From Nitzschia sp. DOCU1 (lineage: Eukaryota; Bacillariophyta; Bacillariophyceae; Bacillariales; Bacillariaceae): a stretch of 64,000 nt of DNA. The notes beneath the pieces were generated by a model, which did no database searches, was not told the DNA's origin, and worked only from the letters and a program-made list of their open reading frames with translations. Position numbers and translations under genes: made by a program. Positions 1-64,000 of this stretch are shown here, one piece after another. The stretch is taken from positions 2,013,534 to 2,077,533 of the forward strand of contig OX595986.1 in NCBI GenBank assembly GCA_951394045.1, written 5' to 3'. Position 1 is the stretch's first letter; every line of letters begins with the position of its first letter.

Positions 1-855
1 CTATTGTTGTAATGTCCACTTCGTCTCCCAGCTTCCTCGCCTGACCCTCGATGTGTGTTTCATACTATGTTCTTGAATGCACTATCGATCGGAGCGTCCT
101 TCTTGTGGAGCAGGCCTCCACCTCCAATCGTGAAGCCTTCATCTTCTTATCGTGCGGTCAAGTAGCCTCCATCGCCCATTGCCGCCAGATCAAGGAGTAA
201 GCGGCATGTTTGGATCACGCTATCACCAACAAGCGCAGCGTCGGCATGCCTTCCAGTACTGACCAGGACTCCGTTACAAGCTGTAGCAACCGGTGCAGTC
301 GCATTGATGATATGACGCCACGAGATGCGACTCTCGTGACAAGAAAATGCTGTCGTCGCTAGCCATTTGCACTTGGACGGGGACTGATACAGCACTCCAA
401 TCAATTGTCGCGTCGCGCTTGCAACGGCTTTTTGAAGATTGTGGCTCTTCCTACCACCGGTTGCTGGTTTGTTGGTGTGGTGGTACATAACATCCCATGC
501 CGTTGTGCCGCAGAAGTTGCGACCAATTTAGCAAGCAGAGTTCATAGGTTATTGAGTTGATTTGCTGTAATCGATGTCGTTGTCGTTGTCGCCACTGATG
601 ATTTTTGAGAAAGAGAGCAAGCAAAAAATTATGGCGGGAAATGACAGGCAGCCAGCCTATCACTATGTATCGCGCCGTTATGCCGCGATACGGCAGCCAC
701 TCAATTTGGGCGCGCTCGTTTTTGCTTCTTGCGGTTTCGAATTCTTGGCGTCTGCCACAACGAAACAAACAAGTGTCCCTGTCAGCAGCGGGGAGACGTC
801 CACCATTTCAATTACCCGGCATCGTTCATCTCACCACTACAAGGACAATTGATTC
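1..855. other. No recognisable gene; upstream region
   Basis: I see no confident gene here. A minus-strand ORF at 147-488 (113 codons, ATG start) has a fairly normal composition but matches no family I know, and may be an exon of a gene running off the left edge. The last few hundred bases should hold the promoter of the DUF1764 gene. Overlapping plus-strand ORFs at 574-859 look like chance. Confidence 0.4.
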
Positions 856-1242
856 ATGAAGCGATCACGAACGTCTGAAAAGGACGAGAAGGCCTCGTCG
901 GTAAAAACTCCCGACGCCAAGAAAAGTGGATCGGATGTGATCGATTCTATTTTCTCTTCCAAGCGCAAAAAGGAAAAGGAGCCAATAGTCAACAAACCAA
1001 AGAAGATTAAGAGAGTACCAGAAGCAAAACAGCAAAGTAATCAATCCGTTCTGGAAGCCGCCTTCTCCAAACCGGGTGGCAATGAATGGGTGGATGATGG
1101 GCTAGGCGGTCGATTTAACCCGGAAGGTTTCACTGGACGCGTCGAAGACGGCGTCAAGATCTTCAAGGCACATGTGCTCAACCGGCCAAAAGCGGGGTCC
1201 ACGAAAGATTGCCCTTTTGATTGCGATTGCTGTTTCATTTGA
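856..1242 (+). CDS. DUF1764 family small basic protein
   Basis: A single-exon 128-residue protein. The N-terminal half is lysine-rich and probably nuclear (KKSGSDVIDSIFSSKRKKEK). It ends in the Cys/Asp signature CPFDCDCCF, which is the diagnostic C-terminus of the eukaryotic DUF1764 family; that family has no assigned biochemical role. The segment before it (DGLGGRFNPEGFTGRVEDGVKIFK) fits the conserved core. The ATG at 856 is the first in frame and gives the usual family length. The gene converges on the Dim1 gene, with only about 115 bp between the two stop codons. The identification rests on the C-terminal motif and is fairly safe; the function is unknown. Confidence 0.8.
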   Translation: MKRSRTSEKDEKASSVKTPDAKKSGSDVIDSIFSSKRKKEKEPIVNKPKKIKRVPEAKQQSNQSVLEAAFSKPGGNEWVDDGLGGRFNPEGFTGRVEDGVKIFKAHVLNRPKAGSTKDCPFDCDCCFI

Positions 1243-1356
1243 ATTGGATGCTGCCTACGAAAATGGGGCTTGTGGCGATGGGCAATTATTTGAAAGCACG
1301 AAACAGTACAAGGTCTAAACATTATGGGAATGTTTCTTTTTGATTTACGACCAAGC

Positions 1357-2501
<1,145 letters not shown>

Positions 2502-3024
2502 CCTGAGCTCGTCAAAGAACAACGAAGGGAATTTTGCTGGCAATTTGAAATTACCGGATCAATCAACCGCGGCTTGTTGTGTGCTTCGAGACGTCTCCTT
2601 GGACTGAGTATTTCTAGTGATCAGTGTCGCCCTGCGGCAGTCAAATAGACTTTGGGTATGATAGGGTCCAAGGGTAGAGGATGTCGAGCTAGAGCGTGAA
2701 AGAACAAATGCGGTTGGTGTTTCTTTTTGTTGGTTGTCGTCTCTTGGTGGCTGGCAGCAGTGGTGGATTGATTGATTCATTCGATTCGAAATTTCGGGCG
2801 ACGGAGGGACCGTTGCACCCGCCTGCCTCAACGGCCAATCAAAACGCTTGCTTTCATCGATCGATGTCCGCATCTTGCACTGACGTTTACCTCTCGTCTC
2901 TTCGCACCACTCATCCTCATCACATCATCGCTATTGTTCTGCTGCTGCATGTTCTACAAAACATCGTCGTCAGGATTTCTTTCACATTCTATTTCTGCTA
3001 TTGAAGCTAACGAGCTGATCCAGA
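2502..3024. promoter_or_regulatory. Divergent intergenic region, DIM1 / plastid protein
   Basis: About 520 bp between two divergently transcribed genes, so it must contain both promoters. The ORFs crossing it have no recognisable content. I could not pin down a TATA box or initiator. Confidence 0.4.
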
Positions 3025-4650
3025 ATGAAATTCTCACTCGCGCTGTCGTATTTGTTGCTGTTGGAGCGCGTCAACGCGTTTGGAGTGGCTCCCCCACCAG
3101 CTGCCCGTGCGTTGGTTGGTCGAAATTTGCCGCTCTTTGGCCTTCTCGATGAAATCAACAGCGACAGTTACACGCTCGGAGGAGGTTCAGGAGAAGATAA
3201 AGCCGTCAATGATGAGTATGAGATTTTCCTGGCTGAACTCGTCTTCTCGACCAACGATCCTCGAGTGGATATCATGAACAATTACGACCGAGCTGCCAGT
3301 GACCAGTTTTTGTCATGGATGGAGCGAAAAGCGGAAGATTCCAAAGATCCTGAAGAACGATTGGCGTTGAAGGATTTGTTAGAAATGATTCAGGATGTCA
3401 AGAAGAAGGTGGAGCTTTCCAAACTTGCCCAAGAACGCATGGCGAGGGAAGCTGAAGAGGCCGAGCAGCAACGAATCCAACAGGCCGAGGCGGAGGCCGA
3501 CGCTGGTCGTCAAATGAGCAACACCGACGTTCTCCGCAAAGCTGCCGCTATCAGTTCGGCTAACTCCTCGACAAACAAGCAAGAAATGAAAGAAAAGAAA
3601 TCCTTCTATGAGAAGGAGCTTACTCCTGAAATTCGTATGAGCTATGATGACACCCTCAAGAAATTGCTTCCCCCCTACAAGCCCGGTGAAACACCTGCCA
3701 CCGTCGTCGCACAGAATTATGATAAGTTTGATGCCCAGTTTGTCAAAGTTTTGAACGAACGATCCAACAATGGCGACGAAGACTCCGCGGTATTGCTCGA
3801 GGCACTGGCGACAGAACAAAGCAAAAGAATCACGGCGGCCACGGAATCTCTCAAACAGGTCTTGGCAATGGGCGAGCCCATGAAAATGGAAGGAGCTTTG
3901 GTGCGACTGGCTCGAGAAGGAAAAATCGACGAATCCTTTCTGTTGTTGCTGGAAGCCAATGAGACCCAGGCTCGGGATGCTGGTGCTAATGGACCAGCTG
4001 CACTGATGAAACGACTTCGATTTCGTGCGGCCGAAGAAAAGGACAAACAAGTGTCCAGCAAGGAAATTCGACTGATCCGAAAATTGCTGCGAGCAGATGA
4101 TGCGCAACAGCGAGAAAAAATTCTGGAAGATGCTTTTACTCCCAAGGAAAATCTGTTGGTAAGTCAAGTGGATGAAGTTTACTGGCGTTTTGTGGACAAG
4201 AGAAGTCTAACGCGCGTCTCTATTCCCGTGTAGGTGGCAGGAACAGCTGAAAACGCCATGAAAGCCATGGAGGGAGAACAACCTGAACAAGAGAAACCCA
4301 TGCCAGACGTTCCTCCGCCCGACTTTATCAATGCCTGCAAAGCTGTAATGTTGAACTTTGGCAATTTAGTTTACGACGACGAACGTGGCGACTTGGCCTC
4401 CCGAATCAAACAAATTGCAGCTGAAGCTGAAGTTGTGGCTACTCGAATTTATGGACAAGGAATGAGTATCCGGGATCAACAAGATCGAGCGTGGAAGGAG
4501 CAAACAACGTCGATTTTTGATTTGGAACGAATGGAACTGGAAGCTGAAGCACGGGGAGAGCACGCACCATGGACCAATCCTGATGCCAGCGATGACATGT
4601 TCCTGCCAGGGTTTGACAAACAAGGAAGAATGAAAGTGGGCGGGCAGTAG
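3025..4650 (+). CDS. Conserved plastid protein, At4g37920-like
   Basis: Two exons (3025-4158 and 4234-4650; 75-nt GT-AG intron) encode 516 residues. The N-terminus is a signal peptide ending VNA followed by FGVAPPP, the diatom plastid motif with Phe after the cleavage site, so stromal import is likely. The mature protein is charged and helical, with a coiled-coil stretch rich in Glu, Ala and Gln near residues 125-165. The segment KEIRLIRKLLRADDAQQREK, then AFTPKENL, resembles the plant chloroplast protein known as At4g37920 (KEIKLLKYLLN...DPEER...AFSP). That family has no established function. Intron placement joins NLL to VAGTAENAM. The match comes from memory of one conserved block and needs a profile search. 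Confidence 0.7.
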
Positions 4651-4712
4651 AATGTTCGTAGCAATATTGTCTGTATTCCCTTATTTAAATCCCCGCTTGT
4701 CTTTGATTTGAT

Positions 4713-6029
4713 CTAGTTTCCCTTGTCTTGTGCTGGCGTTGCCATTTTATCAAGCTTCTCCTTTATCTTTCTCAGTATCAAGTTGCGCCAGGAGGCCACC
4801 GTTTGTGTTATCGCCTTTCTTCCCTCTCGTCGGAACGGTTGACACTTGTCGTGAAGTAGAAGAGCCACAATGTTATTCTGACAGGTAAGGCGTACAATTT
4901 CCTTGGTTTGATTGGTTGTTGCCGTCGCCGTTGCTGATGATGATGTTTCATTTTGAAGTTCTTCTTTTGTTTCTGCTACTTTGGGCGGTGGCATACAGAG
5001 ACTTTCTTCGAGAATTTTGGAGAACTCGTCCAACAAATTCCTAGAACATTCCTTTTCCGTTTCGTTTGTTGTCAAGTTTTGTTCCTGCGAGACTGTAAAA
5101 TCTGAAATTGTCTCTATAACAGTTGTTTCCTCCTTTTTGGCAGCATCCGTCTCTTGATTATCCAATGCGACATCACTGTTCTGCCTTCTGAAACAAACCC
5201 AGAGCAAAATACACACTACCAGCGCCGCAATGAAACCGAGTCGTCTCCGTCGCTTTCTCTCACGTCGGGCCTTTTCTCGGAACGCTTCCACCCGTGAAAC
5301 TCTTGTTCTAGGCGCCGTGGGAGGTAGTACTTTGCGTTTTTCTTTGGAGTAATCAACGATTGGAACATAGTCGTCATCGCCCATGGCAGCCGAGGAGACT
5401 TTTTCCCATTTAGCAGGGCCAGCAGGCGACGGTGGGGGGTCTAATTGTTGCTGCTGAATTTTTGCCAAGATTTCGGCATCTGAAGGAATCGTTCGTGATA
5501 TCGGCAATGGTTGCTGCTGGTGGGTCTCATGCCGTACAGGTGTGGATGGTAGCGGTGGAGTGGATGAACTCTTGCCATTGCTCTCCCTGCTACGCGCCGA
5601 CTCGGCGGTTATGGACGAAGTTGCAGTTCTTTCACCGGCGCCGCTTAAGAAGAGGCTCGTCGAACCGATGGATGCCAAGGAAGAGCCGCCGTCGAATACG
5701 TCGTCCGAAAATTGGAGCCGATCCAGCAACGCTTCCGACTCTTTGAGAACATCGTCGATATCTGCAGGTTCAGACGACTCCATCATGTCAAAGTTATAGG
5801 AACGTTGCCACTTTGTTGGGTGCCAAAATAGACCAAACCGAGACGCTGGAAAAGGAGATGGCGTTTTGGGGCGTTGTCTCGCCCGCTCGCGGTGCATATC
5901 TTCTTGCGTCATCGCGAGGTTCTCGAGTTCAATGTGGCTGGCTGTCTCCGCGCGATGGACGTGCCCAAGGCACATATCCCGTTCTATGGCATCAACTCGA
6001 TGAGGCAAAGCCTCAAAAAATCGCTCCAT
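4713..6029 (-). CDS. Single-pass membrane protein, unknown
   Basis: An intronless 438-residue ORF with no family I recognise. Residues 1-260 are Ser/Pro/Gln-rich and low in structure. A strongly basic patch (RERKRRRR, about 257-263) precedes one hydrophobic helix (LGFIAALVVCILLWVCF, 264-280). This is followed by an acidic, Thr-rich segment and a helical C-terminus. The positive-inside rule suggests a cytosolic N-terminus and lumenal or exterior C-terminus. The true start may be later: Met82/Met83 begin an acidic helical stretch (MESSEPADIDDVLKESEAL), and the first 80 residues could be 5' UTR. It is tail-to-tail with the preceding plastid gene, 62 bp between stops. Confidence 0.6.
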   Translation of the reverse strand: MERFFEALPHRVDAIERDMCLGHVHRAETASHIELENLAMTQEDMHRERARQRPKTPSPFPASRFGLFWHPTKWQRSYNFDMMESSEPADIDDVLKESEALLDRLQFSDDVFDGGSSLASIGSTSLFLSGAGERTATSSITAESARSRESNGKSSSTPPLPSTPVRHETHQQQPLPISRTIPSDAEILAKIQQQQLDPPPSPAGPAKWEKVSSAAMGDDDYVPIVDYSKEKRKVLPPTAPRTRVSRVEAFREKARRERKRRRRLGFIAALVVCILLWVCFRRQNSDVALDNQETDAAKKEETTVIETISDFTVSQEQNLTTNETEKECSRNLLDEFSKILEESLCMPPPKVAETKEELQNETSSSATATATTNQTKEIVRLTCQNNIVALLLHDKCQPFRREGRKAITQTVASWRNLILRKIKEKLDKMATPAQDKGN

Positions 6030-6567
6030 CTACTCTAATAGCTAGAATAGCAAACCGTGGACTAAAAAACAAAGCATGGATGATAGTGATACTTAAGTCA
6101 CTGCCCAAGTCTTTGAGTGGGTGGTTACTCCTTCTTCGATAGTCAAACTGAGTTAATGGCTCGGTATGGCGTTTCTGGATTGACAAATTCCTCCTGTCGT
6201 CTATCTCAATGATAGGTTCGTCTTTGGGATCTTACCACTTGCCATGACCATGCCCCAATGTTCTTCCTCCCTCTTTTATTGTATTTCTGTACACTTGCAT
6301 GAGCGTGTGATTCAACACAATGGGTGCAGTCGAGTCGTCGTTGCGGATAGTCGGCGTGTCCATGGGGGCAACTTGATGTTTTGCACCATTTGTTGGTAAC
6401 CAAGCATCGTCTTGATTGTTTCGGTAGCGTTGGTAGTTCTAGTAAACTTGGAGAAGGATCACGTGGGCTTGCATTCGCTTTGACGTGGTCATTCGACGCA
6501 TGGCAACAATCGCTTCCCGACTAGTAGTGCCGTCGAATTTGTTTGGCGACCTCGCGATACCACACAT
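6030..6567. other. Intergenic region, no gene seen
   Basis: About 540 bp between two minus-strand genes. It holds the promoter of the 6029 gene and the 3' UTR of the 7077 gene. A 65-codon minus ORF at 6206-6403 shows no convincing protein character. Confidence 0.4.
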
Positions 6568-7077
6568 TCATTTGGATTTCTTTGCTTCCATACTCCCGTC
6601 ACTAACTGTCGATGAATCCAATGTCAAACTGCTGGCTTGTAAAAGTTGCTTTTGTTTGCTGGGCAATGACAGTGATGATTCTTCCACTTTGTCGCTCCTA
6701 TTCTTTTTCGTAATTATGGAACTCATGGCTCCACCCACAAAACTCTTGGCTAACCCCGGCAATTGTTCTCCAATGGCCCGAGACATGCGCAAATTATCTT
6801 CTCGCATGGCCTCATTGACTCGATGGATCCGCATTCCTAGGTCGGGTTGTTCCATAGTATGATTCATGCCATTGGTCACGGTTCGTGCCAAGGCGTCTTG
6901 GACGCGTGGATGATTTAAAATGTCTGCCAACAAGTTTCCAAGGAAATCAACGGTTTGGGCGCGGAATTTCACAAGATCGAGGGGAGTGATGCGTTGGGAG
7001 ATTTGATAAATGGCCCATGCTAGGAAGACCCCAAGGATCAGCTGAATCAAGACGGCGAAATAAAATAACAGCAGCAT
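6568..7077 (-). CDS. Small membrane-anchored protein, unknown
   Basis: A 169-residue single-exon protein with one N-terminal hydrophobic helix (MLLLFYFAVLIQLILGVFLAW, written here only as far as residue 20: LLLFYFAVLIQLILGVFLA) that would serve as a signal anchor. The rest is amphipathic helix (residues 30-110) and then a Ser/Lys-rich tail. Heptad-like spacing in RVQDALARTVTNGMNHTM suggests a helical bundle. I do not recognise a family. It is divergent from the epimerase/reductase gene. The sensible start, hydrophobic anchor and lack of internal stops support a real gene, though expression is unproven. Confidence 0.6.
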   Translation of the reverse strand: MLLLFYFAVLIQLILGVFLAWAIYQISQRITPLDLVKFRAQTVDFLGNLLADILNHPRVQDALARTVTNGMNHTMEQPDLGMRIHRVNEAMREDNLRMSRAIGEQLPGLAKSFVGGAMSSIITKKNRSDKVEESSLSLPSKQKQLLQASSLTLDSSTVSDGSMEAKKSK

Positions 7078-7500
7078 GAATTGTTGGCGGGAAACTTGGA
7101 TATGTACTTGTGGCTGATAGTGATAGATTGCTGATGGTTGATAGTGGCGTGTAGTGCTTGTGATGTCAGTGTTATTCGTCCTTCGTCATCGTCAAGTCTG
7201 ATGTCGGGTTTGCCTTGTTTGATTCGATTCGATGATTGATTCGTTTTCTGCAGAGACGTCGTCGTCGTGGGTTTGACTCGACTCCTTTGACTTTAGTGTG
7301 GGTACGTATGTAGCTTGGCATTCATAAAGCGCATCCTAATAGGTTTTCATCGCGCACCGGTCATTTTGTGGGAACCAAGACGAACGATCACGATCTGGAT
7401 CGGCTTCGACGACGACGAGATGCAACAATGACTATTGGTTGCGAACCCGCACAATTACTTGATTGTCTATCGTTCCTACTAGCACTACTACTTCTACAAC
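7078..7500. promoter_or_regulatory. Divergent intergenic region
   Basis: About 420 bp between the small membrane-protein gene (minus) and the rhamnose-synthase-like gene (plus). It carries several GATTCGATTCGATGATTG-type short repeats and TCG-rich stretches but no defined element I can name. It must include both promoters. Confidence 0.35.
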
Positions 7501-8542
7501 ATGAGCACTGAAGAATCGAACAAACGACAAAAGTCCGACGAGATGAAGCGCGTCATGGTCTTTGGTGGAAAGACGGGATGGATCGGTCAAATGATGGTCG
7601 AGCTTTGCCAGAAAGGTGCGCTAGAGATGACGCTGTAGTCCACGTATGGAGTAGTGTCGCCGTTCTCACATGCTTTCTTTGCTCTTGTCAGAGGGACTGG
7701 AGGTGATCATTGCCGAATCCCGCATGCAGGATCGCGAGGCCGTTGCCAAGGAATTGGATGAAATCAAGCCGACGCATGTGCTTAACGCGGCAGGAATTAC
7801 GGGACGTCCCAACATTGATTGGTGTGAGGATCACAAACCCGAAACCATGCGAACCAACGTGATTGGAACCTTGAATCTGGCTGATCTGTGCTACATGCGC
7901 GACATTCACTGTACGGTGTACGCGACGGGTTGCATCTTTGTCTACGATGAAGCGCACCCGGAAGGATCGGGCATTGGCTTCACCGAAGAGGATACGCCCA
8001 ACTTTGCGGGATCCTTTTACAGTCAAACCAAATCCTACATGGAACCCATGCTCAAAGAGTATCCTAACGTTTTGATTCTGCGTGTGCGCATGCCCGTCTC
8101 GGATGACCTCTTTCACCGTAACTTTGTCACCAAGATTGTCAAGTACGACAAAGTGGTCAACATTCCGAATTCCATGACAATTCTCTCTGAAATGCTCCCC
8201 CTGAGCCTCGCCATGGCAAAGAAAGGATTGAAGGGCGTCTACAATTTCACCAACCCCGGAGTCATTTCCCATAACGAAGTCTTGGATTTGTATACCAAGT
8301 ACATTGATCCGACGTATACCTACAAAAATTTCACCATTGAAGAACAAGCCAAAGTCATCAAGGCGCCGCGATCCAACAATGAACTTGATACGACAAAGTT
8401 GTTCCGTGACATGCCAGAGGGGATTGTAGTCAATGAGATTCACAAAGCGTACGAGTTGTGCTTTCAACGAATGAAGGAGAACTTGACCAAGCAGTACGGA
8501 CCGTTGCCTGAGAGTCTGCCCGAAGAATTCCGTCGAGCCTAA
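7501..8542 (+). CDS. UDP-4-keto-6-deoxyglucose 3,5-epimerase/4-reductase
   Basis: Completes synthesis of a deoxyhexose nucleotide, UDP-L-rhamnose in plants (NRS/ER or UER1 enzymes), using NADPH in the cytosol. Two exons (7501-7615, 7692-8542; 76-nt intron) give 321 residues, against about 300 for plant NRS/ER. The Rossmann motif is seen as VFGGKTGWIGQM. Family blocks follow: NAAGITGRPNIDWCE, TNVIGTLNLADLC, YATGCIFVYD, GIGFTEEDTPNF, the catalytic YxxxK in FYSQTKSYME, LRVRMPVSDD, IPNSMTILSEMLP and YNFTNPGVISHNE. All match the plant enzyme closely. Rhamnose is a common component of diatom extracellular polysaccharide, so a role in glycan supply is a reasonable inference. The 4,6-dehydratase partner is not in this window. 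Confidence 0.92.
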
Positions 8543-8663
8543 GCATAGTATGAACCAATGGGGTGTAACAGACGAACAGCAGTAAGGACTACTATTCAAT
8601 AGAGTAAAACGAGTTCTCGTCTAGCTAGCTAGTCTTGAACGATGCAATATTGTATGCGCCGTT

Positions 8664-11210
8664 TTATCGTTCCGTGAGGCTTTCGACCAGCATCCTTAGT
8701 GCACCTTCGTCGGGATGTTGTCCCAAGATATACGGACTGGTCCCACCAAACTCAACTGGAATTTGGTCTTGGTCAATATACTCGAGAAGAGAGGACGGCG
8801 ATTTGAAAATTTCCATGTGAACAGTTTCGGGCACTACCTTTCGGATCCCCGACCATATACCGGCCACCACTGTTCCAGCATTGACCAAATAAGATTGTTT
8901 CATGCTGAGGGGATAGTGTGCAGAATTGATCTCGCCTGCTTGTTTGAGGTACGAGAGGACATCACTGCTCAACATGGAAATCCCAGCTTCTCGCATGTCC
9001 ATGACGACGACGAACCCCCAGTCACAGCCTGCGCGAGGGGATGATGATGATTCTTCATCGGATGGGCCCTTCACGCAGTTGCTTAGATATTCCATGAAAA
9101 AAGTATACCATCGCGTCATATCTGCTACTGTACATCCTTCTCGAAAGAGCTGTTTCAATTTCATTTTTCCTGGTTGTTCATAGATCACGGGATATCCTTG
9201 TTTGGAGAACCCATGAATCGAATGGGGGTAGGCTTCTTTGATGTGCAGATACCAAGGGTTTGACAACGTGTGTATCTTCCACACCTGAGTCCGTCGCCTC
9301 CATTCTTGAGTAGCCGTCCATCTTTTGATCGCTTTGCCGCTATCTCCATGACATATTTGCAGAAAATTAGCAGGTATCATATCCACAGATGCCCCCGCTG
9401 GAACGTGGGCAGCGCTGCCGTCGTGAAAGACACAACACCGTCTAGAACGGTCGTAAAAGGCTGCCCTGCCCGCCTCCGCCTGGCTCTGTGCCGCAGAGCA
9501 ACAGTCATGGAAGACGCCAGAAGAGGCTTCGCCCACCGAACTTTCGAGAATCTCACGGCTATCCTCAAAATGTGTGCCCTCGCTTGATTCGTCCGGGTCG
9601 TTCAAACTTTGGAAAGGGCTGTCAACGTGGCTATACGTCGGCGAACCGGGGAATAAAATGATGTTGACTCGAGCCCTCGAAGGTCCCACGCAGCACAAGA
9701 GGACTACCGGCATACTTGCCAACAATTGAAGAGCCGCGGTTGCCCAAAAGCAAAGTACCAGGCTTTGGTTTCCTACCAACCAGCCTCCGGCACCTGCTCC
9801 CGTGCTCCACAGCAACAGTTGCAGCGTTTCAGCAATGGTCCACTTCGAAACACTTTCCTCGGGGATCGCGCTCCACAGTATTGATTGGGTCAAGGCGGTG
9901 GTCGAGTTCATCAGAAATGCGTGGCACATGTACAGTCCCAGGACTATCCACACGGACATACCCTGTTGGTAGCAATAGAGCATCGACGCCAAAACTGTAA
10001 CAAATGTCCATTGGAGGAGCACCGTTACGAATGAAGCCCCACACAGTCTTGCCAGTCTCCTGGCGACGTAGTTAGCGATCGCTTGCCCCAATGGCAGAAC
10101 AAGGTACAAAACTTGAACAAAAATAGGAGACAGATGCAGATGGTCAACAAAAAAGACGGGAAAGTATCGAATTGAAATTCCCGAAGCCACCGCTGATATA
10201 ATACTTGCAATAGAGACCAGTGTCGGAACAATGACACTCTGAAGGCAGCATCCACAAACGGTGGAATCCTCGCGTTCACGGGTTTGCGAAGAATCAAGTG
10301 CAGCCGTGATGGCAGCTGTTTCCTCGGTGGCATTCCCGCTGATGTCGGCAGCTGCAGTCGATAAGTCCATCTTCGGATCCATGGGCACATCATCCAAAAG
10401 AATTTCGTCGGGAAAGTCAACGTCGCACTCTTCGTTCACCTCCAGGAGACAACACAAAAGGAGAACCATCGGGAGACAGAACCCTAGTCCAAACGCCATC
10501 ACAATGCTGCAATTGTAAGTTGTCCAATGGTCTCCAAGATAAAGGTGAAACAAGGCAAGCACAATCAGTGGACCTATCACGTTGCTGGATCGAACGATCC
10601 GCGAAGCACGAGTATAGTACATGGGTTCGTCATCGTCGGGAAGAGAGTCCGCAAACAATGTAGGCATAGCGACGTCTGTCATCCCCCACATGAATCCCCA
10701 GGCCGATAGACCACCCAACAACCAATACCATTCCTCCTCTACCAACAGAGCATAGACCGTAGTACCGATAGCGCCCAAACCAACCAAGGATGCCAAACGT
10801 AGTATATGATGGCGCTTCCAGCTGGGTGACAGACAACAACGTGTCATCATCGTTGACAACACTTGTGCCAGTCCCATCACCGCCGTGATGAACCCTATCC
10901 GTTCCAGTCGATGTGGATACAACAGATAAAAAAGAATGGACAGGACGTTCTGACTCCAAATTGCACGCCCTGTAAATCCAAACCAGGTCGATGCCAATAT
11001 GCGTCGAATGTTTCGCGGATTCCCATTGTATCGCTCATAACGATAGAAATAATCATCGGAGGATTCATTCAAGCACGAGCGAGAAGAATCATCCTCGACG
11101 ATTCGATCTAAAGTACAACGATTTTCATCCCCTCGATCGTCAAGAGGAAGCAGCGGATGGAATAAAGAACAATCTTCCGGGGACGACGTCGAATCCGCTT
11201 GCCAAGACAT
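8664..11210 (-). CDS. MFS transporter fused to SEC14/CRAL-TRIO domain
   Basis: One uninterrupted 848-residue ORF with two unrelated halves. Residues about 70-510 form a polytopic membrane region of MFS type. It has two hydrophobic blocks, about 85-255 and 325-510, separated by an acidic cytosolic loop at 258-318, the usual 6+6 layout. Residues about 655-830 are a CRAL-TRIO lipid-binding domain: YPHSIHGFSKQGYPVIYEQ, then VVVMDMREAGIS, then YPLSMKQSYLVNAG followed by GIWSGIRKVVPETV, ending in the typical IPVEFGG. A Ser/Glu-rich linker (520-610) joins the halves. CRAL-TRIO proteins move or present phosphoinositides, sterols or tocopherols, so the fusion may couple lipid sensing to transport; this is inference. 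Substrate unknown. No intron or stop separates the parts. Confidence 0.85.
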   Translation of the reverse strand: MSWQADSTSSPEDCSLFHPLLPLDDRGDENRCTLDRIVEDDSSRSCLNESSDDYFYRYERYNGNPRNIRRILASTWFGFTGRAIWSQNVLSILFYLLYPHRLERIGFITAVMGLAQVLSTMMTRCCLSPSWKRHHILRLASLVGLGAIGTTVYALLVEEEWYWLLGGLSAWGFMWGMTDVAMPTLFADSLPDDDEPMYYTRASRIVRSSNVIGPLIVLALFHLYLGDHWTTYNCSIVMAFGLGFCLPMVLLLCCLLEVNEECDVDFPDEILLDDVPMDPKMDLSTAAADISGNATEETAAITAALDSSQTREREDSTVCGCCLQSVIVPTLVSIASIISAVASGISIRYFPVFFVDHLHLSPIFVQVLYLVLPLGQAIANYVARRLARLCGASFVTVLLQWTFVTVLASMLYCYQQGMSVWIVLGLYMCHAFLMNSTTALTQSILWSAIPEESVSKWTIAETLQLLLWSTGAGAGGWLVGNQSLVLCFWATAALQLLASMPVVLLCCVGPSRARVNIILFPGSPTYSHVDSPFQSLNDPDESSEGTHFEDSREILESSVGEASSGVFHDCCSAAQSQAEAGRAAFYDRSRRCCVFHDGSAAHVPAGASVDMIPANFLQICHGDSGKAIKRWTATQEWRRRTQVWKIHTLSNPWYLHIKEAYPHSIHGFSKQGYPVIYEQPGKMKLKQLFREGCTVADMTRWYTFFMEYLSNCVKGPSDEESSSSPRAGCDWGFVVVMDMREAGISMLSSDVLSYLKQAGEINSAHYPLSMKQSYLVNAGTVVAGIWSGIRKVVPETVHMEIFKSPSSLLEYIDQDQIPVEFGGTSPYILGQHPDEGALRMLVESLTER

Positions 11211-11593
11211 GCTCCGTCAACTTGAGTTCGAGTACGTAGTCGGGCAGTCAGCAACTAACTATCAACTTCACAATCAAACAGGTATAAACAGTGTCGGAGA
11301 CGAGAATTCAGCCACACAATTGGGGTTTACATTGACCTGTTTTGGTTTGAGGAAGCAGAAAATTGAAATGCGAAAGAAGAAAAAATTGGCGACGATTGCT
11401 TCCCCGGCGCGCTTGACACGGGGCAGAACGCAACGCCCAATCAAACCGCGGCGCGCCAAAAATGAATTGACTCGTTCGATCATGTTTGCGCCTGCCATTA
11501 TCGTACTGTCATGGGAGAGAGGGGAAATGCACACACCAAAGCAATAATCGGCAACAATGATTCGGTCTAACTTGCATCATGGGTTCATTACAA
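11211..11593. other. Intergenic region between two transporters
   Basis: About 380 bp between two minus-strand genes, containing the promoter of the MFS-SEC14 gene and the 3' UTR of the MFSD5-like gene. Nothing else identifiable. Confidence 0.35.
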
Positions 11594-13234
11594 CTAATCG
11601 TTCTTTTTTGTCGTGCTCGTTGTCGGTGCATTCAGCATCATTGAACCTTGCAGCAAAGCGGCTGCAAAGAAGGAGAGACTGACCAACTTGAAGACCAATG
11701 CTGGCTCCAAAACGTCCGTCGCATATGTACCCCCAACAACAACCGCATTCAGAGGAAGCCGAAAGATATTCAAAATCGCCCCCTGAAGCTCATCAGGTAC
11801 ATATTTCGATCGCAGCGTCCCCGCGACTGGCATGAACAGTCCCACACAAGCCTCAACAACCAAGAAACTGGCCACAGTAGTGATAAGGCGACCTTCTGAT
11901 GACGTTAGGGAAAGTGAGGAGGCGGGGACAGCCATACTCGCAGCGGCAAGTAGATAAATAAACGAGGCACATGCTTCGGGGGCAAGCCGATCAGAGATCA
12001 GAAATTTGGAGAAGAAATGTTGCAATGGCGGGTACAACATTCCACCAATGGTGATAGAAATCATTAGCGAAGAGAACACGCAGCCTGTTGGAAGTCCCCC
12101 TGGAGGGTCCATAGAGAGAAGCGTCGGCACCCACATGAAAACAAACTGGTCGGAGGGTAGAGGCTCGAGATAAGATTATTTCCGTCGACAACAAAACAGC
12201 ATAGCACAGCATGCGTACCGTATACATAGCCCCCTCGCTCAAAGCTTGTGTCATTCCAATCTTCCAAACGTGAGAATTCGACAAGGTCGTTTTCCAGCCA
12301 TGGGAAAATTGCTGGTACAAGGAGGTCGTCTCAGAATCCTTATTCTCGCCGTAATTTTCATTCCACGGCAACACCATAAGCAGAGCTAGTACAGTCAATG
12401 CGATCGCCCCTTGAAAAGGGCCGATATGCCCGAAGCGGTCTTCAAGAACCTGCGAGATGATGCCGGCAAAAATCGCCGTGGCTCCATTTCCCACCGATGC
12501 CTTCACATATAAATAAGAGACCAGCTGTGCAAATTTGCTAGACGCGCAGAGCTAACGTACCTCGGAATAGGTTCTCGACAGCCACTCTTCTGGAAACCCA
12601 TTCTTCCTGTGTTCGGTGGTCATCCAAGACTCGAAGGCCGAGAAAAGCAAGTTCGTTGAAATGCCACCCAAAACTCTTCCAAAGAGTAGCACCTGAAAAT
12701 TGGTAGAGTGTTCCAGCAAATTGATGATGATCTCAAGGACGCAGTACACAATGCAAGAATTTTTTCTTCCAAACTTGTCGACTGCCGAGCCCAGAAAGGG
12801 TGCAAAGAAAGCGCCGCTCAGAAACCCGGTCAAAAAGAGTGCTGAGATGTTCACATTGTAGCTCAAGTACAGGGTGTACATATGAGTTCCTTGCCTGGCT
12901 TATGCGAAGAGAACTTGTCAAATCAGATTCCTGAATTCGTTTCGACGCGCGAGTAACGGGCCTGTGGTTGCCACCGTGGTACGTACATCCAGTCCGCCAG
13001 CATGATCACAAGATACACAGAAATGTACTTTCTCCGAAATTTGTCAAACTGCTTGTGAAGTTCTCCCCTGGCATGAGCGTCCGTGGACTTCGATAACGCC
13101 TTATCGTCGTCGTCATCACCTGAGTACAAGGACGAAAAGATGATGGTCGCAATCAACAAGACCGACATGACAATCAGCACATCAAGAGCCCATTCTGGCC
13201 AGGCTGGGAGCACTCCTTTGATAGTATCAAGCAT
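11594..13234 (-). CDS. MFSD5-like molybdate-anion transporter (MoT2 family)
   Basis: Four exons: 12987-13234, 12561-12894, 12219-12500 and 11594-12145. Introns are 92, 60 and 73 nt; the product is 471 residues. The splices rebuild family motifs: YLVIMLADWMQGTHMYTLY across intron 1, then DKFGRKNSCIVY, then GRVLGGISTNLLFSAFESW, and SEGAMYTFVFMWVPTL across intron 3. These match human MFSD5 (GRKNSC, GRALGGLSTALLFSAFEAW) and algal MoT2, a high-affinity molybdate permease. About twelve hydrophobic segments are seen, with an acidic loop (DDDDD) after the first. The likely role is uptake of molybdate for the molybdenum cofactor at a cell membrane. Intron 2's acceptor is non-pyrimidine-rich (GTGAAG) and is the least certain junction. 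Confidence 0.9.
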
Positions 13235-14077
13235 CGTGAGATTGTTGAGGGAAGCTGTAACTCGCCGACGTATGAAGACAAGGTGCTCTGCCGTTGCGTT
13301 GCGATCAGTGGATGATCATTGTGGGCGGCTCTCGCTATCGGCATCCATGGATTTCAACATCAACGTTCTCAACGCATTGGTTGTTTGGATGGAGCGTGCT
13401 CTCCGTCGTTCCACGTGTGGTTTGCGCCCCAACATGCAATCCATGTATTGCAATGCGTACTCTACGTACCCGAAAGAAGGGCAAGCCCTCAGAGCACACT
13501 ACTGAACCTTAAATATTGCCTTTCAGGGCATACGGTATTATTGAAAAGATTTCGGCGCACCATTAGGCAACCTTTTCATGTCGCGATCTTGATTCAAGGT
13601 CGACAATCAAGATGGGGTCGGTGGACGAACGATGACTTGATCAATGAATTTACTCGAAGTTTCAGGTGGATCGTCAGATTGGACACGATGACTCTTCAAA
13701 CTTGTGGGCTATGTATCTCGAGATCTATAGCATTTCATCATTATTGCCCTAGCTATCGGCAGGCAATACAGTAAATAAGAATCAGTGGTAGATTTGAACT
13801 CCCAACAAATGTTCACAAGCCTCAAGCTCGACTACCTACCTTGCAATTTCTCCCTCCATGCGATATGATTAACCTGGAACTAAAAGAAGAGGAAGAACAT
13901 TGGACCCTTTGAACATAAGATTGATATGTTTCTTGGTGATGTGCATTCTTCAGAAGTCCACTGGGATAGATAACCAGGGCCCGCTTGGAGCCAAGATTTT
14001 TCGATGCTTGCCAGCTTTCATTTTAGTATCACAAAATAGTTTCCATTTCAATCAAATCTTCAAAAAGCAACTTTGTC
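13235..14077. other. Intergenic region; tRNA-like B-box only
   Basis: About 840 bp between divergent genes. Overlapping ORFs at 13083-13774 have no protein character I recognise. A minus-strand stretch near 13780-13870 contains a GTTCAAATC B-box-like element, but I could not fold a cloverleaf. Confidence 0.35.
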
Positions 14078-15763
14078 ATGACATTCACTGAACTATCTTA
14101 CTGTGCTTGGAAGCTCTTACTTGGTCTCTTTTTGGCCTCTCTACCACATGGCTCAAGCGGACAAGAAAAAGTCTACGACTACATCGTGGTTGGGGCTGGA
14201 AGCGCAGGGAGCATCGTGGCTGCCGAGCTTGCTAGATTTGGTGCCTACGTTCTCTTGATTGAGGCTGGGAGTGATAACACCGACCCCGCAATATCGGATC
14301 TTAAGCAGTACTTCAATGTGGCCTTCAATCCATACAACTTTGGGTGGCTGAAATGGGGGTACGAGACAGTTGACCAGACAATGAGTGCTGCTTCGGAGGG
14401 TGAAGTAACGCCCCGCAAGATCGATCTTCCAAGAGGCAAAGTCCTTGGGGGGACGCATTCCATCAACGCTGGCGCATATGTCCAGGCAAATTCTGAAGAC
14501 TTCAATGCGATTGCTCGCCAACTAGGCGACAGAGACTGGGCATGGAACTCAACCCGGAACCTCCGAAATCGTTTGGAAAGAACGCTTGGCATCGTGGAAC
14601 TTGGGCGAGACCAAGTTGGCGCCGAAGACTTTATCAAGTCTGCCAAATCAGTGCTTGGATTCCCGTTTAACGAAGACCCCACAAGTGGATATCAGTACGG
14701 CATCTCTTCAAGTTACTGGACTGCACAAGAGACCCCGTCTGGTGGACGTCGCAGGTCAACGTTCGAAGCCTTTGTTCTACCATTGATCCATGACCAGTTT
14801 GATTCCTGGAATGATAGGAAGGCCCAACCAGCCTCCTCCAATTCCAAAGCATCAAAGTTTTCCAAAGGGAGAGGATTCATTGATGTCGTGACGCACCATC
14901 TGGCCAAGGAGTTGATCTTTGACCCAAATGACCCATCACGGGTGATCGGCGTGAGTTGCTATAACATTCGTACATTCTCCGACACCATCTTCAAGGCCAA
15001 GATGGATGTAATTGTATCAGCGGGTACCTACAATTCCCCGCAGTTATTGCTGCGTTCTGGGATTGGACCCGCCGAGCATCTGAGTGACATTGGCATCCCA
15101 TTGAAGATCGATCTGCCAGGCGTGGGATCCAACTTGAAAGATCACTATGGCGTTGCGACATTCTGGGCCCTGCGAGACCTGAACCCAGTCAACCCATTTC
15201 TCTTTCAGAGTCCAAGCATGAACATGTTTGGTCCAGAGACAACGGGCCAGACTACGTTCCAGTTCGAACTATCTGGAAACTTCGGCTCGTGTGTTCCACT
15301 GCGGCAACAGAGCGCTGGAACCGTCCGACTGAGAGACGAAGCGCTTGAAAGTCCTCCTCTGATCGACCCCAACATCTTGAGCGTAGAAGCGGATATCGAC
15401 GAGCTTGTCGAATGCCTCGAGCATTACTTGCTACCATTCTTTGCTGACTTGATCGAAAAGGGTCTCATGGCTCCTGGCAACATTGATCCTAGCACTGTTA
15501 CCACCGCCGAGATTCGTCAATTTGTCTTGGACAATGTCGCTTCCAATCATCATCCCGTTGGAACGTGTAAGGTTGGCCCAGCTTCTGACCCAATGGCTGT
15601 CGTGGACGGTGATCTTAGGGTACACGGCACTTCCAATCTACGAGTTATCGATGCCTCGATCTTCCCTTTGACTCCCTCGGGAAATATCAACGCACCGACC
15701 ATGACGGCAGCAATGGTTGGCAGCCGAAAGCTCTTGCGCGAGTTGTCGAATGTCGTGATTTAA
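14078..15763 (+). CDS. Secreted GMC oxidoreductase
   Basis: A single-exon 561-residue FAD flavoprotein of the glucose-methanol-choline family. It has a cleavable-looking signal peptide (LLLGLFLASLPHGSSGQ, about 13-29) without Phe after the site, so secretion is more likely than plastid import. The FAD-binding motif is VVGAGSAG (37-44). GMC signature 1 is seen as LPRGKVLGGTHSINAG and signature 2 as GTYNSPQLLLRSGIGP. The catalytic His pair region is HHPVGTCKVG (H491/H492), and the C-terminal FAD block is GNINAPTMTAAMVG. Substrates of the family include glucose, choline, aryl alcohols and cholesterol, and none can be chosen here. The middle (about 390-410) is shorter than in many GMC enzymes, so part of the substrate-binding cap may be reduced. 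Confidence 0.92.
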   Translation: MTFTELSYCAWKLLLGLFLASLPHGSSGQEKVYDYIVVGAGSAGSIVAAELARFGAYVLLIEAGSDNTDPAISDLKQYFNVAFNPYNFGWLKWGYETVDQTMSAASEGEVTPRKIDLPRGKVLGGTHSINAGAYVQANSEDFNAIARQLGDRDWAWNSTRNLRNRLERTLGIVELGRDQVGAEDFIKSAKSVLGFPFNEDPTSGYQYGISSSYWTAQETPSGGRRRSTFEAFVLPLIHDQFDSWNDRKAQPASSNSKASKFSKGRGFIDVVTHHLAKELIFDPNDPSRVIGVSCYNIRTFSDTIFKAKMDVIVSAGTYNSPQLLLRSGIGPAEHLSDIGIPLKIDLPGVGSNLKDHYGVATFWALRDLNPVNPFLFQSPSMNMFGPETTGQTTFQFELSGNFGSCVPLRQQSAGTVRLRDEALESPPLIDPNILSVEADIDELVECLEHYLLPFFADLIEKGLMAPGNIDPSTVTTAEIRQFVLDNVASNHHPVGTCKVGPASDPMAVVDGDLRVHGTSNLRVIDASIFPLTPSGNINAPTMTAAMVGSRKLLRELSNVVI

Positions 15764-16014
15764 TTTGGGCATCACGCAGAATATCAGACGCTTGGGTTCA
15801 GAATAACAGACTGTGACATTGGAACGAGCCAAGTATGCGTATCGTAAAATCTAGCTGAGAAAACATTTATGCAAACCTTAATTGTTCGGAGAATCGTACC
15901 TAGCTGCCATCCGCAGTATGCCAGAGTCGGAACAAACGGATAAAGAAAAGGAAACCCTCGTGTTCGTTTGCTGCGACGCGTCCTATCATGTATTTATCAT
16001 CTGCCAACAGGTGT

Positions 16015-19000
16015 TTACAGCTGAAAACCAGAGAACATGGATGGTACGTTTCCGCTTTCCTTAGCCTTCGCCAAGGAGAGCCTCTGTGCAACGAGGCCCT
16101 TTCCGATCGATTTGTTGAGCTCGTCTTTCACGCGCGGGCTATAGAGCGCACTGGGCGACGTGCTACCTTTACCATGCCCATTAACCAGACTTGCCACGTA
16201 TCCCTTGGGTACGGGGGCCGGATCAACTCTCCTTATGCTTTGTCGACGGGGAGAGGTTGCAGCTTCACTCCAACTTTCTTCCAGATTAGCGATGCGGTTT
16301 GGCTGAAACACGTCGTCCAAACTCAGTTCTTCGTCTGAACCCGACCCGGCGCCAGCTACGGTCGAAGATCTCTGACGTTCAAGCTCCATTTCCTTTTCAA
16401 TTTCGATTCGTTTTTCCAGCTCTTTCTGCTTGCGGCGTTCTTCTTTGCGGAGGGCCTTCTCCTCTTCCTGTCGCTTGCGTTCTTCCACCTCGAGTCGAAG
16501 CCTCTCCTTCTCCTCTTCTTCCTCTCTCAATTGTTTCTCCTTTTCAAGTCGGAGCCTCTCCTTTTCTTCTGCCTCTTTTTTAAGTCGCTCCTCATTTTCA
16601 AGCCGGAGCCTCTCCTTCTCCTCTTCCTTTTGCCGCCTTCGCGCTTCCTCCTTGAGTCGGAGCCTTTCTTTCTTCTCCTCTTCTCGTTTCACGGATTCTA
16701 ATTCTGCCTGTCGCCATCGTTCCTCTTCGTCCAGGCGGAGTCGCTCCTTCGCCTCTTGCTCAAGTCGGAGCCGCTCCTCTTCCTCCAGTCGCCTTTGTTC
16801 TTCCTCTTCTTGCCGAAGACGCTCTTCTTCCTCTTGCTTAAGGCGCTCTTGTTCCTCACGACGCCTTCGCTCTTCCGATTCTCGGAGGATTCGTTCTTCC
16901 TCCTCCAATCGCAAGCGTTCTGCCTCTGCAGCTTCGCGCTTCAATTGCTCCTCCTCCTCGCGCCTTTTGCGTTCCTCTTCCTCTCGAAGCTTCTGCTGCC
17001 GCAGTTCCTCCTGAGCGCGCAGTCCTTCCTCTTCGTCCAGTCGCTGTCGCTCTTCCTCTTCCTCCCGCTCCCTTTGCAGCCGAAGCTCCTCTTCCTTTCT
17101 TCTTCGTTCTTCCTCGACCATGCGTTGACGCTCCTCATCGAGCTCGCGTTGCTTACGAGCCTTCTGCTCCGCCAGAAGGCGGGCTTCTTCCTCGGCCTGT
17201 CGAATCGCCTCTTCTTGTTCGGCCTGTCGACGATTTTCGTCATCGGCTTGCTCGCGAGCTTGTGCTTCTTTCGCAGCCTTACGTTCGTTTTCCAGCTCAG
17301 CTTCATAGGCCTTCTGATTTTTATCCTTGTCTTCTCCGGGAATCCATGGAGCTTTGATCTTTCTCGAGCGAAGCCGCTTCAAGTTTAACCCCGCGTAGAA
17401 CGCATGGTTCAAGACCTCCTTTCCCTTTTTCTTACCGGAACCCAAGCGCTGTTCTGGATCCTTGACCAAAAATTTGTCAACGATATCGACAACCGATTTG
17501 CTGAAACCTTCCTTCAGAGGCTCTGGCTTGTCCTCAACAATGGATTCGAACAATTCCATTTGTTCCAGACCATCATAGTAGAAAGGATTCTCACCTGAAA
17601 TCATTTCGTAGATGACAATACCCAAGGCCCACCAGTCGGCCGCGGCGTTGTGACCGGCATTCTTGACAATTTCAGGAGCAACATAATTGGGCGTTCCACA
17701 AAATGTGTAGGTCTTCTCTCCTGGTTTGAGTTTCTTTGCGAATCCAAAATCCACAATGACAGGGTAGCCATCAGAGTCGATCATGATATTTTCCGGCTTC
17801 AAGTCCCTGAAAATATACCCTTTAGTATGCATGAACGACAAGGTGTCGGCGACGACCATGGAATAGAATTGAGCATGTGTTTCGGGAATGCCGGACAGCC
17901 ATTCTCCTGTTTCTTCGTTTTCTTTATGGACAACATCCCACAACTCGCCTCCTGGAATCAAGCCCAGCAACATGTCGATGGAATCTTCATTCTCATACGT
18001 CGTGTACAAGGACGAGACAAAAGGATGGGAAAGCTCTTCCATTGCCTTGATTTCGCCTCGAATGTTGTCAACCATCTTTTCGTCGTCTCCCATTTTGTTT
18101 TGAATTTTCAGGGCAAACTCGTGTTGCGTTTTACCCTTTGGAACCGCTACCCCCGGGAGCTTTGTTGCTACCAGCCATACTTCTCCAAATTGACCTTCTC
18201 CTAAAACCTTGATCTTTTCCAGGTCATCCGAAGATTTCGTGTGTTTCGTCAGGGCATTCTTGATGGCGTTCATTTCTTGGACCGCCGCATTATCGACCAC
18301 CCATGCATATTCGTCTTCCTTTTTCTCCACCTTTTTGGGTGGTGGCGGCAGCGGTTTCTTGGCTTCTTCGGTTGTTTGCATGATTCCTCGATACGTGTTG
18401 TGGTGCAATCGGAGGACTTTACCATTACCAGAGGCGACAACGGTTTCGTTCCAAGGAGCTTGATACAGCAAGTTGCGATCACCAAACGTCGACCCAACGC
18501 CGGCCGTACGGACCGTCTTGTTATTGACTTGAAATTCCACCGTACCGTGTTCAATCACATAAAAGTGGTCACCGCTGTCACCTTCATTTACAATGTTGGT
18601 ACCACTCTTGACCTCGACCGACTCGAATGCTTTGACGAGTTTACGAATATCCGTCTTGGCTCCTGTGTTGACAAAGTCCTTGAGAATGAAATTTTTCTTG
18701 GCGGTTTCCTTGATCAGCGCCTTTTGCTCGTTATCCCGCTTGTAGAGGGGAGGCTCGAATTTCGAAACGTCGATCTTGAGTGGAGTTGCTCGAATGTTGG
18801 CCAGCACGACGGGCTTACTCTCTCGTTCCTTTTGCTTGGCTTGCTGCAGCAACTGGGAGACCAGCCCAGTTTTGACTGATGAACGCATATCTTGCTCATA
18901 CTTGTCTCGGAACTTCTGAACTTCCTCGTTGCGTCGTTTAATTTCTTCCGGCGACAATTTCTTTTCGTCGTCCGAGTCATCGGGCAGAAACATCAGTGCA

Positions 19001-19428
19001 GGGTCGCTCAAATTCCACCAAGAGCCGGAACGTTCTTTCTTCTGTTTGCCAACAGACGACTCCCGTTTGGATTTGAGCTTCCCAGGCGACTTGCTTCGTG
19101 ATTGTCGAGCGGGTGCTGAGTTGGGGGGCTCCAGCACCTTGGATTTGTTTTTGCCCGGCGACTTGGGCGTTTTGGGGGATTTTGACAAAGAAATCATTTC
19201 TTTTTGTGATGTCGGCGTGTTCGGGGAGTCATCGTCACCTAAAAGATCGCCACCTGCATACAACGCAGACTTTCGCTTCCCAGGTGATTTACTTCGAGAC
19301 GATTTCTTCTTGGTTGGCGATGTGAACGACTCCGAGTCCGGTGACTTCAATTCCATCTCGCCATCGTGTGACGTCGTTATTGCCGACGCTCGCTTGGAAG
19401 ACTTTGGTGTCTTTAGCACGTCCGTCAT
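16015..19428 (-). CDS. AGC kinase with CNBD-like domain and long coiled tail
   Basis: An intronless 1,137-residue protein. Residues 1-140 are basic and disordered, with repeated SPGK motifs. A cyclic-nucleotide-binding-like fold lies at about 245-355. An AGC kinase domain lies at 404-678, with the glycine loop GEGQFGEVW, Lys441, catalytic FRDLKPEN, DFG (560-562) and the activation segment TFCGTPNYVAPEI. A PKA/PKG-like tail follows (KAPWIPGED). The layout resembles a cGMP-dependent kinase. However, the phosphate-binding cassette reads FGDRNLLYQAPWNETVV and lacks the usual Arg of PRxA, so cyclic-nucleotide binding is doubtful. Residues about 705-1045 are an extreme Glu/Arg/Leu single-helix or coiled-coil stretch. 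The C-terminus has SP and RRxS sites. The kinase is probably active; its ligand is unknown. Confidence 0.9.
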   Translation of the reverse strand: MTDVLKTPKSSKRASAITTSHDGEMELKSPDSESFTSPTKKKSSRSKSPGKRKSALYAGGDLLGDDDSPNTPTSQKEMISLSKSPKTPKSPGKNKSKVLEPPNSAPARQSRSKSPGKLKSKRESSVGKQKKERSGSWWNLSDPALMFLPDDSDDEKKLSPEEIKRRNEEVQKFRDKYEQDMRSSVKTGLVSQLLQQAKQKERESKPVVLANIRATPLKIDVSKFEPPLYKRDNEQKALIKETAKKNFILKDFVNTGAKTDIRKLVKAFESVEVKSGTNIVNEGDSGDHFYVIEHGTVEFQVNNKTVRTAGVGSTFGDRNLLYQAPWNETVVASGNGKVLRLHHNTYRGIMQTTEEAKKPLPPPPKKVEKKEDEYAWVVDNAAVQEMNAIKNALTKHTKSSDDLEKIKVLGEGQFGEVWLVATKLPGVAVPKGKTQHEFALKIQNKMGDDEKMVDNIRGEIKAMEELSHPFVSSLYTTYENEDSIDMLLGLIPGGELWDVVHKENEETGEWLSGIPETHAQFYSMVVADTLSFMHTKGYIFRDLKPENIMIDSDGYPVIVDFGFAKKLKPGEKTYTFCGTPNYVAPEIVKNAGHNAAADWWALGIVIYEMISGENPFYYDGLEQMELFESIVEDKPEPLKEGFSKSVVDIVDKFLVKDPEQRLGSGKKKGKEVLNHAFYAGLNLKRLRSRKIKAPWIPGEDKDKNQKAYEAELENERKAAKEAQAREQADDENRRQAEQEEAIRQAEEEARLLAEQKARKQRELDEERQRMVEEERRRKEEELRLQREREEEEERQRLDEEEGLRAQEELRQQKLREEEERKRREEEEQLKREAAEAERLRLEEEERILRESEERRRREEQERLKQEEEERLRQEEEEQRRLEEEERLRLEQEAKERLRLDEEERWRQAELESVKREEEKKERLRLKEEARRRQKEEEKERLRLENEERLKKEAEEKERLRLEKEKQLREEEEEKERLRLEVEERKRQEEEKALRKEERRKQKELEKRIEIEKEMELERQRSSTVAGAGSGSDEELSLDDVFQPNRIANLEESWSEAATSPRRQSIRRVDPAPVPKGYVASLVNGHGKGSTSPSALYSPRVKDELNKSIGKGLVAQRLSLAKAKESGNVPSMFSGFQL

Positions 19429-20014
19429 GTTGCTTTACACACAAGTCGACGACCGTAACAATCAATCAAATGAGACGTATTGCACTGGGGTTCTTCCCAG
19501 ATCTTAGGGTTTGTCAATAGATGGAAGAGAAGTGAAATGTGTCGATCGAGGCGTCGTTTCTCGTCGACGAAGCACGTGATGTCAACACGAATAAAGGGTG
19601 GTGGCTTTCTTTGGCGACTATGCACATACATGCGATATTGTTTTGTCGCGACGCGTCGTTGCGACACGGAATCAATAAATGTTTGGCATGTCCAGCGCGC
19701 TACCAAGACTGGCACCAAGATTGAAGCCATGAATGAATGACCCGAGCGAGGCGCGACAAAAGTAACCCCAACCACACCGCACTGCACTCGACCTACCAAC
19801 GGCTTGCGAAAATTGGGACAATCAACCGATCTCGTAGCTGCTCAACTAGTAAGAGATCTTCCCTGCTGCCCGATTATAGATTGATAGTTACAGTAAGTAC
19901 CGGTACATAGAATGTTGGTGTCGTCATGTGTAGTATCTGTCAAGAACCCCGCCACTATCACTCCAAACGGTGGTGCATTGGCAATCCAAATAGTTGACTA
20001 ATTCATCTACAATA
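19429..20014. other. Intergenic region, no gene seen
   Basis: About 590 bp between two minus-strand genes, containing the kinase promoter. A 124-codon minus ORF (19425-19799) overlaps the kinase start and has no recognisable content. Confidence 0.4.
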
Positions 20015-20713
20015 CTACGTTTGCTGCTTTTCCTTTTGCTGCTGTTCTTCTAAATAAGCAATCCCGGCATCAGTGCTAGCTTGCACAATGCCCGCCACAA
20101 ATCCAAGAGCAATTCCAGGGAGGACGCCAAAGAATCGCTGCGAGCCTCGTAGCATGGAGCTAGGCAGATGCTTCCGAAGATGGCTATTTCGCCCCATGGA
20201 AGCTGCAAATCCCCCCATGGCACCTCCAAAGGTAAAGTCAGCAACAGTCCCCAAAAAGGTTTGGAAGAATCTTGGATTCGCCACCACGAAACCCTCTTGG
20301 CTGCCCGTCGTGGTGCTATTGTCATTTTGTCGGTCGGGTATGATGGATAAAATTAACAAGGAAGAAGGCGCCAATCGACGACTTGCTTCAATCATGGCAC
20401 AAAAGGCCATGCAAGATATGGCCCAAGCTAAAGGGAGATTGGCAAGTTGGGCGGACGGGGCTCGTTTCCGTCGGGCGGCAGCCGTTGCGGCGGCACCAGT
20501 AACGACACGCATCGATTCCAGTTTTCGTTCCTGGGACAAGCCGAGCATGGACCCACCCAAGCCAGCCAGTGTGATTCGAACAACCGATTCCATGGCTTCT
20601 TCCAGCGTCAGCAATTCTCGAGGAGCCAGTGCCGTTGCAGGCATGGGTGGGACCGACGACGAAGATTCGCCCTCAGAATCGGTGGAGTCAACTGGAGGAT
20701 TCGGTTCCACCAT
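20015..20713 (-). CDS. Small multi-pass membrane protein, unknown
   Basis: A 232-residue ORF with an acidic Ser-rich N-terminus and three or four hydrophobic, glycine-rich helices. These are near LPLAWAISCMAFCAMIEAS, LLILSIIPD, FGGAMGGFAASMG and LPGIALGFVAGIVQAS. The GxxxG-type spacing is reminiscent of Tim17/Tim22/Tim23 or similar inner-membrane proteins, but I cannot see a decisive signature. No signal peptide is evident. It could also be a general Gly-rich membrane protein. The ORF is clean and has an ATG in a sensible place, divergent from the 21206 gene. Confidence 0.5.
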   Translation of the reverse strand: MVEPNPPVDSTDSEGESSSSVPPMPATALAPRELLTLEEAMESVVRITLAGLGGSMLGLSQERKLESMRVVTGAAATAAARRKRAPSAQLANLPLAWAISCMAFCAMIEASRRLAPSSLLILSIIPDRQNDNSTTTGSQEGFVVANPRFFQTFLGTVADFTFGGAMGGFAASMGRNSHLRKHLPSSMLRGSQRFFGVLPGIALGFVAGIVQASTDAGIAYLEEQQQKEKQQT

Positions 20714-21205
20714 GATACCTTGTAAAATACTTGTATGCTCTGGGCTGGTAGCAGGGGTAGACTACCGATAATAGTACTTCCGCAAGTTATTTGGTTTGGT
20801 TTTGACTTCATGGTCGGCCGCTTTTTGCGGGGCGGCTCGCGATTGCAATTTTTGCAAGGGACTGTTGCTCTCGGAGGCAAGTTTGCGATGAACGCCGAGA
20901 TTCCAGATTCCCAGACAATTCCTTATGCATGAAATGCTGCCACGTGGAATAAAAGTTGATGATGCAAAAATCGAAATTCCGCACATCACATCCCATCGTC
21001 TCTCCTCCCATCATTATGTTCACCGGCTATGCAAAAGGACCCATTTCAAGTGTTTATTTTCCTCTGTCTTGACCCGAACTACCTGTGCCAACTGGAAGGA
21101 GACCAGGCCAGACCCTGACAGTTTCTGAAACAGAGAGAGGACGGAAATTGTTCTTTGGAGATGGACGGTTGATCTCGCGCTGCACCCAATCAGCACAAGC
21201 GTACA
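20714..21205. promoter_or_regulatory. Divergent intergenic region
   Basis: About 490 bp separating two divergent genes, so both promoters lie here. I see no clear core element. Confidence 0.35.
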
Positions 21206-23857
21206 ATGCCGCCGGGAGTTTGCCATCGGTCCCGACGCCAAAGGGATCTGCCCCGTTTCTTTGTTTCGGCTCTTTGTACTTTATTCGGCCTGGTGACATT
21301 TCATGATAATTTCGTCAGCGCTTTCTCCACGTGCTATCGGCCGACGTCAAGGATACGGCGGACTTCCCCCCAGTTCAACTGGAAAAAGGAAAAGGACGGG
21401 TGGGAAGTCGGTGATGTATACCGAGATCTTGACGTTCTCGAAAATGCAATCATGTTGGCAACTGCTGATCAAAGGCTGCAACAAGAGGAGCGGATGGAAA
21501 TGTTAGATCACCTGGCCAAGGCCAAACGCCCGGTTCTTCCAGATGTGCAAAAGTTTGTTTTTGCGCCACTCTTGACGGCACTTTTACTTCGGATGCTCGC
21601 CCCAATCGCTCTACGTTCAGGCTGGGGTAACAGTCCCATGTTGCTACTCCGCAACTTCACGAGGCTTCTGAATCTGCAGTTCTGGACCATGGTCGTCGTT
21701 GCACCCATTCCTCTACTCCTTGCAAAGCGAATGACAAAGCCTCCTCCCGAACCAATGCGCGAGGAACTCCAAGGCTTGTCGGAAAAGTATTTGGATTTAG
21801 TGGATTCCGTTGAATACGACCCACCCGAAACTTCTTGTCAGGACCATGTCCTGTTCTTGTTGGAGTACTGGACATCGGCAGTGGCTACCATGGCTGCCCT
21901 GGGCTTACGTCAGGCTGCGTCGGCGAATCCTGTTCCAGGTCTGCATTTATACAATCGAATAGTAGGCGTTCTTGGCGGGGCGATGGCACAATGGATGATG
22001 CCAGCACAAATATTAACCCGAATTGGTGCAGTAGCTGCACTGTACCAGAATCCCAAGCAAGTCTTTCAGCTACATCGCTCTAAGCAACCGCGCCCAATGA
22101 CTTTCTTTCCGACGATACTGCAACCGTTGGTTTCGGCCATGCTATGGATATTGCCCCTAGGACTCGCGTCGGACGTCTTTCAATTGCTAATGGGAATGTC
22201 ATTTGACGCGGTGGTAGCACTCTATTCAACTTTGGCTACCATTGGGCTTGGAACTTGGGCGCGAATGGAAGAGGTAAAAATAAGAGAAACCAAGGATGGG
22301 TTGGAAGTAGCAAGACTTAAGGGGCTTGGGCGCGGCAAACGGTGGCTCTACACTTTCGTCGCTCTGGCCTCGTGGAGGCGCCCCATGTCGTTGTGGATGC
22401 AACGTCGTGGGCTCTCAAACGAAAATGTTTGGCGGTGGTTTCACATGCCCATCTCGGAGCTTCCGCCCGGTTCTATCACGCGCCTAATTAGTCAAGTTGC
22501 TGGTTGGACCAGTACTGGCGCAGTCGCCTTGACTCTACCCTTGGCCTACATTCGTTCTCTAGCAAAGATTGTTCGGGTGGTCTATACACACGATATCTCG
22601 TTGGCCTTGGATTCCGATGATTTTCGCAAGATAAGGTATGACGACGCGCATTTGAAATCACGGATGAAGTGGCGCTACCGCCTCGAATGGAGAGAAGACA
22701 AGGACACGAAACGACTCGGAAAAGCCTACCGAGATTGGAAGAGCGGTATTTATTACTGGCTATTTCGCGAAGGGAAAGCAGCCGAGAAATTATCGCTAGA
22801 GATGCTCTCAGAACTAGAGAAGCTTCAAGGCCAAGAGATGCTTCTCCAAAACCGAATCAATGCTGACATCAAGGCTACGGAATCCATGATCGCTGAATCG
22901 ATTGGTGCTATAAATGAAACAATGAAGATTCGCACGTACATCCCACGGGACGAGTGGAAGAAGATTGCAATGGAACGGATAGCAGCAAAGCATCAGTATG
23001 ATTACAACCAAAAGTCCTTCGACGATCCCCTTGGGGTCGCATTGCATCAGTCCTTGGGTATTGGGCTGGGATTTAATTTTCAATACATGAAACCGCTGAA
23101 GAAAGGCGAAAAACCTAGCTTGCTTCGACTTTATGCCCGAGCCGCAAAAAGTGCCGTCAAGCGTGCTCAAGACCTACAGGATGCTGCCATGAAGGATCTC
23201 AAAATTGTTGATCCCAAAAAGAGAGCTGCAAGAAAACGGAAGTTTCAAAGAAGCTCCAAGAAAGAACTAGAGTATCTCGCCGCTCGCATGACTGAACTGG
23301 TACCACCCTTCACTGATGGTAAAGAGTTTGATGACGTCCAACAGCTCAACTTGTTCCAGCAGAGAAGATATACGCCGGCGTCGTCCCATGAGATCATTGT
23401 GGATGATCAGGGCACTGATCCTTATGATTTGATCAAAGACACGGGGTTCAAATTTAAGCGCCAGAGTGATATCTTAGCTAGCTTATTGAACGACAGTTCG
23501 AAATTCAACTCGTCGAGGATGGAGGATCCGGCATCCATGATTTACGATCCAATGGACCTTGTCCAATCTATTGAAAACGACTTGTTGAATTTCGGCTTCA
23601 ACGGGACGAGATTCCAAAGTCCTAGGGAGGGAGAGGGCGACACTCTGCCAGATGCCATCGTGGCATCAAACAATCCACTAAATTCATCCGGAGGGGAGCA
23701 TCAGATTTCAACAGATTCCAGCGTCAACGCTTCTAAAGAAGCCGACGAAAATGCTGAAGATGACGACGAGTTCGTCAATTCGTATCTAGAGCAGCAACGG
23801 AACATTCTTTCAGGTGTCGACGCAGACGACGATGACACCAAAATAATGCTAGCATAA
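21206..23857 (+). CDS. Plastid-targeted multi-pass membrane protein, unknown
   Basis: An intronless 883-residue protein. The N-terminus is a signal peptide (FFVSALCTLFGLVTF) ending VSA followed by Phe40, then a basic, Ser/Thr-rich transit-like stretch (FSTCYRPTSRIRRTSP): a textbook diatom plastid presequence. The mature part has several hydrophobic segments between about 110 and 460 (for example FAPLLTALLLRMLAPIALR and FWTMVVVAPIPLLLAK). A charged helical domain follows (480-680), then an acidic disordered tail ending DDDDTKIMLA. I recognise no catalytic motif or family. By topology it should sit in the inner envelope or thylakoid with a large soluble C-terminus. The next gene on the other strand ends 45 bp further on and is also plastid-targeted. 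Confidence 0.8.
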   Translation: MPPGVCHRSRRQRDLPRFFVSALCTLFGLVTFHDNFVSAFSTCYRPTSRIRRTSPQFNWKKEKDGWEVGDVYRDLDVLENAIMLATADQRLQQEERMEMLDHLAKAKRPVLPDVQKFVFAPLLTALLLRMLAPIALRSGWGNSPMLLLRNFTRLLNLQFWTMVVVAPIPLLLAKRMTKPPPEPMREELQGLSEKYLDLVDSVEYDPPETSCQDHVLFLLEYWTSAVATMAALGLRQAASANPVPGLHLYNRIVGVLGGAMAQWMMPAQILTRIGAVAALYQNPKQVFQLHRSKQPRPMTFFPTILQPLVSAMLWILPLGLASDVFQLLMGMSFDAVVALYSTLATIGLGTWARMEEVKIRETKDGLEVARLKGLGRGKRWLYTFVALASWRRPMSLWMQRRGLSNENVWRWFHMPISELPPGSITRLISQVAGWTSTGAVALTLPLAYIRSLAKIVRVVYTHDISLALDSDDFRKIRYDDAHLKSRMKWRYRLEWREDKDTKRLGKAYRDWKSGIYYWLFREGKAAEKLSLEMLSELEKLQGQEMLLQNRINADIKATESMIAESIGAINETMKIRTYIPRDEWKKIAMERIAAKHQYDYNQKSFDDPLGVALHQSLGIGLGFNFQYMKPLKKGEKPSLLRLYARAAKSAVKRAQDLQDAAMKDLKIVDPKKRAARKRKFQRSSKKELEYLAARMTELVPPFTDGKEFDDVQQLNLFQQRRYTPASSHEIIVDDQGTDPYDLIKDTGFKFKRQSDILASLLNDSSKFNSSRMEDPASMIYDPMDLVQSIENDLLNFGFNGTRFQSPREGEGDTLPDAIVASNNPLNSSGGEHQISTDSSVNASKEADENAEDDDEFVNSYLEQQRNILSGVDADDDDTKIMLA

Positions 23858-23902
23858 ATACACCATTTCCCCTTGTGTGTTTGTTCAGAGCTCGCCTATT
23901 GG

Positions 23903-25198
23903 TCATTGACGCACCGCTATTCTCAAAGAGGCACTTCGTGCCCGAGGGTTTTTGGCCACTTCATCTTCGCTTGCTGTTTGTCGCTTCCCAACAGGCGCGA
24001 AGGGTCTCGAAGGACCAAGAGTATTTCCATACATATCCTTTTCTACTTTCACGGGAAGGAGCGTTCCATCTCGCATTATTCTTTTGGTGGCTCGATCTTC
24101 CATGGAATGATAGCTCAAAACCACTAACCGCCCACCAGGTCGAATCAATGAGGGGCAAGCTTCTGCAAGGACTCGCTCCAACACACGATCTTCCTGGTTC
24201 ACGACAATCCGAAGACTTTGAAAGATTCTAGCGCATGTTGCTGTTCGTCCTTTTCGTTTGTTCTTAGCAAACGCTGGAGTCACGGACCCGATGGCTTCGA
24301 CTAGGTCTTGTGTCCTGCTAAGGGGTCGATGATTTACGATTGCATTGGCGATCGTTTTGGCTCGTGGCTCGTCTCCAAAGACGCTGAAGATGCGCTGAAG
24401 CTCTCTGGCATCTAGCTCATTGCACAAATCAGCTGCTGTCAACCCGCCAGCGGACTCCGTACCCATACGCATGTCCAAAGGTCCATCTTTCATAAACGCA
24501 AAGCCCCGCTCGGGAGTATCGATTTGGTGCGAGGACACACCGAGATCCAGCAATATCCCATCCACGCCAGTGATGCCACTTGTATCATTTCCATTGCCCT
24601 GTATCTTTAACACCGGTTGCCCTGTGATCGGATGTCGAACTTCGGGAAGCGTCTTTGTCAAATCCCCAAAGTTGGATTGCACAGGGATAAAGTGGGGCTT
24701 GTCGGCACCATCGTGGTCCCGATAGTCGGCCAATCGTTGGGACGCCGTTTCCAGGGCATTCGGATCAACGTCGCATCCGAGCAGGATATCTCCCGGTGCT
24801 AGTCGTTCTAACAAGGCCGCCGAATGCCCTCCCCCTCCAAGAGTCCCGTCCACGAAAATCAGTGGTCTATCGTCTCTTGCACGAGCTCGTTCACATTGCA
24901 ACAAGGCTTCTATACATTCGCTCCACATGACAGGGGCGTGGTATGTCGTCGAATATTGGTTTGGCAGCTCGTTCAGTTGGAGCGCAGCAATTGATTCCCA
25001 TTCTTCGACACCCTCTTGGTCGTTGGCGTCGGAATCCTCTTGGTTTTTTCTTGAAAGATATCGAATTCCTGTTGGAACACTGGCAGGCAGAGACGTGACT
25101 CGAAGAGTTCCTCTGCTCGCTGGCAGCGAGAAGGCGCGGACAACCGGAAGGGATGATGACAGAGCCAACGAAAGGGGCCAGTAGTGAAAATGTCTCAT
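23903..25198 (-). CDS. rsmH: Plastid 16S rRNA (cytosine-N4) methyltransferase RsmH
   Basis: A bacterial-type MraW/RsmH enzyme that N4-methylates C1402 (E. coli numbering) in the decoding centre. It shows YHAPVMWSECIEAL, the SAM loop VDGTLGGGGHSAALLER, GCDVDPNAL, LLDLGVSSHQID, then PERGFAF and DGPLDMRMG, FGDEPRAKTIANAIV, the RIFQSLRIVVN block, GGRLVVLSYHSMEDR and the C-terminal NPRARSASLRIA. An upstream in-frame ATG at 25312 exists. I prefer 25198, which gives 431 residues. It places a clean signal peptide (LSLALSSSLPVVRA followed by FSLPASRG) at the N-terminus with Phe at the cleavage site, the plastid import signal. It would act on plastid 16S rRNA; a mitochondrial role for the longer form cannot be excluded. 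Confidence 0.92.
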   Translation of the reverse strand: MRHFHYWPLSLALSSSLPVVRAFSLPASRGTLRVTSLPASVPTGIRYLSRKNQEDSDANDQEGVEEWESIAALQLNELPNQYSTTYHAPVMWSECIEALLQCERARARDDRPLIFVDGTLGGGGHSAALLERLAPGDILLGCDVDPNALETASQRLADYRDHDGADKPHFIPVQSNFGDLTKTLPEVRHPITGQPVLKIQGNGNDTSGITGVDGILLDLGVSSHQIDTPERGFAFMKDGPLDMRMGTESAGGLTAADLCNELDARELQRIFSVFGDEPRAKTIANAIVNHRPLSRTQDLVEAIGSVTPAFAKNKRKGRTATCARIFQSLRIVVNQEDRVLERVLAEACPSLIRPGGRLVVLSYHSMEDRATKRIMRDGTLLPVKVEKDMYGNTLGPSRPFAPVGKRQTASEDEVAKNPRARSASLRIAVRQ

Positions 25199-25743
25199 GG
25201 AACCGTGTCGCACAATGCAATGTCGCAAGGATTTGGTGGTGAGTAAACTTGGTCGAGGAGGGACCGGGTCGATGAATGCTCTGAATGCAAATCTCGCTAC
25301 ACTTCTCGCCATGTGGGAGAGGAATGTACCCCAAATCGAAGGCAGCTATTTGGAAGATGAGAAAATCCAATCAAGTGAAAAGCAATGATGGCATACGATA
25401 GATCAATTTCTTTTCCATCATTCATTCCATTTACATTCAATCCAAAAGATCGGCATCAGTTTTCGATGGCCATATCGTCACGGCATCAATCAACGTCCAG
25501 GCGCCACGTGGAAGACCATGATGCACGCGATCGTTTGGCTTGTCGCGCAATGGACGTGCGGTGGGCAGACCGAAGATCGCAAAGCCACCCAACAAAGGCG
25601 ACGCCCAATCGGAAGACCCACAGATCCGACAATGGCACCCAAACCTTATTGTAGATGTTTCGTCTCCCCAGAAATCAAACTGAAAGCACCAACGGCGTTT
25701 AAAGTCAAAGCATTTCAAAAGCTTTGACGAGCTTTCGTTTGCT
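25199..25743. promoter_or_regulatory. Divergent region, RsmH / Rrp41
   Basis: About 545 bp between divergent genes. It contains the promoters of both. Several minus ORFs cross it but overlap the start of Rrp41 and look like shadows. Confidence 0.35.
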
Positions 25744-26559
25744 ATGGGATCTTCGATTCGGCGGACGGACCTCTTCGCCTTGTCCAATCTTAGAGACGAC
25801 GGCCGTAGACCACACGAAATCCGTAGGCTGCGAGTGCAGCTTGGCCCATTGGCTGCCAGCGGAGGCTCCAATGGGGGTGGATCTGCTTTGGTGGAGATGG
25901 GACTGACAGTCGCCCTGGCCACGGTGACCGGCCCGGTGGCTTGCCAGCGACGAAGTGATGAACTTCCCGATCGCGCCATTTTGGATGTGACGGTGCAGCA
26001 AACTCCCTTTGCACAGAGTGGAGATCGCCGGGTGACTTCCAACAATGATCGTAGACTGATGGAGCTTGGCCACCTCTTGAAACGAGCGCTTGAGGCGACG
26101 TTACTGCTTCAACTGTATCCAAAATCGTGTCTGCAGGTCAGCGTCATCATTTTGGCTGAAGACGGTGGCCGCCTCTGCGCTGCTATCAACGCCGCTTCCA
26201 TGGCGTGTGTTGATGCTGGAATTCCCATGAAAGACATCCTCTGCTCCTGTTCGGCAGGGTACGCCGGCGAGGGAAAGACTTTGATAGATTTAAATCGGCG
26301 CGAAGAATCCAGCTACGGAGGTCAGCCTGCAGTCAATCTTCCTTGCGCCATGTTGCCCCAACGTGGAACCATTGTGCTCTCTCAATGCGAAGCACGGCTT
26401 CCCGACATTGATACTCTGGAGCGCGTTCTGGATGCCGCCATGGATGGATGCCGTGCCGTTTTTGAAATCCTGCAAGCGGCCATACGAGAACGAGCCGCCA
26501 CATTGTTGACGGTCAGGGCAGGACAAGGTACCGTTACGAGTGCTGTATCTTCCTCTTGA
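25744..26559 (+). CDS. RRP41: Exosome core subunit Rrp41/Ski6 (RNase PH fold)
   Basis: A subunit of the six-member RNase PH ring of the nuclear and cytoplasmic RNA exosome. A single exon of 271 residues. The family start is seen as LRDDGRRPHEIRRLRVQLG, followed by GSALVEMGLTVALATVTGP, a central RRLMELGHLLKRALEAT, then VIILAEDGGRLCAAINAAS and DAGIPMKDIL, all typical of Rrp41. No signal peptide is present, fitting a nuclear or cytosolic complex. Eukaryotic Rrp41 is usually catalytically inert and structural; I did not test individual phosphate-site residues. The ATG at 25744 lies next to the conserved start, so the N-terminus is secure. Confidence 0.92.
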   Translation: MGSSIRRTDLFALSNLRDDGRRPHEIRRLRVQLGPLAASGGSNGGGSALVEMGLTVALATVTGPVACQRRSDELPDRAILDVTVQQTPFAQSGDRRVTSNNDRRLMELGHLLKRALEATLLLQLYPKSCLQVSVIILAEDGGRLCAAINAASMACVDAGIPMKDILCSCSAGYAGEGKTLIDLNRREESSYGGQPAVNLPCAMLPQRGTIVLSQCEARLPDIDTLERVLDAAMDGCRAVFEILQAAIRERAATLLTVRAGQGTVTSAVSSS

Positions 26560-27798
26560 TGACCATGGAGTCGCTGGTCCCTGGCGGTACCGATACAAGG
26601 TGAGTCTATGAAGCGTGTACAATGCCTACAATCGAAATTCCATGCCCCGACGACAAAACACCATCAAGTGAGGAAAATTTATGACTTAACTTTTCAAATA
26701 GATCTCGACGAGTGTTATCACTCGATGGGGATTTCATCTCTGTGGTTCTGATGATGGTGTTTTGTTGTCTGTCATGCGATGGAATACTTGGCCATGACGA
26801 CACTATTTGCGAATCTCTTGACAATTCGTGGACGATTCATTCGTTCACGGTGGAAGTTTAATCTTTGAGATCGGCAGCCAAGGGCGGCGTTTCAGCGCTC
26901 GAGAAACTTCAACGCGTGCATTATTCCAAGGACTCTAACCTATCGGTTCGCCTTGTCCTTCATTCTTGCAGAAGGTAGCCGGTAATGCCACCAGTGCTGT
27001 CGTTCATTCGAAAAAAGGACGGGCCCTTAGATTCCGCTTGATCGACGTTCCTCCGAGAACTCTTTCTTTCGGTCAACGACGACGATTGCGAGTGAATCTT
27101 CGTCGTCGGGTTCTTCTGCTCCATCATGGTGTGGTACACTTGCTTGGTGGTTGTTGAACGTCCGATATGGAATCAAAGCATGCTGGCGCCTCCGCCTGTC
27201 GGTTGAGTGGTTGTGATCCCAAAGAAGCTAGATTTCTAACAGGAGCAATGGGAATATTCGCAGCTTTCTTTTCTTTTCCAGCTGGAAACTTCATTCGCAG
27301 ACGGCTACCGGTAGATCGACGTGATAATCTTCGCGAGTGCGCTTTCGGAAGCTCCTTGCATCATCGGATCTACAAAATATGATAGTTTCCAGATTGCAAG
27401 TTGGGCTCGGCCGGTGCAGGTGGCTTGGCTATGCTGTCGCGATGGCGGTGAGGCGTGCGTCTTTGGCGTGTTGTTTGCAGGCGCGGATGGCAATTGGCGG
27501 TTGCATATGTGCAAGTCGACAGCAGGACTGTGTGCAGCGTGCGAGTGGCAAGGAACAGGCTGCGCACCTGTCAGTTGGGTACCTGGTAAGCGTTGACGAC
27601 GGGTGTGAGACATGCGTCATACATTTTTAGCAGTGGCGCGTGGTAGGGTATTGGCATGCTCGCAAGCTCTACGTAGCGACGAATAGTGGAACGAAAACGG
27701 CTGGCGTGGTTCTGTTGAAAACCGGAAAATGGTTGGATTGGGGCATCGTGCGAAAGCGCATAATTTTTGAGAGTCGACGCTGAAATCACAACAATTGA
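26560..27798. other. Intergenic region at left flank of mobile region
   Basis: About 1.2 kb without a gene I can support. Overlapping ORFs on both strands at 27305-27630 compete with each other and have no recognisable features. The left end of the mobile-element region should lie here or just before 27799, but I could not find a terminal repeat or target duplication. Confidence 0.4.
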
Positions 27799-30132
27799 AT
27801 GACAATGGCAGGAGCGAAGAAGAAACTGTCCAAATTTGTTTTCGACGAGGACGCAGATGAGGACATGGACTTTGAAGATGCTGCGGAAATCCAGGCATCT
27901 GATTATCCAGAAGTCGCCGCGTATGCAGTCGCTAAGTTTGAGCAGGAACATAGTACTTTGTTTGCGGCTAAAGTCACGGATGATGAAAAGAGAGCGGGAA
28001 GAGCATATGCCAGTTTTTTGGAGGCGGTGGAGAAATTGAGGGAAAGCAGAAAAGGGGAGACCAAAAAGGAGTTTCCTGGTTGGGTCGGGAGTGATAGGTT
28101 CAAGTTTTTAGGCGCAGTGCAAATGGTGAACAGATTTATCCTGCAAAGTTTGGGGTTAAAGAGTGACGACTACAGAATGTTCAAAGTTCATGGATTGGGC
28201 AAGTGGTTGTCGAAGTGGTCATGTAAGTGTTTGGTGATGTTCAGTTTTGGAATGTATGGCTATTGCAATGCGCAGTCTAATTTGGTGTTAAGTCTACATT
28301 TGGCATGCGCGCACCCCATTTAAATCCGAGTATGATGAGAGCGATAATCTTTCGTACGACATGATGGTGCTAGAGGAGTTCGTTTATCGGATTGAGGCCG
28401 ACTGTGGAGATGCCGACCTGTCTGTGGCCGGAATGTTCGGAGAAAGGAGTATTAATAATGAGCTTTTCCCAAATGGATGGGAGCAGTTTGGAAATGTGGA
28501 TGGTTCAATGCCTATCGAAGAGCCGGATAAAGGTGGAATCCGTCTCGTGTTATTCACAATTTATGTGGCGAGCATGGAGTTGAACGACTATGGTGAAGGC
28601 AGAATGTAAGTTTGGATGATGCGCAGTGTAATTGATCATGAAGTCTGTGTTGCTCACAGGTTTCTATCAGTCGTAACGCGTGTACCTACTATAACAACAA
28701 GAAATACTTGACGTTGTTGAGGCATTTTGGTTGTTTGTTGGTCGCGTGGGCACCAGCTGGACTGAGTTCGTTAGTCGAGTTGCAGAACATCAGCAATGTC
28801 GAGACTCCTGGGAAACAAGACAGCACGTTGTATTTTATCAACAACACGATGCACTCCCAGAAGAATGTCAACCGTTCTAACCCACCGAATTCAGGACGGA
28901 TTTTTGGGTTCCAGAATCTCGCCATTCTTGTTCTTAACCGTATGTTCTGGAAACAGATGGATTGCAAACATTTAAAAGGTTGTGCGAATAGCGCGAAGGC
29001 GAAGTTCCTAAGGCATCACAGTCAATGGTTTGCCGCAAGCAATACTGTCGAGGAGGCTCTTGGTCTTGATTATGCGCTGCGCGACTGGGTAAAGCTGTGC
29101 TGCAATAACCAGTTGAAAACCCAGAGATTGAAACGTGGGAAGATTACTCATGAAAAACGGATCAGTAATCTGGAGGAAAGCCTTGCTACGTTGCAGGAGA
29201 GTCATGATAGGTTGGCGAGCACGGTGAATGCTATGAATCCATTTCTGACCTCTATTGTCGTCGAGTTCAACGGATCAGGTATGTATTCAAAGGTTTGAGG
29301 AATGCAGTATTGACGTTAAAGCTCATTCCATGCAGAGCTTTGCCTTCCTATAATTCGGGCACCACTATCTTTTTCATCTGAGGGTTTGAGTGAGTTCAAG
29401 GCTGATGGAGACCGCTTCGTTGGTAGACCGAATATGTCAGCTTTCTTTGGTACACCGAATGGCGGCATTCATGTACCTAATTGGAATGAGGCTTTGACCA
29501 AAGGATCGATTGTTTCTATTAAATCGAATGTGCCTTTTCGAAACTTCTTGCCTGGTACACCGGAGACAGGCGGCACGAAATCGAGAGAAAGTTCGAATAG
29601 TGCATCAAGGCAGCGCAAGGTTGCGCCTTCAGAAAGCAAGAAAAAGGAGCCCTCGTCAACTAAAAAGGCTGCGCAGCCTAAAGCTTCATCAGTCGCAGGT
29701 GGTGAGAAACGATCTTCCAACGGAGACTTGGCGGCGCTCGAAGAGAATAAGGATGAGGAACCAAACGGAAGGACGATGAAGAAAGCGTCGTCGTCGACTA
29801 AAAAGGCTGCGCAATATAAAGTCCGATCTGCGGCAGGTGATATCACGTCATCTGTAAAACGACGGTTGTCGAAGGGTGAGGATGACGAACCAAAGTCAAA
29901 GCGGGCGAAGAAATCGCCTTCGTCGAATAAAAAGGCTGCGCCAGCTTCCGAACGAGATTCGTCGACGAAGAAGAAAAAGAAGACTAATACTCCCGCTGTG
30001 GCAAGACGTCCACCGGAGCCGTCCAGTGACAGTGACGATGATTGGGAAGATAAGCGCCGTCGAAGGTTTGAAGCTCAGCCAGTTCCAAGAAAAATTCCCA
30101 GGCAGGAGCTATCTGACGATGGATCAAGGTAG
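27799..30132 (+). CDS. Unknown element gene 'X', interrupted in exon 4
   Basis: Exons 27799-28222, 28293-28605, 28671-29278 and 29336 onward; introns of 70, 65 and 57 nt, all GT-AG with matched phases. As it stands the frame ends at a TAG at 30130-30132, giving 713 residues. The protein has an acidic N-terminus (FDEDADEDMDFEDAAE), a globular middle with Trp and Cys, a coiled coil (HEKRISNLEESLATLQESHD) and a long Lys/Ser-rich basic tail with repeated TKKAA units. I recognise no family. The natural C-terminus appears to continue in the orphan piece at 32160-32465: the duplicated 322 bp and reading frame continue there, and the total would be 787 residues. It may be an accessory gene of the neighbouring Helitron-type element, or a host gene hit by an insertion. 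Confidence 0.65.
29805..30126 (+). repeat. 322-bp direct repeat, copy A
   Basis: Matches 31838-32159 base for base at a constant offset of 2,033, with no indel. The flanking bases differ on both sides (29804 a versus 31837 t; 30127 a versus 32160 t). It lies inside exon 4 of gene X and encodes the basic KRRLSKGEDDEPKSKRAKK region. Confidence 0.95.
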
Positions 30133-30312
30133 TGGTTTGTTGGCCTTGGCTGGACTTGGACGCTTCAACTCTGCTTGAACGAGTTTCTTCTTCTCCTGCT
30201 CAGGTGCATTTGCGAGGTGATGACCATTCTTTGTACCTTCCGTCGTTTTAACGTAATCTTTCTTCTTGGCGACAGCCTCTTTGTCGGTGTGTTTGTTGTT
30301 CTTCTTGCCCAT
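30124..30312 (-). pseudogene. Truncated Lys-rich ORF at insert edge
   Basis: A minus-strand ORF of 62 codons beginning with an ATG at 30312 (MGKKNNKHTDKEAVAKKKD). It is highly basic with no recognisable family. Its stop codon, TGA, is formed by the last three bases of repeat copy A (30124-30126), so its natural C-terminus is probably missing. It is divergent from the DUF6570 gene, as if the two shared a promoter in the source element. A short coding sequence like this could also be chance. Confidence 0.4.
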
Positions 30313-31837
30313 GGTGATTTTTAGTGAATAGAAACTGTTGAAATTATGAACTGCTAATGAGCATTAACATACGGTTGACTGGAACATTTGGATAGGATGC
30401 TTCGCGCGTTACAATCAGTTTATCTGACATGTAGAGTCAAAATAACTCTCGCTAACGCCTAAATAAGAGTAATGATCACATAGAAAACTGATATGCATTT
30501 TGTCGCCCAAGATGATTCGACACATCAATTAGAATGCGCACATAAAGAAATGAAAATCATGATCATCGCTACTAATCATAGTAAGGGCTGCGTTGAGAAT
30601 AGAATCATGATCATCACGTTGAGATATTTAGTTACGTCAATATTAGTATGACGCAGTCTAAATCGCTGCGTTAACAACAAACGACATCATATCCTCATGT
30701 TCAGATATTGATTTGGCGCAGCCTTAATCGCCAACTGTTCTTAAGCTTTCTTTGATACATCAGAGATTGAATATATTGATTCGATGCTTTTCTCTCGCTG
30801 ATTTTGTAGCTGGGAAGTAGCCAGACGTCAGCTGCTCTCATAATAATACAGCAGTAGGCTTACGTCAACATGGTCGTAAGGTATCCGAATTCAGCGCAAG
30901 AAGCAAAGTTGGTAGGGGATTTTGAGCGTGCGCTGCACTCGTGCATCTTTGTTGATCACAATGGAGTGCATCATCCACTCGTCTGTAGTGTGTGCGACAG
31001 TCTGGAGACAGATGATAGATCCTTCGAATGGCTGGACTTAAAGTTAATGAAACAATACGCAACTGACGCTCACATGACACATGCAAGGGTGCGGTCGGTA
31101 TATCCAAAACAATTGGTCGCACACTACAAAGTTGCAAATTGCAAACTTCTGGAAAAATTTGTTCTGTCGCCACGAAGTGTGGTCGACAGACAGAAGAACC
31201 GCATAGCCATCTGCAATTGCTGCAAAAAGCATTTGGAAGACAATTCTGGTAAATGTGCGAACAGACGGTGGCCGCCTGATGACGCACTAATCATGGGATA
31301 CCTTGTTGGCGACCCTCCGCCGGAACTAACTTGTTTGAATGAAGTCGAACTGGCGTTGGTTAGTACAGTGCGCACCGTTTGCCAGAGTTGGATCTTTTTT
31401 GGAGGATGTCATCAGCATATTCAAGGCTGGCATACTTTCTACGATCACAAACCTGGCCCGATTGTATCGCACATCGACAACCTCAACAATGCGGGAATGA
31501 ATGGACAACTGCTAGTCGTGTTGTGTGGGCCTTTCACAACTGATCAACGAGCAACAGTGTTAAAACAAGTAATGGTGGATGGGGCAAAGGTGAAGCGCGC
31601 ACTCCTTTGGTTGAAAGCGAACAACTGTCACTATGCGGATATTGTCATCCCCGACACGGTTCCGGAACCATATATTGAAACACAGAATTGGTAAGTGAAG
31701 TGCGCAGTCAATTGTCCTATGTTCGACTTATTATGATGCTAACGACAGGTAATGTTGACAGTGACGACGAAGACCTTCTTCAAACTCAGGACGTCGTTTT
31801 GGAGAATCATGTTAGCGTCACAGTCGTACTTCCAGAT
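30127..31837. mobile_element. 1,711-bp insert between the two repeat copies
   Basis: The stretch between the direct repeats. It holds the 5' parts of two divergently transcribed ORFs and their shared promoter region. Both ORFs run into a repeat copy and stop within a few codons. This makes the insert look like a fragment cut out of a larger Helitron-type element. Insertion with duplication of 322 bp, unequal recombination, or a misassembly could each produce this arrangement. Confidence 0.6.
30313..30869. promoter_or_regulatory. Divergent promoter region with palindromic repeats
   Basis: AT-rich 557 bp between the Lys-rich ORF and the DUF6570 gene. AATCATGATCATC occurs twice (30555-30567 and 30603-30615), each around the palindrome ATGATCAT, with CGTTGAGA also repeated at about 30591 and 30617. 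An inverted repeat ACGCAG/CTGCGT lies at 30651-30671. GCGCAG-type words occur at 30650 and 30715. This could be a regulatory or replicase-binding region of the element. Confidence 0.45.
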
Positions 31838-31852
31838 GGCTGCGCAATATAA
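30870..31852 (+). pseudogene. DUF6570 gene of Helitron type, 3'-truncated
   Basis: Exons 30870-31690 and 31762-31852, with a 71-nt GT-AG intron. The splice converts a stop in exon 1 into continuous coding (ETQNCDDEDLLQTQDVV). The protein has Cys clusters (CSVCDS; ICNCCKKHLE) and the DUF6570 core: DALIMGYLVGDPPPELTCLN, then ELALVSTVRTVCQSWIFFGG. DUF6570 is the N-terminal region of many Helitron-type replication proteins. After VTVVLPDG the frame enters repeat copy B at 31838 and ends at a TAA after four more codons, giving about 303 residues. The HUH endonuclease and helicase regions that normally follow in one polypeptide are not attached. No HUH motif is seen here; HQH in GGCHQHIQGW belongs to DUF6570. 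Confidence 0.8.
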
Positions 31853-32159
31853 AGTCCGATCTGCGGCAGGTGATATCACGTCATCTGTAAAACGACGGTT
31901 GTCGAAGGGTGAGGATGACGAACCAAAGTCAAAGCGGGCGAAGAAATCGCCTTCGTCGAATAAAAAGGCTGCGCCAGCTTCCGAACGAGATTCGTCGACG
32001 AAGAAGAAAAAGAAGACTAATACTCCCGCTGTGGCAAGACGTCCACCGGAGCCGTCCAGTGACAGTGACGATGATTGGGAAGATAAGCGCCGTCGAAGGT
32101 TTGAAGCTCAGCCAGTTCCAAGAAAAATTCCCAGGCAGGAGCTATCTGACGATGGATCA
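31838..32159 (+). repeat. 322-bp direct repeat, copy B
   Basis: Second copy of the 322-bp repeat. Its left edge falls inside the second exon of the DUF6570 gene, at the codon pair GGC TGC. Its right edge continues directly into the remaining coding sequence of gene X. Confidence 0.95.
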
Positions 32160-32465
32160 TTGGATAGAAAGCCTCCTGCAAAAACGAAGACGCAGGCGAA
32201 GGCGCAGCCAAAACGTGCTGACAAGAAGTCAGCTGAGATGAAGCTCATGCCTGGAAAGCCTAAAGGTTTGTTGCTTGATGAAGTGTGCTTGATGGTCTCG
32301 TTGTGTACCAGGTACTAACTTATCCCACGCATAATGATTACAGACGTTTTTCTTACTGAAGAGTTATTTGATGACAGGTCCATTGAGGTTGTAGCCAAAG
32401 CTCCGGCTAAGGCTAAATCACCCAAGGGGGTGGAGCAGGGAAAGAAGAAAGTGGAGGAAAATTGA
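31838..32465 (+). pseudogene. Orphan 3' exons of gene X
   Basis: Copy B plus the continuing reading frame (SLDRKPPAKTKTQAKAQPKR...) to a donor at 32265/32266, a 78-nt intron, and a last exon at 32344-32465. That exon encodes DVFLTEELFDDRSIEVV and a Lys-rich end, with TGA at 32463-32465. The phase across the splice is correct. This is the part of gene X that copy A has lost. It has no start of its own, so it is a displaced 3' end rather than a gene. Its stop overlaps the start codon of the helicase gene by one base (TGATG). Confidence 0.75.
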
Positions 32466-35400
32466 TGCACAACGTGCAATGTCAAGATGATAGTGTGTTC
32501 AAATCCACAAGATCGAAGGCAAAAAAGGAACTACTTACATTCTGCGGTGAAATTGCTAGCGCCAAGCTCTTTCAGGATGATGATCTGGAAACTGGAATCT
32601 TTTCAGACTACCGTGTGTTTCAGTGTTCGAAATGCAATCCAAAGCAACGAGTACGAAAGAGGAAAAAGGATGCGCAGTCTTATATTACAAGACGACAAAA
32701 GGAACGAAACATCACACCTGTGTCAAAACAAGTACTGCGAGAAATGCGGCATAAGCGCAAATGTAGAGAACACAACGGTCACATCGCAACATGCAACACG
32801 TGTGGAAATAAGCTGCGCATTGACGACGTGAATGCTAATGCAATCAACTTCGTTATGAACTCAGATAACTACGAATTCCCTGACAAGAACAAACGAATTG
32901 ATCATTTCTTGTTCAACGAACAAATGAACACTGATTGGTGCATGCAGGAACCAAAGCAAATTGGACGTCGCTATTTCATGTCAAGCGTATTCCATAATAC
33001 CCACTGTTGTGTTCATGTCAACCGCTGTTTCGCAAAAGGTTGCGAGTGCTGTTTCAATCTACCAGAAGAAACCTGCGAAAAAGATATGTTGAAAACTAAA
33101 GGTTGTTTGGATTTGTGGTTCAACGTGTTTGGTGAATCTACCGAGTATGAGATGTTTCGGTTCACTCCTGCTCGAAACGTGCAGGATGCTTTCATGAATA
33201 CGCATTCTCCAATTCTGACCAAATCTCTCGGGTACAACACGAACGTGTTAGTCGCAATGAACGGGCCATGCGTATTCTATGTCACGGGTTATCAGGCCAA
33301 AGGTCAACAAAAAGAAGAACGGCAAGCATATGCCAAAGTGGCCGAAGTTATTTCAAAACTGATAAACGCGCAAGAACAGCAGGATTCCAATGAAAGAACA
33401 CCGCGTCATGAGGGGTTCCGTCGGTTACTGGCAGGAGTTTATGCTCATGTGAACGCACACATTTGTGCTGCGCCAATGGCGCATTATCTTGCTTTGCGAG
33501 GATCACGCTTCCGTTTCTCACACCCAAATGTTGCGATACCCGTCGTGTCGTCTGAATCATGGCTGCTTGGAAAAGATTCGTTGGGTGTGATGCGGATGGT
33601 CAATGGGAAAGCGACTTGGTGTCATACTGCTATGAATTATATCTATCGTGATGACCGATTGAAGGACCTGACTTTCTTTCAGTTTTATCAGCAAACCGAT
33701 GTTGTGCCAGCGGCAATGGCAAAAGCTCAAGACCTAACAGCCTATCATTTTACTGCCGATCATCCTCTGCACCAATGTTATGTTTTTGTCAAGCGCAAGG
33801 AAAAACGCGTGGCAAATTTCGGATGGAGTTGGTTGGGTAGTTCTTCGGAATTCGGTGGTTCACTGCTTCAACATTGCGATTTGCCCTCATCTTCTCCTAT
33901 TTTTAAGAACAGGGAAACATACTGTCGGAGATTCTTGATGCTTTTCAAGCCATTTCAGGATTTTGAAGATCTTCTTGACAAGAACGACAGCTATCAAGAG
34001 GCTTTTCGCCAATATGCGCACCACTTTTCCAAAGAGGCAATCCAATACGGAAACAACATTCAGAATATACATAATTCACTGCGCGTCGAACTACCAATGA
34101 ATGAGCTCACGAACACAACGACGCTGGATGAAGAACCAGAAGGCAATTTGGAAGAAGCAAATCCCTTAATGGAAGCTCATCATCTCGAATCAGTGTTAGC
34201 GCAAGCTTCCATAGTATTCGACACTGCTGACAACGTTGATGCAAGTTACGTTTCGGAGGTTATCGACCCTTCGTACGTCGCCCAGAAAGGAGCATGCAAT
34301 GGAGTTACTATTTCGTCTACTGCAGCGAATTTAGCACCCCATCAATCCGTATCTGTCAGAAGCGAACATCACCTTCCTGCAGAAGAGCCTTCATTGGTTG
34401 GTGGCGCAGTCCATTCTGTGCGTTTCAAATGCCAACTGCAAACCTTAAACAGACTCGCATCCCAAAGCACGCTTGTGTATTCTACAAACACTGCTGCAGA
34501 ACAAAGTGGTAATGTCACCACTTTTGCCAACGGCACTTGCGCATCCATTCGGCAATGGGGTAGGCGGGACAAACTTGACAAAAAGCAACAACGTGCCTTC
34601 GAAATTTTGGCCTCAACTTATGTCTCAACGTTCTATAAGGACGCAGAAGGTCCTGGCGACTTGAGAGAAAAGGCTCGATTGAAACGAATGGTACGTGGAT
34701 CACGACAGCATGTGGGACCACTGACAATGTTCATCACGGGTCCAGCCGGTGCAGGAAAATGTAAGTCGCATTAAATCCTGGTATCTGAACAATGAAAGTA
34801 TACCTATCCTAACTCTCGAATACAGCAAAAATTCTGGACTCTCTTATGGCTTACGCTAAAGCATTCAGTTCTAACATCCACCATCAGTTCACGGAAACAA
34901 CAATTCGATTGACAGCTATTACCGGTGCTGCTTCCATTTCGATTGCAGGCGATACAACATGTCGACAGTTCGGGTTGATCAGAGACAAACCAGCTACCTT
35001 CGAGGAACAACAAGCTTTCATCGACACAAGAATGAATATCGTCGACGAGATATCGTTTGGAACTCAAACAACTTTACGCAATTTGAGTGCGCGTCTGCAA
35101 AGCTTAACGGATTGTCGACAATATCCTTATGGAAACATACCGATTGTATTCATTGGCGATTTCTGCCAATTGGATGGAATTGGCGGTGAACCCATCTTCA
35201 AGGGAGAGCCAAGTCCATTGTGGGAGCTGTGCTTGAATCAAATGGTGGAACTAGATGGAGCGCACAGGTATAAGGACGATCCACTTTTGGGCGAAGCAAT
35301 GAGTAAAGCACGAGATGGTGATGATGCACTGCTGCGCAGCCTATTACGCGAACGTGAAATATACACCAACAATCTAAAAATTCCTCAGAATTTGGATGCG

Positions 35401-36264
35401 CGATATGCCGTATTCACCAACCAGAAACGTTCTGAAATCAACGCCAGTGTTTTCCGCACGTACCTCAATCAGTTTCACTCATCTCAGCGCGAGGATCCTA
35501 TCCCAGAAGGCGCCATCATTATGCGAGGTACCGGCAAATGGTCAGTCAATAAGCAGACTCTCAGTCCGCTTCATCATAAATTGTTGTGGGAAAGGTGTTC
35601 CGATGCACACATCACCAACCGAACCTACAAAGCAGATCCGTTTCTGGCACTTTTCCATGGATGCGAGATGATGGTGAGCGAAAATATAATGGTGAAACTC
35701 GGAGTCGCAAATGGAACTTGCTGCGCATTCCAAAAAGCAGTATTCAAGCCCAATGCGCAGCTAAAACCAATGAAAGTGCATGGCCGATGGGTCAATACGG
35801 TGGCTATTGATGATGTTGATCATATTGTGTTGCGCTTCGACAAAATGCACTCTCCTTCATTTGAAGGCACCTTCAAACTCTATCCCAGATCGAAAACGAT
35901 GAAAGTCCAATATCCTTGCAGTACTGACCCAAGCAAGAAGAAACGAGAGGATCTGGCAATCGATTTAATTCACTTTCCAGCCGTGATAAATTACGCTACT
36001 ACGGTCCACAAACTACAAGGCAAATCTGTCGACAATCTCGTCGTGGTTGATTGGTGCCGTATGCGAAACTGGGCCTATGTCGTCCTTTCCAGAGTTCGTA
36101 CACTGAGCGGCATTTTCCTGTCTTCTGCCTTGCCCGACGATATCTCTTTTCAGCCTGACGAGGAATATTTGAACATGATGACAAGACTACGACAGTCAAT
36201 CTTGGCCGACGACGTTGACGACGAAGATTCAGACGACGAAGATTTAGAAACAGTAGAGGTATAA
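32465..36264 (+). CDS. Helitron-type protein with Pif1 helicase domain
   Basis: Two exons (32465-34760, 34826-36264; 65-nt intron that splits the Walker A motif) encode 1,244 residues. The N-terminal part has Cys/His clusters (CSKCNPKQR, CREHNGHIATCNTCG, HNTHCCVHVNRCF, GCECCFNLPEETC). It then has the block SPILTKSLGYNTNV...VFYVTGYQAK, equivalent to the Helitron rep region that follows the HUH motif. Tyr272 and Tyr276 have the two-tyrosine spacing. The C-terminus is a Pif1/RecD-like helicase: GPAGAGKSK, NIVDEIS, FIGDFCQLDGIGG, HKLQGKSVDNLVV, VVLSRVR. I find no HUH (His-hydrophobic-His) motif, so the nicking site seems absent. The frame is closed upstream by a stop at 32414, so the ATG at 32465 is the first possible start. 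The long frame is intact. Confidence 0.85.
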
Positions 36265-37369
36265 TTGAATTGGAATCGCAAACTATGCGCAGCCAAATTA
36301 AGACCTACTGACATACAACCACCATTTCGTTCTCTCCACAATCCTGTCCGGTTGAATAGGAAGCGCAAACGTTGCGCAGCCAAAATAAACAGTCTGGTCC
36401 AATTATCCAATATGCGCCGCACTGCGCACTCTATTTTTGCACGAACTAAAAATAAGCACCATTCTGTTCTCTCCACAATGCTGTCCGGGCGACGTCTTTG
36501 ACTCATCTTACGACAATCAGAGTCATACTATATTTAAGCCAAAGTAGATTACGACAGCGAAAGTCATCCATATCCATAAATAATACGAGCATGCCGGCGA
36601 GGATGCCCTGCCTCCACGACTGGAAACTTGATAAATGAAAATCCACTGATATTTTTGCTCCTCTAAGTAAGGGCTTAGTAAAAATGAAAACGCGACCTAA
36701 AAAATGAACAGTTGAATCCCCCCCCCCACACCCCCCCCAGGTATAGCGAGCCTGTGGCCTCGGATAGAGGATTTCACGTATCGTCTTGGATTGAACTTCT
36801 CCGGGTTATGCGCCGCATGCGGCCCATAAAAATATCTTTTGTCCGCTACAATAAATAGCCCAAAAATATCTGGTATAAATCTTCAGAAGCGCCTCAAGAA
36901 AATGCCATATTGTTTCTTGGGCGTGTTTTTCTTCTTCTTATTGTTCTCGGGGACGAAGTACAGTACAGTATGACACTCATTATTTAAGGCATGCTATTTA
37001 ATGGAACTTCCGTAGTCGATCGTGCCGCTTTCTAAGACATGTTTTCTTCTTCTCTTTAGTACGCTAAAAGTTTAGAAACCCAGTGGCGGAATTTCTTTAA
37101 ATCGAGAAGAGCTGATCGCAACCAAGACGCTGGATTCAAGAGAGGCAAAAATTCAACATGGGCTTGCTCGACCATACCTCTTGCTCGGATGGAGACGAAT
37201 GTTTGGTCTCGATGCCTGCATCGCTGGTAACTAATGCCCCTTCATTTTCTTTGCATGCCCTGTCGGAAAATAGCGACAACCCGATTGAGGCAAGAAGAAA
37301 CAAGATCTCAACACCATCCCATTGATTTCAAGGCGCTTACGCAGACAAAGCTTGAGTTTTACCGTAGAG
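36265..37369. other. Right flank of mobile region with short repeats
   Basis: No gene. It holds two TGCGCAGCCAAA words (36286, 36373). Two copies of a roughly 32-bp segment follow (ACCA then TTCTCTCCACAAT and CTGTCCGG; about 36318-36351 and 36458-36490). Two imperfect units of about 40 bp begin TTACGACA and end AGTCAT (about 36507-36526 and 36547-36566). A C-run lies at 36718-36738. The right end of the element is probably in this stretch, but no Helitron-type CTRR hairpin end was identified with confidence. The last 300 bp should hold the ArfGAP promoter. Confidence 0.5.
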
Positions 37370-39635
37370 ATGGGGGAATCAACGTTGTTGAAGCGACGGC
37401 TAGAGAACCTGCTGCTCAGAGCCGAGAATCAAAACTGTTCCGATTGTAACGACAAAAAACCCACATGGGCGTCTTTGATTGTTCCTCCTAAAGGGTCGCC
37501 GCTTCCGACAATTGGGGCGTTTTGTTGCATGAATTGTTCCGGTATCCATCGTGGTATGGGTACCCACATTTGTTTTGTGCGGAGTGTCAGATTGGATGAA
37601 TGTAAGGAAGATTTTGTTGGCCGCAGATAATCGCCATTCCGTCCAGACTGAGCGTCCTTCTAATTTTTCGTCGTCGCCACTTTTTACCCTTGAAACCGGT
37701 ACAGGGAAAGAATCGGAGGTCTTGGCAATGGAGATCGGTGGAAACAAGCATGTTAATTCGATCTTTGAAGGGAAGGCATCTACCGATTTGATCAAACCAG
37801 ACTCTACATCCGATCTCCCAACCAGAGAAATCTATATTCGGTCCAAATACGTTGAACGAAAATATTATTGTCCGGAAGCCTATGCTGCAGTTGGAAAGAA
37901 AGATACCTCAGAGCCTATTAATCAACTCGGAGGAGTGGATCGACGAAGTAAATTGCGTCGTCAGGCGTCCATGCCAGTGTTTGCGTCCCCTCGCGCTACG
38001 CAAACAAAGGATTTAGCAACAAGGATTAACCTAATTGGGCGGATCCACGAGGACCAAAGTGGGTTTTCTCCTAACTGGAAGGCTTTTGCTTCCCCCGAAA
38101 AAGTTAAATCGGTTACGACGAAGTTAGGACCACGAAAGGATGATATGTCGGTTTCTTGGCATGACAACAGTCAACGAAGAAGGCAGGATTTATCGACATC
38201 GTGGCACTCACAATCCACTTCGAGGCGCGGTATGACCACTCCGGGGAGAATCTATCAAACAGGCTTGAATGATGAGGAACCATCTGACAAGCAGAAAGAA
38301 AAGCCTCCGTCGGAAGAATCCAGGGCATCTTCGTCCCCGGGCTCAAGGCCCGGTAGCAGTCGTTCACGTTCCAGGTCAACTGGCCGCAAACCTTCAGATA
38401 AATTGAAGACTACCTCGGGCCACAGTAGAACACGGCAAACTGACGACGACAGTGATGGTGATAGCTCGTTTGCTGCGGATGACGTTGCACTTGAAAAAGA
38501 TTTGAAAGTTGCGGAAAAGGGTCAAATGTCCATAAAATCACTCGACGCATTTCATAGTTCGGTTGGATCCATGGATTCTGACGATGCCAACGCACTTAAG
38601 AGTTCGTCGAAATACCGGAGAGGAAACCGTCGAATGCCTCGAGGTGGTCGTGGTGGGCTAGACAGAGCACTTAGTGTGCCAAATATACAGCAACCTCGGT
38701 CCAGTTCTCAACCCAGGAGAAAGATGGAGAAGAGAACAAGCGACAGAAGAGAAAACCGGAATTTAAAAGCCAGTACATCAGAAGAATGTAATGTGATTGC
38801 CAAAGTGGTACAAGCAGCTTCTGATGACACCGAAGAAATCAAGAAGTCAAGCGGCAAAACCGATGAATCCCGCACTCGCTCCAGCAGCAGGAGCCGGCCT
38901 TCCGATCAAAGGCGGCAACGCAGCACGTCCAGAAAACGGAGTTCTTCACGAAAGCGGGGCATTCGGCGTCAAGCCTCAAGTGACAGCATACCGTCATCGA
39001 GAAATCGATCGCACCGATCAGATACAGGTGGGGAACGTTCGACGAGCAAGGAGCGTTTGCGACGGAGAGGGACAAGCAAGGACAACACTGGTCAAGATTC
39101 AATGCTTTTTGATGACGATAAACAGCGCGACAGAACCTTTGACGAGGGGAGCGAAAAGAAAAGGTCTGAACGTGGCGGTAGCTCGCGCGGCCAATCAAGC
39201 CGGTCGAAAGGATCTTCTCCTCCTCGTCCTCGGCTCAACCGATCCAAATCAGATGACACTGAAACGCTATCGCATCATTTTTCCTCAAGTCGTACCTCGC
39301 TGTCCAAGAGTGAGCACGGGGACGATTGTCTTTCCATTGACACTAGTATGAAACCAAAGGTCACGACCCAAGTTACGAAGAAACAAGTAAAAGCGGATAA
39401 TTGGATCGAAGAGAGCGAAGAATTTTTCAGTGACGAGGACCTCTTTGCCAACTGTGGCGACCCGCTCTTTGATGAAACAGACGACGAAGAAGACGAAATG
39501 AAGGAGGCAGAAGAACCTCCAGCGAGGAAAGAAAAGGCTACAATTCCCATCAAGTTGGTGAAAGATGTGGCTCAGGCGGCCAAGGATCCCCCGCGGCCGA
39601 GCATTGACATTGAAGCCTTGACATTTTACAGTTGA
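37370..39635 (+). CDS. ArfGAP-domain protein with long Ser/Arg tail
   Basis: A GTPase-activating protein for ARF small GTPases, acting in vesicle traffic. Exons 37370-37601 and 37705-39635 (103-nt intron); 720 residues. The splice rebuilds the canonical SVRLDEWKESEVLAMEIGGNKHVNSIFEG. The zinc finger has C23-x2-C26 and C53-x2-C56, with the arginine finger Arg61 in CSGIHRGMGTH. The spacing between the Cys pairs is 26 residues, against the usual 16, because of an insertion (VPPKGSPLPT). After about residue 200 the protein is disordered and Ser/Arg/Lys-rich (SRSRSTGR-type), ending in an acidic segment. An in-frame non-ATG extension upstream to 37322 is not used. The catalytic domain is secure; the tail matches nothing I know. 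Confidence 0.9.
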
Positions 39636-39978
39636 TAGTTTAATGGCTTGATTCTTGAAGGATCATTGACGATTAGTATTCTCGTGTTTCCTTATGTATG
39701 CAGCGTTGCTGTTCCCCGTAATGTAGAGAAGTAATTTCTTCGGCAATTTGGAGCAGGGGCTGCTCCAATATCATGAATTCCTCCTCCTGGCCCCCTGCGA
39801 ACCAAGACCATCATTCAGCAAGCATAGCAAAATTACTGTTGCTAGGCCAACCAACCGCCTCGCCCACACATGTTCATGACAATCAGACGGGTATGAATCG
39901 TCCAGCGATCTCCCAGAGCCATATGGATGACATCTGTACTACGGGACACGATAACACGCTCACTTTGATGAGCATTGA

Positions 39979-40599
39979 CTACGTCGGGTGGTAGTGAGAC
40001 CGCTGTCCGTCACGTGTCGAATTGGCAAGCACAGCCACGAGTGGTAAATACATGGTGCAATCTCGGTTCCGAGGAGGATTGGACTTTGGGTCTCCTACTT
40101 TACCCGTCCCACGAAACCACATGAGTCCAGCATGACGGGGCGGTGGTTCTTGCAATCCCATTTCTTGTAAGATTCGTAATTTGTTGACATCTCGATTTCC
40201 CAAAATAAAAACTACTCGATCTGGATACCGTCGTTTCAAATCATTCAATTGTCGAATCGTATACAAATCATGACCTCCTTTATCCCAAATATCACCACCA
40301 AAGACTAGCATGGCACGGGGATGAGTAAAGTCAATGCATTCCTTGTAGGGAAACTCTGTGGAAGCTTTCACAAAGTTTAAAACTTTGCTGGTTTTGACAT
40401 AACGATCCAAATAAGCCTTGTCTCCTTCCACGTCGGTAATATAAGTCACAATGGTTTCCTCTTCGTCGTCGTTATTGGCAGTGGAATTCAAAACGGGGGA
40501 GGAATTTTGCGCCACATTTTGGTTTACTACCCCTTCGCCGTAGGACTCACTCTCGCAATTTGTGCAGTCAACATTGCCGCACCATTCTCTGGTCTCTGC
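39979..40599 (-). pseudogene. Metallophosphatase fragment, no in-frame ATG
   Basis: The open frame runs from 40599 to 39979 and carries calcineurin-type metallophosphoesterase motifs: [15 protein letters not shown], then [13 protein letters not shown] and [13 protein letters not shown], which correspond to the D-x-GD, GD-x(n)-GNRD metal-binding blocks. The protein stops soon after WFRGTGK, before the His motifs that complete the active site. I see no in-frame ATG before the conserved region; the first candidate at 40515 is GTG. A possible donor (GGTAAAG) after RGTG finds no recognisable next exon in the 340 bp before the ArfGAP stop. So this is either a relic or a gene whose other exons I failed to see. 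Confidence 0.55.
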
Positions 40600-41035
40600 T
40601 CAGAACATGTCTGTGAGAGCGACATATCTGTGCGTGGAACCTTGCCTTGTTGAGACTTCGGTGGCAATGAACACTATAGTTCTTCCTCTGTGATGAAAAT
40701 GGAAGAATTTCGGCGTCGTTTTGGTGGCAGCACATCAGAAGGTGTGGTCGGCCTTGCTCGCCGACCCTTTTTATTCCGAACTTTGGTTGGCTAATTTGCG
40801 GGGCGGCGTGGTGAGTCAGAAGAGTCCATCGGTGGTCATCGCCAACAATTTGGCGATTTGTTGCTCATTTCGCGCCACGCGCCCGTTGTGTGGTGGGGGT
40901 TGGCAGGATGTTTCGTCGTCGTTCTTCGCTGGCCTTTCCCATTTCATTTGGTTGCATGGGTGGTGAAATCTCATTGCGTTCCGGCACAGTGTCCAGTGGC
41001 TTTTGAATAGTTTGTTCATCTGGTCTGGTCGTATC
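40600..41035. promoter_or_regulatory. Divergent intergenic region
   Basis: About 435 bp upstream of the SHPRH-like gene and the metallophosphatase fragment. ORFs on both strands overlap each other here; none is credible. It contains the promoter of the downstream gene. Confidence 0.3.
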
Positions 41036-44000
41036 ATGGGACGGACTAAGAGTACACCGCGGCCCCGCAGCAGTAACGATGTCGTCGGCCAACGGCAGGA
41101 AGAAGTTTTGGGCCGAATTCTAGCGGACACTTCCGTGGAAGAAATGCTGGTCCGTGAGCTTCAAGAATCATCGCAACCTCCGCCACAAGCAGGTCCACCT
41201 TCCCTCAATGGTCGGGGTACGGCTGCTCGCTTGTTAGAGGAGAGATTACAACAATACCTGCGACCTGGTTCAAAAAGAACGAATGCTAAAAAGCGAAAGC
41301 GACAGTCTTCGAGGCAACGCCCCTTGGTTGATTCGTCGGACGACGACAACGACGAGGATGGAAATGATAACTTTCAAATCGCTAGAAACCGAAAAGCTGG
41401 AGGGGTGACGTTCGCAATTATGGATTCTTCGGACGAAGAGGACGGAGGAGCAGGAGCAGGACGGAAGGTCAACGCCAAGAAAAAGTTGCAACTTGGTGCA
41501 AGACGGAGAAAGCAACCTCGACGCTCACAATCAAAATCAAAGACATCAAGACTATCTTCCTCTGACAATGACAATGAAGGGTTAAATCTGTCATCTGCTC
41601 TGGAAGTGCAAGTTGAAGAAGATTCGATTCTGGTGCGTCCAGCAAAACCAGCAACAGAGATAGAGTGCAAACTAGTCGCTCTCCAATCGTGGCGTGTCCC
41701 CAATGACGTGAAGATCAATGCCGAGGTGGGGACTATGGGATTTCATGGCAACGAGTATAAGAAGCTTCGAATTCATACACTACAAGGAGCTCAGACGCTC
41801 TTGTCCATTATGTCCAAGTGGGAAAATGGGCCGGCACTAGAGGATCCTGGGGTTGTCGCAAGCGCTGTTCAAGATGGTTCCTTGATGCTCGAGTGTTGTC
41901 AGGAGGGGACTGAGGAAGGTGTGACTGATGAAAGGGTCATCATAATTCAGCTAAGTATCTGTCTAGATCAGGCCATTCAGGTTGGGAATCCTTTGTCGTT
42001 TCCAGAGGGCACGCGAAAGATTTTGCCAGGAGCGACACTTCAAAAGGCAGCGGCGCAGTTCATTCCGGATGACGATGAATTAAAATCTATGATTGATTCG
42101 TCCCCTGCCAAGGCCAGAAGTTTGACATCTAAGCAAGTATATGGTCTAGTGGATAACGTGCAATACAATTCATTCCGAATTGACGATGGCAAACCCTTGG
42201 GTACGATTTATGGTTTGGTTCCCACTCTTCGTCCGTACCAAGAAGCAGCTGTGCAATGGATGCTACAACGCGAACGCGGTACAAACGACCAAGATTCCAA
42301 CGAGTGGGAACTAGCTTGGTTTGTTTGGAAGGAGGACCTAGGGAAATTCTTCTCGTTGCTTCGTTGCCGCGACGAAGGGACGATGGAACGTCAAGGTCTC
42401 TTTTATTGCCCCTTCATGGGGTGGTGGGCTCAATCGTATGCTCAGGCCAAATCATATTGCATCGCTTCTGAAGGCGTAGAATGTCGTGGCGGGATCCTTG
42501 CAGAAAGTATGGGTCTTGGTAAAACAGTGGAGGTTTTGGCATGCATTTTGGCGCATCCGGCGCCGCAGATTGTCACTTCGACTTCCCACCCTGCGACTTT
42601 GTTACAGCGTCGTGTTTCCTCGTACGACTCAATGATCTCAGGACATGATGCGATGGATACCAATGCCAGTATAGTGACACCGGAGAAACTCCGTCCTGCC
42701 ATACAGAACGATTTCGAGGATGTCTCCCGCGACGACTCGTCTGTTGAACCTGTTCCAGCGGTGGAAGAACGCTGGATCGAGGCCAGCGAGTCGATAGCAG
42801 GTGTTTGTATATGTGGAAAGCCGGTAGAATTGTCACAGACAGCAAAAATTCCATTTGTAATTTGCGGGAAATGCAGGGAACCAATGCACGCTGCTTGTGC
42901 CGACGTGGACGATTTCAATGGAATCGGCCGGCCGTTGGTAATCCGGCGCCTCTTTTGCAATGATCGCTTCGAATGCAGAGAGTGTCCTGCCAAGCACTGC
43001 CCGTGTTGCGTAGCAGGTGAATGCGAGAAGGAGGGGTTGTTACCTTCTCGAGCAACTGTTATTGTTACCCCTGCGGCAATCCTGAACCAATGGGAGCGTG
43101 AAATCCAGCGACACACGTCCGTGCCTGTTGAGTCCTCGTCTGTCGGGGGGGATGGGACTGAGGAACCAATGTCAACTCCATTGAAGGTGGTGGTTTACCC
43201 TGGAATTCGAGACCTGTGCAACCAAAAGACCATGCGATCTTTGAATGATAAGAAGGCCTCTTTACTCCACCCGCGGAGGTTGGCTGATGCTGATATTGTC
43301 TTGATGACGTTTGAGGCTCTCATGAGTGATCTTGGTCACTCCAGCGAGAACCCATATGTCGATGTCGGTGGCGATAGTTCTCAGAGATCTCTAAGACGGC
43401 GGAAGTTGTATAGAGTGGTCCCATCTCCTTTGCTTGCTATTCGTTGGTGGCGAGTATGTCTGGATGAAGCCCAGCGTGTAGAGACTCCGACGGCAGCATC
43501 CGCTCGAATGGCACTGAAGTTAGAGGCATCTTATCGCTGGTGCGTATCTGGAACTCCCATCGGTCGTGGGAAACTCGATGACCTGTTTGGTTTGTTGCAT
43601 TTTCTTCGACTCGAGCCCTTTTCGGGCAAGATCTGGTTTTCAAAGTGCTTCTTGCGAAAAGAGAGTGGTTTGGTGAATGATATGATTCGACACTTGCTTC
43701 GAAGGGTCTTTTGGCGGTCCACCAAGACCTCTCTGGCGGTTTTGGAACAAATGGGTGTGCCGCAACAAATCGAAAAGAAAGTGATTTTGAAATTTAGTTC
43801 CATTGAGCGTCACTTCTACCAGCGTCAGCTCGAGGAGACTTTGAACGTGGCCGGCGATGTGACAGCCTCCAAAACTGCCCGTAAAACACAGCTGGACAAC
43901 CTCTCACTGCAGCTCCACAAACTTCGGGCAGCATGTTGTCATCCTCAGGTCGGATCCAGTGGTCTTGGGCGCCTCAACAATAAAAGAAGGGCGACGACTA

Positions 44001-46738
44001 AGTCTGACCTGTCGAGTCCCAACCAGTCTTCGGACGCATTTTCTAGAATTCTTACCATGGACCAAATTCTGGATCGCCTCATTGACGATGCAAAGTTGAA
44101 ATGTGAGGAAGCTCAGAGGCTTGCACTCATGCATAACAATGCGATGGCGGCTCTCTCAAAACTAAAGGTCGAGGCTAGGAGACGCGGAGTGAAGGTCGAG
44201 GATAGCGATGCAAAACTTTTGACTCAGAGCTGCAAACTCTATCAAGATTCTCTGAGAATGACGGAGGAGAATTCAGTACCAAGCCTAGTTGTGGGTGAAG
44301 CGATGCTTAGCGGTTGTCAGGGATTTCGTTCCCCGCGCCGCATATTCAGGAATGGAAGGGCAACTTTGGATTGGCAGGTGGTTGAGTTTGACGAAGGAGC
44401 AAGATCACAGGACATCCGCCAATTATGGTCGAGAGTCGACTTCGAAGGTCCCGCCAAAAAGGTAACACAGATCAAAGTCCGAGCCGTCTCCACGCTGCCG
44501 TCGGAACTTAGAGAACAGGAAACCACGGAAGACAGCAAATGGGTACTCTTGCTCCCCAAGGAATGCGTATTTCAGGTTTCTTCGGCGGCCGTAGGCGGAG
44601 AGTTCGTCGATGTTGTTTCTTTCAGCTTGCAAAACAGTGCTGACTGGGTTATAGAAGGAAACTTCCGTACAAACCGTTCGAAAGCTTGGCGTTTTGTAGT
44701 AAAGAGCTATGATGCTTCCAATCAGGTGCTAATATCGGAGAGTTTGAGACGGAATCTATATTGTGGCCTTGAGGTTGAGTTATTTGAGGCTGACATTGCT
44801 GGAGACTCGTTGCAACGACTTCATGTTCTACACAATGCGTGCTTGTCATATGACTCATTGATCGAGCTTGCAAAGGGAGACAACGATGGCGAGGCCGCCG
44901 ACTTTCTTTCCGCCAATGAAATGATGGCTTCGCTCAGAGAGATGAGAATCGAAGCGCAGAAAATCGAGACTCTCTACATTGATGCTGTGATCCCCCTACA
45001 CAATGAAAGCCAGCGGCAGTTAGAGCTCTGCATAAATGAGCGCCAAAAACTTGAACAACAACTTTTTGCCCTCCATCCAAAGAACAAGTTGGATCGTCTT
45101 GATGATATCTGGTCTGACGGTTGGTGGAGCGAAATTCTTACGATGTTGGACATGTACGGTACGGAACAAGAAAAATTTGATCTATGCAAACGTGTTCACG
45201 AGGACTTGAATAGTGCAATGGAGGGAGCATATGACCGCAAGACCCTTAAAGTTAACCCGTTCCCTCGTTTCCACACTGTCAATGGTTTGCATCACGGGCT
45301 TAATCTTCGGTTGAATGATCTACGGTCGGTGATCCCGCCTGGCTCGGTTTCTCAGTGTCTGGAGCAATTCCGGAAATTCCCCATCCGTCCTAACCAGAAG
45401 GATATTCAAGAAAGTGCAAAATGCCAACGTTGCAAAGCCGACTGGACGTGGACTGGGGCCATGTGTTCGCACTGCCAGCTGTCGGTTCATTTCAGCAACC
45501 TGGTACCCGACCGTCTACTTCTCATTGTCTTGGGATCAATACAGGGCTGGATGAAGGGCGGCAAAGGATCGCCCTCTTTGGCATCTGTGCGGACGTCAGT
45601 TAATATCGACGAAAGAGCAACTTTGTTTTTCAAAGTTCTAGAAGCATCCAAAAAGGAAAGGTCTGCTGCCGAAAGAGCATGGAGAATCCACCTTGATTTA
45701 TTGAATGATTTTGATGAGCTTGAAATGTCAAAACGGGCGATGCGATTGGCGCTGGAAGGGGAAGATCTTTCCGACCTGGCAGACGCTGAGTTGAATGCCA
45801 TTGTCCACCCAATCGATGTTAAAAGTGCATTCATGGACCACGGGGCCAAACAAGCCATGGCGCTGGCAAACCTTAGACGCCATAAGAGTACGTTGAGGTA
45901 CCTAAAGAATCAGAGCGAAGAACGGTCCAAATCCAAGACCGAGGGCGAGAGCGAGGACAACGAGGAGAGTTGCTCTGTTTGTTTGTCAACTTTTACAAGT
46001 GAACGAGCAGTTCTAGCTTGTGGCCATTCGTTTCATTACTCCCCATGCTTGGAGAAATTGATCGCGCGCTCTGGAAATAATCAACTCATCTCTTGCCCCA
46101 TGCGTTGTGCTGTTCGAACCAACCGCGACGAAGTCATGATGGCGACGGAGAATCGCCGGGACGACGGTAGTAACATGCACCGGCAAGTCAAAGGTAGCTG
46201 GGGGACTAAAGTCACGCGGCTGGTAGCGGATGTATTGGACGTGTCGGCGATTGGCGAGAAGAGCGTCGTGTTCAGCATGTGGGAGGACATGCTTCAAGTA
46301 GTCGAGGAGGCACTTCGGGCAAATGACATTTCGTGCGTCCGTGCCACAAGTTCATCCAAGATGGGTGTAAGTGTACGCACTTTTCGGTCAAGCGATTGTT
46401 CTGTTCTTCTCTTGAACGTCAAGAACGGAGCTGAGGGATTGACCCTTGTTGAAGCGACGCACATTTTCATGATTGAGCCGCTTTTGAACTGCGGATTAGA
46501 CAACCAAGCCATCAATCGTATCCACCGTATTGGTCAAACTTGCAAAACATATGTGCATCGATATTTAATTGAAAACACCATCGAGGTGAAGATTGACAAG
46601 TTACGAATGGAGCGGCAAGAGGACCAAATCGAGGATTCTGTCAACGAGTCGAAGAAGACAGCCTTTAATGCTGGAGGCATCGATGGTGGATTCAATTCGC
46701 AGACAGAGCTACTGGAGATTCTGAAGATCGAGCCTTAA
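41036..46738 (+). CDS. SHPRH-like SNF2 helicase with RING E3 domain
   Basis: An intronless 1,900-residue protein of the SHPRH/Rad5-related group, which couple SNF2 ATPase activity to ubiquitin ligation in replication-stress tolerance and chromatin work. After an acidic/basic N-terminus there is TLRPYQEAAVQWML. Then comes motif I (GGILAESMGLGKTVE, about residue 485). An inserted PHD-like Cys-rich domain follows (CICGKPVEL ... CGKCREPMHAAC ... CPCCVAGEC). Motif II has DEAQ rather than DEAH (WWRVCLDEAQRVE), as is typical of SHPRH, followed by WCVSGTPIGRGKLDDL. A long helical insertion precedes the C3HC4 RING (CSVCLSTF ... CGHSFHYSPC, about 1645-1695). The helicase C-terminal lobe ends in NQAINRIHRIGQT. 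The start is the ATG at 41036; the earlier in-frame codon is TTG. Confidence 0.92.
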   Translation: MGRTKSTPRPRSSNDVVGQRQEEVLGRILADTSVEEMLVRELQESSQPPPQAGPPSLNGRGTAARLLEERLQQYLRPGSKRTNAKKRKRQSSRQRPLVDSSDDDNDEDGNDNFQIARNRKAGGVTFAIMDSSDEEDGGAGAGRKVNAKKKLQLGARRRKQPRRSQSKSKTSRLSSSDNDNEGLNLSSALEVQVEEDSILVRPAKPATEIECKLVALQSWRVPNDVKINAEVGTMGFHGNEYKKLRIHTLQGAQTLLSIMSKWENGPALEDPGVVASAVQDGSLMLECCQEGTEEGVTDERVIIIQLSICLDQAIQVGNPLSFPEGTRKILPGATLQKAAAQFIPDDDELKSMIDSSPAKARSLTSKQVYGLVDNVQYNSFRIDDGKPLGTIYGLVPTLRPYQEAAVQWMLQRERGTNDQDSNEWELAWFVWKEDLGKFFSLLRCRDEGTMERQGLFYCPFMGWWAQSYAQAKSYCIASEGVECRGGILAESMGLGKTVEVLACILAHPAPQIVTSTSHPATLLQRRVSSYDSMISGHDAMDTNASIVTPEKLRPAIQNDFEDVSRDDSSVEPVPAVEERWIEASESIAGVCICGKPVELSQTAKIPFVICGKCREPMHAACADVDDFNGIGRPLVIRRLFCNDRFECRECPAKHCPCCVAGECEKEGLLPSRATVIVTPAAILNQWEREIQRHTSVPVESSSVGGDGTEEPMSTPLKVVVYPGIRDLCNQKTMRSLNDKKASLLHPRRLADADIVLMTFEALMSDLGHSSENPYVDVGGDSSQRSLRRRKLYRVVPSPLLAIRWWRVCLDEAQRVETPTAASARMALKLEASYRWCVSGTPIGRGKLDDLFGLLHFLRLEPFSGKIWFSKCFLRKESGLVNDMIRHLLRRVFWRSTKTSLAVLEQMGVPQQIEKKVILKFSSIERHFYQRQLEETLNVAGDVTASKTARKTQLDNLSLQLHKLRAACCHPQVGSSGLGRLNNKRRATTKSDLSSPNQSSDAFSRILTMDQILDRLIDDAKLKCEEAQRLALMHNNAMAALSKLKVEARRRGVKVEDSDAKLLTQSCKLYQDSLRMTEENSVPSLVVGEAMLSGCQGFRSPRRIFRNGRATLDWQVVEFDEGARSQDIRQLWSRVDFEGPAKKVTQIKVRAVSTLPSELREQETTEDSKWVLLLPKECVFQVSSAAVGGEFVDVVSFSLQNSADWVIEGNFRTNRSKAWRFVVKSYDASNQVLISESLRRNLYCGLEVELFEADIAGDSLQRLHVLHNACLSYDSLIELAKGDNDGEAADFLSANEMMASLREMRIEAQKIETLYIDAVIPLHNESQRQLELCINERQKLEQQLFALHPKNKLDRLDDIWSDGWWSEILTMLDMYGTEQEKFDLCKRVHEDLNSAMEGAYDRKTLKVNPFPRFHTVNGLHHGLNLRLNDLRSVIPPGSVSQCLEQFRKFPIRPNQKDIQESAKCQRCKADWTWTGAMCSHCQLSVHFSNLVPDRLLLIVLGSIQGWMKGGKGSPSLASVRTSVNIDERATLFFKVLEASKKERSAAERAWRIHLDLLNDFDELEMSKRAMRLALEGEDLSDLADAELNAIVHPIDVKSAFMDHGAKQAMALANLRRHKSTLRYLKNQSEERSKSKTEGESEDNEESCSVCLSTFTSERAVLACGHSFHYSPCLEKLIARSGNNQLISCPMRCAVRTNRDEVMMATENRRDDGSNMHRQVKGSWGTKVTRLVADVLDVSAIGEKSVVFSMWEDMLQVVEEALRANDISCVRATSSSKMGVSVRTFRSSDCSVLLLNVKNGAEGLTLVEATHIFMIEPLLNCGLDNQAINRIHRIGQTCKTYVHRYLIENTIEVKIDKLRMERQEDQIEDSVNESKKTAFNAGGIDGGFNSQTELLEILKIEP

Positions 46739-47129
46739 CAAATGAGCTACTAAATGAATTCCTCTGACAACCAGTTTCCTGCTATGGGCATGCTTTCGGA
46801 TCCTACTAGAGCTAGAACAACTTGCTATCGTACCTGGTACGACTCCAGTCGTAGCTCATGCACCCTGCTGAACCCCCAGCGCCGCGCCGCGCCGCCCCCT
46901 GTACCCCGCAGCAGCCCCCACATGCCGCCCCCTTTTGGTCATGACGTGCTTTCACCGCACCGCCTCCGGTCGACGATTTTGCGATTGCGAGATATCAACA
47001 ATGACAGACACTTCATTGACGAGTTGTGTGATGGCGTACAGTATCCCTATAGAGTGGTAATGCACTTTGCACACCACTCCGTCTCTAGAGAGGATTGTGA
47101 ATTGTGACCACACGACTGCGGCGCAAGGC
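46739..47129. other. Intergenic region, ORF of doubtful value
   Basis: About 390 bp. A plus ORF with an ATG at 46754 (117 codons) ends at 47107, 22 bp before the next gene. It is Pro/Arg/Ser-rich and not recognisable. It could be a separate small gene, a missed first exon, or chance. Confidence 0.3.
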
Positions 47130-48279
47130 ATGGAACGCACCCTACGGGCCCGACCACCCCCTCCTCCACCACCGCCTCCTCGGAGACCATCCATCGGCCG
47201 GGTTCGCGAGCGAAAGGACCAAGAGGAGATGAAGGACCAACAACAAGAGCAACAGTACCATGAACCACAGCCAGGACCGGACGAACCAGTCCGAGAACTA
47301 GGATTGCAACAAAATCCTCCAATGCAGCAAGAATACCTCTTGACGGTCAAATATCCACGAGAGTCCCCGACGAACTCTACTCTCGATGGAATTCCACGAC
47401 CTGCACGGCGAGTTGCGATGGAAGTCGTCCAAATTCAAGTATACCCCGGAATGAGTTCGGATGTCCTGGCCAAGTGCGTCACGCAAGCAATTGCACAGTT
47501 TTCCACAAATGGTGGCGTCGAATCATGGCTAGTGGTAAGTCAGCTATAAGGAGAACATCTACCATTCTAACCAAGCAACTCATCATTCATGGGAATAACA
47601 GGGACTATTTGGTGAACGAGATCGCATATTTTGTTCCTTTGAGCACATTCTCGCCTCCCCCAATCCAACTAGGCAAGCCTATTGTACGGTCCTGCCGCCA
47701 CCGCCGATCGAAATTGAGGAAGAACCTCGTCCCTGGATGACAACCGAAATGTGGCTCGGAGTGGCTTTTGTAGGTTTGATTCTCGTGTACGTCTGGATTT
47801 ACCTGGGAGGCCCAAACAAGACCCTCTTTTATCTGGAACTGGCAATAATAATACTACAGGAACGAATTCTCGGCGCGGTTTCCTCTGTCCATGAGTGGGT
47901 CTTCAATTTACCGTTTCGGGAACTTTATAGGAGTGGTCCCCATTGGATAGGCTGGGAAGGTTTGCCCCTGGCGGAAGTTTGTAATCGGATTACCCACTTT
48001 GGAGGCCGGGACTTCTGGAAGCGCAACATGGGCGAGTGCGAAGAGATTTATGCCGGTAAGGAAGAAGCCTTTTTACGGACCTTGCGACCAGTGGCATACA
48101 CAATATTGTGCATTTTGCTCTTTTTCATTATTCAAAGCTTAGTGGTGAGCTATGGGGAAAGCAAGCGTGATCGAACGGACCGGGCCGTTGTGGAAGCCTA
48201 TCATGCCTTTCAGACACTTGTCCGAATCGCCAGTCGACAAGCGGGCGGTAATCATCAATATGAAAGGCGGCGGCACTAG
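47130..48279 (+). CDS. Two-TM protein with polyproline N-terminus, unknown
   Basis: Exons 47130-47534 and 47602-48279 (67-nt GT-AG intron, phase 0); 360 residues. The N-terminus has a run of nine prolines after MERTLRAR, then a Gln/Glu-rich charged stretch. The middle segment (VAMEVVQIQVYPGMSSDVL) looks globular. Two hydrophobic helices follow (MWLGVAFVGLILVYVWIYLG and VAYTILCILLFFIIQSLVVS), about 100 residues apart. The splice joins WLV to GLFGERDRIFCSFEHIL and keeps the frame open through the next ORF, which supports it. No family recognised. The preceding codons in frame start with TTG, so 47130 is the first ATG. Confidence 0.65.
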
Positions 48280-49028
48280 CTAGTCGAAGTAAGATAGAAG
48301 AAAATCAAGCAGGAGGCCAATGGTGTTGGATTTGCGTACGCTTGACTTTGAGCGACGTAGCTGACTTGTTGGCCGTATTAATCGGAGAGGTCGCTCCGTT
48401 CCGGTTCCCTGCCAAGGTAGCTCTTTCAACTATACTGTAGCTACGGTAGATAGGACCAAACTTCGTTGGTATATTGCCTACTACACTACGAGCTAATTGT
48501 GCTGTAGCCGAAAGAAAGGATGTGGATGACGACTCTAGTAGTAGAACTTCCTTGGTGGCTGTGTCCAAAGCTCCACTTTCCGATCGAGTGAGTCGTCATA
48601 AGGGACGACTGACTTGACTCTTTCGCGGAATTACACGATGTATCGAGGAAGGAAATTACAAAATGGTCCCTTCTATTAGTAGCATCGTTTCTTTGTCATT
48701 CTCGCCCCCAAAGTTCAATTGGCAGCATCCATGCAACAACTATGATCAATTGTTGCCCTCTTGCCAGAGAGCGAATCTCCCAAGGTATTTTGCAAGAGAA
48801 TAGTACCTGTACTGGTATTTACTTTCGCGCGCACTCGCGCGCGCCTGCCCTCATCCTTCCGTTTTCCAGGGAGGGAGGGAGTCGTCAATAAGTCTCAGTC
48901 GTCAAAGGGAAAACAAACACCTCGAGACGATGGTGATGGTGGGGTCAGAGGTCTCACAACAGGCTAGTGTCTATTTCAATAAGCCTTGATGAAATTCTAC
49001 GAGAGTCCCCCCCACGCCACCATTCAAC
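48280..49028. other. Intergenic region, no gene seen
   Basis: About 750 bp. An 87-codon minus ORF (48305-48568) has no recognisable content. There is a CG-rich alternation (CGCGCGCACTCGCGCGCG) near 48826-48843, which may be near the promoter of the Bmt2 gene. Confidence 0.4.
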
Positions 49029-50021
49029 ATGACAAACACGAAAACTAGCAGGCGTAAGTCCAAAAAGCCGATTCCATTGACGAAACAACCCGTCATCATG
49101 AAGAGTCGAAAACGCGCTCGGCACGTGACGACTCAATTTCACAAGTTGACGCATGAACGAGAACGTGCCATACAACAAGGCGATATGGGCATTGTTCAGC
49201 AGCTGGATCAAGCACTGCGAGCCATGGGGGGTCGTAGTGAATATCAGCGTGCTAGTCAGTTGAGCACATCTTTTCATTCGACATCCAAGTGGGTTCTGGG
49301 ACACTTGGCGCAGCTGGGTTGGCTGTACGGAATCAGATCTGCGACGACAACAGACGATGCTAGTGCGGGCGTACAAGAATCAAAGAAACAACGAAGGTCA
49401 ACTCGAATTTTGGAAGTGGGAGCAATCAATACGGAGCTTCTCGATGCTGCGGAAGAATCCAGCATTACCGACGGCGAGTCGAAGAAGACATATCGATTGG
49501 ATGTGCGAGCCATTGATTTGCATTCCATGGAAAAGAGGATTGAAGAAGCCGATTTTTTGACGCTTCCCTTTTGTAGTGACGATATCCAGCAGCGATATGA
49601 TGTGATTGTTTGCTCCATGGTGATCAACTGCGTCCCAACGCCTACTGACCGCGGAAAAATGATGGCCCTTCTTTATCATCACCTACGTCCTGGGGGTCTG
49701 CTCTTCTTGACACTTCCAAAGTATTGTTTAACGAAGAGTGCCTTTTTGACAGCCTCAATCTTTGAGGAAATGTTGGGCAAAAATGGTGGTGTAGGATTTG
49801 AAGTGGAACAAACCAAGCAGAGTCCCAAAGTTGCATTTTTTATTTGTCGAAGACCAACAGGGGACGATGATGGTGCCGCGAGAAAGCCCCTCAACAAATT
49901 GTGGACGAAACAAGTTATTCGAAACAAGGGCAAGAAGTTCCCGAATCAGTTCTCGGTTGTACTGGATCCAGCCGAGGTTTCGGGCATATTTCGAGTTGAA
50001 CAAAAGGAAGCAGGTGGTTAG
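49029..50021 (+). CDS. BMT2: 25S rRNA adenine-N1 methyltransferase, Bmt2-like
   Basis: In yeast, Bmt2 makes m1A2142 in 25S rRNA in the nucleolus. This is a single-exon protein of 330 residues, close to yeast Bmt2 (about 337). The N-terminus is basic (RRKSKKPIPLTKQP). The SAM-binding region is seen as RILEVGAINTELL and DVRAIDLHS. The family block is ADFLTLPF, then YDVIVCSMVINCVPTPTDRG, LYHHLRPGGLLFLTLPKYCL and TKSAFL; the NCVP motif is characteristic. The C-terminal KFPNQFSVVLDP also fits. The ATG at 49029 starts a sensible N-terminus. The target position in this organism is assumed from the family. Confidence 0.88.
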   Translation: MTNTKTSRRKSKKPIPLTKQPVIMKSRKRARHVTTQFHKLTHERERAIQQGDMGIVQQLDQALRAMGGRSEYQRASQLSTSFHSTSKWVLGHLAQLGWLYGIRSATTTDDASAGVQESKKQRRSTRILEVGAINTELLDAAEESSITDGESKKTYRLDVRAIDLHSMEKRIEEADFLTLPFCSDDIQQRYDVIVCSMVINCVPTPTDRGKMMALLYHHLRPGGLLFLTLPKYCLTKSAFLTASIFEEMLGKNGGVGFEVEQTKQSPKVAFFICRRPTGDDDGAARKPLNKLWTKQVIRNKGKKFPNQFSVVLDPAEVSGIFRVEQKEAGG

Positions 50022-50037
50022 TAATAGCTACTCATTA

Positions 50038-50965
50038 TTATGCCTGAACGGCGTCTTTGTCTCTGGTCAAAACAAAGAGCGAGCCCTTGTTTCCCCTTCC
50101 AATGCGCATATCATCGTCCAAGTACGTGGTTTCCAGCCATCCATTGTCCTTGATTCCGCCCCGAACTGCTGCAATAATATCGAATAGAAATCCCAATGAT
50201 AGGACGAATCCATTCGAAAATTCAATGTCCGCCTTTTCAAAGGCAACCACCGCCCGTGTCTTGACCGTGTCGGATACTCGAAAAGATCCCCCCACCTTGA
50301 TGGTTCCAAAGTCCTGTTCGACTGTATTGTATACTTTTTGGTTTGCCACATCAATCGTTTGCGTTGTTGGGCGATTGGATGTGTCTACAGTAAAGCCGCC
50401 GGCTCTGACGGATCCCTGGATATTCGCCTTACGAGTATCAATGTTAGCTTCTCCCTCGGAAGAGTCTTCGGGATTCCAAATATCCTGTGTATGGAAACGT
50501 TTGTAGAATGAATGGATCGCGGAAGAATGAGTAAACTAAGCGTTCTTCTGATTCTTCATCGTTGTCGTGCCGTCATCGTACCATATCGTCCATATTGATA
50601 TCAGAGGGGGCGGTATACTGCAAGTACCAGACACCATCCAAACTTTTTGCTGCCTTGGCATCTTCCAAAAGATTGGAGGGCACGGCAGCATTGGTCTCCA
50701 GATACCGAACCAATTGTAGGGCGGACCTTTGCCGCTCCAAACTAGCATCCTTCCCATTTCCAGTATTGGAAATGACAGTCAATAATTCTTTCTTCGTTTT
50801 GATAATGGGTGATACAGCATCAACAACAGCAACAGGAGGTGCAATGGACTTGAACCGGTCAAAAAACTTGCCCACTTGAAAGGCCTCCAATGATGAGACG
50901 AGAGAAAAAAGCACCAGCAAAGTAGCTCCGGGATGTTGTCGTCGTTTCCACCGTTGACTTGTCAT
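50038..50965 (-). CDS. Plastid lipid-associated protein (PAP/fibrillin)
   Basis: Exons 50582-50965 and 50038-50484 (97-nt GT-AG intron, phase 0); 276 residues. The N-terminus is a signal peptide (ATLLVLFSLVSSLEA) followed by FQVGKFF, the Phe-type plastid import signal. The mature protein has the PAP/fibrillin pattern: helical start (KKELLTVISNTGNG), LDGVWYLQYTAPSD, a beta-rich core (GGFTVDTSNRPTTQTIDV and VYNTVEQDF) and the family C-terminus LDDDMRIGRGNKGSLFVL. Fibrillins bind lipids at plastoglobules and thylakoids and help in stress and quinone metabolism; the subgroup is not determined. Start at 50965: an upstream extension to 51019 begins with a non-ATG codon. Confidence 0.9.
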
Positions 50966-51439
50966 GGTGACTGAAGAATGAATGTGATGTGCTAACGAAA
51001 CGGTGTGTATTTGCAGCAACGAAAGAAGACAAGCAACGACGTCGAGCTATGCTGCTATCTTGGTCCATCTACGATACTTCGAGCAAAAGCTGTTCTTCAA
51101 GCAGAAGCAGAAGCAGAAGCAGGGGAGGGGACCAACCGCAAAAAGTGAGGATGACGTCTTTCGCAGTGGTGGTGGCGGGAGGCGCGACCTGGAATTAGTC
51201 GATCTGGTCAATTCTGTGGAGTGGTGCTTGTTTTCTGTGCGAGAAAATAGTGACCGAATTCCTCTTAAATCACAATGTTCTTCAATAAAAGCGTTAGAAT
51301 CAGGCGAAGGCTGATTTTATATTCGCTTTTATTCGGTAAATATGGTCACAAAATCAAAGATTTTCTCAAACGCAATCCGCATCAACGGATACATGCACCC
51401 ATCGCCATCGACGACGTGTATTGTTGCTTCGAAACAATA
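50966..51439. promoter_or_regulatory. Divergent region with AGAAGC repeat
   Basis: About 470 bp between the fibrillin and galactokinase genes. A GCAGAA hexamer repeat lies at 51101-51123. An in-frame ATG at 51275 would extend the galactokinase by 55 residues, but this segment is more likely 5' UTR. Confidence 0.4.
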
Positions 51440-52822
51440 ATGGCACCGCCCATCCTCTCATTTCTTCCTCTAGTTGTGGCAAGTCTCATCTTGCTAACCT
51501 CCCCGGCTGCTTGCTTTACCGCCACGATGCCCTCTGAAGCCATGAAAGCAAAGTTGAAAGATGCTTCTCAGCTCTTTCGAGACAATTTTGGGTCGGCGAT
51601 GATGGACCCTTCGTATATTGCAGTTGCGCCTGGTCGTGTCAATCTGATCGGAGAGCACGTGGATTACACCGGTGGCTTTGTCTTGCCCTTTGCCATTGAA
51701 TACTCCACTGTGTGCCTAGGGACGGGCCGTGTCAACAAGCCCTCGGGCGCACCAGGGCCTCGGGCCGTTCTCCAGTTTGCTAGCACAATGTCACCAAAAG
51801 ATGTCGCTAAAGTGACGATTGACGCACAGTCGAAGCCACCCGAGAATGTGTCATGGAAGACATATGTGGTGGGAACAGTCTTTCAGTACCTGGCAGATCT
51901 CCCTTCTGATGCAGAGTTGGAATTGACCTTTTGCATTAGTGGGGATGTCCCTCTGGGGTCTGGCCTGTCGAGCAGCGCGTCATTGGAAGTGGCAGTGGCC
52001 CGTTTCGTGGAATCCATCATGGGTGATGATGTAGCCTTTTCGTCGTGTTCTCCAAGTGAACCACGCGCAAAGCTTCGGGCGTTGCGATGCCAAAAAGCAG
52101 AGAACGAATGGGCCAGATCTCCGTGTGGATTGATGGATCAGTACATTTCCAGTGCAGGCCAAGAAGGATCTTTGTTGTTGATCGATTGTACGTCTCTGGA
52201 GTACCAAGAAACGAAAATGGCAACTACTGCCAGTCAACCTGTTTTAGTTGTCGCCAACTCGAATGTGAAACACGACATTGGCGGGGGAGAATATCCAGTG
52301 AGAGTGCGTCAGTGCAAAACTGCCACGGAAGCCTTACAAAAGGTAAATCCCAAGATTACCAGTCTACGAGATGCCACTCTAGAAGATGTCATGGCCGCAA
52401 AGGACCAAATGGACGACGAAACTAGTTTTATGCGCGCCAGACATGTAGTGACAGAAAACGTCCGAACTCTAAAAGCCAAAGAGGCATTGGAAGCCGGAAA
52501 TTGGAAGCTTGTGGGAGAGCTTATGAGTGCAAGTCATGCCAGCATGCGAGACGACTACGAAGTAAGCTGCGAAGAAATTGATATTTTGGTCGACATTGCT
52601 ATGAACCACCGCGGGGTGTACGGAAGCCGACTTACAGGAGGAGGCTTTGGCGGGTGCACCGTCACATTGGTGGACAAACCACAAGCAGCCGACTTGATCA
52701 AAACGCTCCAGAAAGAGTACAAGGCCCGAACCGGCAAGGATTGCTTTTGCTTCGAAACCAAAGCAGCCATGGGTGCACACACCCTGCCAATTGACACATT
52801 GAAAACCTTGTCGTCGTCATAG
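51440..52822 (+). CDS. Galactokinase (GHMP kinase) with signal peptide
   Basis: Phosphorylates galactose at C1 with ATP, the first step of the Leloir pathway. A single exon of 460 residues from the ATG at 51440. Signatures: the galactokinase motif GRVNLIGEHVDYTGG (about 63-77), the GHMP ATP loop GDVPLGSGLSSSASLEVA, then ENEWARSPCGLMDQYISSAG and the C-terminal LTGGGFGGCTVTL. Galactose recognition by the GEHxDY motif is intact. The first 25 residues are a hydrophobic signal peptide (FLPLVVASLILLTSPAA) followed by CFTA, so the enzyme may enter the ER and possibly the plastid; galactokinases are usually cytosolic. A longer form from the in-frame ATG at 51275 would bury this signal. Location is uncertain. 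Confidence 0.92.
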   Translation: MAPPILSFLPLVVASLILLTSPAACFTATMPSEAMKAKLKDASQLFRDNFGSAMMDPSYIAVAPGRVNLIGEHVDYTGGFVLPFAIEYSTVCLGTGRVNKPSGAPGPRAVLQFASTMSPKDVAKVTIDAQSKPPENVSWKTYVVGTVFQYLADLPSDAELELTFCISGDVPLGSGLSSSASLEVAVARFVESIMGDDVAFSSCSPSEPRAKLRALRCQKAENEWARSPCGLMDQYISSAGQEGSLLLIDCTSLEYQETKMATTASQPVLVVANSNVKHDIGGGEYPVRVRQCKTATEALQKVNPKITSLRDATLEDVMAAKDQMDDETSFMRARHVVTENVRTLKAKEALEAGNWKLVGELMSASHASMRDDYEVSCEEIDILVDIAMNHRGVYGSRLTGGGFGGCTVTLVDKPQAADLIKTLQKEYKARTGKDCFCFETKAAMGAHTLPIDTLKTLSSS

Positions 52823-52869
52823 ACATTTTCTACTAATAAAGCAGACCGGAAGAGAAAATTTAAATTTTA

Positions 52870-54099
52870 CTATTGCTGGGGTACTACAAGGAGCTCACGA
52901 AACTGTAAAATTATACGAGCAGCATGTTCGAGGGCTTGATCACGGGGTACACTAGGAGCAGGTGCCTGAGAGTGCCCATTTTCATCAACAATCTCTTTCT
53001 CTTCCCGTAGTTCACTAGTGGCAGAGCGAATCGCGTGTGAGAGCACATCTCGTTTCCATTCTAGAAAATGTGGAGGATACATTGCTAGCTCCCTTTTCCA
53101 TGATGATGTGAACCCCATAGTGGAGTCGCTGACTAAATCATCGTCTTGCAGTATGTCCATCATGTCCACGCGCTCTTGTACTTGTTCCAATAAGTCTTGT
53201 GCAAGTTTCGACGGTTTGTTGTCCTTGCCTCGTTTCGACGTAGTAGTAGATTTCGACAAGGACGATAATTGACTACTTTCGGCTCGTGCTGCCGGCACCT
53301 TTTTGGACAGGGGCTGCTCTATGGTACTGCCCTTACGCTTCTTGTTAGTGCTCGCAGCAGTTGAAATTGTCCTCTTTGCTGCTTTCTCCTTTTCTTCTTC
53401 CTCTTGTTGTCGTTGCTCCATGGTGTCTATCATGTTTTGAACGTGTTCCAGCACCGCGGCAAATTCACTTAGCGTAAAATCGGTAGACACATCCACGACT
53501 GTCGCGACGGATAGTTGCTTGTCATTTTCTCCATTGGTGGTGTCATTATTAATTCGCCCCATGTCTTGTTGTGTTGCCACGATATAAAAACACGCTGCCT
53601 CGTAGGTGCGGAAAAGGCGATCAATATCCTTGAGATAATCAGGTCTTTTGTGATAGAATCTTATGAGTTTGTGCAACAATCGTTGAGCACGAATGGCAGC
53701 TCCATTGGAGTCGGCAACGTAAGAACCGAGTTTCATGGCCAGTGATGGAATGGAGCTCTGGCGTCGTTGTTTGTCGTTGCTACTGTCCTTAGCTTGTGGT
53801 GGTTTGTATCGGAAATTTCCTACGTGGCTGTGAAACTTGACAAACTCCTTCTCCTTGGCAAAACACGCCTTTGCCAGCTTTTGCATGGAGAGTTTGAGAC
53901 CCTCTTGTTCGCGAGCAACATACTCCAACAAGGCGCCGGCTCGTCGCACTTGATTGTCACATTTTCCAAAGGTTCCTGGAGGGTTGTGAAGCTGAAATAT
54001 ACGCAATTCATTACGTGCTTTTTCCAAAATCTTGGCAGACAATGGAGGACTTTGTTTCAATCTATCAGCCACGCTGGAAACTGCATCATGACGGGGCAT
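52870..54099 (-). CDS. Helical basic protein, possibly ORC6-like
   Basis: A single-exon protein of 409 residues from the ATG at 54099 (the frame extends upstream only with a GTG start). Residues 10-100 are helical (DRLKQSPPLSAKILEKARNE, then RRAGALLEYVAREQ and LSMQKLAKACFAKEKEFVKF) and faintly recall the cyclin-like repeat of origin-recognition subunit ORC6. The middle (about 130-250) is helical, and residues 245-330 are Lys/Ser-rich with a nuclear-localisation look (NKKRKGS, SKRGKDNKPSK). The C-terminus has WKRELAMYPPHFLEWKRDV. The ORC6 suggestion is weak; otherwise the family is unknown. It converges on the galactokinase, 47 bp between stops. Confidence 0.6.
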   Translation of the reverse strand: MPRHDAVSSVADRLKQSPPLSAKILEKARNELRIFQLHNPPGTFGKCDNQVRRAGALLEYVAREQEGLKLSMQKLAKACFAKEKEFVKFHSHVGNFRYKPPQAKDSSNDKQRRQSSIPSLAMKLGSYVADSNGAAIRAQRLLHKLIRFYHKRPDYLKDIDRLFRTYEAACFYIVATQQDMGRINNDTTNGENDKQLSVATVVDVSTDFTLSEFAAVLEHVQNMIDTMEQRQQEEEEKEKAAKRTISTAASTNKKRKGSTIEQPLSKKVPAARAESSQLSSLSKSTTTSKRGKDNKPSKLAQDLLEQVQERVDMMDILQDDDLVSDSTMGFTSSWKRELAMYPPHFLEWKRDVLSHAIRSATSELREEKEIVDENGHSQAPAPSVPRDQALEHAARIILQFRELLVVPQQ

Positions 54100-54599
54100 G
54101 ATGATCAATGAGGGAACAGTGTATGAGTCGAGCGCTGTCTTGGATGATAGGCGCCGCACCTATTCTTTGTTTCACTGGCTGCTAGCTTTCTGTTGATGGT
54201 GTTGAGAGGACGCAGGTGGATGATTTGGGGCAATGACATGGCGTGGTTGCAGTTCGCGAGCACCAGTTTTGTGGTGTGATGAAAGCACGTACACAATTTT
54301 GGCGCGAACGTCCAAAGCTAGAGACATATATAGTCATCACATCAGGGTACTACTCAACATACCATAATTTTCGCATCGAGAAAAATAGCTAACAGTAGCA
54401 GTAAGTGAAATTCAAACACTGCGCCGTCCCCTCCTCGTCGTTTGTTGTTGTCTCCTTCGGGAATGGACAACAAAACAAACAAACAACAAGAACCGCCAGC
54501 AGCAGACCACAGTACTGTTCTTTGTGTTATTCGGTGCAACTTTTGAGACTGGACGACAGTGATTGACGACTCGATCCTTGTTGCTGTGTTTCGTCGACA
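54100..54599. promoter_or_regulatory. Divergent region before the kinesin gene
   Basis: About 500 bp with the promoters of the helical protein and the kinesin. Competing ORFs at 54354-54718 on the minus strand overlap the kinesin start and are shadows. Confidence 0.35.
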
Positions 54600-57500
54600 A
54601 TGACGGGTGGAAACAACGACTCCCGGGCAACGAGCTGCCAAGTCCGGGTAGGCGTCCGAGTGCGGCCGCTGGCATCGAAAGAAATCCAACAGGGGGGCAA
54701 GATGTGCTTGTCCATCAATCAGTCACAAAATTCGATCAGTATTGCCTCGCAAAATACATTTACCTACGATGCAGTCTTTGATTCGCAGACAGATCAAGAT
54801 AGTCTCTACCAAAGCGTCTCGTCATCTTTGCTGGAGAGCTTTGTCGAAGGCTACAATGCCACGGTACGTCTTGTTTCAAACGAATAATCACCCCACTGTC
54901 TCTCCGTTAATGTAGTCTCACTTTGTTCCATGAAACAGATTCTTGCATATGGTCAAACTAGTTCTGGCAAAACCTACACCATGGGAAGTGAGGCACATAC
55001 ACAGCCCGAAGGATCCTCCCAGGTAGGTTTGATCCCCCGTTTCATCTCGGACTTTTTTCAGCAGATGCATGTGAAAAAGCAGACGTCAGATGAGGCTGCA
55101 AAAACGTTCAAGGAAGGAGGGGACAGTCCTGTTTCCGAAGCCCCTTCGCCTCCGATTCTGCTGGATTATAGCATGAATGCCTCCTTTCTGGAAGTCTATG
55201 GGGAAGATGTGTATGATCTGCTAGATTCGGAGCGAAAATCCCTGCCTCTACGGGAGGATTCTGCAGGTGGCGTAGTCATTGCTGGCTTGAAGAGCAAATC
55301 AATTTCAAATCTGGCGGAGGCTTTGCACGTTCTGCACGAGGGCACCAACAATAGAACCACTGCTGCCACCCTCATGAACCTGACCTCGAGTCGATCGCAT
55401 GCCGTCTTTACGATCTATCTGACCCAAAAGACCAGGGGTCAAGATCAAGTAGACGTCGTCTCCACGTCCAAATTCACCTTTGTGGACCTGGCAGGAAGTG
55501 AACGTATGAAAAAGACGGGAGCAGAGGGCGAACGAGCAAGGGAAGGCATCAAAATCAACGAAGGTCTTCTAGCACTGGGAAACGTGATAAATGCATTGGC
55601 AGACGAAGAGCGTCTGGCAAAGGAAAGGACGATTCATGTTCCATATCGGCAATCAAAGTTGACGAGGCTTTTGCAGGATGCACTTGGTGGAAATAGCCAG
55701 ACGCTGTTCTTGGCATGTGTGTCACCTTCCGATACCAACGTTAGTGAAACATTATCGACGTTGCGGTATGCGAATCGTGCTCGTAATATTCGAAATGTCC
55801 CAACCAAAAATCTTGATGCTACTACGTCAGAGTTGCAGCGTTTGAACGTACTGACCCGTGTCCTTCAGTGTGAGTTGATAAAGGCTCGCTTTCAAGATGG
55901 TGGATCAAATGAAAACTTTGATACGACCAACATTGGGCACGTTGACGCTAATCTAGCGAAACGACCAGATGTGGAAGAGTACATGGAGCAAATTCACAAA
56001 ACTGCAAATGAACTATCTGGAGTCGATCAAGCCCCCAAGTACGCTTTCAAGCCTATCCCGTCGGCCGCAAACGTTTCCACCAGCTCCCTTCCCCCGAAAT
56101 TTCCCGTCAAAGTTGAAAGCTCTGTTTCGGCGCTGGAAGCTACCCCAAACAAATTTATTTCAGAACGCTTTGATGACTCCTTCCTTGTGGACGTGAATCC
56201 GGATGAAGACATTGCGATTCTGGACCGTCTTTTGGAATTGCAGCAACATGATGATGAGTTCGACAAGGAGCAGAAGCGCGATCATGAGAAACTTCGACGA
56301 GTTGATGGGGAACTACAGAAAGAGGAGGCTCTTCTGTTGCAACTTCGTGAAAGTCTAAAGGCGTATCACAGTCTGAAGAAGAAGTATGAGGAATTAATGG
56401 CGGAAGTACAACAGCTGGAGGCCGAAAAGGCAAGCCTGGCAGCGCAGTTGGAAAAGGCCACCGCCGATCCGTCAACCGGATGTTCCGCAGCAATCAAGAG
56501 GCAACTGGAAAAGGTAGAGCTTAGCCTAAACCGCGCGAGGAGGGAGACCCTGAGCCACCGACAAAAGTACAAAGCAGCAGAGGACCAGGCTCGCCGATGC
56601 CAAGTTCTCGAGCGCAAGATTTCTGACTTGAAACAAGCGAAAATCAATTTGCTTAAGAAACAAAAAGAAACTGCTGCCAGATACAAGGAAACCAGCGAGG
56701 CCAAAACCAAAGAACTTTTGGCTCTCAAAAGGAAGGAAAAGGCTGCAGACGCGAGACTTTCAAAAATGAAGACGGAGATCCAGCACCACAAGAGCAACCT
56801 CGAGAAACGAAAGCAATATTGCGACAAATTGACAGACAAGCTGAAGCAGACTGAGACGCATCTGATGAAGCTTCTTTCGATCCGGCAGAGAGACCTGGTG
56901 GAGCGAGCAAGTCTAGTTGGCAAGGGGGTTCTACCGTTGTCTGTGGACATTCTTTCCGATCAAGACGAGAATGTGCGAAACAAGGTTACGAAGGCAGAAC
57001 ATTTGTCAAGTGAAGATCTCAAGTCAATTCAATTTATCTTCGATAAGATGGTATCCGAGAAAATTGAGCAAGGAATTCTCATGTCTCAGTACAAGGAGCG
57101 AGTCGCTGAGTATAGCGAGACTATGCGGCTTGTAGTGGCAAATGTCAAGTTGCTCAAGGAGAAAGAAGCGATGGCTTTCGACGATGATTTACACGACGAT
57201 GTGTCTGATCTGAAGGAGACGATTGCCGATTTGGAGTTGAAATTGGAGCTTCTTGGTGCAGAGGTGAAAGAAATGGAATCTCTCCTGCCGGACGAGGTGA
57301 AGCGAGTGCGCGAGGAGGAGGCCGTCAAGAAGCTTATGAGCAAGATGCCGGCCGTTGCGTTGCGGAAGATGTTGTTTGATTTTTTCTCGAAAATGGTAGA
57401 AGCCGAGGTAAGCATTGCATTTTGTTCACTTATTGGGCATTGGAGTGCCCAATCTCATGTTGAAATGTCGGCTGTGCAATACCTTGCAGACTGAACGAAG

Positions 57501-59994
57501 GTCAAACAGTGAAATGGTCCGGCGGAAGGATGCGGCTCTCTCGAGCATTGAGAACGAATTAGATTTGTTACACGGCAAAGTTGAGTCTCTTACACGAGAC
57601 CTGGCGGAACGCCGAATCCTTATGGAGTCGGGCGAAGATTTGCTTGGAAATTTAAAGCTTGCCGAGGAGAAGAATATTGCCTTGCAATCGGAATTGAGTT
57701 CTGTGCAGGATCAAGTTACCATGTCAAAGGAAAGACTCGAAGAATTGGAAGGCATTGTTGAATCGCAAAAGCTAGAACTCGAGAACACAAAGGACTGCCT
57801 TGTTCTAACTGAGACTTCGCTGTCGAAATTGAAGGGTTCAGTGGAGTCTGAAGTGACATTGAAAGAACTTCAAGAAATATGGAAATGCTTGGGCGTAGAC
57901 TCCGAGACCAGAGAGAAGATTCGCAACGAAATCAGGTACTGCGTATCCGATACGTGCCAGAGGCACCTCGACGAGGCGACTGAGCTGAAAGCTTTCACGG
58001 AGGAAGAAGTGAATGAATTAAGAGCAAAGAAGGTTTCTATGCAGGCTGCACTAAGAATCCAGGAACAAAATCCACTTCGGGGACTGGCTCTTTTGGAAGA
58101 AGCAAAGATCTTGCGCCAGCAGGTTGGGGCACTTGAGGCGTCGTTCAATTCTAGCAACAGTCGACGAGAAAGGATTATTTCCGACATGGTTGGTTTGTCG
58201 GCGGCCCTCGGGATCTCCAAGCATGAATTACCTGGAAACCTCCAAACTCTCATGCATCAGATCGAGGAAGTCCAGGCTACTGGCACGAGCCTGGGACGAT
58301 TGCGTCGCGCATCCATGATGGAAAACGTGCAAGCTATCGTCGATTCAATCAGCAGTAATTTTGCTGATCCCGAGACTTTCAAGGCGGCAAAACCGTCTCA
58401 AGATGAACTTACTTTGCCTCCAGGTAGCCTGGAGGAAGAATTTTTATCGCGCTGTGAGGCCGACATTGCAGACCTGAGAGTTCGGAAATCCGAACTGCTG
58501 GTTCAAAACCGTGAATGCCTGCAAAGAATCAGTGGCCTAGTTCGAGATTTGCACTCCCGTGCTCCCGAGCTGGTTGAGTTAGTTGAAATGACGTTGAAGT
58601 CTCAGACCAATGGCATTCCAATCTGGTGGGATAGGGAACGGGCGACCGATCTTTTGAAGCACGTGTCAGCATCGCCTGCTCGAGTGGACAGTGAAGCTAC
58701 TGAAACAAAGTATATTGAAACTATCGTCAACGCACTCTCGGTGGTTGCGAGGTCTCGCGAGAAGATCTCAACCGTCCTTCGTGGCATTGTTGAGAAGGCT
58801 CAGCAGACGCTGCTAGATATCGTTGGTCGAGAACTAGACGCAAGCGAGGCCTATGCCAGCTTTCATGAGGCTCTTTTGAAATTACCGATTCTTTCAGTGG
58901 ATTTTAGCCATGCCTGCATCTCAGAAATGGAAGCGCTGGTGCATGGAGTTGAGGCAATGATGCAAAGTGAGATTGAAGCCTTGACAGTCGTATGGGAGGC
59001 TCTGAAGGTATCCTCGAGCGAGCGCAGGGTGTTTTGGGGAAGAATCGACAACCCTGACTCTTCTGAGATGGAAAATGGAAATCCTTTTGACAACATCTTG
59101 GGATGTTTGACGGACAATGTGGAAGCATGGATCGACTCAATCATCACCAAGGGGCGGCAAGTCAATGAGGAGCTTGAGTCAAAACTCTCTAAACTCGATT
59201 CCATTCACAAGGAAGTCGAACGACTGCGATCGAAGCAAGACACCAAAAGTCAAGTGCTTTCGCTGGACTCGGAGATCCGCATCTTGAATTCAAGACTGCT
59301 CGATTTCGAGGAACTTCAATGCAGTAAGCAACGACTCCTCACCAAAAAGTCCGGGAGCACAGCCCTACTCAAAGAAGCGCGTTTCAGAAAGCAGATGAAG
59401 GCGAAATTCGTCGCAAAACTTGGACAACTGGCTTCACTCCTCCGCTCCTGGGAGCAAGAGGAAGGCTGCGCCTTCAACGCATCACTATTGAGTGATGATG
59501 TCCGCATGCTATTGAACGAGCCGGACAAGATGGAAGATTGGATAGAGAAGCGGACCAAGCTCATGCCATCGCGAACAGTGCCTACAATGACTCCACGCAA
59601 ACGATCACTCGATGAGGGAAAGCAGGCGAGAGTGCCATCCAGCCGCGTCGACGCTTCAAGCTCAGCAAGGCAATCCACCCGTACAGCGTCTGGTTTGACG
59701 CCACCGAGAAAAAAGCAGGCAACTTCAGCAAGGCAGCATCAGCCAAAATCATTGAAGGATGCCGACGCACTTCTCCCTTCCGCAGGTTCAAAGGCAAAAC
59801 GATCCCCAGTGCGCAAGCGGAAGCCTACTGCTGAGTCTACCGAGAACAAGCCTCGGCAGACACCAGAATCAAACGTCGATTCCCCTGCCAAGAAACGTTC
59901 TTCAAAGCCACGAAGAAAAGAATCGGCTGCCTTGCCACCGTTTGGTCGTATTCTGTCAGAAATTTCGTCCCCTGATGCAAAGGGGACGAGATGA
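54600..59994 (+). CDS. Kinesin-4 motor fused to PRC1/MAP65-like crosslinker
   Basis: Exons 54600-54863, 54939-57407 and 57490-59994 (75- and 82-nt introns, all phase 0); 1,745 residues. The N-terminal motor (about 14-385) has P-loop GQTSSGKT (93-100), switch I SSRSH (238-242), DLAGSE (271-276), VPYRQSKLTRLLQDALGGNS and TLRYANRARNIRN, closest to kinesin-4/KIF4. A coiled coil spans about 460-1030. Then a PRC1/MAP65/Ase1 region: LKELQEIWKCLGVDSETREK (1035-1054, cf. LREIWELIGIPEDQR of PRC1), a helical rod, then LLKEARFRKQMKAK and LLRSWEQEEGCAF (about 1538-1571, cf. ELWEQEHSKAF). The basic tail has several S/T-P sites (TPRKRS, TPPRKK, SPVRKRK). Likely acts on antiparallel spindle microtubules; that role is inference. 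Confidence 0.9.
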
Positions 59995-60085
59995 TGGATC
60001 ACCAGCGGTTTGTAATAGAACGAACAGGCCTATTGGTACAACGTGATTAAATATGTAGCAGCAGAATAGATTTTTTTTGTCTTGC

Positions 60086-61573
60086 TCAGACATCCTTGTT
60101 TAGCCAGAGGACAAGAACGCACACGTTGTCTGCCGACCCTCGCTCTAGGGCCTCATTAGCGACAATCCTTGCCATGCTCTTCCGTTTGTCAGTTTTAGCG
60201 TCGGTATCTGTCGTCATGACTTCATGCACAAAATCCACAACTTCTTGGCTTGTCATGACGTCCCATAGGCCGTCGCTGGCTAAAACAACAAACTCATCGA
60301 CCCCCTCCCGAACGGGAAAAGTCATGATTTCAGCTTCACTCGTGACGACTGGCTTTGCAAATCTATCACCGACTGCCCGAGAGAGCGACAGATCTCTAAC
60401 TCGATACACTTGACCGTAAGGATCCCACTCCACCTCTTCGCCCATTGCACGGATTCTGTCCATTTCTCGCTCGTCGCTTGGCTTGTGATCCCTTGTCAGA
60501 TCCACCGCCTTTTTGCCTCGGGATAAGATCGCCCGACTGTCTCCAATATTCGCCGATAAAAGCGTCCGTCTGCCGTCTTTAGCAACATGGAGCACAACAC
60601 AAACAGCCGTACTTCCTTGGTACACAAGCTCGTCCAATTTTAACACCGCCTCTTCAACTTGTTCCAACCCTCTTTGTAGAGCGGCAATATGACTCGATTT
60701 GGATGGGATCTGCTTTCGTTCGACACCGAATTCATTCTGTTGCTCCCAGTGCTTTTTGGCTAGTTCCTCACAGTACAGATCGTAAAGGCGATCCCGAAGA
60801 ATTGTGCTTACCTCCGCTCCGCCATGGCCATCGAATACAGCCACGAATCGACCACCATTCTCTACAACATATGTATCCTCCATGGTCCATCTAGCCCCTT
60901 GGAAGATTCCTTTCGACACCTAAGACAAGGAAAAGAAGAGTTAGGGGGCTGTAAAGACGCCAGCATCTACACCATTCGCCAGTTCAGTGCTTACGAGATA
61001 AGGGTCCTTTTTTGCTTCTTCTTTGACTTTCTTTACATCTTCTTCGGCTTTTAATTTGCTGAATAGAAACATGGGCTTTGTCTTTTTGGGAGGACCTATC
61101 CCTCCTCCCTGAAACTTCGCAGAGGCATTCGGCCCCGAAGAGGCAGCATGACTGCTCGATGCTGTAGTAGTAGCTGAGGCAAGAAAACAAAGAGCAAATG
61201 CCACCAAGGCAGAGAGCTGCTTTCTCGAGGTAGAGTTGACATCGTCACAATTTTCTAGGCTACCGGCCCGCCGCCTAAGATATTCTAGCCAAGGTGCAGT
61301 TATCGTCGGTGGCTCCAAAAGTGCTGCTCGGTTCTTGCGGAGCAGAGAATCCGAAGAGACTCTTCTAAGAGAGGAGATCGATCGATGCGAAGAATACGAG
61401 GACGACGGCGAAGCTGCCCACGCTGGTGCTCTCATGGCTGCTGCATTGTTGTTTGGAGAGTGACCATTCAATGCGAGGGGTGGATTCAGTGCAAGGGTTC
61501 TGGTTTTACGTGCTCGACAGGAAGAGCTTGCGACCAAACGAGTCGAACTGGAAACACAACAAGATGCCGCCAT
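60086..61573 (-). CDS. PP2C-type Ser/Thr phosphatase
   Basis: A Mg/Mn-dependent PPM phosphatase. Exons 60971-61573 and 60086-60919. The 51-nt intron is the shortest in the window, has a CTAAC branch-like motif, and joins LANG to VSKGIFQGARWTMED; 478 residues. Catalytic motifs are complete: RWTMEDTYVV, FDGHGGAE, GSTAVCVVL, ANIGDSRAIL, TRDHKPSDERE, LSRAVGDRFAKPVVTSEAEI, ASDGLWDVMTSQEVVDFV and GSADNVCVLVL. The roughly 200-residue N-terminal extension is Ser/Ala-rich with one hydrophobic stretch (LSALVAFALCFLASATTTASS), which may be an internal anchor or mark a later true start. Substrates are unknown. The gene is tail-to-tail with the kinesin, 91 bp between stops. Confidence 0.9.
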
Positions 61574-62161
61574 GGTACCAGATACTTCAGTGGTGCAAAA
61601 TCAGTAAGGTTGTGGATCAGGACACTCCGATTGCAATTAGAAGGAGGATCTTCTCGTTGGACCCCTCCCTTCTGCGCCATATTCTTGGATGCTATTTCAT
61701 GTTCTGCTGCTTGACACGTTCGACGAGGTCGGGAGGGTTCTTCGCGGCGGGAAGAAGCGCAAGCTCGGTGCCAGAAGATATCCTTGTCACGAGCGAAGGC
61801 AAGGCGGTTTGTTTCAGATCATCAGTAGTGAAGAATTTCATCATGATGTTCATGTGGAAGTAGTCGGAGTGACTGTCGCACTCCAAATTTGCGCCTGCAT
61901 TGATTTCCCGCCTAATTCATCGTCCAATGGTCAGGACCAGCTCTCGGAGGGGCGGCATCCAACGGTCGGACTCCGTGTCGTTGCCACCAAGACAACTACT
62001 AAAATGCTCTCAAGGTCGAATCGAATCAAGCTCCCTTTCGCACATTCAGCCAGTGTTCCGGTTTCGTCTCGCCCAACTAATTTCCTGGAACACAAGTTGC
62101 AGCTGGTGCTAGCTACTAGTAATACGTTATCATCGTCTTGGGCACAAGCAGCTTTATCACC
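61574..62161. promoter_or_regulatory. Divergent region, PP2C / TLDc genes
   Basis: About 590 bp between divergent genes. Long plus ORFs (61426-61863, 61689-62297) cross it but show no recognisable protein and start with non-ATG codons or inside the PP2C gene. I see no convincing separate gene. Confidence 0.35.
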
Positions 62162-63940
62162 ATGTCGTGTATGGCACCGAAGATCCCAAAGGACGAGGAG
62201 GGCACGCCCCGCAATTTCGACAACTCCATGCGGAACAATAATGTTGCTGGCGGAAATAATGGGGCCCCACTTCAGGCCGCCCGTAGAGGCCTATTAAAGG
62301 CAATGTGGCAAGCCTCCTTTGCTCCCCGATTTTCCAGTAAGCCGATCGACATGCAGGACTACTTTTCACGCGAGTCCTTTGCGGACCCCAGTCGTAATTT
62401 GAAGATGTTCTCTTCGTTTACGATGGATGGTAACAACAGTGTCGACGAAGATGGCGGAAACAGAAGTCCTCCCTCCAGTGAAAGGGAAAGCGAGGTTAGG
62501 CCATCACTGGTCACAGCCAAGAATCTAACGCCATTCGAGGAGATGTTTCTGCAGAATCTTTTGCAATCTGAAGATTTAGATTCCATTCGGAGGGCCAGCG
62601 AGCGTTTGGCAGACAAAGAACTTTTCCCGCCCATGATGACTCCGGAAGAGACAGCGGAAAGTGAAATGTCATCGTCGTCGACTCGTGTCCACCGTCGAAG
62701 AGGGTCGGAAGTTCAGCAGGAGCTCTTTCGGTTGCACGAAAGTACTACCGTCAAGCCTAAAACGGTATTGAGACGGATGAGCACCGTGGAAAAAGAAAAA
62801 CGAGCCAAGGCGAGAGCCAAGCTTGTAACAGCAACTGCCTCGACACCGCTGATTCCAACACTTCCACATAACAACTCGATTACGGCCCAGCCGTATGAAG
62901 AGACTTCTGCTCGAAGCAATAATCCTCCCAAGGCGCCAGTGGTCCCGGAAGACGGAGAATATCATGGGAGAGGGGGTTCGTGGGATATGAAATCAGATCC
63001 CGGTATCGAAGAAGACAAGAAGGAAGACGAACAGGATGGGCACCAACATGGTGATGCTTCTTGGAATCCTTTTGGTGACGTAAATTCTTGGATTGACGGC
63101 AACCAAGGTGTGGAAGTTGACGGAGACGGAATCCCAGACATTCCTTCGCCAACCTCGAATCCATTTAAGATTCTAGGGACTTCGGCCGATGATGTCTCGG
63201 CTCATCCTCATGTGTTGACTCCACCCCTTATGGAAGGCCTCCAAGAATTCATGCCTGAATCCTTGCACGAATATCACTTTTGGCTCAAGTATTCTCTTGT
63301 TCGAGATTCTTCCAGATCGCCGCATCCCACAACCCCTCCTTTATTTGATATGCTACGACATTGCCGGGCATCGCTGTACACTGTATTGGCTATTGAAACA
63401 ACAAGCGGACATGTGTTCGGTGCGTTTTGCTCGCAACCTTGGAAGCTGAACGGTGAAAAATATTGGGGAACGAAGGATTCGTTTGTCTGGAGAATGCGAC
63501 ATTCCCGGAACGAGCCTTGTGAATCCATTGTTGAGCAAGTCCTTATGGAAAGTAAGATCGACGTGTTCCCTTTTACGGGTCGCAACAAGAATGTCCAACA
63601 ATGCTCCCAAGAGCACGGTTTAGTACTGGGGGAAGGGGAAGTATCTGACTTCCAACAGGGAGAAGGAGAACATTTTGGCCATGCCATTCAACTTAACGCG
63701 GCCATGACCGAGGCGTGGACGAGCTCGACAGAAACCTTTGGAAACCCTAGTTTGGTGCACACGGACTTACGTGGCGAGAAGGTCGATATTGCCAATGTCG
63801 AATTGTGGGCTTTGACGCCACACAGTTCAATTGAGTCGGCGATCACGCTGGAGATGAAGCAATTGTTCCTGGCAGAGAATCGAGGCCCAACAGAGAAGAA
63901 TCTTGATTTGTTGGAAATCTTGGTGGGAGGGACTGTATAG
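62162..63940 (+). CDS. TLDc-domain protein
   Basis: A single-exon protein of 592 residues from the ATG at 62162; an upstream in-frame start at 62138 is TTG. The first 350 residues are disordered and charged, with short conserved-looking helices (LTPFEEMFLQNLLQSEDLDS). The C-terminus (about 365-575) is a TLDc domain: HCRASLYTVLAIETTSGHVF then GAFCSQPW, EKYWGTKDSFVW, VFPFTGRNKNVQQC, the Gly-rich GLVLGEGE, SSTETFGNPSLV and IANVELWAL. TLDc proteins (OXR1, NCOA7, TLDC2 and TBC1D24 in animals) are linked to oxidative-stress resistance and V-ATPase regulation. A role on an acidic organelle is possible but inferred. No membrane segment or signal is seen. Confidence 0.88.
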   Translation: MSCMAPKIPKDEEGTPRNFDNSMRNNNVAGGNNGAPLQAARRGLLKAMWQASFAPRFSSKPIDMQDYFSRESFADPSRNLKMFSSFTMDGNNSVDEDGGNRSPPSSERESEVRPSLVTAKNLTPFEEMFLQNLLQSEDLDSIRRASERLADKELFPPMMTPEETAESEMSSSSTRVHRRRGSEVQQELFRLHESTTVKPKTVLRRMSTVEKEKRAKARAKLVTATASTPLIPTLPHNNSITAQPYEETSARSNNPPKAPVVPEDGEYHGRGGSWDMKSDPGIEEDKKEDEQDGHQHGDASWNPFGDVNSWIDGNQGVEVDGDGIPDIPSPTSNPFKILGTSADDVSAHPHVLTPPLMEGLQEFMPESLHEYHFWLKYSLVRDSSRSPHPTTPPLFDMLRHCRASLYTVLAIETTSGHVFGAFCSQPWKLNGEKYWGTKDSFVWRMRHSRNEPCESIVEQVLMESKIDVFPFTGRNKNVQQCSQEHGLVLGEGEVSDFQQGEGEHFGHAIQLNAAMTEAWTSSTETFGNPSLVHTDLRGEKVDIANVELWALTPHSSIESAITLEMKQLFLAENRGPTEKNLDLLEILVGGTV

Positions 63941-64000
63941 AACTAATGCATCATAGAAGCTATGTTCCAATAGTTACCATGTTCTATTGTTTGGATTACA

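What the first reader, a model, noticed from the sequence alone, without database searches (positions are those of the whole stretch)
54600..59994. Kinesin-4 motor and PRC1/MAP65 crosslinker in one protein
In animals KIF4A is recruited by PRC1 to antiparallel microtubule overlaps in the spindle midzone, and the two are separate proteins. Here one three-exon gene, with phase-0 introns that keep the frame open, encodes a kinesin-4-like motor, a coiled coil and a region matching both ends of PRC1/MAP65. The N-terminal block is LKELQEIWKCLGVDSETREK and the C-terminal spectrin/tail block is LLKEARFRKQMKAK with SWEQEEGCAF. Diatoms are known for an exceptionally ordered central spindle, so a built-in motor-crosslinker would be a neat solution. 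I do not know of a described fusion of this kind.
Basis: partly seen in the sequence, partly recalled or inferred. Interest (0 to 1): 0.93.

Follow-up and report, generated by a model that had tools for sequence, protein, structure and literature searches.

The report
Diatom motor-crosslinker fusion protein
This gene, from what looks like a diatom, joins in one protein a microtubule motor (kinesin-4) and a divergent relative of the spindle crosslinker PRC1/MAP65, which are separate proteins in animals; the same joined gene occurs in other diatoms and in their close algal relative Triparma, so it gives a testable candidate for what drives the diatom spindle.

Summary
Three exons (54600-54863, 54939-57407, 57490-59994) encode 1745 aa: a kinesin-4 motor, the KIF21A_4th stalk domain, and a C-terminal half that is a divergent PRC1/MAP65 homologue. 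The MAP65 match of the window's protein alone is weak (E 9.9e-5, below Pfam's cut-off), but 30 of 35 exon-3 homologues match MAP65_ASE1 (best 1.7e-12) while every other Pfam family matches 1 of 35, and the four best Foldseek PDB matches of the predicted fold are PRC1 chains. It is one gene: of 60 homologous proteins from the two length-suited searches, 46 carry the motor motif and this tail in one chain, among them Nitzschia, Seminavis, Fistulifera, Epithemia, Thalassiosira, Extubocellulus and the bolidophyte Triparma, some transcriptome-derived. The same genome also holds a separate kinesin-4 and a canonical stand-alone MAP65, so the fusion is an addition, not a replacement. The join lies where animal KIF4A's tail docks on PRC1's N-terminus; the likeliest function, untested, is a motor permanently tethered to an antiparallel-microtubule crosslinker. 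My paper searches listed no description of it. Limits: the four centric/Triparma members I scanned singly give no MAP65 Pfam hit; the MAP65 identity rests on raphid-diatom-like homologues plus shared descent.

The parts
54600..54863 (+). exon 1, residues 1-88 (start of motor domain)
   Evidence: splice junction gapless against 7 of 9 full-length homologues (P0039 does not reach it, P0040 has 7 extra residues)
54864..54938 (+). intron 1, GT..AG, 75 nt, phase 0, in-frame stop
54939..57407 (+). exon 2, residues 89-911 (rest of motor, stalk)
54657..55790 (+). kinesin motor domain, residues 20-372 (interrupted by intron 1); P-loop GQTSSGKT, NLTSSRSH, DLAGSE present
   Evidence: PF00225 E 2.4e-104; nearest solved structure KIF4 3zfd E 7.9e-69; motif names recalled
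56238..56738 (+). KIF21A_4th stalk domain, residues 522-688
   Evidence: PF25764 E 7.6e-10
57408..57489 (+). intron 2, GT..AG, 82 nt, phase 0
   Evidence: junction gapless in 8 of 9 homologues
57490..59994 (+). exon 3, residues 912-1745 and stop
   Evidence: only copy in the genome
57841..59562 (+). PRC1/MAP65-like rod, about residues 1029-1602: dimerisation-like N-terminal block, rod, spectrin-like block
59332..59451 (+). block aligned to the PRC1 microtubule-binding helices (residues 1526-1565; R1526, K1530, K1531, K1539, R1542 conserved in 33-35 of 35 rows)
   Evidence: alignment to PRC1 (weak); VIA-align match to microtubule-bound PRC1 5kmg. That these PRC1 positions contact tubulin is recalled
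59560..59991 (+). C-terminal tail predicted disordered, rich in K, R, S, P
   Evidence: pLDDT below 50 for nearly all of exon-3 residues 691-834

Best explanation
The gene makes one protein: a kinesin-4 motor whose coiled-coil stalk runs directly into the N-terminus of a divergent PRC1/MAP65 crosslinker. Shown: the gene structure, the family membership of the motor, the PRC1/MAP65 relationship of the C-terminal half, the single-chain architecture in other diatoms and Triparma, and the presence of separate kinesin-4 and MAP65 genes in this genome. Inferred: the protein dimerises through stalk and MAP65 block, the MAP65 half binds and crosslinks antiparallel microtubules, and the motor walks on one of them towards the plus end, so that sliding, stalling or length control of overlaps is done by a permanently coupled motor and crosslinker. 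In animals the same coupling is a transient bond between KIF4A's C-terminus and PRC1's N-terminus; the fusion point lies at the same ends. The most likely place of action is the overlap zone of the central spindle.
Confidence: 0.75

Rival explanations
1. A true fusion, but the MAP65-like half has lost antiparallel crosslinking and is only a second microtubule-binding or cargo-positioning tail; the canonical MAP65 does the crosslinking and the fusion is an ordinary kinesin-4 with a targeting tail.
For: Canonical stand-alone MAP65 is kept; the fused half is far more divergent (E 9.9e-5 against 2.3e-66); Triparma and Thalassiosira members have no MAP65 Pfam hit.
Against: PRC1-like fold over the whole length including the dimerisation-like end and strong conservation of the basic block.
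Confidence: 0.17
2. The resemblance to PRC1/MAP65 is convergence among long helical, spectrin-like, coiled-coil proteins; the tail is an unrelated ochrophyte kinesin-4 tail.
For: Weak pairwise scores; coiled-coil constructs outrank PRC1 with the deeper profile; helical folds give middling matches to many proteins.
Against: Of the Pfam families matched by the 35 homologues only MAP65_ASE1 recurs (30 of 35); the profile of the tail hits the genome's MAP65 and not its other coiled-coil kinesin; Foldseek's four best are PRC1, with a gap in E-value to rank 5 (0.0011 to 0.17).
Confidence: 0.06
3. Two adjacent genes (a kinesin-4 and a MAP65-like gene) joined only in the gene model.
For: No cDNA of this organism was available.
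Against: 46 of 60 homologues hold both in one chain, including transcriptome-derived P0039, P0058 and P0096 (source labels eukprot/mmetsp); gapless exon 2/3 junction in 8 of 9.
Confidence: 0.02

Closest known systems
KIF4A/PRC1 (Kinesin-4 and Ase1/PRC1/MAP65) midzone complex of animals
   Same: The same two kinds of protein; the motor's C-terminal side meets the crosslinker's N-terminus (passages of PMC6200392 and PMC10620760).
   Different: There two proteins that bind reversibly (Kd 0.3 uM in PMC6200392); here one chain. KIF4A's DNA-binding tail was not looked for and no Pfam model for it was matched.
Stand-alone kinesin-4 of the same genome (G000:C3, L036:4499-7288, minus strand)
   Same: Kinesin (3.4e-79) and KIF21A_4th (2.4e-13); best solved match KIF4.
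   Different: No MAP65 hit in it or in the next open frame and no match of the fusion-tail profile; its complete gene model was not worked out.
Canonical MAP65 of the same genome (G000:C4, L001:1327-3261, minus strand)
   Same: MAP65_ASE1, and a reciprocal profile hit with the fused half.
   Different: Stand-alone, 644-aa ORF, MAP65_ASE1 E 2.3e-66; no motor.
Database entries such as Fistulifera solaris 'kinesin family member 4/21/27', Nitzschia inconspicua 'kinesin motor domain containing protein'
   Same: The same architecture and tail.
   Different: The names given by the sources mention the kinesin only; for some other entries the database's precomputed Pfam list already holds both PF00225 and PF03999.

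Membership tests
Kinesin-4 (KIF4/KIF21/KIF7/KIF27) | kinesin motor domain with intact nucleotide motifs | tested here: met
   PF00225 E 2.4e-104; GQTSSGKT, SSRSH, DLAGSE in the translation (motif meaning recalled)
Kinesin-4 (KIF4/KIF21/KIF7/KIF27) | closest to KIF4 among solved motors, and KIF21A-type stalk domain | tested here: met
   3zfd/3zfc KIF4 best of 156 (60 shown), KIF7 next among vertebrate motors; PF25764 7.6e-10
Kinesin-4 (KIF4/KIF21/KIF7/KIF27) | groups with kinesin-4 in a motor tree | tested here: inconclusive
   26 rows, no outside references: fusions form one clade (95/95) that joins the genome's stand-alone kinesin-4 with support 80/40 only
Ase1/PRC1/MAP65 | match to MAP65_ASE1 above the curated cut-off | tested here: inconclusive
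   window's protein 21.7 to 25.5 of 26.9 bits in hmmscan, 37.8 with neighbours in the six-frame search; P0039 27.7 bits, above; 30 of 35 homologues at E <= 0.01
Ase1/PRC1/MAP65 | PRC1-like fold along the whole chain | tested here: met
Ase1/PRC1/MAP65 | conserved basic microtubule-binding block LLKEE..R | tested here: met
   R1526 35/35, K1530 34/35, K1531 33/35, K1539 34/35, R1542 33/35
Ase1/PRC1/MAP65 | homodimer that prefers antiparallel microtubules | not testable with these tools
   needs protein

The most novel reading that the evidence does not exclude
Before diatoms and Parmales parted, a kinesin-4 was fused covalently to an Ase1/PRC1 crosslinker, giving a single-chain sliding or length-control motor for antiparallel microtubules. 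In diatoms this is a main component of the kinesin-anchoring midzone matrix and one of the motors behind central-spindle elongation, alongside ordinary MAP65 and kinesin-4.
Probability: 0.4. Interest if true: 0.9.

Novelty: new variant of a known kind. Interest (0 to 1): 0.78.

Why it matters
The diatom central spindle is a classic system for anaphase B; a 2016 review says that a pan-kinesin antibody blocks its elongation in vitro, that one of the sliding kinesins presumably drives it, and that it is tempting to think its kinesin-anchoring matrix holds Ase1p (PMC5192431, passages and section 8.1 seen). A protein that is motor and Ase1-type crosslinker at once is a direct, taggable candidate. 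It also shows that the KIF4A-PRC1 partnership was hard-wired into one chain in a lineage far from animals, which fits functional coupling of the two families and offers a natural construct for testing what reversible binding contributes.

Tried and rejected
Single-sequence PDB search of exon 3: no PRC1, only an SMC coiled coil at E 0.18. Viral contigs with A1: 22 stretches matched a pattern, none encodes a relative. hhalign of A1 or A3 against the genome's MAP65: only 54.7 and 33.5% probability over 100 columns. Deeper alignment A3 made the PDB result worse, because stalk columns bring in coiled coils. Two-gene artefact: rejected, see rivals. Replacement of stand-alone KIF4/PRC1: rejected for this genome. 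The weak third KIF21A_4th match at G000:C8 (25.9 bits, under the cut-off) was fetched (L037) and only run against the tail profile (no hit). A PRC1 residue-number paper search (K387, R377) gave one irrelevant listing. The broad kinesin survey PMC2867816 was seen as passages only: its main text has no MAP65, ASE1, PRC1, diatom, Thalassiosira or Phaeodactylum, but its tables of 105 architectures are supplements that I could not open, so an entry there is not excluded.

The claim that the fusion is not described rests, of which several were long lists seen only at the top (92, 170, 895 papers with 20, 20, 12 listed); one search had its underscore dropped by the tool and found 0. Subscription papers and preprints are not in that library.

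Full report
What is there. Between 54600 and 59994 the window holds a three-exon gene with GT..AG introns of 75 and 82 nt, both in phase 0, whose spliced product has 1745 residues. Pfam finds Kinesin (E 2.4e-104, 20-372), KIF21A_4th (7.6e-10, 522-688) and MAP65_ASE1 (9.9e-5, best stretch 1034-1491, 21.7 bits against a cut-off of 26.9); from the MAP65-like part alone the match is 6.8e-6. The nearest solved motor is KIF4 (E 7.9e-69).

Results against. hhalign with the genome's MAP65 gives 54.7% and 33.5%; with the deeper alignment A3 coiled-coil constructs outrank PRC1; two Triparma, one Thalassiosira and one MMETSP member have no MAP65 hit at E <= 1; 16 of 27 full-length fusions have none at E <= 0.01 on the whole protein.

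Is it one gene? Two searches with full-length queries restricted to the tail (so that proteins of full length could be found) gave 34 and 42 hits, together 60 new proteins P0039-P0098. All 98 proteins P0001-P0098 match the tail profile; 46, all among those 60, have the motor motif DLAGSE in front of it, 38 of them also the P-loop pattern, 3 more have only the end of a motor, and 11 of 60 have none, as expected of partial or intron-split predictions. Named ones with motor and tail: Nitzschia sp. Nitz4, N. inconspicua, Seminavis robusta, Fistulifera solaris, Epithemia clementina, Extubocellulus spinifer (taxid 265572), Thalassiosira sp. AJA248-18, a Bacillariaceae MAG, Triparma verrucosa and T. 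pacifica (taxid 91992, Bolidophyceae). P0039 is labelled Kryptoperidinium foliaceum, a dinoflagellate; that its source is the diatom endosymbiont of this alga is recalled, and fits its 87% motor identity to the window. P0039, P0058 and P0096 are labelled as transcriptome-derived. The exon 2/3 junction is gapless in 8 of 9 full-length homologues compared, the exon 1/2 junction in 7 of 9. Identity to the Triparma proteins is 58-59% in the motor, 37-38% in the stalk and 38% in the MAP65-like part, so tail and motor have been inherited together. In a motor tree of 26 rows the fusions form one clade (95/95), with the two Triparma rows together (93/75); the link to the stand-alone kinesin-4 is weak (80/40).

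The rest of the set in this genome. G000 (52.08 Mb, 63 contigs) has two MAP65 loci: the fusion and a canonical one on C4 (E 2.2e-65). KIF21A_4th gives three matches: the fusion, a kinesin-4 on C3, and a weak one on C8. The C3 gene has Kinesin and KIF21A_4th and no MAP65 hit. Exon 3 occurs once. So the fusion was added to, and did not replace, the usual pair.

How it most likely works. In animals KIF4A's C-terminus binds PRC1's N-terminus (Kd 0.3 uM), KIF4A alone does not crosslink, and PRC1-tethered KIF4A slides antiparallel microtubules until it stalls (PMC6200392, passages); Kif4A and CENP-E use hydrophobic motifs that bind PRC1 residues 1-168, with I25, W26, M54, E57, E58 implicated (PMC10620760, passages). 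In the fusion the stalk coil (model helix 51-113 of exon 3) is followed after four residues by the helix that corresponds to PRC1's N-terminus (118-134), so the same ends are joined. The tryptophan equivalent to W26 is invariant (35 of 35), the E57 position is E in 25 of 35, the M54 and E58 positions are changed (equivalences read by me from the alignment). The basic block equivalent to PRC1's microtubule-binding helices is nearly invariant; that R377, R381, K387, K390 of PRC1 are the contacts is recalled. I infer a dimeric molecule with a motor pair and two crosslinking arms that stays coupled while it slides or caps overlaps.

What is known. Databases already list both Pfam domains for some of these proteins, but the source names mention kinesin only. 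None of my paper listings describes a kinesin-MAP65 fusion (searches named under Tried and rejected). PMC5192431 (passages and section 8.1) describes the near-crystalline diatom central spindle, its kinesin-dependent elongation, and the guess that its kinesin-anchoring matrix holds Ase1p. I rate it a new variant of a known kind: known motor, known crosslinker, new covalent architecture conserved over a large clade.

Noticed in passing
G000:C3 (L036:4499-7288, minus strand): A second, stand-alone kinesin-4 gene without MAP65 tail in the same genome.
   Followed up: partly
G000:C4 (L001:1327-3261, minus strand): Canonical stand-alone MAP65/Ase1 gene (MAP65_ASE1 E 2.3e-66) in the same genome.
   Followed up: partly
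G000:C14 (L007) and G000:C4 (L009): Two kinesin motors that are nearly identical in the tree (branches 0.0076 and 0.014), perhaps a recent duplication.
   Followed up: no
P0028 and P0046: One Bacillariaceae MAG lists two different proteins with this tail (SGILL_000358, 723 aa; SGILL_001299, 1589 aa), so some diatoms, or a mixed MAG, may have two copies.
   Followed up: no
P0039: A fusion transcript labelled Kryptoperidinium foliaceum, a dinoflagellate; probably from its diatom endosymbiont (recalled), which would mean that the endosymbiont still expresses a spindle-type gene.
   Followed up: no
60086-60919 minus, 51269-52822 plus, 62123-63940 plus: Neighbouring frames: PP2C phosphatase (E 7e-49), galactokinase-like GHMP kinase (1.2e-18), TLDc domain (5.5e-18); the frame 52870-54102 minus has no Pfam match at E <= 0.001.
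   Followed up: partly
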